From assembly GCA_021292105.1 (NCBI GenBank), contig CM037867.1, positions 15,204,928 to 15,268,927 on the forward strand: DNA of 64,000 nucleotides, written 5' to 3'. This document shows, one piece after another, positions 1 through 64,000 of this stretch. The notes beneath the pieces were generated by a model. That model saw only the letters and a program-made list of their open reading frames with translations, had not been told where the DNA came from and did not search any database. Within the stretch, counting starts at the first letter, position 1; every line of letters begins with the position of its first letter. Origin of the DNA: Anadara kagoshimensis. Lineage: Eukaryota > Mollusca > Bivalvia > Arcoida > Arcidae. Both the position numbers and the translations under genes were made by a program.

Positions 1-52
1 TTCTAATTTTGTCAATGATCCCACTGTTAAGACTTAAGTGAGTCATATCAAA

Positions 53-300
53 ATTGAATGAATGCAAAAATATTGATGCTATCATGTTTTGGAGCCAGAG
101 GATAATTTTTGAAATGGACACATCTGAAAAATGAACCTGAAACTTACAGTACTGTGTCAAATTTAAGCATAAAACAAAACATAAACATTGAATGAATACA
201 AAAATATTGGTGTTGTGGTGTTTTGGAGGACAATTCATCTGAAAAATGAACCCAAAACGTCCAGTACTGTGTTAAACTTATGGTAAGTATAAAACAAAAT
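53..300. repeat. imperfect ~134-bp tandem duplication
   Basis: A segment starting ATTGAATGAATGCAAAAAT at 53 recurs at 187 with the same order of motifs (TTTTGGAG, ATCTGAAAAATGAACC, CAGTACTGTGT, AAACAAAA). The copies differ by substitutions and a small deletion. A diverged relative of the first part (ATTGATGCTATGGTGTTTT) lies at 43055-43075, so the unit also exists as a dispersed repeat. No coding potential is seen. Confidence 0.7.
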
Positions 301-318
301 GAGTAAGAATAAGGTGTT

Positions 319-408
319 AAGGGGACTAGTGCCCCTCATACCCATAAAACCAACCAGAATCTGAAGGGGACTAGTGCCCCTCATACCCATAAAACCAACC
401 AGAATCTG
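319..408. repeat. 45-bp perfect tandem duplication
   Basis: Two identical 45-bp units, 319-363 and 364-408, each containing GGGGACTAGTGCCCC, itself a short palindrome. The identity implies a recent duplication. The minus-strand open frame across it is only a by-product of the period being a multiple of three. Confidence 0.9.
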
Positions 409-622
409 AAAAATCCTAGATTGAACATATGTATGTATGAATTTCAGTTCATGTAAATGTGGGAGAATCAATCACTTTATTCATGTTTGTTTTGATGTAT
501 TTTAAGACTACAACCCTCTAGTATATATATAATATATATCAATCCATTCTTCACACAGCTGTTTTAGATAATAGATATAATTTCACATACCTCCTCCGCC
601 AGTCTGTATGTATATATATATA

Positions 623-907
623 AAACTCACATTTGTCAATCAATACACCTATACAGATCAATATCACCACAAATATCATGTTTTGTCAACAACACTCACG
701 GGGGATATCCCAGTTACTTCATTGACTTAGATTCATTTTAAAACTTTTCCAATTTTGGTAACGAATTGGATATATCCCCAGTGAAGATACAATCAAACCT
801 GTCTATGAAGACCACCAAAGGGAGCCAGTACCATGTTTATAAGACTCACATTTGTCAATCAATACAACTATACAGATCATACCACAACAAACATCATGTT
901 TTGTCAA
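623..907. repeat. direct repeat pair around a MITE-2 fragment
   Basis: ACTCACATTTGTCAATCAAT and the following ~45 bp occur at about 626-690 and again at about 844-907. Between them, 787-825 resembles the MITE-2 end (AATCAAACCTGTCTATGAAG, then ACCACC). The rest of 409-1000 shows only AT-rich sequence with short TA runs. Confidence 0.55.
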
Positions 908-1008
908 CTGTCTGTACTATATTTTGTCAGGGGGAGGTAATAGATAGTCAATACCATTTTTACTCAACAGCACACATGAAATACATAGATTACATCATTG
1001 ATTTTGAT

Positions 1009-1955
1009 TCAGCATCATGCCCAAGTCAGTGGGTATGGCATATGCTCAGCATCATGCTCAAGCCAGTGGGTATGATATAGACTCGGCATCATACTCAAGT
1101 CAGTGGGAATGACATATGCTCAGCATCATGCTCAAGTCAGTGGGTATTACATAGGCTCAACATCATGTTCAAGTCCATAGGTATGACATAGGCTCAGCAT
1201 CATACTCCAGTCAGTGGCTAGGACATAGGCTCAGCATCATACTCAAGTCAGTGGCTATGACATAGGCTCAACATCATGCCCAAGTCAGTGGTTATGACAT
1301 AGGCTCAACATCATGCCCAAGTCAGTGGTTATAACATAGACTCAGCATCATACTCAAGTCAGTGGCTAGGACATAGGCTCAACATCATGCCCAAATCAGT
1401 GGCTATGACATAGGCTCAACATCATGCCCAAGTCAGTGGCTATGACATAGGCTCAACATCATGCCCAAGTCAGTGGTTATGACATAGGCTCAACATCATG
1501 CCCAAGTCAGTGGTTATGACATAGGCTCAACATCATGCCCAAGTCAGTGGCTATGACATAGGCTCAACATCATGCCCAAGTCAGTGGTTATAACATAGAC
1601 TCAGCATCATACTCAAGTCAGTGGCTAGGACATAGGCTCAACATCATGCCCAAGTCAGTGGGTATGATACAGGGTCAACATCATGTTCAAATCAATGGTT
1701 ATGATATGGGTTCAGCACCATGCTAAGTCAGCTGGTATGTTGTAAGCTCAGCATCAATCTCAATTCAGTGGGCATGACATATGCTCAGCATAATGCTTAG
1801 GTCAATTGGTATGACATAGGCCAAACACCATGTTCAAGTCAGTGGATATGACATAACCTCAGCATCATACTCACATTAATGGGTATAACATAAGCTTAAC
1901 TAGTTGCCATGACATAGGCTTAGAATCATGCTCAATTCAGTGGGTATGACAGAAA
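1009..1955. repeat. 37-bp minisatellite array, about 25 copies
   Basis: Tandem units of about 37 bp built on CTCAACATCATGCCCAAG plus TCAGTGGYTATGACATAGG. The centre (about 1250-1660) is most uniform and shows a higher-order pattern: the block with TTATAACATAGACTCAGC followed by GGCTAGGACATAGG occurs at about 1328 and again at about 1590. The edges are diverged. 1956-2385 beyond it shows nothing I can name. Confidence 0.9.
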
Positions 1956-2390
1956 TCTTGGGTCTCATGCTCCAGGCGTGTATGATAAAAACTTCCTTGT
2001 ACTTTGAACCAGCAAGCTGAAACCCATAATTACTGGTAAAATGAGACACTAAAAAAGCACATGGCAATTTTGAAATTTGCTGTTCAAGTAAAGAAACCTG
2101 ACAACTTCAGCAGACAAAAGTGTGACAAAATAGAAATTTGGCACCTACCTTATATATATACTGTTATATACAAACAATAACTTATGATGATGATCCACCC
2201 CTTCAATATCTCCCTATCAAGTCTTCCTATAAATAGATAAACATACACACATCATGTGACAGTGATAATAAAAGTATCAGGCTTATAATACCCTCAGAGA
2301 TATAGGAGTTAGGATGGTCTTAAGGCCCTGTTGTACGGTAACACACCATGGGACAATACCGGTAATAATAAAAGTTATATTACCCCCTTA

Positions 2391-2871
2391 TAATAATACC
2401 CAGAGATAACAGGATTGTGTGGTCAAAGAGCGTAATTACAAGTCACAGCACCTCTCATGGACTTGGTTCCAAGATTCCAACACGGCAGATCTTAGTGCGA
2501 GAAAATTTGTCAGTTCGCTTGCATAAGGTCTATGGTTTTCTTTGGATACTCCATAGGCATACATGTAGCACATTCAAGAAACATTCCTGCCCTGCTTATT
2601 GCTCTTTATAATACCCAGAGATAACAGAATCGTGTGGTCGAAAAGCCTGCTTACAGATCACACCACCTCTCACTGCCTCGGTTCAAACTCATGACGGATC
2701 TAAGTGTGAGAAAGTTTGTCAGTTAGCTTGCATAAGGTCTGAGTTTCTTTGGGTATTCCTGCTTCCTCCACTATCCATGAACTGTCTGCCTTGATAGATA
2801 TAAAGCGAATGAATCTTGACTAGCCTTAAGCATAGCACATTCAAGAAACATTCCTGCCCTGCTTATTGCCC
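2391..2871 (+). mobile_element. two SINE-C copies in a tandem duplication
   Basis: Two SINE-C copies (about 2404-2558 and 2617-2830) carry the family motifs CACCTCTCA, GAGAAAnTTTGTCAGTT and TTGCATAAGGTCT. Each starts after the same AATACCCAGAGATAACAG and is followed by the same AGCACATTCAAGAAACATTC tag (2567 and 2839). The whole block was therefore duplicated, after which the first copy lost its 3' part. The 64-aa open frame here is not a gene. Confidence 0.7.
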
Positions 2872-2879
2872 TTAGCAAA

Positions 2880-2995
2880 TCTCAAAGATAAAATAAATGC
2901 TGGCACTTTAACTATAGCTGGTGACATCTTGATATAAGTGAAATATTTTAGACTGAGATGTAAAACCCCATTCAATCAATCAATAAATCAATTTT
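2880..2995 (+). mobile_element. SINE 3' tail fragment
   Basis: TATAGCTGGTGACATCTTGA, then ATATAAGTGAAATATT and a run of CAATCAATCAATAAATCAAT. This is the shared SINE-A/SINE-C type tail ending in a short tandem A-rich repeat, as expected of a 5'-truncated SINE. Confidence 0.6.
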
Positions 2996-3050
2996 ACTGA
3001 ATTTTACGCCAGACAAAAAATTCTGATTTATGATTACATATATATATATA

Positions 3051-3264
3051 TAGGTAAACAACATTGACCTGTCCGCCTGACCTTTCATTAGAAATATTCA
3101 TATAAGTGGACCCAATCAATATGTGGGTAGCAACAGGTAAACAATTAATACATATACACATTGCCTATGATATTAAGAAAAAATATACACACGTAATTGA
3201 CCTATGTCCATAATTAATATCTAAATCAAAGGTCAAGCGAACAGGTCAATGCTGTTAACCTATA
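3051..3264. mobile_element. MITE-1 copy
   Basis: Terminal inverted repeats: TAGGTAAACAACATTGACCT on the left and AGGTCAATGCTGTTAACCTA on the right, with TA at each edge compatible with a TA target duplication. The interior contains CATTAGAAATATTCATA and GTCAAGCGAACAGGTCAAT. There is no open frame, so this is a non-autonomous Tc1/mariner-like MITE; that class is inferred. Confidence 0.8.
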
Positions 3265-3747
3265 CAATTAATAATAATAAAATGATGCACTACATGTAAC
3301 TCCTGATTGCATCAACTGTTAGTCAACATTTCCACTAAAATTTTCCTGTGACTGTGCTATTTTAAGTACACTTTTAAGTAAGTGTATCACCCTTCTAACA
3401 CCCCAGATGATATGATCAGAAGTTTAAAAGGATCAAAGCTCAAACATCACACAAAGTACAGATTTAAAATTCTCTGTTTTAATCAATAAAATATTGATAA
3501 AATTCAATTTTTATCGTCCAAAGTCATTGTCAGTATTTTAATAATGTTTGAGTTTGAATTTTACTGTTTATTTAAAACTTAATGATACTGAAACACAAGA
3601 TAACCAAATCAATCAAGATAGCTGAATCAATCAAATCCCAACAAATTCTCATCATATCTTCTTAAATAAAACAACTTCAGTTTGTACTGATACACATTAC
3701 AGATGCAAGTTATGTAAGCACATTGTTTACACAGTCTATTTTTATAG

Positions 3748-3985
3748 TGGGAACCTGTCTATAATAATGTTGGGAACCTGTCTATTAATGTTGGGAACCT
3801 GTCTATTAATGCCGGGGTCATGTCTATGTTTAAATTGGGAACCTCTTTGTTAATGTTGGGAATCTGTCAATGTTTATACAATTGGAACCTGTCCGTTTAT
3901 GCTGGGAACCTGTCTATGACCTGTCTGTTAATGCTGGGAACCTATCTTATGTTTAAACAGTGGAAACCCGTTTAAATCGGAACAC
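3748..3985. repeat. ~21-bp degenerate tandem repeat
   Basis: GGGAACCTGTCTATTAATGTT and variants are repeated about ten times with insertions of GTTTAAA. A stray unit (GGGAACCTGTTTAAAT) lies at 4089. 3265-3747 holds nothing recognisable. Confidence 0.8.
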
Positions 3986-4227
3986 ATTCTGGACCAAAGG
4001 TTTTATTCAGATTAGACAAGTATTTGGTTTTCCATTCGCAATATTATCAGTACCAGTAATACACACATGTACAACAATTGTTTTTACAGTGGGAACCTGT
4101 TTAAATTTGACTCCTTCTGGATGTCTAAATTAGTTTAGTTACATTGGCATAGTTTAACAATATTAATACCCCATATTTTCAATTTAATAAACATTTTTCA
4201 ATTAAACCGAATGACATTTTCAACAGG

Positions 4228-4450
4228 GGATACAGTCTAAAGCACATGCTTACAGAAGACAGTGGCTCTCACTGCTTGGATTCGATTCCAACTGGGGCAG
4301 ATCCTATTATAAACAGTTTGACAATTCCCTTGCCAAAGGTCAATGGTTTTCTCCAGATACTGCACTTTCCTTCACCATCCTTGAATTGATCCTGCCAGTG
4401 GATACAAATTAAAGAATAATGACTGCTGTGTAAAGCACCAAAACTCTACC
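4228..4450 (+). mobile_element. SINE-C copy
   Basis: AGTCTAAAGCACATGCTTAC head, GATTCGATTCC B-box-like motif, GGGCAGATCCTA, then CAAAGGTCAATGGTTTTCTC and CTTCACCATCCTTGAATTGA. The 3' tail is degraded. 4451-5100 shows nothing I can name. Confidence 0.65.
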
Positions 4451-5106
4451 CTTTTAACACATTATCAATTTTGCTGTGTAAGCATGTAACTGGTTAATAT
4501 GACGCAAACAATACATCACATAAAGTGAATTTAAATGCAACAATAATGAATGACATAACCATTACATTCACATTTTAAAGCTAAAGTTTCTCTCCTAAGC
4601 GTGTCCTTGACTTGTAAATGAGAAATGTATCTCCAATTATGACAGATGAATGAAACAAAAAATACCTCTTCATGTTGGAAAAGTGAAAAGTAATTTTTTT
4701 CAGTGAAAACTGGATGGACCTTGCCCAACCTGTCAAGCGGGTGAAAACGCTGATGTTCGAGGGTCCGATATAGCTCAAGTACACAAGCAAATAACTGAGG
4801 AATGATACTCCTTTACACCAAGGAGATGTAAATTTTTAAGTGAGGAAATAACTAGAGTACTGCAAGAGTTTAGTTAGAATTTCAATGTTTATTTTAAACA
4901 TGAATTTTGTTTATATAAAACATTATTAAGTAATCAATCTAAATAAAAAATATTCCCAACAGATCCTTGTAAAGATTGAGTATTTAAACAAAAGCTTCAG
5001 TAAGCCACATGTAGAGGATCTTGCATGGGTGATTATGTAATATTTATCAAATGAGTTGAATAGCATTTTATGCGACGAGTTTGATAAATTTAATATTACA
5101 TAAACA

Positions 5107-5311
5107 TACAGTACAGACCTGTTGAAAGTCAATCACTGAGCTAACGAATTATCCCTAAATCTGCAGCTCATTTCGGCCCTTAGTTAGCTCTATATCGGCA
5201 GTTGCCACCCTCTATTCCTCGACAGGTTTTTGGTCACTCGCTATTAACATATCGTCCAATTTGCAGCTGAACGTCGGCTCAGTGTTTAACTTTCGACAAG
5301 CCTGTACTGTA
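5107..5311. mobile_element. MITE-3 copy
   Basis: Left end TACAGTACAGACCTGTTGAA and right end TTCGACAAGCCTGTACTGTA form imperfect terminal inverted repeats. GAGCTAAC and GGCTCAGTGTTTAAC continue the symmetry inward. A second copy lies at 33984-34192. No coding capacity. Confidence 0.75.
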
Positions 5312-5330
5312 CATGTAAATGTAAGATTCT

Positions 5331-5438
5331 GGGCTGGGTAACTCAAAGCTCTCTTAGCAGTTACGAACACTTACTGCTATATAACACAACTGAGTTAAGT
5401 GTTCGTAACTGCTAAGAGAGCTTCGAGTTACCCAGCCC
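5331..5438. repeat. 43-bp-arm hairpin
   Basis: The left arm (5331-5373, starting GGGCTGGGTAACTC) and right arm (5396-5438, ending GAGTTACCCAGCCC) are reverse complements with one mismatch, around a 22-bp AT-rich loop. It directly follows MITE-3. It could be a small foldback element or the stem of a small RNA. 5439-5871 holds nothing recognisable. Confidence 0.9.
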
Positions 5439-5871
5439 TGTTTTATTGTTTAATTAGAGAAAACTCAATTTTTGTGTTTTCGCAGCTGTAACAGAATAGC
5501 CAAAATGGCTGCAAAACCACAAGTTATATTAGCTAAAATACTGTAGAGGGGGAAATTTTCAACTTGGTACACTTTTCACTTATTTCGCAATAAAGATTTT
5601 ACCATGAAAATTTTACCCATGCTAATATGTCTACCATACAGGTTAATATATCATAATATATAGAAAAATACACCCAATTTTATTGGTTACGTGAAAAGTT
5701 AACCCACCTGAAGTGCCAGATTTTAAGAAATCAGCGAAATTTTCAATTTTGACCATGTGAAAATAATCACCCATTTACATTATTACGTCATATATTACAA
5801 CAATAGTATGATGCCATTAACCATGGATACGAAAGCGATATAAACTAGTGTATTCATTTATGACTTCTTTT

Positions 5872-6116
5872 TATAGGGAAACAACACTGACCTGTCTGTT
5901 TGACCTTTCAATTGGAATATTCATACAGGAGGGTCCACCTCACACATAGGTAGCGCGAGGATTTGCAGTTAATACATATTTCAATATTGCCCATGATAAG
6001 TGTTCACATCATATAGACGAAATATACACGCATGATCCCTATTACTTGAATTTACCTGTCCACAATGAATATTTAAATCAAAGGTCAAGCGGACAGGTCA
6101 ATGTTGTTTGCCTATA
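5872..6116. mobile_element. MITE-1 copy
   Basis: Ends TATAGGGAAACAACACTGAC and GTCAATGTTGTTTGCCTATA. The inner arms contain CTTTCAATTGGAATATTCAT and AAATCAAAGGTCAAGCGGAC. It is one of the better preserved right ends. 6117-7104 holds no gene or element I can name. Confidence 0.85.
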
Positions 6117-7106
6117 CACAACGTCATTGTATGGATTTTAGGGACGATTATACAATTAATTGTAGTGCAGACTCTGAATTATGCAATTTGATTTTCAAAG
6201 AGGGAAGAGATAATCTAGGTACAAACACATTAAAACAAACGTTTATGCTCAATACATTTACCATATTATGGCAACTGTTTTTAATGTTAGACAAATTTCT
6301 TAAATTAAATAAGTTTCTAAGACAGAAGTCATTGACATTTGCTTAAACAACTGCTCATTAGCCATTAAATTACTACAAAATTAATGTGTTCGACATTTTC
6401 CTTTGAAGGTGGGACTTTCTCTCAGTTCCCAAGAAACACACAAGTGTCATTACGTCATAATAATTTATATTCCTTCATCATGAGTTAACAACTGAAACTC
6501 ATCTCATTTTGCTTGGGAACAGGCATTTTCAGATCTTTTAAAATCAACAAATTTGTCCAAGTTCTTAAATAGCAGCAGGTAGTGACATAATACAACCCAC
6601 ATGTATAGTCTTTTTCATATACATGTATTAAATATTTCGATTCTAACTTCTATTAAAAAATTTCTCATAAATGTTTACATGTTTCTGGATCTGGTTTCAT
6701 TTTCTGCATCTTGCTTATCCAAATTGATTTCATGTGCAGCAATATATATGAAAGATTTTATTTAACACAAAAAGTTGATAAACTTTGGTATATATACAAA
6801 TGTATTTGAGGTAGATAGCCAGATAAGGATTCCATTAAGAATGAGTTGGAAGGATTCCATTTGCACTCTAATTAAAATTTTCATGTTTGATTGAAAAAGC
6901 TCAAGAATGACAGAATCAAGCGATTTTGAACATTTTTGCGAAAAATAATTCTCCATTTTACAAAGAATTTACCACTCTAATAGGATAAGGGTTACGAAAG
7001 GATTTTCCTAAGTTCTACCAATGATAGTGATTGAGAATATCACTAGCTAGTGTCATCACTTTTCCATTAGATTTTGTTTCTCTAATACCATGTTCTAATG
7101 TTATTA

Positions 7107-7576
7107 CTGTAGGAACCACTGTGACTGTGACAGTGAAATACTCTTTATATCCATAGAAAATCAAATAAATTTGAATAAAGATCAATTTTTTTCACTTTCT
7201 TGTACCTAGTCGTAACAGGAAATCTGTATGCGCATCCATGATTAGCCCAAAATAAAAAGTAAAACGTTGGTGCTATGGGAATTTAACATGTGGAAAAACC
7301 AGGCAAATGGTGGATTCTGTTGCGCATATGACGTAAAACGTCACCAAGGACATCACTTCCGGTGTAAACATCGTCATTTTCGCATGTGTAAAATCCCCAT
7401 ACCACCAACATTTTCCTTTTTACAGACATACTTTATGACAATTGCGGATGCGGATACAGATTTCCTATTACGACTAGGTACAAGTAAGTGAAAAATATCA
7501 AACTTTATTCAAATTTATTTGATTTTCTATGGATATAAAGAGTATTTCACTGTCAAAGTCACAGTGGTTCCTACAG
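7107..7576. mobile_element. MITE-4, 470-bp near-palindrome with TA duplication
   Basis: CTGTAGGAACCACTGTGACT at 7107 and its inverse ending CACAGTGGTTCCTACAG at 7576 begin arms of at least 70 bp, continuing through ACTCTTTATATCCATAGAAA. Inner inverted segments (GTTGGTGCTATGGG / CCCCATACCACCAAC) suggest the whole element folds. It is flanked by TA on both sides (7105-7106, 7577-7578). The 74-aa frame inside is not conserved-looking. Tc1/mariner-type MITE inferred. Confidence 0.9.
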
Positions 7577-7623
7577 TAGATACAACTTGTCTCAAATCAA
7601 GATTCCTGCAGAATGCTTTTTGG

Positions 7624-8110
7624 TTAAACTTCATGTTTTGTTGGTAGTCTTTATACACAGGTGGTCATCATAGCAGAGTATTATTGTACACTTTCCCTAC
7701 GGTCAGAACTATGAAAATTTCTTACCATGAAATAGTTTAGAAGATCAAAATCGTGAGAGAGTCTTACAACTAATATTTCTTCTTGTATAGTATTTTGGTC
7801 TGAACATTGGCCAAAAAACCATATATAGACATTAAAAACTGACAATCTATAATAATCTATGGATTCTTGCACTTTGGTTGGACTCTCGGTTGTGGACTCT
7901 TTAAAAGCTGGTAGATAAACCAAGATGGAGTATTAATCCACGGCTGATCTTTCATGTTAAGCTTCATGTTTTGTTGGCAGTCTTTATATAAAGGTGGCCA
8001 TCAAAGCAGGTTTTATTTTTATCAATTATCATTATCTTAAGATTCTTGCACTTTGATTGGACTTATGGTTGTGGATTTTTATTTAAATCCTGGTAAATAT
8101 GCAAGACCAA
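7624..8110. repeat. local segmental duplication
   Basis: CTTCATGTTTTGTTGGTAGT with the next ~40 bp (7631-7680) recurs at 7963-8012. GATTCTTGCACTTTGGTTGG (7862) recurs at about 8040. The blocks are about 330 and 180 bp apart, so two unequal events or later deletions occurred. 8111-8900 shows nothing else. Confidence 0.65.
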
Positions 8111-8904
8111 GACCTGGCTGGTCTTCTTGGTTGAGACCCTGTTTCTTTGCCAATGTCTAATCATCAGAATTCCTTTTGTATAAAGCCTTATCGTAAAAGC
8201 TGTTCTATCATAACCAATTTACCATAGAAAATAGTTTTGGCATGCATCAAAAATATCTCTATGTATATCATTTATTGAACCCTGATAAAAAAGAAATGTT
8301 CTTGATATATGCCAATTACATATATTGCAGCCATCATCTGTATGGATGGACCAGCAGCCTTTTGAACTTTCAATTATCTACCAGTACAGTCTGTACTTGT
8401 ACAACATCACCATCAGCAGTTTTAAGAAAACGATCAACATTTGATTTTAAATTGTTCATCAAGTTATAAAGTGTTGAAGCTAGCTGGGGCAAATCACATA
8501 AATTTCAAAGCAGTTTATGGATAATTTGCCCTAGCCTGATTTAACGGTTCATACCTTGATAAACCATTCAATAACAAAGGATAATTCTTATATTTACAAT
8601 CATTTAAGTGTTCTTTTACAAATGATGGTTTTTAAAGAATATCATATCAATTGGGACTATTTGTGAAGTTGTGCATTATTATATTTCATATGCCATTACA
8701 GAACGTTTTACATTTAATTGTTCAAATAAAAAAATGTCAGTCTTAGAAAAGAGGTTCATATAGAAGGTAATGCATAAGATTGTAATTATGTAATCATGGA
8801 ATAAATGTTTGCGTAACTGCTTAAGAATGGAGTAATGGAGTTTCATGCTTCAGTTAAGATTCTTTCACTTACAGTGAGGTGGTCTTTAAAGCCAAGAAAT
8901 TGGC

Positions 8905-9105
8905 TAAATGGTCTTAAGCATATGCTTATGAATAAAAGCACCTCTCATCTCCTAGATTTGAATCTCACTTGGACAGATCCTAGTGGGAGAAAGTTTGTCA
9001 GTTTGCTTAGACGTTTTCTCCAGATACGCTGGTTTCCTCCAACATCACAAAACTGACAGCCTCAAATCTTGTTTGGGGCATAAAACTCCATTTCTTCACT
9101 CATAA
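8905..9105 (+). mobile_element. SINE-C copy
   Basis: GGTCTTAAGCATATGCTTAT, CACCTCTCAT, GGACAGATCCTAGTGGGAGA, AAGTTTGTCAGTTTGCTTAG, then CATCACAAAACTGACAGCCT and a decayed tail. The 73-aa frame here is a by-product. 9106-9660 holds nothing recognisable. Confidence 0.75.
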
Positions 9106-9662
9106 GCAGCAATCAAATTACCATAACTATTTTTCTGAATCCGTTCTACTTAAAACATGACAGAAATATTTCATGACAAGCATCTTTCTTAAAATCATAT
9201 TTCTGAAATTAAAACTTCAAAGTGTCCAATGGCTATGAATTTGAAGCCTTAGGAAAACGCTGATGTCACATGTAATACAATTACTTTACACGTTTTTCCA
9301 ATCAGGCCTGCGGGGATAACCAGTTAACATTAGATTAATTCCCGATTATTACCACACAACGTCAGGGACACTGATATAATATAAAGTTAACTTCTGATTA
9401 TTTCCTGATTAAAAGTTTTCTCCGATAAACAAAAATGTTTTTTGATCTTGTTTTTCTTTAATAATATTTTAATCATTGTAATGGCCTTGCAGCTTTGATT
9501 TCATCATGTAAATGTAACAATTTCTGTCCCTTATCAGATCTTCGTTTGATTGATAGTCCATTCTCCTTATTAAACGGGAGATTTGAAAGTTTTTACAAAA
9601 TTATATAGCCCATATGTGTACATCAAGTAAATTAACTTTCATTCTGTTTAGTCTCATCAGTT

Positions 9663-9984
9663 GAGTAATGGGGCTTAAAATCCCAGTCAAGAATATTTCT
9701 TATATTGAGATGTCTCCAGCTATAGTCAAAGGTGCAGAAATTTTGCGCTGATGGCATTATACAGCAAGGTTCGTTATCTTGTCACATCTACCGTGACACG
9801 GAACCTCGATTGTTATAAGTTCCTATTTGACATTGAACCGTGACTTTCATTTCGTAATGCTGAATGCTTGGCGAAAGAACAGTGACTACCCACTTTCAAG
9901 TCTTGGGTCATACCCAGTCAGGGTTGGAACTACGTCCTCCTACTTACAGACTGAGCACTTTACCAATTGAGCTACCACAGTGGT
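9663..9984 (-). mobile_element. SINE-A copy, reverse orientation
   Basis: Read on the minus strand it starts with the tRNA-like head (A-box-like motif near 9965-9980, B-box-like near 9925). It passes through the conserved body (GAAAGTCACGG, CGAGGTTCCGTGTCACGG, GCAAAATTTCTGCACC) to the tail at 9663-9700. It is about 320 bp with point changes throughout. Confidence 0.85.
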
Positions 9985-10001
9985 GCTAGTCTCATCAGGG
10001 G

Positions 10002-10235
10002 TGTAAAATTATGTTTCATGATGGAAGGTCCAGGACCTTTTGCCTTTAATTCTGGCAGGTTCCACATTAAGTTTTGAAAGTCCAATATCATAATATCAAT
10101 ATCATAATTAACATGTCCATGTGCAATTAGGTTATCATATAGAAAAAGAAGTATTATCCTATAAAAAACAGGTTCATGGTACTTTTACACCTAAAATATC
10201 AAGAGTCCCAATGTTAAATAAGTACTCCTGGATCT
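10002..10235 (+). mobile_element. MITE-6 copy (plus orientation)
   Basis: AATTATGTTTCATGATGGAA, GGTCCAGGACCTTTTGCC and GGCAGGTTCCACATTAAG match, in inverse orientation, the block at about 10700-10950. Related sequence is also at 45560-45720. The family itself looks palindromic. No coding potential. Confidence 0.6.
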
Positions 10236-10395
10236 CAGATTTAAGGAATTTTTAACGCCTGCTCGTGTTAAGATGAATTTAACACTAAACTGTACATTAA
10301 CACTTCAAACCTGGTACCGATGCTTAGTAATATATGTTTGTACTGTACTTGGTCACTCAAGCCACCGTATAGAAGAGCCAAGACACGAGTACAAA

Positions 10396-10612
10396 GCAGA
10401 CCAAGAACCAGTTCCACAGTCATTTCTTAACTTAAATCTGACAAATCTAAAACCTTTTTATTTGAGATATTCAGGAATTCAATGTGTCATTTTCAAGATT
10501 ACTTTAGGTTTATAACATCTGCATTTTTGTTTTGAAAACAAATTTTATTGGTGGTTCCAAAAAGGGATTGTCAAAATTTACCAAGTTAAGGAAAATCCTT
10601 TTGAAACTGGTT
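10396..10612. mobile_element. MITE-5 copy
   Basis: Ends AACCAGTTCCACAGTCATTT and TTTTGAAACTGGTT with inner TTCTTAACTTAAATCTGACA and TTACCAAGTTAAGGAAAAT form inverted repeats. The centre has GATATTCAGGAATTCAATGT, shared with 45735-45950. A third copy is the core of the composite at 20068-21421. Confidence 0.65.
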
Positions 10613-10699
10613 CTAGCACCTTATTGAACCTGAGCTAGGCAATTTTTATTAAGTTTTGATGAGTTTTTATAACTTAAATAACCAAACATAGGAAAGCAG

Positions 10700-10950
10700 A
10701 GATTCAAAATTTCCTAGGTATGAGGTCCAGAACCTTTTAATTTTATATGGGGACCCTTAATATTTAAACTTTAAAAGTCTGATAGACCTGTTGTATTTTA
10801 CCATAATATAATGGGTATTTTTGTATATGATAAAGTAATTGCACATGAACCTTTCAAAGTTGTTATTAGGTGTTCAGAACTGTATATGGGACCTGCCAAA
10901 ATCTAAGGCAATAGGTGCTAAACCTTCCATTACAAAACATAATTTTTGAA
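10700..10950 (-). mobile_element. MITE-6 copy (minus orientation)
   Basis: The reverse complement reads ATTATGTTTTGTAATGGAAG, GTTTAGCACCTATTGCC and GGCAGGTCCCATATACAG, matching 10002-10235. With the MITE-5 copy between them, the two inverted MITE-6 copies span about 950 bp. A (TA)n run follows at 10978-11000. 11010-11755 holds nothing I can name. Confidence 0.6.
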
Positions 10951-10977
10951 CCCATGAAAGCAGGACTGCTCATTATT

Positions 10978-11009
<32 letters not shown>

Positions 11010-11760
11010 TGTAATAAAATATTATGAACTTTGGAATTGGGTTAACAATGGGATATAATCTAAAAGCCAGAGAAACAGATGTCCAGTATAGCTCATTAAT
11101 TAGCAAGAATTACCGTAAGCAATAAGGGGAGTTAACTCTGTTTTAACATGATTTACAGATTTTAAACATCTGGTTTTAGTCACCAGATATGCCATACACC
11201 CACCATACTGATCATAAAATATAAATATAATGCCTCATTGTATTAACTGAGTCTGTAGATTTAATGCTGAGGATTTTATTATCATTTTTCTTAATCAAGT
11301 TTAGTTTTCCGACTCCAGATGTAAGTAAATGGTGGTCTTGGCAACAAAAGTTGAACATTATCTGCTTATAGAGCTAACAGTTTTCTGTATGATCTGTGGG
11401 ATCTTTCATTCATGTTATGCCAAATTATATTATATTTTTTTATTTTGGTATTTTTCACCTGGTCGCTTGCATTACATTTTGCTTCATGTGTTGTTTTACG
11501 GTTAATAAATTGCAGATAAACCTTTTGAAAGGCTTCACCAATTTTAGCTTCAAGGATGGAATAAAGTGGTATGAGGCAAGAGAAATATTTTTCATTTGTT
11601 ACCAGAATTAAATTTCCCACTTCAGCTATTCGACCCTATACCTGGGTATAAGTTATAACATTTCACACTGCACTGCCAAAAGGGTAATAATTATGTTAAA
11701 TGTTTTGCCAAACAGAAGTCACTGACATTACATCCATGTTCATCATTCGGGTCCTCCCTG

Positions 11761-12107
11761 ACCACTGCGGTAGCTCAGTTGGTAGAGTGCTTGCTCCGTA
11801 AGTGGAAGGTCGTTGGTTCGAACCCCGGCCAGGTCTGACCCAAGACTTAAAAGTGGGTAGTGACTGTTCTTTTGCCAAGCACTCGGCATTACAAAATGAA
11901 AGTCACGGTTCTTTCGGATGGGAACTTAAAATAAACGAGGCCGTGTCACGGTGGGCTTGGCACGCTAAAGAACCCTGCTGTACAATGCCATAAGCGCAAC
12001 GCACAGGCAAAATTTCTGCACTTTCGCCTATAGCTGGCAACGTCTCGATATAAGTGAAATATTCTTGACTAGGACATTAAACACCATTACTCACTCACTC
12101 ACTCCTG
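11761..12107 (+). mobile_element. SINE-A, best full-length copy
   Basis: The head carries a tRNA-like A box (TAGCTCAGTTGGTAGAG, 11771-11787) and B box (GGTTCGAACCC, 11815-11825), the internal RNA polymerase III promoter expected of a SINE. The unrelated ~210-bp body contains AAAGTGGGTAGTGACTGTTC and GAAAGTCACGGTTCTTTCGG. The tail is GATATAAGTGAAATATTCTT, then GACATTAAACACCATTACTC with four (ACTC) units. CCTGACCA occurs at both edges (11757 and 12104), a possible short target duplication. Molluscan SINE families such as RUDI would be the first comparison; I cannot assign one. It sits at the 5' edge of a SINE-C. Confidence 0.9.
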
Positions 12108-12111
12108 ACCA

Positions 12112-12305
12112 AGTGATCTAAAGCTAGAAGTACTTAGGGATCACAACACTTCTCAGTGTCTTGGTTTGAATCAAGATTAGGCAGATCCTAGTTAGAGAAA
12201 GATTTTTGGATTGCTTGCTGAAGTTTGGTGTATTCTCAATGAACTTTCTCCACCATCCCAAAACTAACAAACTCAATATAAGTGAAAAAAATCTTGAATG
12301 ATTAA
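12112..12305 (+). mobile_element. SINE-C copy abutting SINE-A
   Basis: GTGATCTAAAGC head, GTTTGAATCAAGATTAGGCA, GATCCTAGTTAGAGAAAG, CTTTCTCCACCATCCCAAAA and CAATATAAGTG. Because the preceding SINE-A ends at its first bases, the SINE-A probably inserted into this element's head. Confidence 0.65.
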
Positions 12306-12488
12306 TTACTGAACTAGGCTTAAATGGCTGTTATGCAAAATAAATTAAATATTTAACTAAGAAATTAAAATTAACATACTAGTACATATATTACACCCTC
12401 AAGAGGAAACATTCACAATTAAAAACTGGTAAGACCCTGTGTCAAAGTGGGTGGACAAAATAGAATATTTATCAACTATGATTTTCAA

Positions 12489-12725
12489 ATTAGTGTAAAG
12501 CTTTGGTCAAATCATTTGTTACTTCAAATTTCCCTGGTATTGACTTAGGACACACTGCATAGGTGGTGTTTTTATTATTATCACAAAAATTACATTCTTT
12601 TTATTTGTTAAATTAGTGTATGTAAATTGATTGTTAATACTTTTGTAACTTCAAATTTCCTTTGTATTGTATCATGAATCACTGCGACTTTTCTTATTAT
12701 TTAATTATCATTAAAAAATATTTTT
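12489..12725. repeat. ~120-bp imperfect tandem duplication
   Basis: AATTAGTGTA followed by TTACTTCAAATTTCCCTGGT and a TATTATTA run at 12489-12605 recurs diverged at 12612-12725 (AATTAGTGTA, TAACTTCAAATTTCCTTTGT). 12726-13090 contains nothing else except an ATTAAA signal on the minus strand near 12870. Confidence 0.6.
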
Positions 12726-13093
12726 CTTAGTGTAAATCCACAATTTCAGTCTTTCTTTCACGAATAATGGGGTCCTTTTTATCCATGTGCAGACAAAAAT
12801 ATTTGTCATATTTGCATGAACAAATTGATAATCCAGACACACCTCAGAGCATGTTTAAAGAAACGTAAAATTTAATTAAAATCATACTTAAACACAAAGC
12901 TTAAGTAAAACACAGCATGATCCAGCCCCTATACAAATGTATCTATAATAATATTTATGAACACCCATGTAACAAGAATATTGAACTTAAACAAACATCC
13001 CTGTAATCTTTACAATAATAAGTAAATTATACCTATAATTGAGTATAAATAAAACTGCTATATTTTACACAGTTTACACAAATCATGTAGTCC

Positions 13094-13288
13094 TTAAGGT
13101 CTATTTACATAGGAATAACGAGCAATAAAAGACTCAAACCCCTCTGGCCTCAATGGTCCTCCATACAACACAAATAACACCAGTGTTATACACAGAGTAA
13201 ACAGTCCTATAGTTGTACTTATTGAAGTTTTGTTTACATTGATAATATGTACTGTAAACCTTGGTAAATTAAATCTTGTTAAAAAGAA
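13094..13288 (-). CDS. candidate 3'-terminal exon, membrane protein, unknown family
   Basis: A minus-strand frame ends in TAA at 13094. If the exon starts after the acceptor TTTCAG (13289), it encodes 64 residues: FFLTRFNLPRF, a possible glycosylation site NKT, a strongly hydrophobic stretch (IGLFTLCITLVLFVLY) fitting one transmembrane helix, then a polar tail with LRPEGFESFIARYSYVNRP. It joins in phase 0 to the candidate exon at 13449 across a 160-bp GT-AG intron. Downstream on the minus strand, ATTAAA near 12870 could be a polyadenylation signal. The amino-acid composition looks genuinely coding, but I recognise no family. It could also be chance; the evidence is splice phase and composition only. 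Confidence 0.35.
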   Translation of the reverse strand, partial: FFLTRFNLPRFTVHIINVNKTSISTTIGLFTLCITLVLFVLYGGPLRPEGFESFIARYSYVNRP

Positions 13289-13448
13289 CTGAAAGCCCAA
13301 AACATTTTTACAGCCCTGTGTTACTTTTTACGACTCGCCATGCTAACAAAATCGATGCACATTTTATATCACTTTTTCTTATAGAGTGTACAATTTGAGC
13401 ACAAATTACATGGGTCAAAGCTATATAACACATATCTAACACTTTTAC

Positions 13449-13587
13449 CCTCAAAAGGCATAAATCATGGGAATTCCAATAGTAAATAGCTGGCGGATTA
13501 TAAAACACGGAATAGACTGACATGCCTGGGTCAATAAAACCATAAATCTTATAGAACTCTTGTAAGTTCATCATAAAACAAACAATT
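13449..13587 (-). CDS. candidate penultimate exon of the same minus-strand gene
   Basis: An open minus-strand stretch encodes MMNLQEFYKIYGFIDPGMSV and then YSVFYNPPAIYYWNSHDLC before a donor GGTAAAAG at 13448. It is rich in aromatic residues and contains a clear hydrophilic/hydrophobic alternation. The 5' limit is uncertain. An upstream in-frame stop lies near 13590, and possible starts are the ATG pair at 13574 or an acceptor (ACAAG) near 13563. If it is an internal exon, the gene's 5' exons lie at higher coordinates, possibly as far as the MOCOS promoter region. I found none with confidence. Confidence 0.3.
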
Positions 13588-13852
13588 TAAAGTCTTTCTT
13601 GTTGTTTTAGTATAATTGTGTTAGTTTTGAAGTTATCATTCTTATTCCTTCACTTATTTAATATTCAGAATGTCTAGATATATGTCTCAACAACCTGAAA
13701 TACTAAAAACAAACCACACCCATCTTAGAGAACATGGGGCCAAAACAATGTCAACTTGGTGCAGGTTTCTAAAAATCGACACATATTTTGCATTGCTGTA
13801 ATGTAAATACATGTAATAGTTACAATGAATATTCCCCCTCCAAGGTTTTTAG

Positions 13853-14196
13853 TTGAGTTGAGTTATGGTGTTTAACATTCTAGTCAAGAATATTTCACTT
13901 ATATCGAGACATCATCTGCTAAAGGCGAAGGTGCAGAAATTTTGCCTGTGCATTGTGCTGATGGCATTATACAGCAGTGTTCTTTATTGTGCCACACCCA
14001 TCGTGACACGGGACTTAGTTTATTTAAAGTTCCAATCCGAAAGAACCATGACGGTGAATTGCTTATGTGGAGTGCTTGGCGAAAGAACAGTCACTACCCA
14101 CTTACAAGTCTTGGGTCAGACCCGGTAGGGGTTCAAAGCCATGACTTCCCACTTATTGAGCAAGCACACTACCAACTGAGCTATTACAGTGGTTCC
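13853..14196 (-). mobile_element. SINE-A copy, reverse orientation
   Basis: The tail TATGGTGTTTAACATTCTAG, GAATATTTCACTTATATCGA, then GGTGCAGAAATTTTGCCTGT, CATCGTGACACGGGAC and the head ending GAGCTATTACAGTGGT give a near full-length element. Two overlapping frames (87 and 92 aa) are SINE shadows. Confidence 0.9.
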
Positions 14197-15240
14197 CCAA
14201 TTTTGAGCAAGTTCTTCTGATCTGCTTTGCACTAATGCAGACTTAAAATGATCTTCAAGAGTAATCTAGCACACTTGTCCGTAATGTAGCATATATAAAC
14301 ATTGCAAACCACTCAGTCTCTAAAACTGGTACCGAGTCAACCACTCCAGGCCTACAACGAGCATAAACCCTGGTCGAAGCCACAGTGGCAAGGTGGCTTA
14401 GGTTTGAAGGCTAAAACCTTAACCACTTACCTACTGAGCTCCAAAACAACTGCAAGATACTATGGAGATACAACACATGCCAAAATAGGTTCAGGATGCC
14501 TTTTTAGTCCAGATTTAGTGGTAGTTTAAGAAACACTTAAAATCAATTTTTATAAATTTGTTTGCAGAAACATATAGATGTACGCTGCAATCATGGTTTG
14601 ACAAAAGCTCATCATAGTTTTAATAAAGCAGATTTGAAACCTAGCATAAAAAGTGTTTAGCATATGAACTCATATTCTGGTGAATCCTGTTAAAGCTATG
14701 TTTCCAGTCTTGGTACCCATAATCACTATTGCTATGAATTTCTTTCAAAAATAACCTATTTTACCTATGTGTAAAAAATACTTTACACAGGACCATATTT
14801 TCACAAAATTTTGGAAAGAATTTGGATGCTAAAAAATTTCAAAATTCTGGAAACCTTGTAGTAGATTACCGGTAACAATGAATATTGTGTCTCATTAAAA
14901 TTAGCTGAAAAACTGCTGAGTTGACATAACAATATGCAACCAAAATTTAAGGTAACTTTATATGACATAATTCTCTAATTACGTGACAATTTTCAACTTT
15001 CAACATTCCAAGCACATATAAAAAGTTGATAAGGTTACAACCACTAAAACCTCAGAATATATAAATATACATATACAACATGATGTTTAAATTATTTTAA
15101 CCATTACCTTTCTTATAGACCTCGAGGAATTTGTAGAGTTTTAAAACTAAGACGTCAAGGTTCTTTCATTGACCAGTTTATCAAATCAGTCAGTTCTGAG
15201 ATGGTATCGGAACCAGAAAAATCTACTTGACATAAAATAG
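14197..15240. other. gene-free stretch with one dispersed-repeat fragment
   Basis: About 14727-14880 resembles 22950-23115: both have TTTCAAAAATAACCTATTTT-like sequence, ACTTTA with AGGAC, CATTTTCACAAAnTTTTGGAA and GGAAACCT. 14290-14530 includes CTTAACCACTTACCTACTGA and GGTCGAA, possibly a decayed tRNA-like SINE. Nothing else is recognisable. Confidence 0.4.
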
Positions 15241-15244
15241 GATC

Positions 15245-15395
15245 AGATCTCAGTGCTAAAAAGTTTACATGTTCAGTGTTTAAAGTTAGTGGTTTTAAAC
15301 GGGAACTCAAGTTTCCACCACCATTTCAGAACTGATCACCTCAATATAAGTAAAAGAATCTTGACTAAGGTGCTTTGCTCCACTCCACTACACAC
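15245..15395 (+). mobile_element. SINE-C 3' part
   Basis: GATCTCAGTGCTAAAAAGTT, AGTTAGTGGTTTTAAACGGG, CCACCACCATTTCAGAACTG and CAATATAAGTAAAAGAATCT. The head is lost. 15396-16265 contains only a dispersed-repeat trace at 15700-15830 (CTAAATCTAGGTTTCCACAA) and no gene. Confidence 0.55.
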
Positions 15396-16267
15396 TAGTC
15401 AGTACCATGAGCATTACTTTTGTTTTATCAGAAAAGGCAGATATAGCAATGATCTTTGGTTTTATCATTATTCATTATTTGTGTCATGATCAAACTTTTT
15501 ATTAAAGCCATGGTTTATTAAAGGTTTTATGTCACTGTCAGAATATTTCCTTTACATCGAGACCCAATCAGCGGTAGGTAAAGTTGCAAAAATTTTACCT
15601 TGGTTGCAAACTACTGTACATAGTGGTATTTTCAGGGAAGATCCGCCTCTTGGAATGCCTAAATGATGCAACAACTTTATGACAAAATGTTGGTTTTTTT
15701 AGGTTTGGTTCTAATACCAGCCTGAAAAGCCCTTGTAATAAAAAAAATTCAGAAATATGACTAAATCTAGGTTTCCACAAATTTAAATTATCAGTACCTA
15801 AAATTTTCAAAATTTGTGAACATATAATTCTTTTTAAAGCATTTTGTACACAAACTTGAAAACAATTTCTGGAAAGTTCTAGCCAATGTTGATTTTAGTT
15901 ACTAGGAATGGAAACATAGACTAATAAATTAAATAAAATGACATTTCCACGAAATTAATAACAACACAGATTAGTACATCATTAGCTAAGGTCACCAAGG
16001 AGACATATTATCACCTTTTTCTGGTATAAAAATAACATAAAATAGCCTGTTAATAATAAATCTGCTGGCAGGACAGGTAACTCCACTTACAATCCAGGTA
16101 AAAATAAATTGACATGTCGGAATAATTAACCCCTGTGTTAACACTTACATGACAGGATGTAGCCTGAAGGTAACAGACAAATGATGAACAAATTGACTAT
16201 ATCATTAATATACATTTGTGTATAGTATGCCATCTTCTCATGTACAAGCCAAGTAGTGCATTAAACG

Positions 16268-16650
16268 GCCATTCATTGTCTCTGTTAGACTTTAAGATGG
16301 TATAGAAGATATGTGTTCTAGTAAACAATAATGAAGCCAAATGAAAGAGTGGAGAGTTTCATTTCCCAGTCAAGATTCTTTAATTTATATCAAGAAGGCA
16401 AGTTCCAGGATCGTGAAGGAAACCAGAGTGTCTGAAGAAACCACTATTCATTGTCTCTGTTAGACTTTAAGATGATATAGAAGATATGTGTTCTAGTAAA
16501 CAACAATAAAGCCAAATGAAAAGAGTGGAGAATGGAGTAATGGAATTTTACTTCCCAGTCAAGATTCTTTAAATTATATCAAGAAGGCTAGTTCCAGGAT
16601 GGTGGAGGAAACCAGAGTGTCTGAAGAAACCACCGAACCTTGCCAAGCTC
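16268..16650 (-). mobile_element. SINE-C, reverse, with tandem duplication of its tail region
   Basis: A unit with CATTGTCTCTGTTAGACTTT, AAGATATGTGTTCTAGTAAA, CAAATGAAA and AGTCAAGATTCTTTAATTTA, then GAAACCAGAGTGTCTGAAGA, appears at 16277-16442 and again at 16447-16632, a ~170-bp tandem duplication. The SINE continues to 16650, is interrupted by SINE-B and resumes at 17066. Confidence 0.75.
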
Positions 16651-16665
16651 ACTGATTAACTTCCT

Positions 16666-17050
16666 GCCGCGGTGGCCTAATGGATAAGACGTCAGTCTTC
16701 AAATCCACGGTCTCTCACCGCTGTGAGTTCGAGTCCTGCTCGGACCACATGTGGGAAAGTGAATTTTCCTTACCGTTGGCCTTTACTGATTCACCTGGTA
16801 TCAGTATAATGGACTGGGGGAGTGGTACGTTTGTCTGCGGCGTACTGACTCTGTGAGCTAGCACGGTAAAGTCGCCCTGAGTGCGCGCTAGTACAAGGCA
16901 GACCATACAACACACTCGCACTTCACATGCATACACAAAAATTGTTCATAGATTAATCCATAGAGATTAATTAAATAGTTCTCGTCGCGAATAGCTGAAA
17001 AATTGCTGATGCGACGTTAAACAACATTCAACCAACCAACCAACCAACCA
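16666..17050 (+). mobile_element. SINE-B inserted in SINE-C, 15-bp target duplication
   Basis: GCCGCGGTGGCCTAATGGAT begins a tRNA-Arg-like head (A box TGGCCTAATGGATAAG; B box GTGAGTTCGAGTCC at about 16721). The body has GTGGGAAAGTGAATTTTCC and ATGGACTGGGGGAGTGGTAC. The tail has CGTCGCGAATAGCTGAAAAA, TGATGCGACGTTAAACAACA and (CAAC)n. ACTGATTAACTTCCT is present just before (16651-16665) and after (17051-17065), a 15-bp target-site duplication, which marks LINE-type retroposition. Length 385 bp; looks recent. Confidence 0.95.
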
Positions 17051-17065
17051 ACTGATTAACTTCCT

Positions 17066-17165
17066 CACAGTAGGATCTGTCTTGAGTGGGACTCAAACCT
17101 AGGGGGTGAGAGGCATGGTTATCTGTAAGCTTGTGCTTAGACTAATGGGATACAATTGCAACCAA
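17066..17165 (-). mobile_element. SINE-C remainder beyond the SINE-B insertion
   Basis: CACAGTAGGATCTGTCTTGA, GGGACTCAAACCTAG, GAGAGGCATGG and AGCTTGTGCTTAGAC are the minus-strand head of the interrupted SINE-C. 17327-17440 carries a fragment of the dispersed repeat that also seeds the 51.5-kb array (AATAAAACCTTGTTATAG ... ACTTTGCCACTTTCCC). 17441-18235 holds nothing recognisable. Confidence 0.75.
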
Positions 17166-18238
17166 AATACACTTTTTAACAAAGTAAAACATTTGGACTT
17201 CATAGGCAGTAAAGATCAAATTTACGCACCATGATTAAAAACAAAACTGTTTCATTTATTTTCTCTAAGCCTGAAGTGAAATTAGTGTAGGTCTTGGATT
17301 GGGACATTTGTCTCATGGAATTACAATACAATAAAACCTTGTTATAGATACTATATTACATATGTCCCTAGATAACTTTGCCACTTTCCCTTATCCCCAC
17401 ACTATTTTGAAGTCCAAAAAACAATTTCTTCTTCGTTTTTTTTTTTATATGCCCTCTACAATCTCCTTTATAACATCACAATTTAACTGAACAAATCGTG
17501 GTTGAATCTAGGTTTCACTGTAATAAGTCAAGAGACACCTTTTATCTCTATATTTCCCCTGTCTTAGTTTGCATAAATTGGGTTAATGTACAGGTAGAAC
17601 AGCAGATGAAACTGCAACTACACACATCAAAACAGAACATTAAAAATCTGAGGCTTAACAACCAAGAGCGAGGCCATAAATAAATCAGCCCTCGCAAGTA
17701 ACCAATTACGTATTGTCAAAATGACATGGAAACCAACATTTAAATCAATGGACCAATCATATTTCATTGTGATATCTTTTTCCGGAATCTTTTAACGCTT
17801 CCCGGAATTGATTTTCCAAAATTAAGAATTAAGTGTTTTGAAACCATTATCTGAAAACCGGAGATGTCAAGAAAATCTATTTTATTATTCTAAGCCAATT
17901 ACACACAGAGAGAAAATTTGATCAATGCCATTTGAATCTTCGCTTCAATCACTCAATGAGAAACCACGGTGTCAAACGATAAACAAAACATTTTGAAGGT
18001 TTACAACTGTTCCGTTTCTACGAGTACACATTTTATTCGGTATTATTAGATTACAGTTTTCTATTTCCATCTTAACACTAGTAAAAGCTTTATGGAGAAA
18101 CAGTTTCGATTTTGTTAACAGTTTCAAATTTGCCGTTGATGCCGTATATACCACAAAGACCCTAACATAATGAGAAGAAAATTGCCCATCAAATGATATG
18201 GCATACTTGTCGTATTATTTAGCACTATATACGCTTTA

Positions 18239-18631
18239 GTTTTGGTTCTGTGTAATGACATATATCTAGCCTTTCTCCATAAATCATGCCCATCAATGAA
18301 TTCACGCAATGAAACATACTCAATATTCTATATTGAAGGCAAATCTGATTTCCTTGCTATCGACACTCCGTTGTGGCAGAATAATACATTGGAGATATTT
18401 TCTTCCTATAATATGATGGTACAAAGTACAAGGCTAATCCCAAAAGCTATTAAATACGCGGTCTTATTTCTTCTTAAGCAAACCATAAAAACTGCAGTTA
18501 TAGTGATCGGCAGTGGTACATATCGGCTCTTTGGCGTGATAGATTGTCATTCATCAAAGCTTCTGTCTGTATTGAACGGTCTTGATTACAGACAAGACAT
18601 GGATTTAATATTGCCGAAAAAACGAGACTAG
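18239..18631 (+). CDS. orphan open frame of ~111-129 aa, unknown
   Basis: The longest non-repetitive frame in the window runs from after TAG at 18236 to TAG at 18629. The first ATG is at 18296 (111 codons). It encodes a balanced composition with IFYIEGKSDFLAIDTPLW, KAIKYAVLFLLKQTIKTAVI, VIGSGTYRLFGVIDCHSSKL and a basic end (LPKKRD). It is uninterrupted by any SINE or MITE; a MITE-1 starts 20 bp after its stop. I recognise no family. The strand-and-turn pattern ending in D-C-H-S could fit the histidine loop of a papain-like protease, but that is a weak resemblance with no matching cysteine motif. It may be a domesticated or decayed element fragment, an exon, or chance. Confidence 0.3.
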   Translation, partial: VLVLCNDIYLAFLHKSCPSMNSRNETYSIFYIEGKSDFLAIDTPLWQNNTLEIFSSYNMMVQSTRLIPKAIKYAVLFLLKQTIKTAVIVIGSGTYRLFGVIDCHSSKLLSVLNGLDYRQDMDLILPKKRD

Positions 18632-18651
18632 AATGGATTCCAATATAGATG

Positions 18652-19110
18652 TATAGGCAAACACCAATGACCTGTCCACTTGACCTTTCATTTTAATATT
18701 TATTATGGAGGAGTACATTTACAGTCAATCTTGTGTTTAAGGCAACCTCTATATAAGGACCACCTGCTTATAAAGCCCAGTAAAATTTTATCCCAAATGC
18801 TCTTTATTTATATGTTTTGGACCTGAATTTAAGGGTTACCTGCCTATAAAGACCACTTTTTTGGTTCCCCTGTGTGATCATTATAGACAGTTTTGACTGT
18901 ATAGGAAAACAACATTGACCTGTCCACTTGACCGAAGAGGACACCGACATATAGGGAACACATGACATAAATTCCATAAACTTAATAAACATGTGGATAA
19001 TGTATGTATTAACTGCAAACCCTAACATTTCCCATGTATTGGAGGGATCATCCTGTAAGAATATTCCTAATGAAAGGTCAAGCATTTAGGTCAAAGTTAT
19101 TTGCCCATAA
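18652..19110. mobile_element. MITE cluster: MITE-1 fragment, MITE-2, MITE-1
   Basis: 18652-18732 is a MITE-1 left end (TATAGGCAAACACCAATGAC). 18733-18899 is MITE-2 in reverse (GGCAACCTCTATATAAGGAC ... ATAGACAGTTTTGACTGTA). 18900-19110 is a MITE-1 with both ends (ATAGGAAAACAACATTGACC; AGGTCAAAGTTATTTGCCCA). The order fits MITE-2 landing in or beside a MITE-1. 19111-19480 holds nothing else. Confidence 0.75.
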
Positions 19111-19480
19111 AACAACAAATTACCAATGTTCAATCCAGAGTGGTGCTTACATCATTGGCCACCTCCAACTTTGCCACAAATAAATACAGTCTGTGGGACA
19201 ACCCTGGCCAATCTCTTTAGTCTTAGTTGAGTATTGAATAAATCAAATTTTACCTTTCTCCTTTACATATTTTTCATATTAAATGCATCAAGTTAAATGT
19301 ATTTTATGATGGTGACCTATTTTTCAGAAAATGTGCCCCTGCCCCAAAGTTTTCAAAGACTGGAACAAACAATTACATCACTGTATTATTGATGCATTGT
19401 ATATATGTCACTGCTATCCATATTAAATGCATGAGATTATTTTATTACTATTGGCAAAATAGCTCAATTTATTTTATGTG

Positions 19481-19705
19481 GCCCAGCTGGCCTAGTGGTA
19501 CAAAGCATTAGCTTACAGATCAGAGTGTCTGTCATTGCCTAGGTCCAAATCCCACATGGGCTAATCCTTGCATGTTTGCCTAGAAAGTTTGTCAGCTCAA
19601 TAAATTGACTAATGACAAAGGTCAATGGTTTTCTTTGGTTACTCCAGTTTATTCTGCCATCCCATTACTGACTGCCATGATATAAGTGAAAGAATTTTTA
19701 GCTTT
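19481..19705 (+). mobile_element. SINE-C copy
   Basis: GCCTAGTGGTACAAAGCATT, AGCTTACAGATCAGAG, AGAAAGTTTGTCAGCTCAAT, CAAAGGTCAATGGTTTTCTT and GATATAAGTGAAAGAAT. There is a ~15-bp internal duplication around AATTGACTAATGAC. Confidence 0.75.
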
Positions 19706-19714
19706 ACTCAAATA

Positions 19715-19840
19715 TCACCTTAAAAGAATTATCTCCCTTTAATAATTTACTCAACTATCAACAGCAATAAATTATCTCCCTTGAATTATCAACTCAAATA
19801 TCACCTCCAATTATATCTCCCTTGAATTATCACTTTCAAT
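19715..19840. repeat. short ~45-bp degenerate triplication
   Basis: AATTATCTCCCTTnAATnAT followed by ACTCAA and TATCA occurs three to four times. 19841-20065 holds nothing else. Confidence 0.6.
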
Positions 19841-20230
19841 GTAACCTTTTTTTATGGATGCGACTTATTTCAGCATAAGTGACTTTAAATAATACTCATC
19901 ACATATTTTGCACCAGACCGACACTATAGATTTTTTGGTGATCCTGATAAGACATGGTGTCATAATAACAGGCATTCAAACATTGAAAAGTAACAAGAAT
20001 TCACCAGATACACGATAAGATTTAGACAGTCATAACCTTGTAATACTGCGCCAGTTTGTCAGCCATAATACAGGCCAACAACATTTACCCATCATCTTGT
20101 CCTTTTGTTAGGAACATTCATACCAATACATGGCTAGTGTTAGGATCTACTGGCTCCAGTTTCACAATCATTTTCTAAACTACAATTTTCCTTAAATAAA
20201 AACTGGCAAATTTTGATGAACTTTTATCGT

Positions 20231-20393
20231 ACAGTCAAACCTGTTTATAAAGGCCACCAAGAGAACCATTAAAAGTGGCCTTTATATACAGGTTCAAATT
20301 ATATGAATAAAGAACAATTGGGATACAATTCTACTGGCCTTTATAAGCAGGTCATCCTTATATAGAGGTGGCCTTTAAGGCAGGTTGGACTAT
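20231..20393 (+). mobile_element. MITE-2 inside MITE-5
   Basis: ACAGTCAAACCTGTTTATAA, GGCCACCAAGAGAACC, TTATATACAGGTTCAAAT, ATTGGGATACAATTCTACTG and GGCCTTTAAGGCAGGTTGGA. The ends form the family's inverted repeat. Other copies: 30127-30310, 47833-48003, 62325-62521, 18733-18899. Confidence 0.85.
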
Positions 20394-20550
20394 TACAAAT
20401 AGAAAAAAAAATTCGACAAAATAAGAATATAGATGTGATAACCTTAGAGATCTTAGAATGGCACATCAAATTCATGAAAATCTTGAAAATGAACAAAATT
20501 ATTCAGATTTCAAATTTGCAAGATTTAAGTTAAGGAGTTAAGAAATGAAT

Positions 20551-21270
20551 GTGAAACTAGAGCCACTAGATCCTAACACCCGTAACCCATGTATTGTGAA
20601 ACTGGAGCCACTAGATCCTAACACCCGTAACCCATGTATTGTGAAACTAGAGCCACTAGATCCTAACACCTGTAACCCATGTATTGTGAAACTAGAGCCA
20701 CTAGATCCTAACACCCGTAACCCATGTATTGTGAAACTGGAGCCACTAGATCCTAACACCCGTAACCCATGTATTGTGAAACTGGAGCCACTAGATCCTA
20801 ACACCCGTAACCCATGTATTGTAAAACTGGAGCCACTAGATTCTAATCTCTGTAACCCATGTATTGTGAAACTGGAGCCACTAGATCCTAACACCCGTAA
20901 CCCATGTATTGTGAAACTGGAGCCACTAGATCCTAACACCCGTAACCCATGTATTGTAAAACTGGAGCCACTAGATCCTAACACCCGTAACCCATGTATT
21001 GTGAAACTAGAGCCACTAGATCCTAACACCTGTAACCCATGTATTGTGAAACTAGAGCCACTAGATCCTAACACCCGTAACCCATGTATTGTGAAACTGG
21101 AGCCACTAGATCCTAACACCCGTAACCCATGTATTGTAAAACTGGAGCCACTAGATTCTAATCTCTGTAACCCATGTATTGTGAAACTGGAGCCACTAGA
21201 TCCTAACACCCGTAACCCATGTATTGTGAAACTGGAGCCACTAGATCCTAACACCTGTAACCCATGTATT
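20551..21270 (+). repeat. 16 x 45-bp tandem array, open on both strands
   Basis: Exactly 16 units of 45 bp (720 bp). Each is the last 15 bp of MITE-5 (GTGAAACTRGAGCCA) plus 30 bp of MITE-1 right arm (CTAGATCCTAACACC, then CGTAACCCATGTATT). Only a few variant bases occur, and two units (7 and 14) share TTCTAATCTC, showing a higher-order pattern with a seven-unit spacing. Because 45 is divisible by three, a 263-codon frame (20545-21336, repeat VKLEPLDPNTRNPCI) and a 238-codon reverse frame (GLRVLGSSGSSFTIH) stay open. I take these as by-products unless transcription is shown. Confidence 0.95.
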
Positions 21271-21704
21271 GGTATGAATTGTGAAACTGGGGCCTGCAGT
21301 CACCACAATAATACTAGTAATGCATGTCTCCCATGATCACCTGTAGGTTATAAGTAAATACACTACCATAATAATTATTTAAATTAAAGGTCAAGCTGAC
21401 AGGTTAATGTTGTTTCACTATACTTAGTACTGTTTTGCATATACCTCAGTCAGTCACTGACCTGGTTCTCTATTACCTAATAGTACTTGTTTTCTGTTGA
21501 TGACATAATCAACTTATCATTGTTAATTACATGTGATTATTTAATGGTAACATAAAGATAACAACCTTTTTCTCTCGCCATTCTTATTATATGCATGCAT
21601 ACCTATGCAGCATGTGTCATTGTCAACGCTCTCAATGTATGTCAAGTATGCTGGAATAACTATGTCAAATATGTCTAGTTACCATGGAAACTATACACGT
21701 GAAA

Positions 21705-21940
21705 TAGAGCCCCAGCAAAGATTCATTCACTTATATCAAGTTCTGGAATGGTAAGTTCTGAATAGTGGAGGAAACAGGAGTGCCCAGAGAAAACCACCGA
21801 CCTTCGGCAATTCAATTTACAAACTTTCACGAACAGTCACTACCTACTTTTAAGTCTTTGGTCAGACCCAGTCAGGGTTCAAACCCACAACCTCCCACTT
21901 ATAGAGTGAGCACTCTACCAACTCAGATACCGCAGTGGTA
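21705..21940 (-). mobile_element. chimeric SINE: SINE-A head on SINE-C body
   Basis: On the minus strand, the SINE-A head (A/B-box region 21880-21940, CAGACCCAGTCAGGGTTC on the plus strand) passes at about 21826 into SINE-C body (ACCACCGACCTTCGGCAA, GTGGAGGAAACAGGAGTGCC, CACTTATATCAAG). The join falls in CAAACTTTCACGAACAG. It is either template switching in retroposition or recombination. Confidence 0.65.
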
Positions 21941-22207
21941 AATTTTGATTAGCAATGTGTAAATGATACATTTTTTTCTACCAACTACCTTTCTAGAATG
22001 AACACTGGAGATGTAAAATGCTACGGTATTCAGCATTATGCTGTAGCCTTGACCCAAAATGGATGACACAATTACCAAGAAAAGTTTAGTTTGATTGTGC
22101 CTTAAGTAATGGTTTTCATTATGTATATACACAACATTTATGCAAGTTTTTCTACTTGCTTACAAGAGAAGTTAAATTATTGTGAAACATATTTCTGGTT
22201 GCTTAAT

Positions 22208-22495
22208 AAAACAAAAATTTCCCATATTACTACCCTTAATACCATTTTAAATTACATGTAGATATAAAACAAAAATTTCCCATGTTCCTACCCCTTAATA
22301 CCATTTCAAATTACATGTAAATATGAAACAAAAATTTCCCATGTTCCTACCCCTTAATACCATTTCTAATTACATGTAGATATAAAACAAAAATTTCCCA
22401 TGTTCCTACCCCTTAATACCATTTCTAATTACATGTAGATATAGAACAAAAATTTCCCATGTTCCTACCCCTTAATACCATTTCAAATTAGCTGA
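22208..22495. repeat. ~59-bp tandem repeat, five copies
   Basis: AAACAAAAATTTCCCATGTT, CCTACCCCTTAATACCATTT and CTAATTACATGTAGATAT form the unit. Copies 2-5 are almost identical, the first is diverged. 21941-22207 and 22496-22945 hold nothing recognisable. Confidence 0.9.
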
Positions 22496-22949
22496 AAATA
22501 GCTGAAACATTTTATACATCAACATACATAATTCTCATGTATGTTTCAATAACCAACATATTTTACTACATAGTTTCTTTACAGTCTCACGAGTCCATAA
22601 TTATTATTCCATCTTGTAAAAATATTCCAGTTGCCAAAATCTCCCATCTTTATACACAAGACTAGGTCTAGAAGACTGTGTCTAATGATTTACTTCCAGT
22701 GTAAATATGCATTCTATACAACAATGTGATCGCCCATGCTCTGCAGAGGCTCTATACAGGGGGTCTCTGTGTAACAGAATATTGAGTGCAAGTTTTTATA
22801 GGATATTTTGACTTTGCAAAAAATGCACGCCACACTTGTTCCAGTTGTCCAAAGCTTAACCGAAAATTTATATCTTATGTATTGGGCAATATTTTTTAAA
22901 TCCCTGATCACAATCAATGATATTTCATAAAAGCAATTTAGGCTATGTA

Positions 22950-23115
22950 TCCATTCCTGGTAGCCAAAGTCGCCATTGGCTACTAATTTCTGAGGAATTC
23001 TTTCAAAAAGTAACCTATTTTAGAAAATTTGTGGAAAAATACTTTAAAAAGGACTACATTTTCACAAATTTTGGAAATTTGGCTACTAATTATTTTAAAT
23101 TTATGGAAACCTAGA
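22950..23115. repeat. dispersed repeat, relative of 14727-14880
   Basis: CCATTCCTGGTAGCCAAAGT, CTTTCAAAAAGTAACCTATT, CATTTTCACAAATTTTGGAA and TTTATGGAAACCTAGATTTA. The last motif also appears inverted at 15760-15790. The 65-aa frame is a by-product. 23116-23930 has no gene. Confidence 0.5.
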
Positions 23116-23934
23116 TTTAGGTCAAGACTTTTGTTTTTTAATTTAAACAGCATTTTGAAATTTCACTAACCATTTACCGGGTAGTTAGCTAACATGGCTT
23201 TAAACAACCAGGTCCAGAAGAGCAGGGTTCAATCCTCAGACGGTGCACTTGGTGTAATAATGGATTATGTTCAAGTATTGTGTCTCTCCTGTTACACTCC
23301 TTATAACAACTGTAACACATATGCACTATACTGTGCTAGTTTCTTCAAGTTGTCACTAAAAATAACATGATAACATTCAAAGTTTCACATGTCTATCACC
23401 TGCTTACACTAACTGAGAGCAGGAAGATTGATCCAGCTTCTTGAGCCCATATATAAAGGCTCCCTGTTCTTAAGACCAGGACCCAGTTGTTCGAAACCTG
23501 ATAAGCTTAATCTATGATTAACACAGATTTAAAATATCAATAAAAATCATCATATCATCATCAAATCCACAGATTTATAGCCAGGTGCTTCAATTTGATG
23601 AAATTCTATTTACTTATAACATTTTCAACATTAATTCCACAACAGATTTGATATTATGCATTATTTAATTTTGACTAATCAACTGATTAAACTAATCAGG
23701 CTTCGAACAACTCACCCCAAGGAAATTGATCTATGTCCAACTCAACATAATTTTAAGATAAATTCACTCATACCCAGACACAATTCTGAAATAAGAATAT
23801 CGCTAAACTTCAAAGCGCAAATTTCATCATTTTTCCACAATAGGATCTGCCAGTGTCATGTTGAAAGTTGGATTTCAATATAGGCTTTGGTGCAACTGTG
23901 GTCCATAAGCAGGTACTTACACCATTCAGGCATC

Positions 23935-24545
23935 GCTCTCTTCAATGGTTTAAAGCACCGGTTTATAGATAAAAGCACCTCTCATTGACTACATGTAGCT
24001 TCCAATCCCACTCGGAACAGATCCTAGTGTGAGAAAGTTTGATGATTGAGGCTGCAGTGGCCAAATGGTTAAGATGTTAGTCTTCAAATCCAGGGTCTCT
24101 CACCACTGTGAGTTTGAGTCCCGCTCAGACCACATGTGGGAAAGTGAATTTTCCTTGCAGTTGGCCATTACCGATTCACCTGGTATCATTATAATGAACT
24201 GGGGGAGTGGTACGCCTGTCTGCAGCGTACCAACTTGGTGAGCTAGCACCTTAAATTCTCCCTGAGTGCAGGCTAGTGCAAGGCAGACCATACAACATAC
24301 TCGCACTTCACATGTATACACGAAATTGTTCATAGATTAATCCAGAGACTAATAAAATAGTTCTCGTCGCGAATAGCTGAAAAATTACTGATGTGACGTT
24401 AAGCAACATTCAACCAACTAACCATCAGTTTGATGATTGCAAGAGGTCATCTTCAGGTGCAGGTACCTTCAACATCCCAGAGCTGACATCCTTGATATAA
24501 GTGAAAGAATATAGACTTGGGCATTAAACACCATTACTGCACTTC
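23935..24545 (+). mobile_element. SINE-C interrupted by SINE-B
   Basis: Head and body at 23935-24048 (GGTTTAAAGCACCGGTTTAT, CACCTCTCATTG, GATCCTAGTGTGAGAAAG); continuation at 24440-24545 (CAAGAGGTCATCTTCAGG, CAACATCCCAGAGCTGACAT, GATATAAGTGAAAGAATA, GCATTAAACACCATTACTGC). The two pieces are collinear. Confidence 0.85.
24049..24426 (+). mobile_element. SINE-B with 13-bp target duplication
   Basis: AGGCTGCAGTGGCCAAATGG head, TGTGAGTTTGAGTCCCGCTC B-box region, AAAGTGAATTTTCCTTGCAG, CGTCGCGAATAGCTGAAAAA, and a CAACCAACTAACC tail. AGTTTGATGATTG lies at 24036-24048 and again at 24427-24439. More diverged from the 16666 copy in the head than in the tail. Confidence 0.93.
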
Positions 24546-25091
24546 ACTCTTTTAAGGTGTAGATGGCATATTTAATGTCGCATTTCTCCAGGTCTTGGGT
24601 AGGACCGTATAATTATGAAAGAAATCGCTCCTCATATTTTTTAATCTAAGATGATTTCTTACAGACATTTCTTACACTTCAGATTTCTCACTTCAGCAAA
24701 TTTTGAAACATATGTAATTAATTTGTTACAACATTTCAAATGCCAACAAAATATGTTTAATAACCCATAAAATCTGATAGATGTACAAATATGTGGAATT
24801 TTAACTGCCAAAAACATCTGAACTTAATGTGCCTTCAAAGTATGTTTAACAAGAATCATACACCAGTAATTAATAATACACTCAAGTAGCACTCAAGGGG
24901 GATAATTTGCAATCACAACAAGAACAATGATTCCCTAATTTTTTGGTATCATAAGATTAAAAATATTTTAACTTTCAAAACATCTAATTTTGAAGTATGT
25001 GTATGTATATTAAAATCTCACTTAATAGATCATTGTAAACCATGGCAAGGTTGCTGAATGGTCCTTACGGCAGTCACCCTTTTTAATTTTG

Positions 25092-25442
25092 ATCAGAGTT
25101 GAGTTTAGTAATGGTGTTTAAAGTCCCAGTCAAGAATATTTCACTTATATTGAGACATCGCTAGCTATAGGCAAAGGTGGAGAAATTTTGCCTGTGCATT
25201 GCTCTGATGGCATTCATTATGCAGCAGGGTTCTTTATTGTGCCACACCTACCGTAATACGGGACCTCGTTTATTTTAAGTTCCCATCCGAAAGAACCACG
25301 ACTTTCATTTTGTAATGCCGAGTGCCTAGCGAAAGAACAGTCACTACCCACTTTTAAGTCTTGGGTCAGACCTGGCCGGGGATCGAACCCACGACCTCCC
25401 ACTTACAGAGTGAGCACTCTACCAACTGAGCTACCACAGTGG
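25092..25442 (-). mobile_element. SINE-A copy, reverse, near full length
   Basis: Tail GTAATGGTGTTTAAAGTCCC, CAAGAATATTTCACTTATAT, body AAAGAACCACGACTTTCATT and CCTGGCCGGGGATCGAACCC, head ending TACCAACTGAGCTACCACAG. An 11-bp insertion (ATTCATTATGC) is near 25210. 25443-26490 holds a poly-A run near 25594-25612 and nothing recognisable. Confidence 0.92.
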
Positions 25443-26494
25443 TAATTTACAAACAAATCATTTCGTTCAGCGATGTGTAAATGATACATCTTTTGTTAGA
25501 ATTCTTCCCTTAAGCGATCCTCAATATGAAGTATTTTCATATTTCTTAATTAATTCTGTTGTAATTGGAAGCATTTTACAAATGATCTGTGCAAAAAAAA
25601 AAAAAAAAAAAAAGAAACTAATCCAGTAATCACTCAATAAAAAGAACTCATTACTTCTGTACATAAATTTTCATTAGAAGACCTACATGATTCTGCCAAG
25701 ATGTATTCGCAGTTTTTGACAGAAAAACCATTTGTTTTTAGCACTTATTAGTGAGTTCAAATAAACAGCAAGCAGCCATATACAATATAAGATGTTGCAT
25801 AAAACGCTGTAAAAAATATTATTTCGTTCTGCATGTCAAATAACAAGTCAACCAGTAATTACCGAGAATTCTTCGCACTTCATGCTCTCGAAAAACAGAG
25901 ATTTCAAATCCTCTGTAGCCAGAAATCAATTTTCAAAGCAGATTCACAAAGCAAACATAATTTCACTTTGATTTAAGATGAATTGAAGAAATGCATCTTG
26001 CATTTACGATGCCGCAATCTAAACAGATCTTTATCTTCTGCGCAATCAACATCAATTCAAAGTTAAATTGTCTTCATAAAAACAGGATTTTCTCAAAGAA
26101 AGATTTCAAACAGTGGAAAAAAGTGCCAAATTTCACAGCATGCACACAGACTTTATCACAGATGTCGGATAAGCTGATATGTAATCTGTGACAATTGTTT
26201 GGATTCTGGGTTTCTTGTGATCAGTGTTAATCAACATTTATGTTTAACAAAATAAATCAACCACTTATGAAAACATACTGGGGACTATATAACATATAAA
26301 TTAGCCAACAAAAATATTTAAAAGGTGTCTCTTGTTCAAATTCATATAAGATACTTAATCGCCATGGAAACGAGTTGTACTGAAGACCTAGAAAAATAAC
26401 TTTTGGCCAGCAATATCAAGATAGGCAATGTCATATGTTTTACCAATTCCCCTGTAAAAATTCCATCTTTGTTGAACATCATGGTTATAGTGTG

Positions 26495-27125
26495 TCAAGT
26501 TTGACCTGGCTGTTTGACCTTAAATTTGAATATTAATTGTGTAAATTAGGGGCCATCTAAAGTTTATACAGATAGATGATACTAATACTGGGTCAGGATG
26601 TTTATGGCAAAACAGGGATTTTTCTGGGTATCCACAGGGTCCGGTAAAGGGACCTATTCCCAATGCAAAAAACATACATTTTTCCCAATTCTGTAGTAAA
26701 AAATTCCCAATTAGCTATGTTTATCAATTTTTTGAGAAAAAAAATTTCACAAGATCATCAACATCATATTCGGAGGATATCTCGTTCTGATAACGATTTC
26801 AATCTATATTAACCCACGTTTTGCTGGATGATTTATATAGAGACAAAAGAGACAGCGCTATTTTGCTGTGAACACCGATATAATTTGTTCAATTACCAGT
26901 ATTCTAGAGGTCTAGAATTTCTAATATGTTGTTGTGATTTTTCCCAAAATAACATTTTTTTTTAGCATTTTCCCAATTTCATCCCAAGGTGCTTTTCCCA
27001 AAAAGGTCAGAAAAATCCTTGCAAAAGCACATGCTGTCTTTAAATGAAACAGTCTATTAATATTAGCCTAGAAATTAGAAATATTCAAATCTAATGTCAA
27101 ACAACTAGGTCAAATTTGATGTACT
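26495..27125. mobile_element. ~620-bp element with inverted ends and a nested insert
   Basis: ATAGTGTGTCAAGTTTGACC and TGTTTGACCTTAAATTTGAA on the left pair with AATCTAATGTCAAACAACTA and GGTCAAATTTGATGTACTAT on the right. Inside, 26615-27020 is a different repeat rich in TTCCCAA motifs, related to segments at 42290, 42960 and 43300. A MITE that received a second element is the simplest reading. Confidence 0.6.
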
Positions 27126-27283
27126 ATACATTGTGATTGCAAACAGATTGCATTAAGTGTACCAGTAATCTGATGGCAAAACTATTACATTTTGTCCACT
27201 ATAAGACCAAGTATGGATTTTCACCACAGGAATGAAGGTCCATTTATTAATAATTTGGTTGCATATTTTAATATTTTTTTAGA

Positions 27284-27902
27284 TTTAGGTCAGCTCCCTC
27301 AAATGATCAAAGCTAGCTACAGTAAGCTTCATATAAGAGTGGATTAAACAACAGTTTTACACAGTTTTAAGTATTGTCTATGACAATTTTCCAGAACAAT
27401 GATCATTGAAAGCTTAGCACCAATAACAGTTGTAAATAACTCTTTATTTTACCTTGATGTATATTTTTTTCCTCTTCCAAATGTAAATGTGCATGGAGAA
27501 AACCACCAACCTTCAGCAAAGCCATCTAACAAACTTACTTACACCAGGATCTATCTCGAGTAGGATTCAAACTTAGGCAGCAAGAGGACCTGTGATCTGT
27601 AAAGCGTATGCTTAAAACCGAAACCTACTTATAACATTGACTGTTTATTTTAAATTTCAATTTAGGGTCAGCTCCCTCTAAATTATTAATGATCAAAGCT
27701 CTACCTACTAGTAAGCCTTATATAAGAGTGGAATTAAACAACAAAAACATCAGGATTTTTTCCCTTTAACAGTTGTAAGCATAAAGTGAGTCTATGACAA
27801 TTTTCCAGAACAATGATCACTGGAAGTTTAGCATCAATGACAGTTGTAAATCACTCTTTATTTTACCTTGATGGTTTTTTCTCTCCTCCAAATGTAAATG
27901 TT
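27284..27902. repeat. direct repeats flanking a reverse SINE-C
   Basis: GGTCAGCTCCCTC, TATAAGAGTGGA, CTATGACAATTTTCCAGAAC, AATGATCA, CAGTTGTAAAT and CTTTATTTTACCTTGATG occur in the same order at 27284-27490 and 27661-27902. Between them 27492-27640 is a reverse SINE-C piece (GAGAAAACCACCAACCTTCA; CCAGGATCTATCTCGAGTAG). 27903-28030 and 28165-28745 show no feature. Confidence 0.75.
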
Positions 27903-28034
27903 TTATAATCTTATCCCTATTATATTGTCACACTAGTTGATCATTCTGAGCGGAAAAAGTGGAATAAATTTGCAAGCCACTCCTAACTTTTTGCTTTAGT
28001 AGAAGAAAGTTAGAGGTTCAATCACCATTATTGT

Positions 28035-28160
28035 ACACCAGCTTTTATTGGTGCGTGATCACTGTTTTTCACTTATCAATGTGGTCAATTCTGGGATTGT
28101 GGAGGAAACTTGTGTCTGAAGAAAACCATACAGACTGCAAAAAACTGAAAAACTTTCAGA
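28035..28160 (-). mobile_element. SINE-C fragment
   Basis: CACTTATCAATGTGGTCAAT, CTGGGATTGTGGAGGAAACT and GTCTGAAGAAAACCA are minus-strand SINE-C 3' body. Head missing. Confidence 0.5.
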
Positions 28161-28746
28161 CACTAGGGCATTAAACCGATTCCAATAATTCTGGGGTAGG
28201 TAAGGCCAGTGTTCATTCTAGGATTTTTTCAGACTTTGAATGTTTCGTTTTCAGAAACTTTCATTATTACAATAATATCATCAATACTTACATTCATGTA
28301 ATGTTGAAAATAACTGACTAAGGTCTAAACAATTGGACCATTTGGCAAAAAATGATCTATGGCCTCATGACCCCTTCTAGAACGAAAACTGTAAGACAGT
28401 TAACTCATCCCCCTCCCACCCAAAGTAATTGTATTCCTAATTTCATTCATTCAAGAAGACTTGATGCATCCCCCATCCCCACAAATTGTATGCCTAAATT
28501 CATTTCCAGAGCATTAAACGTTCACCAAAACTTGTGCATCCTAGCTCTATCTAAATCTATAAAGCATGGAAAATTCTGATTTATCATCATCATACACATC
28601 TAACAAACATGCTCTTAAATTCAATGACCCCGCCTTTTGATGATTAATTAGTGTTACAAAAACTAAAAGTCAAGTTGAATAACTTCCCTCTGAAGATCAA
28701 TACAAACATACAAATACTTAAGATAAGGCCAAAAAAACAGGACCTG

Positions 28747-28984
28747 TATAGGCAAACAACACTGACCTGTCTGCTTGACCTTTAATTTAAATATTTATTA
28801 TGAGCCAGTTCATTTAGGTATAGGGTACACAGTTGTTTATTGTGCCTGCATCATGGGAGATGTGCATTGTTTGTTTATTAGCTGTGTATCTTATTCTTAA
28901 CACTATCTATATATTGGGTAGATCCTCCTGAATGAATATTCCTAATGAAAGGTCAAGCAGACAGGTCAATATTGTTCGCCTATA
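28747..28984. mobile_element. MITE-1 copy, both ends intact
   Basis: TATAGGCAAACAACACTGAC at the left and GGTCAATATTGTTCGCCTAT at the right. The arms include GCTTGACCTTTAATTTAAAT and GAATATTCCTAATGAAAGGT. TA repeats at the right edge obscure the target duplication. 28985-29515 has no feature. Confidence 0.85.
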
Positions 28985-29519
28985 TATAAATCTTGTCATA
29001 AAAACTCATATGTACATACATGTATATTAGTTCACTCTCTTGATCTTTGACCTTTCTAGTATATACATGATATATACACAAAAATACCGACCAGGTATTA
29101 TTGTAAAAGCTGAAAAATCCATTTAAAATTGCTATAAATTGTCAATTTAATTTAATGTCCATTTCATCTGACTTGGTTTTGAGGAAGTACAGAGACCTGC
29201 ATTGGTGGCCTTGGAATGTAAACTCCTTAGAATATAAACTGTAGTTGTATTTATACATGCACTGGGTTCCATTTTTTATTGTGCACATCAAAAAGAATTA
29301 TAAATTATTTCTGTACATAAAGTTATGCAGATCTGCAACATATGTTAACATCCAATCTGTTTTTTGTTTACAATGGGGCATTAAAAACATCTCCATCACT
29401 GTGAGTGGAACAGCATGAGTAAGCAGTACAATCAAGACACTTTATAATGACAGGACTATAATCGACTTAAGAGGATTTTTCATGCACAAGGCAAGGGTGT
29501 TTTAAAGACCAGTCCAGAT

Positions 29520-29950
29520 TTTTTTGCTAGTATATAACAGTGTTTTATGCCATAGTCAAGATTCTCTCAATTATGATGGCCGGGGACACCAGAGTTCCCA
29601 GGAGAAAACCAACTTGCCTTGTGTGACACCAGAGTTTCCAGGAGAAAACCCAACTTGCCTTGTGCAACTTTTATGCACAAGGCAAGGAGAATGGTATAGT
29701 GGTGTTTTAAAGCCCAGTCCAGATTTTTCTTTCTATATAAGTAATGGTGTTTTATGCCCTAGTCAACATTCACTCAATATTGAGGTGGTCAATTCAGAGA
29801 TGGTCAAGGAAACCAGAGTTCTTAGAGAGAAAACCCTCGACCTTTGGCAAGCATCTCACATTAGGATCTGTCCCAAGTGATATTTAAACCTTGGCTTTGA
29901 TGGAGACTGTGATCCATAAAAGTGTGCTTTAGACAACTCTGCAACTAAGG
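29520..29950 (-). mobile_element. SINE-C copies, duplicated, reverse
   Basis: Two blocks carry AGTGTTTTATGCC or GGTGTTTTAAAGCC with AGTCCAGATTTTT, and ACACCAGAGTTnCCAGGAGA is itself tandemly repeated at 29586-29645. The second block runs on to GGATCTGTCCCAAGTGATAT and TGTGATCCATAAAAGTGTGC. CAAGGCAAGG is scattered through. The 118-aa frame over this region is not a gene. Confidence 0.6.
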
Positions 29951-30126
29951 CCCTTTGCAAGGCAAGGAATCTAAAAGAAATTCAAAATGGAACATCAAAC
30001 TAATGGCAGGTTTTCACCATTTCAGAAACACTTTCAAACTACATTTTCTACTGGAATTCAAATAAACAATTGACCTCTGCGACCTTTATTTGAACCAATT
30101 TGCCATATCATTAGATAATTATAAAT

Positions 30127-30310
30127 ACAGTCAAACCTGTCTATAAAGGCCACCCAAGGGAACCAGTAAAAGTGGCCTTAAGGCTTTATATACAGGTTCA
30201 AATACAGGTTCAAATAATATGAATAAAGAGCAATTGGGATACAATTTTACTGGTCTTTATAAGCAGGTGGTCCTTATATAGAGGTGGCCTTTAAGACAGG
30301 TTGGACTGTA
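30127..30310 (+). mobile_element. MITE-2 copy
   Basis: ACAGTCAAACCTGTCTATAA at the left and GACAGGTTGGACTGTA at the right. GGCCACCCAAGGGAACCAGT, a duplicated ATACAGGTTCAAAT, and ATTGGGATACAATTTTACTG lie inside. Confidence 0.88.
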
Positions 30311-30392
30311 TTATTATTATAATTACTAGTTATTGTGGTTGTGTTTTTTATCATTGTCATTTTGTTGAGGTCGCTAATTTGCAGATCTACTA

Positions 30393-30740
30393 GGAAAGTC
30401 CATCAAAAAATGAAATGTTATGTTTAAGGCAAAGGAGGATATGACAAAAACTCGTACATGATGAAACAAAAACTTGCGTATAAAAAGAGCAAGCACTGTT
30501 ATATATTTAATTTATTTTGCAGGACGTATTCTTTCTTGAACTTGTCTGATGATATAAGAAATCACTAGTTATTGATAATATTGCTGGGAATGTCCATAAA
30601 AAATGAAATTCTGAAATTCTATGATTACCAGTTAAGTTAAGGTTTTGAACATATGATTTAAACACAACAAAACTTGCGAGTTAAAAACAACAAAACTTCA
30701 GTATAAAAAGAGCAAGCACTGTTATATTTAAAGTGTTAAT
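30393..30740. repeat. ~190-bp imperfect tandem duplication
   Basis: AATGAAAT, ACAAAAACTTGCGTATAAAA and AGAGCAAGCACTGTTATAT at 30405-30510 recur at 30600-30735 (ACTTCAGTATAAAAAGAGCA). 30741-31045 has nothing. Confidence 0.6.
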
Positions 30741-31046
30741 TTGTCTTCTAAGAGCTTTATGATCAAGTATTAAACGAACAAACATTGTATTTTATTTACA
30801 AACTTTCATATCTACACAAGTATTTAATAATGCTTTTAAAACGGGGCTAATCTTCTCTAAATTTAACCCTTACTGTAGAACACAATGACATGTACCTAAT
30901 CACGAGAGGGTTTACGCTAAATAAAAAGATTATTTCCATTTTTCAGTGTTCAGATTATGGTAAGAAGAGTGGACTAAATATTAATACTGTATTACTCAAT
31001 GTGTACTAGGCATTCTTTGTGTTTATTTCTCAATGGAGAAAGAGAA

Positions 31047-31255
31047 ATGGAGAGAGAGGTAGAGAGAGAGAGGTATATTTTCTCATATAAGAGAGAGAAT
31101 AAGTTGTTTTTGTATTTGAGTAAATTAAAGCAGTCTTTTTTTTCTTATTCTTCTTTTATCAAGATTGAGAGAGAGAGAGAGAGAGGGGGAGATGTTTGTA
31201 TTTGAGTGAATAAACACTTTCATTATATTTATTCTTATGGAAGAGAGAGAATTGA

Positions 31256-31288
<33 letters not shown>

Positions 31289-31372
31289 GGAGATGTTTGT
31301 ATTTGAGTGAATAAACACTTTCATTATATTTATTCTTATGGAAGAGAGAGAGAGAGAGAGGGAGATGTTTTA
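31047..31372. repeat. (GA)n microsatellite with ~103-bp duplicated spacer
   Basis: Four GA runs (about 31047-31096, 31165-31190, 31242-31290, 31341-31366) alternate with a spacer GATGTTTGTATTTGAGTGAA, ACACTTTCATTATATTTATT present twice in full and once in part. Confidence 0.92.
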
Positions 31373-31439
31373 TATTTGAGTGCTTTATAACCCAAGTTGT
31401 CAAGTTTATTTTACAAGTACATGTCAAAGCAGCCAGTTT

Positions 31440-31560
31440 TCATATGGTGAAAGAAATGAAAATACTAGTGTTGTATCCCCCAGTCAAGATTATTTCACTT
31501 GTATGAAGGTTGTCAGTTCTGGAATAAGGAAGGATACTAGAGTGCTGGGGTATATGAACA
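31440..31560 (-). mobile_element. SINE-C fragment
   Basis: CCAGTCAAGATTATTTCACT, GGTTGTCAGTTCTGGAATAA and ACTAGAGTGCTGGGG are reverse SINE-C tail and body. 31561-32140 shows nothing else. Confidence 0.5.
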
Positions 31561-32142
31561 GAAGTCTTGCCTATACAAAAGTACTTAACAAAAGGTTGGT
31601 ATCAATTTGACTGTAATAAGTCAAAGACCGACAGGCTACAACTGCAAGACTGCTACATCTTGCACTTTTCAGGGACGACAATAAAATTAATTTATTTTAT
31701 GTAACTGTCTTTAAATGCACATGATATTGGGGTTAAATATGCATGTATTCCAAAACTTCTGCATTGTAATTAGCCTATACATATAAACTGAGCTTCAATG
31801 TGCATACATAATTGCCAAAAAAGTCACAAAAATGAATGTACTGTGAAAGTATTAATTTTATAGAGGTGTACTCATTTTAGCCGTTTTCGAGGTGACAAGT
31901 TCCAAGTGTTCAATCAAGGATTTTTAAGAGGACCATTTTAAAACATTCCACTAAAACACCACAACATCAATATTATTGAGGTAAAAATGTGGCCTATGAA
32001 AGCTTTAACAATGGGGTTATAAAGGGGATAAGGGATCAATCGAGTACCACTTTTTTAAATCAACCACCAAATTTTATATGACTATAGAGCATTAAGATGA
32101 TCCATGAAATTTAAGCTAATTCAAGTCCACTTGAATTTGCAG

Positions 32143-32262
32143 TACCGGTATACCAATTGTAATTTTTGGTATATACCGATATAGAAATTGTAATTTTTGG
32201 TATATACCGGTATACAAATTGTAATTTTTGGTATATACCGGTATACAAATTGTAATTTTCAC
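32143..32262. repeat. 31-bp array carrying a TATACCGGTATA palindrome
   Basis: About four units of AATTGTAATTTTTGG plus TATATACCGGTATAC. Each unit carries the self-complementary 12-mer. 32263-33145 has no gene; an 18-bp echo is absent elsewhere. Confidence 0.85.
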
Positions 32263-33149
32263 TAAAATTTGTATGTACATGCTAAAATCAACCCATTTAC
32301 AGTACCTTCATATCGTTGTCTTATATCCATATAATGCTAGTAAACTTTTAATATTATTATCATTCTGTCAGTCAAATATAAATGTATTTTTTGTTGCCTA
32401 GAGGTAAAAATTAATATCTTAGATTATTAAAACTTTTAGTTATTTCCGCCCACCTTTTTACAAATTCTGGTTAAAATTGGTTCAAATTAGATACTTTAAT
32501 AGAAAAAAAAATTAGAAAAAACTGTTTATCTGTGACTAGATAATGATAAACTTGTGACCTATTCAGGTATATAATCACCTGTTAAGATGGCAATCAGGAC
32601 CTGTGGCACAGGTAATCATTCAAAATTACCCAGGTGGAAAAATAACTATACACCTGATAGGTAACAATATACTGCTGACAAATAGTCTATACATTATATG
32701 ATAAATGAACACTTTTTATCTACAATGACTATTTTTCCACCGTTATGCAATAATTTTTAGTTATTTAAGCTTTATTACATTCCATTTCTGAATAAAATGT
32801 TGTTTTTTCACATAACTGTACGAGAAATCTTAAAAATAAACAAGATTTGAATGAATATTTTAAGTTCTATTTTATAGGTAGGACATGAATGAAAGTTGGT
32901 ATCAATGAAGTATTTGAAACTTGATTTGAACTTAATTAGACAATCTGAGGTTTTCAGGTACAACTTGAACTGTGAACTATGAGACAACCATGTCAAAGTG
33001 CATGTTGATATTACTAGTAAATAATAATAATACATGTAATACTTCAAGAGCAGTCACATACAACATAGTTTACCTGTATTTATTTCTACTCCATTAACAA
33101 ACAAACCAATATCAATTAAATACTTTGTCCAACATTGAGCCCAATGTCA

Positions 33150-33830
33150 ACACTCATGCCACAAGTGGAGTGCAGAAATATTTTATGGAAGCCCTGTATC
33201 CAGATTCTTTCACTTGTATCAGCAGTCAGTTCTGAAACAGTGGGGAAAACTTGAGTACCAGTACCTTAGAAAACCACCAACCTTGGCAGTGACAAACTTT
33301 CTCACACTACTCCCTATAGGATATAACCTTAGGTGGCAAGAGGCACAAGGATCTATAAGACACTTATTTGGACTATTTGGCCACAGCGGCCCAAAGCGAT
33401 GAATTGAGAGTTGAGTAATAGGGTTTAATGTCCCAGTCAAGAATATTGCACTTATCGAGACATCACCAGCTTTAGACGAAGGTGCAGAAATTTTGCCTGT
33501 GTTGCACTGATGGCATTATACAGCTGGGTTCTTTAATCTTTATCATGCCATACAGGGGTTGGAACCCACGACCTCCCACTTAGAGCCAGCACTCTACCAA
33601 CTGAGCTAATGCAGTGGTTCTCAAAGCCATGAGAGTGAAGTAGAATGGAGTAACAGTGTTTCACGTCCATGTCAGTTTTGACACTTATACCAAGGTCATC
33701 AGTTCTGTGATAGTTGAGGAAACCAGAGTACCCAACAAAAAACACCTTCCCTGATGATGTGAAAATTTCCAAAACTGTCTCGTTGGGTTTGAAGACATCG
33801 CAGTCTTTAAGACACTATTTTAGACCACAC
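33150..33830 (-). mobile_element. cluster of three reverse SINEs (C, A, C)
   Basis: 33180-33385 is SINE-C (GAAAACCACCAACCTTGGCA, CAAACTTTCTCACACTACTC). 33403-33620 is an internally deleted SINE-A (GTCCCAGTCAAGAATATTGC, GGTGCAGAAATTTTGCCTGT, then directly GGAACCCACGACCTCCCACT and ACTCTACCAACTGAGCTAAT). 33635-33775 is SINE-C (GGAGTAACAGTGTTTCACGT, GTTGAGGAAACCAGAGTACC). All share one orientation. Confidence 0.75.
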
Positions 33831-33983
33831 ACGTCTACATTAAACCATGTAAAATATGACAACATGCATGAAAAAGCTGTTCTATATAATGTACACGAAC
33901 TAGTTAATAAAATGTTGATGACTGAATAAAAAGAATCAGAGAAAAAATGCACATACCTGGTTATTGTATATTAACAAGACAGG

Positions 33984-34192
33984 TACAATACAGACCTGTC
34001 AAAAGGTTAACACTTAGCTAACAAATCTGTCCTGAATTAAACAACACATCTGAGCCTATCTCAACAGCAGGTGCTATCTCTTTCAGCAGTTTTTCAGTCA
34101 CTAGCTTTCAAAATTTTGGCCAATTTGTAGCCGACCTTTTGACTCCTTTTCGTTTGCATCAATGTTAAACTTTAGGCAGGTTTGTACTGTAT
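33984..34192. mobile_element. MITE-3 copy
   Basis: TACAATACAGACCTGTCAAA at the left, AGGCAGGTTTGTACTGTA at the right, and inner GTTAACACTTAGCTAACAAA / AATGTTAAACTTTA keep the symmetry. It aligns with 5107-5311 over most of its length. Confidence 0.78.
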
Positions 34193-34572
34193 ACTATATA
34201 ATATATATATTGTAAGCTGATACAGGAGAGAAAAAAGCTTTCTATGTCTAAGGTTAACTCAGATATACAGAACCTGGCATTTGTCATATAATCTTCTTCA
34301 TTCAGCTTTTTTTGGCAAAATCATCCAGTGCACACTTTTTTGCCCTTGCCATGCAAAAGCATGTCCGAAATTAAGTACACCTTTATGGACTATTTTCAAA
34401 AACAATATTTATTATTTTTCAACAATTTGCAATGTTTTGTTGGGTCTATCGTCTTTACAGTTTTAAGTTGCATATCAATTTTCAGCTATAACAGACAACG
34501 CTGATACTTAATTTTATTATGTACATGTATTTAATGAAAATTTATACCCTTTTTTCAATTTTAGACTCATTA

Positions 34573-34646
34573 CAAAATTTTTATGTTCACATGAATATTA
34601 AATGTTTAACAAAATTTTTATGTTCACATGAATATTAAATGTTTAA
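34573..34646. repeat. 37-bp perfect duplication
   Basis: ACAAAATTTTTATGTTCACA plus TGAATATTAAATGTTTA occurs twice head to tail. A SINE tail trace (TATAGCTGGTGACATCTCGA) is at 34802-34850. 34851-35205 has a 62-codon frame (35022-35210) that I cannot support as coding. Confidence 0.85.
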
Positions 34647-35208
34647 CAATTCCAAATTTATTATTTTTTTTAAATGGGTTGGTTTAGTGTAACATCTACA
34701 TGTCTATACCTCAATGAAGGTAGGCACCAATAACAAGCGCTGTGGCTTGTCGTCAAAAGTGCATTTTAAAAGTATCATTTTTGCAACCTCATTTAATTTT
34801 ATAGCTGGTGACATCTCGATGCAAGTGAAATTATCTTGACTAAAACCTAATTTTACTAAAACCTCTCATACCCTCCATATAGAAATAGACTGGACAAACA
34901 TTGATTTTTGTTTCAGACTAATACAGAGTTTTAGAAAACTGAAATTACCTTTTAAGAATTTCTCCGATACTATCGCTGTTTATATAAGGATAAGCAAGTT
35001 ACAAGGACACCGTTTCTTGAATTGTGTGAACAGATAATGAAATTGTCATGGCAATTACTACCATGTGACTCCTACAAAGTCTGTGGAGATAATGTAATTG
35101 ATTTACGACTTATCCAATCAACGTCTCTGAGTGTGAACCAGTTCCACGTCAATTTCTTCTCCGATTGGAACAGAAATAATGAACTTAAATGCTATCAAAG
35201 ACGCCATT

Positions 35209-35985
35209 AAAATGGCCATACAGAAGATGTTCTAGTCCTTCTCTAGATTTCCAATTATAGCATGAATACTGTGACCATGTTAAGCATGGACAGAGCAGAC
35301 ATTTGGGGTCAAAATCTGGTCAAAATATGAGCTTAATGCTAGTAGCAAAGACTCAGTTAAAATGGACATACAGTCTAAGATGTTTTGTCCTTCTCTAGAA
35401 TTATATCTATAGTATAAATACTGTAACTATTATTACTGTTTCTATTGTTAGGCATGGACAGAGCAGACATTTGGTGTCAAAATCTGGTAAAAATATATGA
35501 ACTTAATACTAGCAATGACTCAGTTAAAATGGCTATACAGTCAAAGATGTTTTGTCCTTCTCTAAGAACTCAAATTATAGTATAAATACTGTAACCATTA
35601 TTACTGTTTCTGTTGTTAGGCATGGACAGAGCAGACATTTGGTGTCAAAATCTGGTAAAAATATATGAACTTAATACTAGCAATGACTCAGTTAAAATGG
35701 CTATACAGTCAAAGATGTTTTGTCCTTCTCTAAGCTTTCAAGTAAAGCACTGAGAATATAAATACCAAACACGTCATTACAAAGAGCTTCTTTTGCCGAT
35801 AGGCATGAACAAACCATATATTGCTGTCAAACGCTGGTCCCAAAAACCTCCATTAAATGACGTTTTAGTTTTTCTTTAGACTTCCAACTAAAGAATGAAT
35901 ATTGTAAGCATCATTACAAATAGTTCCCCATCAGGCATGGACAGAGCAGACATTTTCTGTCAAAATCTGGTCTAAAACATCTCAG
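35209..35985. repeat. ~160-bp tandem repeat, four to five copies
   Basis: The unit contains TTAAAATGGCnATACAG, AAGATGTT, GTCCTTCTCTA, AATACTGT, GGCATGGACAGAGCAGACAT and GTCAAAATCTGGT. Copies start near 35209, 35358, 35520 and 35693, with a degenerate copy at 35855-35985. The middle copies are nearly identical (AACTTAATACTAGCAATGAC in both). 35986-37015 has no gene, only a T run near 36878. Confidence 0.88.
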
Positions 35986-37018
35986 GAGGTCAGGACTTAA
36001 TGTCTGAAGAACTGACATGACAAATTCTGAAAGCAAAGCCATATTATTATTTCTGTAAAACATGTTTTCTGAATAGCTTTGCAGAAGCATTAAGGTCACT
36101 ATTTCTTTGTAGTTAATATTGATGGAATAAATCAGTTTACATTTTTAATACTTATTTGAAAAATTGTCACTGTAAATTCTCTAGGAAAGACTTCCATTTG
36201 TATCCCCCACCACTAAAATTCTTATTTTGACTCATTAAAAGCCTAAAAATGAAGGAAAAAAGGGAATTTTTTATTATTTTTGTGAAAGTTTCAAGGTTTT
36301 TTTTTTTGTGCAAAATTTGACATAGAATTTAATTCTGGTAGGTATGGGCACAAAACGAAATCTTGTTATACTTTTAAAACAAATAAAAAGAAAATTTCAA
36401 TACATGTTTATCATACTTTTCCAAAAAATATTTTGTACTATTCAGACTCTTAATTAGATTATGTCTACTTACACTACATGGTGGGTTCACTCCGGGTGTG
36501 TGCATGTGGCACAAGCTGTTGGTGCATTGATACTGCACATAAGTAAATGATATGTCAACTAGACACACCCATTAGTCAATAATAATTTGTTCTCACGTCA
36601 TATTAAATCAAATATTTAAGTAAACATATTAAGAGACTACATTATTATTCATTCAAAAAATTAAATAACACCATTTAGATCTTAAATGCAGTAAGTTTGA
36701 GTTGAGATCTTTCATGCGTCAATTTTTACAAGAGTTTACAATATGTTTACCACATGATGCTACTTATTAAGTTTTCCATCCTTCTACACGCTGAAGATGA
36801 GAATCATATGGTCTCTGGTCTAATCATTACTTCTCTTCAGAACTTCAAATTATATACCAGTAAGGTTTTATCAGCATTTTTTTTTTTTTTTTTTGTTCCA
36901 AACACAAACTTTTTATTCAGGGTATAAACTAGCTTTTTCAGTATTTTAATTTACAATTTTATAAATATTATATAGTGCATTTACTTCATGCATGCAGGAA
37001 AATATACCGGTACATCTC

Positions 37019-37470
37019 CTTACAAAGTGGAGTTGAGTTGGATAATGGTGTTTAACGTCTCAGTCAAGAATATTTCACTTATATCGACCTTACAAAGTGG
37101 AGTGGAGTTGAGTAATGGTGTTTAACGTCACAGTCAAGAATATTTCACTTATATCGACCTTACAAAGTGGAGTGGAGTTGAGTAATGGTGTTTAACGTCT
37201 CAGTCAAGAATATTTCACTTATATCGACCTTACAAAGTGGAGTGGAGTTGAGTAATGGTGTTTAACGTCACAGTCAAGAATATTTCACTTATATCGACCT
37301 TACAAAGTGGAGTGGAGTTGAGTAATGGTGTTTAACGTCACAGTCAAGAATATTTCACTTATATCGACCTTACAAAGTGGAGTGGAGTTGAGTAATGGTG
37401 TTTAACGTCACAGTCAAGAATATTTCACTTTTATCAACCTTACAAAGTGGAGTGGAGTGAAGTAATAGTG
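37019..37470 (-). repeat. 70-bp array made from a SINE-A tail, six copies plus one partial
   Basis: Units start at 37019, 37089, 37159, 37229, 37299, 37369 and 37439. Each is CTTACAAAGTGGAG followed by the reverse SINE-A tail (TTGAGTAATGGTGTTTAACG, CAGTCAAGAATATTTCACTT, ATATCGAC). Units differ mainly by GTCT versus GTCA. A reverse SINE-C (about 37480-37645: GGAAACCAGAGTACCCAGAG) follows directly. 37646-38785 has nothing recognisable. Confidence 0.93.
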
Positions 37471-38789
37471 TATTACACTGCAGCATAGATTAATTATTGG
37501 TTCAAGAATGGTTGGGGAAACCAGAGTACCCAGAGAAAAACCACCAGAGTAACAAATTTTCTTGCACTAGGATATATATATATATCTATGTGGGATTCAA
37601 ACTCTAAGACAGTGATGGGTGCTGTATGATTCGTAAGTTTCAGACTTGCCACATAGCGATCAAGGTTTTTACTATATACAAGTCTGACTTGGTGTTTTAG
37701 ATTTAACAAGATCAGATCTGTGTAATATCTCGCCTGCAAAGTATAGTGCAACTACAGTGTAAAAGTACAACTATTTTAAGTATAATTTTAAATACACCAA
37801 TTAATGAACACTATACATATTCATTAGTATTTTTTTCCCATCGCTGCACCGTGTGCCAGGTTCAGAAGTACTAAAACTTATTTTTAAGGAACACAATCTT
37901 TCAACGATACATTTTAAATAAAACCAACTTCTTTCAAATTATCTGCTTTAGTTTTATTCAGCATCAGAAAAAAACTGACATTTTCCTGGTGTAAATCTTT
38001 ATTTGAAAGGCCAAAGTAATAACAATATTTATATATTTTGATTTAAATGAAGGTAAATTTCACTGATTTTAGTGCTTCTTTAGGAGACTTTCACTTAAAG
38101 TTTTATTCAGACTAAAGAAGCTAGAAATGACTGAATTCCTGTTGCAAATTATTTTTCAAAAATTTTTACATAGAAATTAATGGGTACAAAAGGAAGTCCT
38201 ACTGGTTCTTTTTTAAGGAACCCTTACATGATTATCTAGGGATTATCCCCATTATTCCATCCAGATGTGGGGACTTTAAATAAAAAGTTGTTTTTCACAG
38301 AACTTGACATAAAAAACTGTCACAGACTGGGGTATACACAAGTAATAAATCATCACACCGGGCATCATTTTTAAACATCATTACACCAAGTTCCTATCCA
38401 AGTGGTACCCAATTAAATATGCTGGGAACCGACATGTCAAAATTCTTTTTAAAAAATCAAAATTTGAAAAGAAAAATACAGCCTTATAAACTTTATATGA
38501 TGAGTGAAATTGTTGTGAATAAAAATCCCCAAGGTTTATTCTGCTGTGAGTAACACACCTAAATTAAATTGGATTTTGTGAACCAGCATGGACAATCCAT
38601 CTTCAATATGTTTGACCAGTGAAGCATTATATTTATTTTTTACTAACTTGAATCCTATGAATGTTTAAGATACAGATATATAAAGATATCAAACATCTAT
38701 GAATAAAACATCAAAATTTTATATACAGAATTTCATTTTCTCATTTATTCTAACATAAAACTTGTGCAATAGTATTAAACTCGATATTC

Positions 38790-39665
38790 TCCCATGTGTT
38801 GCAATATTTTTATTTTTAGGACATCTGTGTCTACATGATTTGGACTAGATTTAATCCTTATTCTAAACACATCATGTGATGCAAATCGTTGGATAATAAC
38901 AATATCTTTTTTAAATATCAACTCAATTTCAATAATCCCCATGTGTTGCTCGTCTGCGTCAAATCTTGAGACTATAATTTTAATACTTAATGCCTTAAAG
39001 TTTGCTTATAAAGTGATATCCCCATGTGTTGCTCATCTGTGTTGAGATTTTGGAATAATACCCAATCCTCTAAATTTTGATGCCTTAAATTTTGCTTATT
39101 AAGTGATGTACCCATGTGTTGCTCATTGGGAATGAATTCAACAACCAATTCCCTACTAGTTGCTTATTATGCAATACTATAAAGCAAACCTTGAGACTGT
39201 AATTATAATATTTAATCCCCTAACTTTTGCTTATTAAGTAATGTCCCCATTTGTTGCTCATCTGTGTTGAGATTTTGGAACTAAATTCAATATGGCAAGA
39301 GTACCTTTTGTACCCCCAACCCAACCACCCATTATATTGTATGTAAAATTTTTGAAAAATCTTTTTTGACAGAAATGTTCAAAATGGCTTGAATCTCTCA
39401 TTTTAAGATTTTTTTCAGTCAAAATTAAATTTTTAATGGAGGGTACAAACAGAACTCTTTCCATCCCTTAATTTTGCTCACTGTGTGATGGTAGAAAGTG
39501 AGTTCAATGATCTTACATTTACACATTAAAATTAAGACCCAGGTCTAATCTTTTACACCATGTGGTACAGCTGATCTGTTTCAAATACATATGTCAATTT
39601 CAATATTCCCTTGTCAATTTCAATATTCCCTCATGTGTTGTATATACACACATGTGATGCAAACA
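38790..39665. repeat. degenerate repeat built on CCCATGTGTTGCTC
   Basis: CCCCATGTGTTGCTCATCTG-type motifs recur near 38792, 38939, 39021, 39110, 39244 and 39631, separated by TGCCTTAAAnTTTGCTTAT and AAGTGATnT. The spacing is irregular (80-135 bp). The 39300-39460 interval contains another dispersed repeat (TTTTTGACAGAAATGTTC). Confidence 0.6.
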
Positions 39666-39770
39666 AATATTGTTAAATCAATTTCAATATTTTGAATTTA
39701 ATAGCAAATCACTCAACTCACTGTTTTCAGTGTATGATCAGCATATGTAATTAAAGTATGAATATTCAAC

Positions 39771-39852
39771 TGTATATAAATGTATAAAAACTTGATACAA
39801 ATGTATAAAAACTATACAAATGTATAAAAACTATACAAATGTATAAAAACTC
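39771..39852. repeat. 19-bp tandem repeat
   Basis: TACAAATGTATAAAAACTA and variants, about four copies. 39853-40440 is AT-rich with no feature seen. Confidence 0.85.
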
Positions 39853-41385
39853 AACTTTTTGCTACAATGTATACATTTAATGTATACAAAAATTTTAAAT
39901 GAAGAAAAATGCATACAAACCTAGTTGACATTTAAAACTCATTTTTATTCCATATACATCACAAGTTTTTATAAATTCCATTGTAATAAAATTCAAATGC
40001 ACACTACAATTTTAAATTGGATTTCAACCATTTGTGAAAAGAAAACCAAATCCAATTTTGATTAACTTAATTCATATATATAATTTTTTCTAAAATTAAG
40101 AGTCCATGTTCATTACTATAAACAAGTGCTAGTTTTCACCAATTAAAATCAATTTCAATCAACTTAGAGTCCATGTTTTTGATTTTTTCTCAGATTTTTC
40201 TCTCAGTATAAATAGAAAATCTGGCACACATTTTTATACACTTTTTTCCAATTAAAATCCAGATTACTTATCTTATAAAATATCTTTGCTATATATCACA
40301 ACATTTTTGTGTAGTATCCTATTAACACATGTAGTCTTATTTATTCCAAGTTTATAACACAATTTGACATATGTTTGTCACCTGTTGTAGATAATCTATC
40401 CAAAGTTCTGGCGTTAATCCACTTGTGAAAAACTTCCTCTGCACGTTGGTATATTAGAAATACACATAGATAGCAGTCCAAGGTTTGTTTTGCATAAAGT
40501 TAGTAAGAAGTAAAGGAAAAAGTTTGTACAGCGGTTATAATAATTCTCCCATGCAAATTCTTCGTGTAAAGTCTTCTTGTTCCATGCGTGTAATGAACAT
40601 TTTTCTCTCCGACTTTTTGATAGGAAAAATCTGGGTAGTAAGTGAGGTTTGGTAAAATTAAAAATACCGATAGGTAGGCGAGGAAAATTATGAGAATTAA
40701 TAATAAAAACTGCTACGGGAAAATTTCGGGAAATTCACATATATAAAAAAATGCAAAAAAAAAAGTAATCCGTCACCGTGATTTTCAATAACAAATCTAT
40801 GAATACAAAGAGAGTGAAAATAATCATGCATGGTTATAATAAGCGAAAATGCCGAGGGCGAATATAATCATAGATTTGTACTAAATCCTAAAGCACGCGC
40901 CAACATCGTTTCACGAGCATTGGCACACGAGCAGTCAATGGATAGAATTAACGTTACACTAAAAAGAAAAAATAAATATGGTTAAAAACAGTGAAAGGTG
41001 AAAAGCTACCTGGAAAAAAAGTGAAGAAAACATACCTTGGGTAGACTAGCAGGGATTACTGGATAAATGAGAAGGCGGGAACAACACACACGGGAATACA
41101 CAGCCAAGGGAATGGATGCAGTATATAAAGGTGTGCAAAGGGTTTGGTAATCGTGTCAGAGAATGACGATTTACCACCGATATCTATCCACGTAACAAAA
41201 TCAAGTCCAGAGAAGAAAAATGCTATTAGAGTTGTCTTGAATCTTAAAAATGCTTCTAAAATATAAAACAATATGATTTGAAACATATTTGACAAAATAT
41301 TATATAAATTAAGGCATAATAAACAAAACGCGTAGTGATTTACCTAATTATAATTCAAGGGTCAGAGTTCAAATAAATATCAGCT

Positions 41386-41478
41386 GTCATGTGACCTAAA
41401 ACATGGCAGCCTCCACTGCGATCTAATTTGTGTGAACTTTCCAATAATATTTGTATTTTTTCTAACACTGCAAGCGAT
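41386..41478 (+). promoter_or_regulatory. probable MOCOS core promoter / 5' UTR
   Basis: Within 100 bp of the MOCOS start are GTCATGTGAC (41386-41395), an E-box of the USF/TFE class, and ACATGGCAGCC (41401-41411), close to the YY1 element that often sits at transcription starts of animal housekeeping genes. The ATG inside the latter opens a 7-codon upstream frame (41403-41426, ending TAA), which would matter if transcription begins before it. 40400-41380 upstream is low in repeats except a 12-bp inverted repeat (ACAAATCTATGA at 40791, inverse at 40868). No exon of a divergent gene could be established. Function is inferred. Confidence 0.45.
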
Positions 41479-41563
41479 ATGGCGAAACAAACCATGGATT
41501 TTCAATCTGCATATAACAAGCAATTTGAAAATATCCGTGAAACAGAATTCCCTAACCTCAAAG
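41479..41563 (+). CDS. MOCOS: molybdenum cofactor sulfurase, exon 1
   Basis: It encodes the first 28 residues plus one base of codon 29: MAKQTMDFQSAYNKQF, then ENIRETEFPNLK. The ending matches the family's conserved 'R..EF..L.G.(T).Y.DH' entry. The GG-T codon for the glycine is completed by exon 2. The donor is AAAG|GTAACA. The ATG at 41479 is the first in frame after the TGA at 41392 and has G at -3 and G at +4, a good context; the ATG at codon 6 is a less likely alternative. MOCOS supplies the terminal sulfur to the molybdenum cofactor of xanthine dehydrogenase and aldehyde oxidase in the cytosol. Confidence 0.88.
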
Positions 41564-42284
41564 GTAACAATTTGCAAATGGAAATAATTTGTAATTTATT
41601 TATGCACGCAGACGTGATTTGTTTACATTTGTTACGTCCGATTATCTTATCAACAACACTTGGCAGGTTGTCTTTGGGAAGGTGTCATCTTGAGATATAC
41701 CTTTAATCGACCTAAATACCTTATCTAGTTTTACTAGCAAAGAAGAACAAGTATTGACAAAGTTTAAATTTAATAAATATCGCATATAAAATTTTAACAT
41801 AAAAAGGGGGCGTGTCCCCTGATGCAATGAGGTGTCAAATTCCAGTCCAGGTCTAATTTATGCGAAAAAGGTACCCCCTAGAATATGGATATGAGAATGG
41901 TTTCTGAATTAATTTTTGTGACTAGAATTCATTATTACTTGCTGGTATAAGTAATTTAATTTTGGACACAGTTCAATGTTAAAAGTTACAAACATATAAA
42001 ATTTTAAATGTCATTATCGGGGACTGGTTATTAACGGGCACGAAACGTGTCAGTAACAGAATCTAACTGCTGCAAGCACCTGTTTCCCTTAATTTGATAC
42101 TTAATTATTAGAATATCTGTTGTTGACATCACTGGTTAGTGATTTAATTAGCTGTATTCTGATACAGTTAGGGTTTATACAACTGTAAAAGGCCGTTTTT
42201 ATTTTGTTTATTCATTATTAATATACTACACAGCATTATGTTTGTTTTTTTTAATTAGTGTTTATTAGCTAGTGATTTTGTTTG

Positions 42285-43435
42285 TGAATACAGGTAATTT
42301 CCCTAGGGGAAAATAACTAAAATTTCCCAATTTGAAAATTAAATTCCCAAAATAGTTTCATTTAGAAATAAAATATATATTTTTTAAAAGGAAGAAAAAA
42401 GTACAATTGTTGTATGGTCTGGTTACATCTTTCCAGTATTAGTATACCAGGTTGTGAATTACAATAGTCAGACTTCTCTTTATAACTTTTTTACACATAG
42501 TGAGTGATACCATTCATTTAGTACATCATATAAACAGTGTTTTCCACAAGGCACATACATAATTATGCATATACATGTACATATGTGTATATTTTTGTGT
42601 GTATATGTACAATGTATCTACATTTGTGTGATATATATATATATAAAAGCAAACAACATTGACCTGTCTGCTTGACCGTCAATTTTAAGATATCTAATAT
42701 CTTAATTATGTAGTTGTTGAAAATTCCCAATTGAATCTATAAAAACAAAGGAGAAAAATTCAGCAAAATTGACAAAACCTCATATTTCAGCTTAGCTTGT
42801 AAATTGTTATATTAACTTGTATGTATATTCACATTCAGTGATGTATATTCAATGTACAAGAGATACAAATGGTTTGAAGCAAATTGGTTCACACAGTGCA
42901 TTGTACAATTATTATTATAAGATGTCAATATCCGTAAATTTGAGCATTTTCTTTTTTTTTCATTTTTCCTAAAATGTGCATTTTGTTGATTGATTTTTCC
43001 CAATTTCATTCAAAGGCCCCTTTCCCAAAATGGCTAGAAATATCCCTGAAATACATTGATGCTATGGTGTTTTAGAGGAAAGTTTTAGAAAATGACCCCT
43101 CTGGAAAATCCTAGAAAGACAACTGGTCCCATGTACTAGTGGCTTTTCTACAATGAAATCTAGCTTGTTTTGTGTTACTTTATGTTTGACACTGTTTTGT
43201 TCTCAGTTTTCATCATTGAGAAAACTATCTACTTTTTTTAAGCAAACTTACAACTTTCAAGTGATTTTGTTGGCTTAAAATTACTACCGAATAAAGGTAG
43301 TTTCCCCAACGGAAAAATGACTAAAATTTCCCAATTTGTCCTAAAATTCCCTAAAACAAAAGTGATTCACTGGAAAATTACCCAGTTTGCTAGATTTCAG
43401 AACTCCAATTTTCCCAATCTTAAAGGCAGAAGGTA
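42285..43435. repeat. dispersed TTCCCAA-rich repeat fragments and a MITE-1 end
   Basis: 42296-42365 (AATTTCCCTAGGGGAAAATA), 42960-43045 (TTTTTCCCAATTTCATTC) and 43285-43435 (CCGAATAAAGGTAGTTTCCC ... GGCAGAAGGTAGTTTTC) belong to one family. The last is matched in reverse by 59390-59850. 42645-42695 is a MITE-1 left end (AGCAAACAACATTGACCTGT). A relative of the 53-300 repeat is at 43055-43115. Confidence 0.6.
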
Positions 43436-43519
43436 GTTTTCAAGAAATGTAACAACATCACTGCTTTAACACAGTAGGATTTGGGGTGTGTGGGATTGAT
43501 ACTTAGGCAGTAGGAGGCA

Positions 43520-43640
43520 TTGATGTTTTGCCGGCCACACCCACATTCCATGTTCCAACATTGGCCGCCATCTCGGTACCAAAGCAGCGTCACGTCAACT
43601 AATGACGGTCTAGTGTCAGTGATGTCATTAAACCGCACAA
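43520..43640 (-). repeat. short segment shared with 53060-53130
   Basis: TGTTCCAACATTGGCCGCCA, then CCAAAGCAGCGTCAC and CAACTAATG on the plus strand match 53079-53135 with some changes. Read on the minus strand, both give TLLW..DG.QC.N. It could be a decayed dispersed element that once coded, or a non-coding repeat. 43770-43870 next to it is a poor SINE-C trace. Confidence 0.45.
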
Positions 43641-43904
43641 TTCGGGCCGAGTTTTCATTCTTTTTGCGTGTAATTCAAGCATGTCTTTGTCAAAACGTCC
43701 AACCATTTTATTGTTTCTGGTACTTTGGAGTTAAACCGATCGGCCATTGACTAAGTGTTTATTTATGGAAAAAATCAGGAAGTTGACAAGCTTTCACACT
43801 CTTGCCTGTAGGGATTGAAACCTAAGGAATGAGAGACCCTACAATTGTTAAGTCGGTACTTTGGACCGTACTGACATTGAGGTCGTTGAGTGATAAAAGG
43901 ACCT

Positions 43905-44330
43905 CATATTTAGATGCTCTACTGTAATTATTCTTCATAACTGTACCTTTATATACAGCTGCCCTTTATTTAGATTAGAATGGAATAAAACCTTAGGCCA
44001 GGAATGAAGCCTAACTATTTTGAGTTAAGGGCCCAACTCACTTAAAAAAAAGTTGTAATAGTAATAAATAGCTAAAATGTGTAAACATTAAGGGGCCCAG
44101 ACTGGTTTTTAGTAGCCATGGGCTACTGGACCCCTGCTAATCTTCATCCCTGTAGGCAGTAAGAGGCACTGTGATTATTTAGCATGTCTTTGAGACCAAT
44201 CTGGTATTGTGATCTCCAAGTGATGGATACAATACAATACAATTAATCTTTATTTGCCGTCGATTATCATTTACATAACACATAAGCTCAGTAGAGCTTG
44301 TAATCAACAATGTCGAATGATGGAGACCTC
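43905..44330. repeat. dispersed-repeat fragments
   Basis: CTTCATAACTGT, CTTTATATACAGCTG and CCTTTATTTAGA occur here (43932-43975) and again at 44862-44905. 44228-44330 (ACAATACAATTAATCTTTAT, TTGCCGTCGATTATCA) looks like an element end but has no second copy in the window. Confidence 0.4.
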
Positions 44331-45559
44331 ATAAACACACTTACGATGGTTGTCAAAATTTTAAACATCTTATGTGGTCTGTCGGGGCATGTGTAGACCG
44401 TGAAAAGACATACTTCATATATGTCTTTCAAATATAGTTGTCCTTTATTTAGAGCATTTTTACTGGGATTGTTAGAGGCATTTTAATGTTAAGTGGGTAA
44501 AGTTTATTAAAACTGGTTTAATATGTAATTTAAACCATCACAAACTCAGTAGGAAATAATTGTTTATTATTGTTAAGAAATATAATAGTGCTAAATTTGC
44601 TGCTAGTTAAAAGTAAAAATTCCTCAAAAACTAAGGTATACGCCATCATGCAAAGTATTTCCTTAACTAAATTTGGTAAGATATATGTTGGTCCTTTGGG
44701 TATCTTTTCAACATCTTGAAAACAATTTTGGTTTCATGATTTTGGTCCAAGCACTACTGATTAGGAATTGTATTCCGAAAAGGCTGTCTTAAGTGCTGTA
44801 AAATTAAAACTGGTATGACCACTTTGGAAACAAGACCTCCAAGATGTTTTACTGTATCAGTGCTTCATAACTGTCCTTTATATACAGCTGTCCTTTATTT
44901 AGAGCAGATTTACTGTCACATGCACTGTTAGGGAGTCATAACTATTTCTATATCAACACATATTAATGGCTGCAAACCTTCTAAATTGCCAACATATCTC
45001 AGAAAATTCTCACTTATTATTTCCCTTTCCTCTAAATACACTTTGACAGAGTAATTCAGTATTTATGGACCCTGGGGTTTTTTGGTAGAAGTAAATCAGG
45101 CTGATATATTTGGTTGCTATGGTAACAGTAATTTGTAACATATTGTATTAGAACATTATTTCTCATTTGTTTATAAATCAAAGATTCCCAGAGAAGAATT
45201 GACCAAGGTCAGCCCAAGTTTGTTTTGTTCTGAAACACCTACTGGCAATTTTTTTAATTTGCACAAGACTGGATACACATGCGGTATCAGTAGATATGGC
45301 TTGTCTTGCAATATAACACCGAGAGGAAGTAATTAAAAGTAGATTTCATGTCTTCTGACCAGCGGGGTGTATAATTAACAGCCATTATAAATTTTTCAGG
45401 ATCAATAAGAGAAAAATTGCAGGTTCTTTAATAATGAAGATCATTATTTTTATTTTTTTTTATTATTAATTTTTTTTCCTTTCCCTAAGGGTAAAATGGT
45501 TCTATTTCCTAGTTCTACTGTTATTCATATGGTATATAGACGTCCTGGATTCATTGTGG

Positions 45560-45955
45560 AAGGGGCACCAGGGGTTCAGATTTCCCCAGGTCCGAGATAC
45601 AGGACCTATTGATTTTACAATTGGGATCCTTGATATGAAAACTGTAAAAGTCCAATGGACCTGCCATTTATTTTACCAGGATAATGTGCCATATCCTTTA
45701 TAATAATATAAATGCACAATTATTCCTTAGCTAAGATTTTTCTTAACTTAAATCTTGCAAAATTTCAAATGATATTCAGGAATTGAAGGTGTCATTTTTA
45801 AGATCACTCCTACATTAAAATATGTGCATTTACCAGTAGTTTTTACAAAAATATTCACCAGTAGTTTTTACAAAAAAAAATTACAAACATTTGCTAAATT
45901 TAAGTTAAGAAAAATCGTAGCTAAGAAATGATTGTGATAACAGGGCCTGGTTCAT
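45560..45955. mobile_element. MITE-6 fragment followed by MITE-5
   Basis: 45560-45720 has AGGACCTATTGATTTTACAA, AAAAGTCCAATGGACCTGCC and TGCACAATTATTCC (MITE-6). 45728-45950 has CTTAACTTAAATCTTGCAAA, GATATTCAGGAATTGAAGG and TTAAGTTAAGAAAAATCG with AAGAAATGATTGTGATAACA (MITE-5 arms). The same two families also adjoin at 10.0-10.95 kb. Confidence 0.65.
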
Positions 45956-46459
45956 AAAAGGCAACTACTTTACTACATTCTTTCATTGATTCTTGTCATA
46001 TGTTCCTGGTTGTTTTGGCTGTTGCTATTGATATACCGGTAGCTTGTGTTGTGTCCTTGGTTGTGCTGGTTTTTGTCAAGTGTATTATTTCCAATATTTG
46101 AAAAATGAAAGTGTACATAAATTTGAAATCAAAACCGTTTCCAAGACCACAAATATTGACAGATATTGACTTTTAATGATTTTGAAAGTTAGAATAATAT
46201 GCAATACTTATATGTCTATGTTAAAAAATGTTGCCATGGTAACCAAATTAAAAGTGAATTTAAGTAGTTTGTGTTTTCATGTATGAAGTAGATCAAATGA
46301 TATCAGATTTTAATAAAGGTATACTGGTACAAAAAATGTATTCTCAAATTGAGTTGTCATGGCAATAGATTATTCTGTTTATAAAACAAAATTACAATAC
46401 ATATAAAAAATCCAAAAAGGTTAATTGGCTTGACATTTTAGATACTTCATTAAATAAAA

Positions 46460-46615
46460 TTTAATTAATTTCATTAATGGGAGAACGTTTGTCAGTTGGC
46501 ATTCCTGAAGGTTTACTCACTCTGGTTTCCTCCACCATACTTGAACTGACCACCTCAATATAAGTGAAAGAATCTTGAGTGGGGCATAAAATCCCATTAC
46601 TCCACTAAATTCAAC
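46460..46615 (+). mobile_element. SINE-C 3' half
   Basis: GGGAGAACGTTTGTCAGTTG, GGTTTCCTCCACCATACTTG, AACTGACCACCTCAATATAA, GTGAAAGAATCTTGAGTGGG and ATCCCATTACTCCACT give one of the cleanest 3' ends in the window. Confidence 0.8.
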
Positions 46616-46744
46616 TTTTAATAAATGATTAATTAAAAGATGTAACAATCCATATTTTGTTCTAGTGTTGATGGGTTTGATATTTGAGATATTTCCTTAA
46701 ATAAAATTGAATCAATTCATTAGTTCGTTAAATCTTAGATTTGA

Positions 46745-46975
46745 ATTACTGTAGGATCATTATTATTCATGGGGCTAAAATTTCGTGGTTTTCAATTTTT
46801 AAAAAAATTTCGTTGGGAGACAGTTTCATGGAAATTAAATCCTGTGTGGACCCCCAATTGATTGGTCATTTAAATATGATATTATACAATTAGAAGTAAA
46901 GTTGAATCTGGTTATCTCGATCTCGGATATCTTGAATTTTTGAGTAAAATCCTCAAGTCCTATCAATTCATAAAG
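46745..46975. repeat. two dispersed-repeat fragments
   Basis: CTGTAGGATCATTATTATTC with GGGGCTAAAATTTCGTGG (46748-46900) and GAATCTGGTTATCTCGATCT with CGGATATCTTGAATTTTTGA (46908-46975). Both have the look of invertebrate dispersed repeats; I cannot name the families. Confidence 0.4.
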
Positions 46976-47044
46976 TAATTATACATCAGAAGAATGGTTA
47001 TGCTTTTACTTTTGTAGACAGCTACAAACATTTACTTATTTGTT

Positions 47045-47830
47045 TGAGGCATCTCAGTGGCTGAGTAGTCAAAAGCATTGAATTTTGGATCACCTCTCAC
47101 TGCCTCAGGTTTGAATCTCATTTCTGCTGAGATCCATGTGAGAAAGCTTGTCAGTTCCCTTGATAAAGGTTGATTGTTTTCTTAAAGGGCTCCAGTTTTC
47201 TCTAACATCCCGTCTTATTTAGAGGCCGCGTTGGCCTAATGGATAAGATGTTAGTATACAAATCCAGGGTCTCTCACTGCTGTGAGTTCGAGTCCCACTC
47301 AAACCACATGTGGGAAAGTGAATTTTCCTTGCCGTTGACCTTAACTGGTTCACCTGGTATCAGTATAACGGACTGGGGGAGGGGTACCCTGACTCTGTGA
47401 ACTAGCATGTTTAAAGTCGCCTGAGTGTGCACTAGTACAAGGCAGACCATACAACACACTCACACTTCACATGCATACATGTAATTGTTCATAGATTAAT
47501 CCATAGAGATTAATAAAATAGTTCTCGTTGTGAATAGCTGAAAAATTGCAGATGTGACGTTAAGCAACATTCAACCAACCAACCAAACCAACTGTCTTAT
47601 TTCTTTGAGGTATCTCAGTGGCTGAGCAGTCTAAAGCATCGACTTACAGAACACAGCACATTTAACTACCAAGGTTTGAATCTAAATTCCATGGATCCTT
47701 ATGTGAGAAATCTTGTCCGTCTCTTCCTGAAGTTCGATTGTTTTCTTCAAGCACTCCAGTTTTCTGCATCATCCCTGAACTGACAGCATCAATATACATG
47801 TAACAGAATCTTGATGGGGCTGTTTCATTT
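47045..47830 (+). mobile_element. two tandem SINE-C copies with SINE-B at their border
   Basis: SINE-C copy one is 47045-47220 (GAGGCATCTCAGTGGCTGAG, GAGAAAGCTTGTCAGTTCCC, truncated at ACATCCCGTCTTATTT). Copy two is 47602-47830 (GAGGTATCTCAGTGGCTGAG, GAGAAATCTTGTCCGTCTCT, CATCCCTGAACTGACAGCAT). The shared GAGGnATCTCAGTGGCTGAG head distinguishes these two from other SINE-C copies and implies they are siblings. Confidence 0.85.
47221..47592 (+). mobile_element. SINE-B with 9-bp target duplication
   Basis: AGAGGCCGCGTTGGCCTAAT head, CTGTGAGTTCGAGTCCCACT B-box region, GTGAATTTTCCTTGCCGTTG, then GTTGTGAATAGCTGAAAAAT and (CAAC)n. GTCTTATTT occurs at 47212-47220 and 47593-47601. A deletion of about 25 bp relative to the 16666 copy lies after GGGGGAGGGGTAC. 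Confidence 0.92.
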
Positions 47831-47832
47831 TT

Positions 47833-48003
47833 ACAGTCAAACCTGTCATAAAGGTCACCCAAGGGAACCAGTAAAAGTGGCCTTTCTGGGCAGGTGACCT
47901 TTATATACAGGTTGAAATAATATGAATAAAAAACAATCGAGATACAATTCTACTGGCAGGCGACCCTTATATAGAGGTGGCCTTTAAGGTAGGATTGACT
48001 GTA
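47833..48003 (+). mobile_element. MITE-2 copy
   Basis: ACAGTCAAACCTGTCATAAA at the left and AGGTAGGATTGACTGTA at the right, with GGAACCAGTAAAAGTGGCCT and ATCGAGATACAATTCTACTG inside. It lies 5 bp from the SINE-C copy. Confidence 0.85.
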
Positions 48004-48774
48004 TGTTTTTTTTAAATTTCAAGGACAGAGTGCTGTTTGGAAATTTTGTAAGGTGATATTATTCCCCTGTCCAAACTTTGGTCCTTCTGATAAGTCACAA
48101 AATGAAAAAACTTTTACAAATATCTTATTTCACTTAGATTAAATGCATTTGCATTGGCCATCATCTGACAATGCAGAATTAAAAGTATTGTAAACATGTT
48201 TATTTTCGCTTATTTCACGGTCATTTCTTTTGTGCAAAAATTAATGCAGAGTGAAAATGAATTATACGAGTATTTATTGTGTTTTGATGCACATTTAAAA
48301 AACACGAAAATCTAACTTCGCAGATATGTCTAAATTTCATATACATTGAAAAAAAATACACATGAAATTAAATATGTTTACAGTGTGGGAAATGGAGTAT
48401 CTTGTGAAGGTTTCCAGGTTTACAGAATTTGATTCCATATGTACAAGAAAAACGGTAATTCTAACATGACCTGCGTTTTACTTAATATGAAACATGAAAA
48501 AGCCAGTCGTGGTATAACAAATGATATACCCATCGCTGTTCCGTTTTAATGATGTACTCTCTTGCTTATCTTATGAGGTCATACTATGTGTCGCGAACAA
48601 TGGTTGTGACTTAATTTTCATTCATAAAATCATTAATTTCAATGGCGGTAATTTCAACAGCCGAATTGTTTCAATGGAACTTTTTGCAAATATATAGTAA
48701 AATATACTTCCGAAGAAAGAGTTCGCAATGTTTATTTTAATCCTTTTTATCTAAGTCATGTTAGAATTGAAATG

Positions 48775-48906
48775 ATCAACATTTACCCATGGTATATCGT
48801 CGAATAATACACCACAAAATAATACAAAGCCACCTCGTGATATATTCTTCCGCATATGAACTCCGGCCCTTGTATTATTCGACAATCTACCATGGGTAAT
48901 GTTGAT
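48775..48906. repeat. 36-bp-arm hairpin element
   Basis: ATCAACATTTACCCATGGTA (48775) onward to CGAATAATAC pairs with GTATTATTCG (48872) to ATGGGTAATGTTGAT (48906), with about three changes. The 61-bp centre is not symmetric. Only one copy is in the window. Confidence 0.85.
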
Positions 48907-49074
48907 TATTTCTTAATTTTGCACTAGCATTAACAGAAACACCCACCACATATGACCTAGATGATTTGGATAATATTCATGGTTTGACAACAACTGAAGT
49001 TGACACGGCCTTCGTCAGACTAGACTGAATGAAATATTACCATTACTTGTGAATCTTCTAGAGCCAGTTCCAGG

Positions 49075-49420
49075 AATTTTTTTTGGTAGAGTTTGTTGAC
49101 CTAGCATTTTTTCATGTTTTTTTTTTTTTTTTTTTTTTTATTCTGATTATGTTGTGTAGAGTTTGTTGACCTAGCAAAAGTTGCATTTATTTTATTTATG
49201 TGGTATATTTTTCTTTCTAATTATGTTATGATTATTTTTTTTCTACCATGCAGAAGTTGCATTTATTTATGCAGGTTTTTTTTTTTTTTTTTTTTTTTTG
49301 AGTATATTTTTTATTCTGATTAACGGTATGTTTAGTAGTTTGTTGACCTTGCAGATATTCATATGTTATTTTATTTGGTGTATTTTTCTTTCTGATTATG
49401 CTGTAAACTAAAGCAAGTTA
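49075..49420. repeat. ~100-bp degenerate tandem repeat with poly-T runs
   Basis: GTAGAGTTTGTTGACCTAGC, TTGCATTTATTT, TTTTTCTTTCT and GATTATGTT recur three times, with T runs of about 20 at 49117-49139 and 49277-49299. Confidence 0.7.
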
Positions 49421-49789
49421 TTATTGCGTTTTCATCAGCTTATGCGATAAAACTGTCTCTTTGCTTTTCACGCTTGACTTATTTTATGTATACACATCAT
49501 AATGTAACAGTTTATATGAGAGAATACGCAGGAATGTCGGGGTTTTGATGACAGGGGATTTGACAGGAGATCATACCTACATTATTACAGTTCTTTTACA
49601 ACCCACTTTGATGTAGACTTTCTAATTAACCTGTATTTTCATTCTTATTTTATGTACCATAATCTTGTATCAGGGATGTCAGTCACCTCATATTATGTCT
49701 CCCCCAATGGTGGGTGGGGGGTTGGAGGGAATATACTGTTTCTGTCATTTCTTCAGCCAAAATTTTATCCGTCATTTCTCTTGAAAAGA

Positions 49790-50720
49790 GCACAGTTTGT
49801 AGAGTGCTTATTTTATATGGGGGATGTCATGGGTTCAAACCCTGGCTGGGTCTGACCAAGACTTGAAAATAGATAGTGACTGTTCTAGATATGAAAGTCA
49901 CAGGGCCCTTCGCTGGAGACCTTAAAGACTGATGCCCCATGTCATGACAAGCATGGCACAATAAATAACCCTCCTTGCAATGAAGAGGGAGCTATATTGT
50001 TTGCGCTATTATACCCCCTCCCTCCACAAACACAAACTAGTTTGAGGGGGTATATAAAAATCACCTTGTTTATCTGTCTGTCTGTCCATCTATCTGTCTG
50101 TCTGTCAATGTGAAATCGTGTCCAGACCATATCTGAAATTACCTTTGGATGACTGTCATTAAACTTCACATGAATAATTTTCATTGTCCAAAGGTGAGTA
50201 ATGACCTTGAACCAAGGTTATATAGGAAAGGTCAAGGATGTGGGAAAACATTGAACCTTTGTAGATGTCGTGGGGGTATTTGGCTCTCTAGAGACAGTTC
50301 TAGTTCCTTCTGCTTAAATTTTGTCACTTCTCTTGAAAAGAGCTCATTTTCTTGAGTGCTCGATTTGTATGTGAGAGCTCAGGGGTGGGGGTACAGTGTT
50401 TGACTCATTTCTTCCGCCCAAATTTTGTTTGTCACTTCTCTTGAAAATAAATCAGTTTGTAGAGTGTTTGCATCATATATGGGCCATCGTGGGTTCAAAC
50501 CCTGGTCGTGACTGACCAATACTTGAAAATAGGTAGTAAAAGTTCTTTCGCAAAGCACTTAGCATTTAGAAATGCAAGTCACAGGGTCTTACAGAAAAGA
50601 CCTTAAAAACAGATGCCCCATGTCAAGGCAGACATGGCTAATTAAAGACCCTCCCTGCACATTACCCTGAGCTCACTGCAAAGATAAAAATTTCTATCAC
50701 TTTACCTATAGCTGGTTATT
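49790..50720 (+). mobile_element. two divergent SINE-A-like copies around a dispersed repeat
   Basis: 49795-49975 and 50440-50720 both have GTTTGTAGAGTG, GTGGGTTCAAACCCTGG or ATGGGTTCAAACCCTGGCTG, CTTGAAAATAGnTAGT, AAAGTCACAGGG-type motifs and GATGCCCCATGTCA. This is a SINE-A subfamily with a different body. Between them, 50040-50300 has GAGGGGGTATATAAAAATCA, (CTGT)n, GAAATCGTGTCCAGACCATA and GGTCAAGGATGTGGGAAAAC, another dispersed repeat type. 50832-50955 is an (AAAT)n simple repeat. Confidence 0.65.
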
Positions 50721-51489
50721 AATTTTATCACCATTGTCAAAATTCATAACATCTTAATAATTATCAGTACGCTGTCCTTATTAGATCCTTCATGAACTAA
50801 AATTCTAGGTTTCCAGAATTTTGAAATTATAATTTAATAAATAAACAAATAAATAAATAAATAAATTAAATGAATTTTAAAAATAAACTAACAAAACTAA
50901 AATAAAATAAAATAAAATGAATAAATAAACTAAAATAAAATAAATGGATAAATACAAGTTAACAAATTTTAATGAGCCTATATGTTTTGCTCAACGTTAT
51001 GGCTTTATTTGATGTTGCATCAGATGTCCTACCGGTATTTTTTCCATTTTGATTATTATTTACTTCTTCGTACTCTAATTCTTATTTCTGATAAGGACAA
51101 TAATTTATCTGGCATTATACAAATTCCATCATTAGAATAAGAAGTTCCGGGAATATCTCCGGGCGGTATTTTATTGCTTTACATCTGAGTCAGTCAGCAG
51201 CATGATAATCTCAGCAACTTTAATTGGATTACATTGGAAGTAGTCTTAAATTGCCTTCACTTTAGTTGCCACGGTAATTGGAAAGCACAGCAACAATCTA
51301 ATGTAGAATAATTCTACTCTCTTGGAACACGTTTTAGTTCTTGTTTCATTTAGATGACATTCCAGACAAATCGATTAAACAAATTTGTCCCTTTTTTCTT
51401 GCCCTGAAATCAGACTGATACAATTAAACTTGTTTTTAAAGGTCATTATGTACAGGACGACAAGCTTATAAAGGCCAAATAAAGAAGTA

Positions 51490-52380
51490 AACCCTTGTTA
51501 TAGTGCCCCTCTATAAACCTTGTTATAATGCCTCTTGATAAACCTTGTATAATGCCCCTTGATAAACCTTGTCATAGTACCCCTTGATAAACCTTGTTAT
51601 AATGCCTCTTGATAAACCTCGTCATAGTGCCCCTCTATAAACCTTGTTATAATGCCCCTCGATAAACCTTGTATAATGCCCCTTGATAAACCTTGTCATA
51701 GTACCCCTTGATAAACCTTGTATAATGCCCCTCGATAAACCTCGTTATAATGCCCCTCGATAAACCTTGTTATAATGCCCCTTGATAAACCTTGTCATAG
51801 TACCCCTCGATAAACCTTGTTATAATGCCCCTTGATAAACCTTGTTATAATGCCCCTCGATAAACCTTGTGATAATGCCCTCGTTATAATGCCCCTCGAT
51901 AAACCTCGTTATAATGCCCCTCGATAAACCTCGTTATAATGCCCCTCGATAAACCTTGTGATAATGCCCTCGTTATAATGCCCTCGTTACAATGCCCCTG
52001 GATAAACCTTGTTATAATGCCCCTTGATAAACCTTGTCATAGTGCCCCTGGATAAACCTTGTTATTATGCACCTCTATATACCTGGTTAAAATGTCCCTC
52101 GACAAATCTTCCTAAAATGTCTCTTGACAAATCTCGTTATGATGCCCCTTGATAATATAATTCTACCTCACTTATTGCCACCGTACAGTAAAACCTCAGT
52201 ATAATGTCCCTTGATAAACTTTGTTATTATGCTCTTTGATAACTTTGCCAGCTCATTTATTGCCACACTACAGTTAAACCACATTTCAATGCCCCTTGAT
52301 AACTTTGCCACCTCACTTATTGCCACATTTTAGTAAAACCGTGTTATAATGCCCCTTGATAAACCTTGTTATAATGCCTA
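51490..52380. repeat. ~25-bp array, about 30 or more copies
   Basis: GTTATAATGCCCCTCGATAA plus ACCTT repeats with variants (TAGTGCCCC, TTGATAAACC, CCTCGTTATAATGCC). The last units carry extra flank (AACTTTGCCACCTCACTTAT, TGCCACA, TAGTAAAACC), identifying the source as the dispersed repeat also present at 17327-17440 and 58588-58740. 51416-51480 resembles a MITE-2 end. Confidence 0.93.
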
Positions 52381-52384
52381 TAAG

Positions 52385-52560
52385 ACCCCAGTCAAGAATC
52401 TCACTTATATAAAGAGGTGGTCAGTTCAGGGATTATTAAGGAAACCAGAGTGCCCAGAGAAAACTAATGACATTTAGCACTAGTGGGATTATGAACCGCC
52501 TATGAGAGGTGCTGTGATCAGTAATTGTGCACTTTACAGGCCATTCTGACCCCAATATCC
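52385..52560 (-). mobile_element. SINE-C copy, reverse
   Basis: CCCAGTCAAGAATCTCACTT, GAGGTGGTCAGTTCAGGGAT, GGAAACCAGAGTGCCCAGAG, ATGAGAGGTGCTGTGATCAG. It abuts the 25-bp array. 52561-53060 has no recognisable feature. Confidence 0.75.
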
Positions 52561-53221
52561 AGGCTAGATAAGACCTTTGTCATATACATATTTTATTCCA
52601 GGTACATATATCTGTTGGTTTTTTATCAATATTTACTGTAATACATTTGACTTTAAAGGACATTATTTACGTTATTTTTCAAATTAAATTTTATATTGAA
52701 TGCAATAAGCGCTGTAATTTGAATTTGAAAAATTTGAATATTTTTTTAGATAAATTTACGCTTGTTTGTTCCTCATATTACATGTGGTAGGAGTGGCCAA
52801 CAGACCAATAATATACAACATTATTGGATTTTCAGTCTGTTATTCTGAGATAGGGTTTAAACAACTAAACAAGGCTTTCGTGTTTTATTATTATTATTCC
52901 TCGTAAAATTTCAATTCTTCATGGGGCACAAGATTTATTAGAAAATTCTGGTACATGCCATTTATATCAAATTGCAGTATGTCTACTTTCATGAATCTAC
53001 AAGGAATAGAAACAATTACATGTAGTAACATTTCATTTTGTACCCCAGAAATAGACATATAGCTGGCAGTGCCTTTTATGTTCCGACACTGGCTGCCATC
53101 ACAGCTCCAAAGCAGCGTCACAGCAACTAATGTTAGTGGCTGGCAATCTGTCAATTGTTTTGATGGTACATAGGTGACATTCACAATCTGATTGCATGGA
53201 TCACAGTAGCTCTTACCACAC

Positions 53222-53256
53222 ATTTTCAAATTCCACTAAGGGACAGGTCCTAGTGT

Positions 53257-53333
<77 letters not shown>

Positions 53334-53350
53334 CATCATCATCCATACTT

Positions 53351-53410
<60 letters not shown>

Positions 53411-53503
53411 CATACTTAAACCATCATCATCATCATCATCGTCATCATCATCATCCATACTTAAACTGTCATCGTCGTCATCATCATCATCATCATCATC
53501 ATT

Positions 53504-53541
<38 letters not shown>

Positions 53542-53576
53542 ATCATCATCATCATCATCATCATCCATACTTAAAC

Positions 53577-53624
<48 letters not shown>

Positions 53625-53633
53625 TACTTAAAC

Positions 53634-53678
<45 letters not shown>

Positions 53679-53720
53679 TACTTAAATCATCATCATCATC
53701 ATCATCATCCATACTTAAAC

Positions 53721-53751
<31 letters not shown>

Positions 53752-53779
53752 GTCATCCATACTTAAACTGTCATCGTCG

Positions 53780-53810
<31 letters not shown>

Positions 53811-53855
53811 TACTTAAACCATCATCATCATCATCATCATCATCCATACTTATAC

Positions 53856-53900
<45 letters not shown>

Positions 53901-53932
53901 TACTTAAGCCATCATCATCATCATCATCATCA
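53222..53932. repeat. (ATC)n microsatellite with periodic interruptions, SINE-C at its edge
   Basis: AATTCCACTAAGGGACAGGT, CCTAGTGTGA (53229-53258) is SINE-C body, then ATC repeats run to 53932. They are interrupted about 13 times by CCATACTTAAACC or close variants, and twice by a shared ACTGTCATCGTCGTCATC block (53464 and 53766), showing block duplication. The minus-strand 146-codon frame of aspartate runs with GLSM is a by-product. Confidence 0.93.
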
Positions 53933-54514
53933 GTCCCTGGTTCACAGGTCTCTTATGGAACTTGATTTACTCTGACTTAATTCCATCTTTCCTCGTGGAG
54001 AATTGGGCCAATTATCTTTCCTCTCCAGTCATCCCTATTACTTGTTAGTGTGGTTGCCTCTCCCCATGTCTTCATTCCTAGCTCTTTTCTTTCCCTTTCT
54101 ATTGTTCTTTGTCAGGCCTTGGAATCACGAACAATACTTAAGCCAGGTCTTTTTTGGCCATCCTCTTTTCCTCTTTCCTTCAGCTGGTTGCCATGTTAAA
54201 GCGATCCTTAGATGTCTGGTGTTACTCATCTGCAATAAATGAGTCAACCATCTCCATCTTCAAACTCTTATGCTTATGAAAAGGACCGATTATAAATTAA
54301 TTAACCTTGACCTTAAGGTTATTGTTAGTAGCACATGAATCTTCCATGATGAATTAATTTATATTTTTCACTTTTCTTACACTTGTTGTCAAAGAAGTTA
54401 TAAGTTTGTAAACAAGAATCAAAATTTTGTGTCAATATTGATGACAAAACCAATCATGTGACTGCATGACTGCTATGTATCACACTTTTTAGGCCAATTT
54501 TCTGTCTTTTCAGA

Positions 54515-54755
54515 TATAGCTGGTGACATCCCAATATAAGTGAAATATTCTTGACTGAGACATAAAACCTCATCCAATCAATCAATTTCAGGACAAATGA
54601 AAATGTGATAAATTTTTTATCATATCGATCAAAGATCAGTTTTTATTCAGTTGTTATTACAAGTTTAAATGCGCAACTTTAAAACAGAGAGAGAGAGATT
54701 CACATATTAAAAACAGAGAGAGAGCGAGAGAGCAAGAAAGAGAGATAGAGAGAGT
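54515..54755 (+). repeat. SINE tail and (GA)n
   Basis: 54515-54590 is a SINE tail (TATAGCTGGTGACATCCCAA, TATAAGTGAAATATTCTTGA, CAATCAATCAAT). 54690-54755 is an interrupted GA run. 53933-54510 shows nothing else. Confidence 0.65.
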
Positions 54756-55144
54756 TTATAATTCTTGTCAGAAAACACATGACACATGTGTGTTAAATTG
54801 TAAATACCATAAATGGCTAGTTCAAATCTTGTCAAATTAAATTTTCTACCGACTTTCATAGTGATAACACCATAGAATACATTGAACCAGATTCAACTGT
54901 ATTTAAGTCTAAATCCAAGAAGATTTCACAAGGACCATGCTTTATTTGAATTTTCGTTTTTAGGGGGCGATATTAGTTTAATTTAAACTTTAAGGCAATC
55001 AATATTTTCAATATTGCCTTATAAAGCAAATAAACAACAGCATGTGCCAGGGTGAAAAGGTCAAATCTTCTTAACTTGAGAGAGGATTTACTTCCTTACC
55101 GGCATGCCCCAGCTGGGTCTGGCCATTACTTAGAGAGCTTGGAA

Positions 55145-55400
55145 TGGTATTATGGAATGAAGTAATGGTTGTTTACATCCCAATCAAGATTCTTTCACAT
55201 ACCATGGTAGTCAATTCTGAGATGGTTGAGGAAACTGGAGTGCCCAGAAAGTCTAGTGGTGTTTCCTTCCTGCTGTGTTTCTGTTTGTATTTATAAAAAT
55301 GTAAATTTTGTATTTTGAGCCTTCATAAGCCCATGCTTTAAACCCCCATTTAGCCCTTGTTTGAGCCCCTAACCCACCCCCATTTAGCCCTGGTTTGAGT
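55145..55400 (-). mobile_element. SINE-C fragment and a 45-bp duplication
   Basis: 55145-55260 is reverse SINE-C (GGAATGAAGTAATGGTTGTT, GGTTGAGGAAACTGGAGTGC). 55338-55405 has CCCCCATTTAGCCCTnGTTT, GAGnCCCTAACCC twice. Confidence 0.6.
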
Positions 55401-56919
55401 CCCTAACCCTTTCAGAAAAAGTATACATGACTATGTCCACTAGAAGTTAGGATGTCTTATTGATAGATGAGTTTCAGACTTCATGCACGAGGGGCGGAAG
55501 TTGTTGAAAGATCTGTCCCCTGTGTTACGGTCAAAAGCATTGCACATATCAAAAAACCCTTACCATATCATCATCTTGCATAAGTAAAAAAAACAACCAT
55601 CAATACCCGGTGATGTATTGATATAAGTTAAATTTGAAATATCCTAACCTCTGCCATTAATTCAAATCAAATCAAATCAACCCCTCAATAAAGACAATAT
55701 ATTTGTATTTTTGTATGGAAAGATATTTACTGTACTATAAAAGTGGGTTTTTTTCAATTAAATGTTTTTTATATTTTTTATTATTTATTTCAGTGATGTT
55801 ATCAATGTTACTATAGCTGTGGTATTATAGTAAATTTTAATACATAAAAAAGGAAGAACTTTGAAATAAAAGGTTTTTTTTAATTAGACGACAAACACTT
55901 GGTACTGCCATGAGACCCCTATCAAATGGAATCCCCAGTTAGAGCATAGTTACATACACACAAACAAAGAAGATGAAAAAACGTCTTTAATTAGATGGCA
56001 TAGACTTGATTTTTTGTTGATGTTATCCAGCTTTTTATGATGCAATCTGATCTGTAATTAGTGTAGTTTCTTACTATCTTTGGCACACCCTAGACATGCT
56101 ATATTGCATCTGTTTACATAAGAGTCATAAGGAAACTGTTGAGTTTGTAATGATGTTTTAAGTTAGGGCTGGGTTCTGATGCTGAAGTGTTGAAATTTGA
56201 GTCTAAATGTTGAAGAAATAACCAAAATATTTATGAAATAGACTAAAAAATACACATATGTACGTATTAAAGCCAATTTTATAGGTAGTTTGAGGTTTAC
56301 AGTTTGATTAGATATTAAATTAATGTAATAAGACAGAAAGAAATAGCCTTTTCAAGGTTCAATGTTGCCCTGACCTTGACTTTGTTCTAGGTCATATTGA
56401 TCATAATGATCATATTTAATAAAAAGATTTACCGGTAATGAAGAATGTTAAAATATTTTACCCTATAGCACAGAAGATTGTTATGCTTGAATTAAATGGA
56501 CAATTGGTGTACATAGAAGGATTTGAACTTTGGCTTTCGTTCAAGGCCACATTGACCTTGAACTTTGTTACGTATTTGTCAGATAATAACTTAATAGTTG
56601 ACAGTATGGACATTGATGTAAACTGATTGAAATATGCTAATATTGGTAGGATTTCATAATATTTAACAAAAGAGTCAAAATACCGAAGTTCTAAATTTAA
56701 AGACTTTCAAAGTTCAAAATTCAAGTAGAGGCAAACATAATATAAGAATAATAAGAAAAAGAAAAGAAAAAAATCTAAAAATGACATTTATGCTTTTTAT
56801 TTTAAAAAAATTAGTGGTATTCAAATTTAAATTTTTAACAAAATCATTCTGTATATCACATTTCCACAGTTCATGATTAGGAAAAAATCTCAAGTTAGCT
56901 CATGATAATTATGTGAAGC

Positions 56920-57215
56920 AATTTCAAACCTGCTTTTTTTTATTTTAAACATTTAACATGTAAACCAAAAATCATAAATTGCATTAATTTATGTTAAAAC
57001 ATTGAAATTCAAACCTGTGTTCTTTTTTATTTCAAAAATAAACCTTTCTAAATTTAACATATTAACCCAAAGTTATAAACTTCATAAATTTATGTTAAAA
57101 CATTGAAATTCAAACCTACTCTTTTTTATTTCAAAATCTCAAATTAAAACCTTTCTGAATTTAACATATTAACCCAGAATTATAAATTGGATTAATTTAT
57201 GTTAAAGCATTGGAA
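56920..57215. repeat. ~105-bp tandem repeat, three copies
   Basis: TTTCAAACCTGC or TTCAAACCTGTG, TTTTTTATTTCAAA, CTTTCTAAATTTAACATATT, AACCCA, TTATAAA and TTAATTTATGTTAAAACATT recur in order three times with diverged sequence. Confidence 0.8.
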
Positions 57216-57287
57216 TTTGTCTGTTACACCTGAACATGTTTTTATTTATTTGTAAATAAGTAGGTGAGAAATGCTACTTTACATGAT

Positions 57288-57480
57288 ATAGGCAAACAAC
57301 ATTGACCTGTCTGCTTGACCTTTCATCAGGAATGCTCATGTAGGAAGATTCACCCAATCCATTGGTAGTGTTAGGATTCACAGTTAGTTATAATATATAC
57401 ACAATGCAAATGATATGTGTCCTCATTACGTAGACAAAATAAACATGTGAGCTCTTTACATAAATTTACAGGTTATTGTC
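57288..57480. mobile_element. MITE-1, right end missing
   Basis: TATAGGCAAACAACATTGAC, TGTCTGCTTGACCTTTCATC, GGTAGTGTTAGGATTCACAG and GTAGACAAAATAAACATGTG follow the family order; the right inverted repeat is absent. Confidence 0.75.
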
Positions 57481-57734
57481 GTTTGTCTATTCCAAGTTGT
57501 TTGGAAAATTTCAAACTTTGTGAAATCAACAAGATTAGCCATGCCGGTATTCAGATAATACTTTGCCAAAATCCTAAATCGGATGAGTGGAGGATACTTT
57601 GGTGACAAGCTAGCTGCTAGCTTTAATTGGTCATACCTTGATCTTAAGAAAATTTTGGACATTGTTGAAATTGACTAGACTATCATTGCAGGTATTCTGA
57701 GAATACTTTGACAAAGATTACCTAGATATTTGAT

Positions 57735-58020
57735 GGCAATATCAGCGAAATTACTAATACATTGACAAAAATCGGACAAGATTATGTAGATATTTGCAGG
57801 CAATATCAGCGAGATTACCAATACATTGACAAAAATCGGACAAGATTATGTAGATATTTGCAGGCAATATCAGCGAGATTACCAATACATTGACAAAAAT
57901 CGGACAAGATTATGTAGATATACGCAGGCAATATCAGCGAGATTACCAATACATTGACAAAAAACAGGCAAGATTATGTAGATATTTGAAGGATACTTCA
58001 GTGACAATATCAGCAAGATT
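57735..58020. repeat. 64-bp tandem repeat, about 4.5 copies
   Basis: Units at 57735, 57799, 57863 and 57927: GGCAATATCAGCGAGATTAC, CAATACATTGACAAAAATCG, GACAAGATTATGTAGATATT, TGCA. The flanking ~60 bp on both sides are diverged units. Confidence 0.92.
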
Positions 58021-58327
58021 TTGTCATTAATAATATCTGAAAATGATAAGGTGTCATTTTGAAGGATTTAGTGAGATAGATCTAGTTAATACTCACAGAA
58101 ATGTTGACAGATAAACATGTAATTACCCCTATATAGATACAATAAATAATGACATTTAAGATTATTTTTATCAATACAAATAATTATTATCAGTTTATTT
58201 TGATTATGTGTTTGTTTGTTGTGTTTGTTTATCAGGTAGTTGGTGTTTCAATTGGACATAAGTTATTTTGAGTCATAATAATGCTGTCTCATTTCGTTTA
58301 ATTTGAAGATAAACACAAAATATTAGA

Positions 58328-58558
58328 TATAGGTAAACAACATCGACCTGTCCACTTGACATTCCTTTAGGAATATTCATATGGAAGGATTCAACCAATA
58401 CATGGGTATTGTTAGGATTCGCAGTTGATTATATATATATATATATATATATTGTAAGACACTGATTAGTATACAAAATAAGCATGTCTGATCCTTATGG
58501 TCCATAATAAATTTTTAAATTAAAGGTTAAGCAGACAAGTCAATGTTGTTTGCCTATA
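58328..58558. mobile_element. MITE-1 copy, both ends intact
   Basis: TATAGGTAAACAACATCGAC and GTCAATGTTGTTTGCCTATA ends, AACCAATACATGGGTATTGT inner arm, and a (TA)n run of about 24 bp in the centre. 58588-58740 beyond it is the dispersed repeat that seeded the 51.5-kb array (AGTAAAACCCCATTATAATG). Confidence 0.88.
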
Positions 58559-58871
58559 CCAGATTGTCTTCTGTAATGTTATACATAGATAGTAAAACCC
58601 CATTATAATGCACCTCAATATCTATGCCACCTCACTTATCGCCACCCTATTTTGAAGTTCCAAAATCATTTCTTCTATGTTTTTCTTATGAGGAAGCCAA
58701 ACAAACCCCTTTATAATGCCAAAATGTGACTGTTAAAAGGTTGCAATGAATCAAGGTTTTCCTGTTATTAAAATGCTTTGAAAATATGAGCAATCTTTAC
58801 TCAGATATTTTTGTTTCACCAAATTTTTGTTTCACCAAATTTTTGTTACAATATCCTGAAAATATCAGCGT

Positions 58872-59377
58872 GAGTTGAGTAGTAGTGATGTTTCATGTCC
58901 CAGTCAAGAATATTTCACTTATATCGAGACATCCCCAGCTATAGGTAAAGGTGCAGAAATTTTGCCTGTGTGTTGTGCTGATGGCATTATACAGCAAGTT
59001 TCTTTGGTTCAAACCAACAACCTCCCACTTACGGAGCAAGCACTCTACCAACTGAGCTAGTGCAGTGATTTAAAAGATATAGAGTTGAGTTGAGTAATAG
59101 TGTTTAACATCCCAGTCAAGAATATTTCACTTATATCGAGACGTTGCCAGCTATAGGCAAAGGTGAAGAAATTTTGCCTGTGCATTGCGCTGATGGCATA
59201 AAACAGCAGGGTTCTTTAGCCTGCCAAGCCCACCATGACACAGGACCTCGTTTATTTTAAGTTCCCATCCGAAAGAATCGTGACTTTCATTTCGTAATGC
59301 CGAGTGCTTGGCGAAAGAACAGTCACTACCCACTTTCAAATCTTGGGTCAAACCCAGCCGGGGATCGAACCCACGAT
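58872..59377 (-). mobile_element. two SINE-A copies, reverse, one internally deleted
   Basis: 58872-59070 keeps the tail (GTCCCAGTCAAGAATATTTC) and head (TACCAACTGAGCTAGTGCAG) but lacks the body between TTCTTTGG and TTCAAACCAACAACCTCC. 59083-59377 keeps tail and body (AGAATCGTGACTTTCATTTC) but stops in the B-box region (GGGGATCGAACCCACGA) and so lost its A box. Confidence 0.85.
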
Positions 59378-59384
59378 TTTATTA

Positions 59385-59850
59385 CATTTTTAAAAACTAC
59401 CTTCTGCCTTTTAAATTGGGAAAATTTGAAGTTCTGAAATACAGTAAACTACATAGTGACATGCTTGCAATAGCTTAGGATCCTGGCATCAAAGATGGTA
59501 TATTATGACAATATCTAGTACTGTATAGTTGTTTAATTCTGTAGGGATAAAATTTCGCGGTTCAGACACTAAAACTTATTCACGGGTATAAAATTTTGCA
59601 GTGCAGTAGCCCAGTGTTGACAATTTTCTGTCCGGATTATCTGAGTCTAGATTTAATGAATTTAACATGAAAATATTCACTTGGTATTTAATTTCATGCT
59701 TTAAAGTCAAACTGTGAATATGGTGAAATAGAATCCTTAGTGAATAAAAGCAACTATACAGTATATCACTGTTGCTTCGGGAATTTTAGTGAATTGAAAA
59801 ATTGGGTAAATTTTGTCATTTTTCACTAGGGGAAACTACCTTTATTCGGT
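59385..59850 (-). mobile_element. inverse relative of 43285-43435, with a 330-bp interior
   Basis: AAACTACCTTCTGCCTTTTA on the left and GGGGAAACTACCTTTATTCG on the right match the two ends of 43285-43435 in reverse. Here they enclose about 330 bp more, with TAAAATTTCGCGGTTCAGAC and a second TATAAAATTTTGCAG. The shorter copy is probably a deletion derivative, or this copy received an insert. Confidence 0.6.
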
Positions 59851-60944
59851 AGAGATCACAATACTATTTTTGGCATATCAAAATATACCTCTGTTATGAA
59901 GCAAAACCAAATCAGCAGTTTACATAGTATAGTTTTGTAGATTTTCCTTTGAGAGTTTCAATTTTGTTAAAAACATATTGGTTTTTAATGAATCAATAAA
60001 GAATTTTATGATTTATGTGACAATACTTTTAATTTAATTACGATGTTATTATGTCATAATTTGGATTTATCTTCACTCGGGATTTAAAATTTAAACATAA
60101 AAAACATATCACAAAAGAGATTTCCATCAAAATATTCAGGAGTGAAAAAAACCACCCCATGCCTCTCATACACAAGTGGCTTCTCTTCATAGAACTACAA
60201 GCATGAAACGATCAACACGGTCACAATTAATGGTCGGGAGACAAGCTTTACATAAATCAAATTGACAGTCTATCCATTGCCGTTATCCAGGAGGGCGGCC
60301 ATGTTGATTTATTGATTTAATTAATGGCTGTATCATTTTCTATTTAATCCCCTGAAGATAGATAGCTTCGATGTAACAATTTTGATTGAAATATAATATA
60401 ACACCATTGGGAGGTAATATGCTTGATAACTTGTAAAGTTACTCGTCAGCTCAATATAAGATTGAATATCTTGTCAACAGCATTGTATATGGGGAAAATG
60501 ATGATGCCGCAACAACCAACTATTTCTGAAATTCAATCAAAAACATGGTAGAAAATAGCTTTTATGTCGTGTCGTTAAATATCTTGTATTTTCAGTAATA
60601 AATGTTGCTAACGGCAACATATTTAACATGATTCTGGTTAGAAATCGATGGAAAACATTGATTTTACTGTTATACTTGATAATTACTATTTAATAGATTA
60701 ACCTTAGCAGGTCTCAACAAAAAAAAACATGTCGTACGCGATTGATTAGACATCTCCGTGGGTGTCAAGGCCAATAACTGGCCGAAAGCTTTTGATCATT
60801 AGCCATTCTTGTTAATAATTAAAGCAAATTTCTATTTTTTGAAAGGTTAAACACACATGTGATTACAGTAAGGATAAAAATGACTACTGTAGATTTATAT
60901 TTTAATTTTGTTTCCTGAGGGAAAAAGTTCATTCAATAGTGGAT

Positions 60945-61275
60945 AAAAATGACCTTGACTTTATGATTATCACCTTCTGTAAAATGAACCTGACATTATG
61001 ATTATCATCCTCTGTAAAATGACCTTGACATTATGAGTATCACCCTCTGTAAAATGACCTTGACATAATGATTATCATCTTTCATGAAATGACCTTGGCA
61101 TTAGATAATCTACCTGGGTAAAAGGGTGTTGGCATTAGTTAATCTACGTCTGTAAAATTACCTTGAGAATAGATCTCTTTCTGTAAAAAGGGGTTTGACA
61201 TTAGTTAATTTCTTTCTGTTAAAATAACCTTGACATTGGATGGATAATCTACCTTTGTAAAATTACCTTGATAAT
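60945..61275. repeat. ~36-bp repeat carrying TGACCTTGA
   Basis: AATGACCTTGACATTATGAT plus TATCAYCCTCTGTAAA, about nine copies, diverging toward the right. TGACCTTGA is exact at 60950, 61020 and 61055. Confidence 0.85.
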
Positions 61276-61769
61276 TTTTAATATACATTTATATACATAG
61301 ACATTTAAAGTTTGATAAAAGTCGGCAAATCTTTATACTTGTAAACTATAACCTTAAACTTATTTTTTCTGATATTTTTAAATTTTAATTGATTGGCTTT
61401 ATTTAGACTATTTCATGAATTTTTGTACTTTAATTGGTATCTTCACATTTTCAAAAGTTCAGCCAAGAATGGCAGCTTTCAATGTCAGCTTATCTTACCA
61501 ATGATAATTATCTTTATAGCAGCAGTATTAACTATATAATGAAGCAACATCACAGAAATGTCATGGCAACCTTTATCATTTCCTGTTTTCCATTAAAATT
61601 GAAGGATGTCTCGAAAGTCTAATGAACCTGATGCAACAATATTCTATGTATTCATTGATTGACATGAATATGTCATTGGTGTTTAAGATCTTTTAGGGCA
61701 GGATAAATTGGTTATCGATGGATTAATTTAGCATACCAGTCGAGTACATTTGACATACACTGAGTTGTT

Positions 61770-61995
61770 AAAGGGGCCTTCAGGTGGTCAAATGGTCTGA
61801 AGTGCACAATGGATAACAGAGCCTCCCACCACCTAGCTTTGAATCCTAGAAAGGTCTGTTCAGTTTGATTGCCAACAGTTGGCGGTTCAAATTCTCCTGG
61901 TGTTCTGGATTCCTAGAAAAAACCAACTAGATATAGGTGATATACGGTAACCTTGACTCGGGCTAAAACTCCATAAGTACTCCACTTCACTCTCA
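61770..61995 (+). mobile_element. SINE-C copy, degraded
   Basis: GGTGGTCAAATGGTCTGAAG, GCCTCCCACCACCTAGCTTT, TTGATTGCCAACAGTTGGCG and ACTCCATAAGTACTCCACTT. A poly-A run follows at 62081-62110. Confidence 0.6.
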
Positions 61996-62324
61996 CAGTC
62001 ACAGTAAATGCATACATACATTGTTGGTGGCTTTCTCTATGATTGATTGGTTCTTTCATATCCACAATTTTTTGCTATTTTCAAAAAAAAAAAAAATAAA
62101 TAAAAAAAAATACTTGACAAAAATCAACACAGCCACCAACACAACCCAATACAAGTTAATGAGAAATAGTCAAACAAAACAAAGAAAGACATATTGGGAC
62201 TAAATTGATTATAAAACTCCCGACTCTGATTAACTATATTTCACTTTTTTTCAACCAATGGGTTGTAGGTACATAAAAGGTCCATTATAGAGGTGTTGCT
62301 CTACATCAGGACATAGTATAAATT

Positions 62325-62521
62325 ACAATCAAACTTGCTTTAAAGACAACCTTTATAGAAGTGTCACTTACTTTTAAAGGCCCGATAAATTTTATCCCAA
62401 TCGTTCTTAATCCATGTTATTTGAACCAATATTTAAGATATATACATGTCGAAGGGCCACATTTCCAGAAGGTCCACTTTTACAGGTTCTCTTGGGTGCA
62501 TGACACTATAAATAGGTTTGA
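62325..62521 (-). mobile_element. MITE-2 copy, reverse
   Basis: ACAATCAAACTTGCTTTAAA, GATAAATTTTATCCCAATCG, TGTTATTTGAACCAATATTT, CCACTTTTACAGGTTCTCTT and ATAAATAGGTTTGAT. More diverged than the other copies. Confidence 0.7.
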
Positions 62522-62580
62522 TGTATGTTCAAAAAAGAACATGTATATTGATATTTTTTTAAGAAATCACATTCTGATCA

Positions 62581-62699
62581 TGGTATTTCAAGGGGTGATG
62601 AAAGATAGTGTGGCACGCGCCAAAGTCGACGAAGGGCAAAGTCTTTCATTTTGAATTTGACACATGCCACATCATCTTTCATTACCCCTTGAAATACCA
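62581..62699. repeat. 35-bp-arm hairpin
   Basis: TGGTATTTCAAGGGGTGATG (62581) to GTGTGGCA pairs with TGCCACAT (62665) to CCCCTTGAAATACCA (62699) with about three mismatches around a 49-bp loop. It lies 300 bp before MOCOS exon 2. Confidence 0.88.
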
Positions 62700-63002
62700 T
62701 GGGCAGAAATGTCATTTCTTATATTTACAATTCTTTCTTTTAATAAATATTTTGTACCTTGGCGCTATTTTTTCCATATTTGCTTTTTTAGCCATGCGAG
62801 ATTGGCATGTCTCACATGACCACGCGACCCCCTGTGTAGAACATGACATAATATTGCGGGAAAATTGATACACATCTAGGGTCATGACCCCCATTGTCTT
62901 TCATTGATAATTGCAATACAATTGCTTCTGTATGTTTCATCGAAGACAGGTACAGTCATATTGTAAATATAATGTAATAATATTAATCATTGATATTTTC
63001 AG

Positions 63003-63159
63003 GTACTACGTATGTGGATCATGTAGGGACAACTCTGTATAGTAGAAGTCAGATAGAGGCTTACCATAAAGATTTGTTGTCTAATCTCTATGGCAACCCA
63101 CACAGTAGAAGTCAGAGTAGTAGATTATCAACAGACCTGATAGATCAAGTTAGATACAG
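63003..63159 (+). CDS. MOCOS: molybdenum cofactor sulfurase, exon 2
   Basis: Residues 29-80 and two bases of codon 81. It encodes GTTYVDHVGTTLYSRSQIEA, then YHKDLLSNLYGNPHSRSQSS and RLSTDLIDQVRY. The Y.DH.GTTL.S and YGNPHS motifs are the N-terminal signature of MOCOS and related NifS-like class-V PLP enzymes, which take sulfur from L-cysteine. The acceptor is ATTTTCAG|GT and the donor ATACAG|GTTAGA. No stop or frameshift. Confidence 0.95.
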
Positions 63160-63626
63160 GTTAGAGTAATTAACATGAGTTAACTAAATCTTGATTCAAA
63201 CGTGTTTTAATGATAAAGGAAAAAGGTTCTTAAAATGTTCCCTGGACAATAATACAAACTATACATCTTGTAGCTTTCCATCTCTGGTCAGTCACATTAA
63301 AGAAGTGGATAATACAAAACTGAGTTATTCACATTGCCAAGTTTTCCACATTTCTGAGTTTCTTTCAACCCTTGTGGCTAAATCATCTGAAGTGTGTTTA
63401 TAGATCACCTTCTTGGTTCAAATGCCATTTGGTCTGAACCTGATGTGAGAAAGTTAGTTAATCAGCTTGCCAAAGATCAATTTTCTACAGGTACTCTATT
63501 TTCCTTAACCATCTCAGAATTGACTGCCTCATTATAAGTTAAAGAATCTTGACTGGGGTGTAAAACACTGTTACAAGTTTCATCATTTTGTATGTGTTAG
63601 TTATAGAGGTCTTTTCTTTTTTTTAG
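63160..63626 (+). other. MOCOS intron 2 with a SINE-C
   Basis: A 467-bp GT-AG intron with a strong polypyrimidine tract (CTTTTCTTTTTTTTAG). 63385-63580 is a plus-strand SINE-C (GATGTGAGAAAGTTAGTTAA, GCTTGCCAAAGATCAATTTT, AAAGAATCTTGACTGGGGTG), filling almost half the intron. Confidence 0.85.
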
Positions 63627-64000
63627 AATTCTAAAGCATTTCAATACAAATCCAGATAAATATAGTGTAGTGTTTACATCAGGATGTACAGCAGCTCTAA
63701 AACTTATAGCAGAGACCTTCACCTTTGACCTTGAAGCAGAAGATACATCTGACCTTGAAACTAGTCAAAATGACCTTGAAACTAGTCAAAATGACCTTGA
63801 TACTAGTCAAAATGACCTTGATACTAGTCAAAATGACCATGGAAATAGTCACTTGAAGATTGAGCTTAGTCAAAGAAATAAAGCTGGACATGAAAATAAA
63901 CAAAATATTCAATTTATAGAATCTGGTTCCCATGGTGATGAAAAGACAAACAAGAAAGGTTGTTTTTGCTATCTGCTGGATAACCATACTTCAGTGCAAG
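63627..64000 (+). CDS. MOCOS: molybdenum cofactor sulfurase, exon 3 (5' part)
   Basis: Residues 81-205, running off the window. It starts RILKHFNTNPDKYSVVFTSG, CTAALKLIAETF, matching the family's '.VIFT.G.TAALKL.AE.F' block of the PLP-binding fold, and ends in GCFCYLLDNHTSVQ, matching the conserved FCYL.D.HTSV. Between these (residues 113-192) is a long acidic, polar insert including five heptads (NDLETSQ type, residues 122-156) and a lysine/asparagine-rich stretch. Vertebrate MOCOS has only a short loop here, from memory. The PLP lysine and the C-terminal MOSC domains lie beyond the window. The frame is open to the edge, so the gene looks functional. Confidence 0.95.
63748..63852 (+). repeat. 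21-bp coding minisatellite in MOCOS exon 3
   Basis: Five units of 21 bp at 63748, 63769, 63790, 63811 and 63832: AATGACCTTGAWACTAGTCA A. The first starts TCT and the last is diverged (GACCATGGAAATAGTCAC). The preceding TTTGACCTTGAAG (63724) may be a remnant half unit. The period keeps the frame. Confidence 0.95.

Follow-up and report, generated by a model that had tools for sequence, protein, structure and literature searches.

In many transposon-derived arrays, age or homogenisation has effaced the traces of their origin. In Xenopus, the Xstir MITE is found together with tandem arrays and composites (Hikosaka and Kawahara 2004, described in PMC12628747); its repeats are MITE-derived, and the description given there includes a proposed stem-loop copying by which two neighbouring elements are combined into a hybrid. 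According to the same source, miDNA4, a Tc1/mariner MITE of Xenopus (Scalvenzi and Pollet, in PMC12628747), holds an internal array of variable number, for which short direct repeats are the proposed drivers. The pearl, CvA and DTC84 elements of bivalves are described as MITE-like, with short internal tandem arrays (PMC5139131), and the relevant part of PMC4079207 presents the foldback element Tetris of Drosophila virilis, in whose terminal inverted repeats tandem repeats were amplified in place and are thought to be partly duplicates of terminal sequence. In maize, CRM1TR and CRM4TR are TE-derived arrays thought, in the account of PMC3648361, to have begun by illegitimate recombination at short homologies; CRM1TR occupies two loci, separated by about 1.4 Mb and each with variants of its own, and nested insertions were considered there as a source. 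Finally, TE dimers have been put forward as satellite seeds, parallel TE copies being the substrate of expansion (McGurk and Barbash 2018, as related in PMC12628747).

The array described here, on C11 (CM037867.1) of the bivalve Anadara kagoshimensis, is of this known kind (arrays in MITEs and in foldback elements) with one new twist, its monomer being an inverted insertion junction of two families. Compared with Xstir, as far as the cited description goes, the monomer spans the insertion junction of two unrelated MITE families, and a deletion scar shows in which direction it was copied; compared with miDNA4, where a pre-existing repeat is thought in that source to have been captured, the repeat appears to have been made in place. 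The arrays of pearl, CvA and DTC84 are presented as belonging to dispersed element families, whereas the C11 array is one locus and a collinear copy. Likewise, the TIR-220 repeats of Tetris are reported to come from one element, and the monomers of CRM1TR and CRM4TR are retrotransposon LTR-UTR sequences (about 1.4 kb in CRM4TR) with a single parent family each, whereas two families are joined at C11; and in the TE dimers whole elements are said to be repeatedly inserted at one site, whereas the parallel ends at C11 would come from an inverted copy within a nested element. The literature searched, to which subscription papers mostly did not belong, returned no passage describing an inverted two-family insertion junction as the seed or monomer of an array. 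Surviving at the two C11 loci, in spans of about 1.4 kb and 3.5 kb, are the template, the copied seed, units of 55 and 45 bp, older-looking units at the edge and two array lengths, and the order of steps can therefore be argued from the sequence.

The nested element and its families

The window, namely the whole stretch of 64,000 nucleotides that was analysed, is C11:15204928-15268927 of the 1.115-Gb assembly. The locus in question is a nested MITE: MITE-5 lies within MITE-1, and MITE-2 within MITE-5. The outer ends of MITE-1, as read from the sequence and from an alignment with the five other MITE-1 copies of the window, are at 20071 and 21420, between a TA at 20069-20070 and another at 21421-21422, presumed to be the target-site duplication; TA also stands on both sides of four of the five other copies, the exception being copy E, from which part of the right side is missing. 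MITE-1 is taken here to be Tc1/mariner-like, and MITE-2 presumably is pogo-like.

Read on the forward strand, the left arm of MITE-1 (20071-20149) carries a 13-bp deletion absent from all five other aligned copies, and is followed by the left part of MITE-5 (20150-20231), whose terminal inverted repeat opens with CTG-GCTCCAGTTTCACA. It is at about this point that genome matches begin: among the 44 returned by a 161-base query made of the left arm and the MITE-5 end (20069-20229; 40 of 512 candidates scored), 39 lie at MITE-5 and start at query bases 69-96, close to its left end. MITE-2 (20232-20390) comes next, between TA dinucleotides at 20230-20231 and 20391-20392 and inside MITE-5, in keeping with the claim of an earlier, sequence-only reading of this DNA that the element had also received a MITE-2. 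Then come the right part of MITE-5 (20393-20549), the tandem array of 16 units of 45 bp (20550-21269), a 10-bp tail, TGGTATGAAT (21270-21279), in which the inverted MITE-1 arm continues and which follows unit 16 and none of units 1-15, the native right terminus of MITE-5, TGTGAAACTGGGGC-CTG, of 17 bases (21280-21296), and the right half of MITE-1 (21297-21420). The array is located between the body of MITE-5 and its last 17 bases. Other MITE-2 copies of the window are at 30126-30307, 47832-48000 and 18723-18901; at 18651-18933, MITE-2 stands between two MITE-1 left ends of the same orientation, which is not a normal insertion.

When MITE-2 is left out, MITE-5 aligns with the single other window element of its kind, 10404-10614, at a score of 71. 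The right part (20392-20565) reaches 70 against the same element, with a maximum of 34 in 500 shuffles, and the left part alone, at 30 on the better strand with shuffles scoring up to 29, is not distinct by itself. The two ends of MITE-5 are mutual inverted repeats, aligned over 63 columns.

Both parent families are dispersed families of short elements, as in tandem-repeat-containing MITEs: the degenerate 15-base MITE-5 motif TGTGAAACTNGRGNC matches 6,081 places in the 1.115-Gb genome, a count that includes the array units (40 for the reversed control), and the 13-base word of the MITE-1 terminus matches 17,777 (60 for the control). As in that class too, the array within the element varies in copy number (16 versus 63 units, see below). 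An array-bearing element at several unrelated sites was not found, the genome searches having placed it at two collinear loci only; the locus is a single event and there is no array-bearing family. Neither does it have the extent or the distribution of classical satellite DNA, whose long arrays are dispersed or clustered in heterochromatin, being one locus and a collinear copy of 0.7 and 2.9 kb. The unit pattern had no match among viral contigs, in a set that may exclude the genome of the window itself.

As to the class of MITE-5, the NuwaI group of the PHIS superfamily is characterised, in the part of PMC4482050 that deals with it, by a 5'-CWG-3' target-site duplication and by inverted repeats that usually start with GGG. 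CWG is found at both ends of 22 out of 36 MITE-5 elements, 14 of these 22 having the identical CWG at both (about 11 expected by chance), and the MITE-5 of the array locus has CTG on either side; after CWG, the ends commonly read GCCCC or ACCCC, with variants. An autonomous partner of that group would supply a transposase and a Myb/SANT protein. MITE-5 is a possible member of the group.

The array unit, its template and the second copy of the locus

TRF reports a 45-bp unit in 16.0 copies at 20550-21271 (94% matches, 0% indels, score 1297), and the unit table counts 16 at 20550-21269, in accordance with the 16-fold amplification first noticed. Each unit consists of about 15-17 bp of MITE-5 end joined to about 28 bp of MITE-1 arm: bases 1-15 (TGTGAAACTGGAGCC) are the MITE-5 terminus and the remainder is the MITE-1 left arm in reverse. 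None of 1000 shuffles of the MITE-1 part reached the real score against the arm of the element's own MITE-1; against the other window copies, the shuffles that did so numbered, per 1000, 3 for copy G, 22 for E, 225 for D, 939 for A and 972 for B. The own arm and its relatives G and E support a MITE-1 parentage; D, A and B do not. Taken together, the motif matches and the shuffles against the own arm bear out the earlier view that the unit is not random and that it combines a MITE-5 terminus with a MITE-1 arm.

The template of the unit is the left MITE-1/MITE-5 junction read on the reverse strand, at 20116-20168. The breakpoint of the unit coincides with this junction, and the unit is the reverse complement of 20116-20168; the latter aligns with 21223-21279 at 89.5% over 57 columns, the single copy pairs with the array in inverted orientation at 97% over 32 nt in eight listed pairs, and at the tail of the array 18 of 18 bases pair. 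A single junction copy in inverse orientation therefore exists where the sequence-only reading placed one, but its interpretation of 20116-20166 as the opposite junction was mistaken, since these bases are the unit's template. The actual opposite junction, GTGAAACTGGGGCC-TGCAGTCACC, in which MITE-5 passes into the right half of MITE-1, is at 21280-21299, after the array and single. With up to three mismatches it occurs at exactly two places in the genome, one in the window and one in the second copy of the locus (reversed control 0).

From which MITE-1 the unit was copied is indicated by the 13-bp deletion. The 18-mer CCATGTATTGGTATGAAT, which crosses the deletion scar of the left arm, occurs exactly at four places in 1.115 Gb, i.e. 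the window left arm, the tail of the window array and both tails of the second array; seven further places have one mismatch, namely the left arm of the second copy and six sites on other contigs (reversed control 3). This distribution makes it most likely that the array was copied from its own MITE-1 arm, in an ancestor of both locus copies. That the scar differs from the neighbouring MITE-1 copies by 1-2 bases only (GGTATGAAT versus GGTTGAAT or GGGTGAAT) speaks against this origin of the seed, yet the genome count is in its favour. The MITE-1 part of the units also has four extra bases (CCG and A, or variants) which are in the left arm of neither locus copy; they must have arisen after the copying or have their source in a different MITE-1. 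Within the window array there is a block repeat, units 3-8 being of the types c b a a E a and units 11-15 of the types c b a E a.

The composite occurs at two places only in the genome search, 770 kb apart on C11. The 45-bp repeat was also looked for as a widespread satellite free of MITE flanks: with up to three mismatches, the junction pattern is found at 79 places, all of them at two collinear loci: the window accounts for 14 of its 16 units and for its inverted single copy, the second locus for 63 units at C11:14454185-14457014 and for its own inverted single copy. The left junction is likewise confined to the same two loci, both by the junction pattern and by the 161-base query (40 of 512 candidates scored), the matches of which, other than those at MITE-5, are the whole window locus, the second copy from query base 21 onwards and three pieces of the second array. 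Unamplified MITE-1/MITE-5 composites, which the sequence-only reading had proposed to seek, were found neither by the genome junction patterns nor by the same query at the same depth, so that the earlier state is deduced and not observed.

Most of the window is collinear, in inverted order, with C11:14411345-14480368, over more than 64 kb and in long pieces mostly of 90-98% identity. Beyond the window start, the match of the second copy reaches the last base before a gap of 1000 N (C11:14492815-14493814), and the genome hit list has several same-letter pairs on C1, C2 and C3, with about 300-900 kb between the two members. Because of this gap and these pairs, the second copy is judged, by a narrow preference, to be an alternate haplotype that has stayed in the assembly instead of a large inverted duplication. 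The two loci have one origin and two later histories and are not independent; hence there is a single origin event to argue from.

The two arrays have diverged in size, 16 units (0.7 kb) in the window and 63 (2.9 kb) in the second copy, and the consensus and 32T are the only unit types common to both. The last two units of the second array are 55 bp long, each with the 10-bp tail, and its units 60 and 61 keep bases of its left junction (18C in one; 17G,18C in the other) that are lost from the consensus. Fourteen tandem arrays were compared between the copies. Two agree in length, one is off by 2 bp, and in the remaining 11 the difference exceeds 2 bp. Since most of them differ, change in array length is ordinary in the region. 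The window arrays of 70 bp x 6.5 (37018-37471) and 31 bp x 3.8 (32143-32259) correspond, as measured between shared anchors, to 126 bp and 18 bp of the second copy, respectively.

A proposed origin and its alternatives

The minisatellite was probably born from the left insertion junction, an inverted copy of which would have been made by template switch and then expanded in tandem. MITE-5 inserted into MITE-1, and MITE-2 into MITE-5, as their present nesting attests, the second insertion having taken place either before or after the copying. Synthesis copying the right end of MITE-5 would then have switched to the left end, which is possible because the two ends are inverted repeats, passed the left junction and run about 35 bp into the MITE-1 arm, to return by a second switch into the right MITE-5 end at the short similarity ATGAATGT / ATGATTGT (8 bases with one mismatch, the product having one extra T). 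Such an event would leave 53 bp of the left junction, in inverted copy, next to the right end, which is what the locus contains, the switch being the presumed cause.

In this way, parallel MITE-5 termini 55 bp apart would have become available to misalign and to give a 55-bp tandem duplication, and a loss of 10 bp between two ATTG words would have produced the 45-bp unit. Forms of 55 bp are present, and the order of these two changes is the likely one: the two 55-bp units at the end of the second array suggest that the unit originally measured 55 bp and was cut down to 45 bp at the ATTG repeat. Block duplications, presumably through slippage or unequal exchange, would have followed, and separate change in the two locus copies would have led to the 16 and 63 units now counted. 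The intermediate states between nested element and array are reconstructed, none having been found to survive; this, the four extra bases of the unit and the imperfect similarity at the return switch are the weak points of the proposal. According to the sequence-only reading, a transposon insertion junction itself became the seed of the array. This holds insofar as the repeated unit is a transposon-transposon junction, but the right junction is still single, and it is the left one, in inverted copy, that was amplified. Given that the amplified form is the inverted left junction, the step of inverted copying must precede amplification.

A course without any template switch can be conceived, in which MITE-5 landed in the middle of a palindromic MITE-1, both junctions would read into one arm and simple tandem duplication would suffice. 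It would fit the fact that the unit and the left junction are mutual inverted repeats, as are the ends of MITE-1 themselves; however, the single MITE-5 terminus after the array joins the own right half of MITE-1 at the point where the left arm stops, this join reading GGATCTG followed by CAGTNAC as against GGATTCRCAGTTA in other copies, and no palindromic MITE-1 is apparent among the five other aligned copies of the window, so this course is rated unlikely. It is far less probable still that a pre-existing satellite was captured by the MITE and that its likeness to the junction is secondary. Such a model has been published, as PMC12628747 relates for Xenopus miDNA4, but at C11 the breakpoint of the unit coincides with the left junction, and the 79 places of the unit (up to three mismatches) include no third locus in the genome, upon which the captured satellite was rejected.

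Amplification by copying of the left junction might also have been favoured by selection, the repeated MITE-5 termini serving as extra binding sites for a transposase, by analogy with what PMC4079207 mentions as a suggestion for repeats in the inverted ends of Galileo. The occurrence at other loci of tandem MITE-5 termini with other fillers would agree with this. Against it, the element has not spread, its two copies sharing more than 64 kb of collinear surroundings and thus not being transpositions; exact termini in tandem, 10-200 bp apart, were found at none of 47 other sampled MITE-5 loci (some of them near-copies of one another); and tandem MITE-1 termini occur too, as expected of a neutral process. 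An adaptive amplification is consequently held to be quite improbable. The second copy as a transposed element was rejected on account of the same surroundings, collinear over more than 64 kb.

The chance that the array encodes part of a repetitive protein can be considered next to negligible, even though 45 is divisible by 3 and the array is open in one frame per strand: the stop-to-stop frames are 20542-21336 on the forward strand (264 codons) and 20538-21299 on the reverse strand (253 codons), and the Pfam families PRY (E 6.6e-13) and STAS_2 (E 2.2e-8) score above their own cut-offs, three other families remaining below theirs. These scores, however, are sums of repeated weak matches, none of the five families passing on a single stretch and the best PRY stretch covering 10 residues; a stop-free unit of 45 bp stays open by arithmetic, the 55-bp last two units of the second copy shift the frame, and the unit is accounted for by MITE ends. 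With Pfam sums as the only signal and with units that shift the frame, the coding repeat was rejected. Open on both strands and with summed PRY and STAS_2 scores, the array is a trap for automatic annotation.

The array most likely has no function; it is a well-preserved example of the origin of a repeat, with no evidence of a new function, and not a working device.

Tandem repeats at other MITE termini

The array is not as singular as the sequence-only reading implied, since other tandem repeats join the MITE-5 terminus to other sequence. A gapped pattern of two MITE-5 termini in parallel, with 15-45 bp between them, gave 145 matches (12 for the reversed control). Among the first 100 of these, together with one locus from a narrower search, there are at least 16 unit types, the array's own included, with periods of 22-59 bp; for five of the 16 no more than a dimer is seen, which might represent two adjoining elements, and two of the types apparently consist of MITE-5 end sequence alone. 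Tandem arrays or dimers of MITE-5 termini, with different fillers, are located on C1, C4, C5, C8, C9, C10, C11 and C16, with arrays at C1:45810491, C4:28682542, C9:73845990 and C16:18216869 among others, and the fillers of the other arrays would be flanking DNA. Apart from the 45-bp array, the longest among the matches listed measures about 1.2 kb, with a 35-bp period; the arrays of greatest length in that list include C8:52089719 (26 bp), C11:77715 (55-56 bp) and C11:7867139 (35 bp), and an array like that of C11:7867139 is found in inverse orientation at C11:8903182. Per copy, tandem MITE-5 termini are uncommon, as is apparent from their absence at all 47 sampled loci.

For MITE-1, three same-strand clusters of the terminus were found among about 100 places listed out of 17,777, with spacings of about 55 bp (C1:4424827-4425596), 51 bp (C1:1083433) and 21 bp (C1:944873); no excess over background is claimed for them or for the MITE-5 repeats. 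With such repeats at other loci, the array locus belongs to a process that recurs in the genome and is of a known kind. That MITE ends are moreover preferred birthplaces of minisatellites in this genome, every insertion junction being a possible seed and the filler recording the event, is a tentative and rather doubtful generalisation; the preference would come about because an inverted partner is nearby, so that copying errors could put host or neighbouring sequence between parallel termini. If MITE ends do repeatedly seed minisatellites, the other arrays of the genome would allow both the rate of such events and the part played by inverted repeats to be counted.

Some further arrangements deserve mention. 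At C2:26006782-26007126, a 171-bp tandem duplication (TRF 2.0 copies, 99% matches) extends over a MITE-5 right end and its flank. At C12:15432189-15432326 and C12:15400018-15400155, 32 kb apart, two MITE-5 ends stand head to head without a spacer. Lastly, the window includes an ATC repeat of about 215 units, at 53261-53932.
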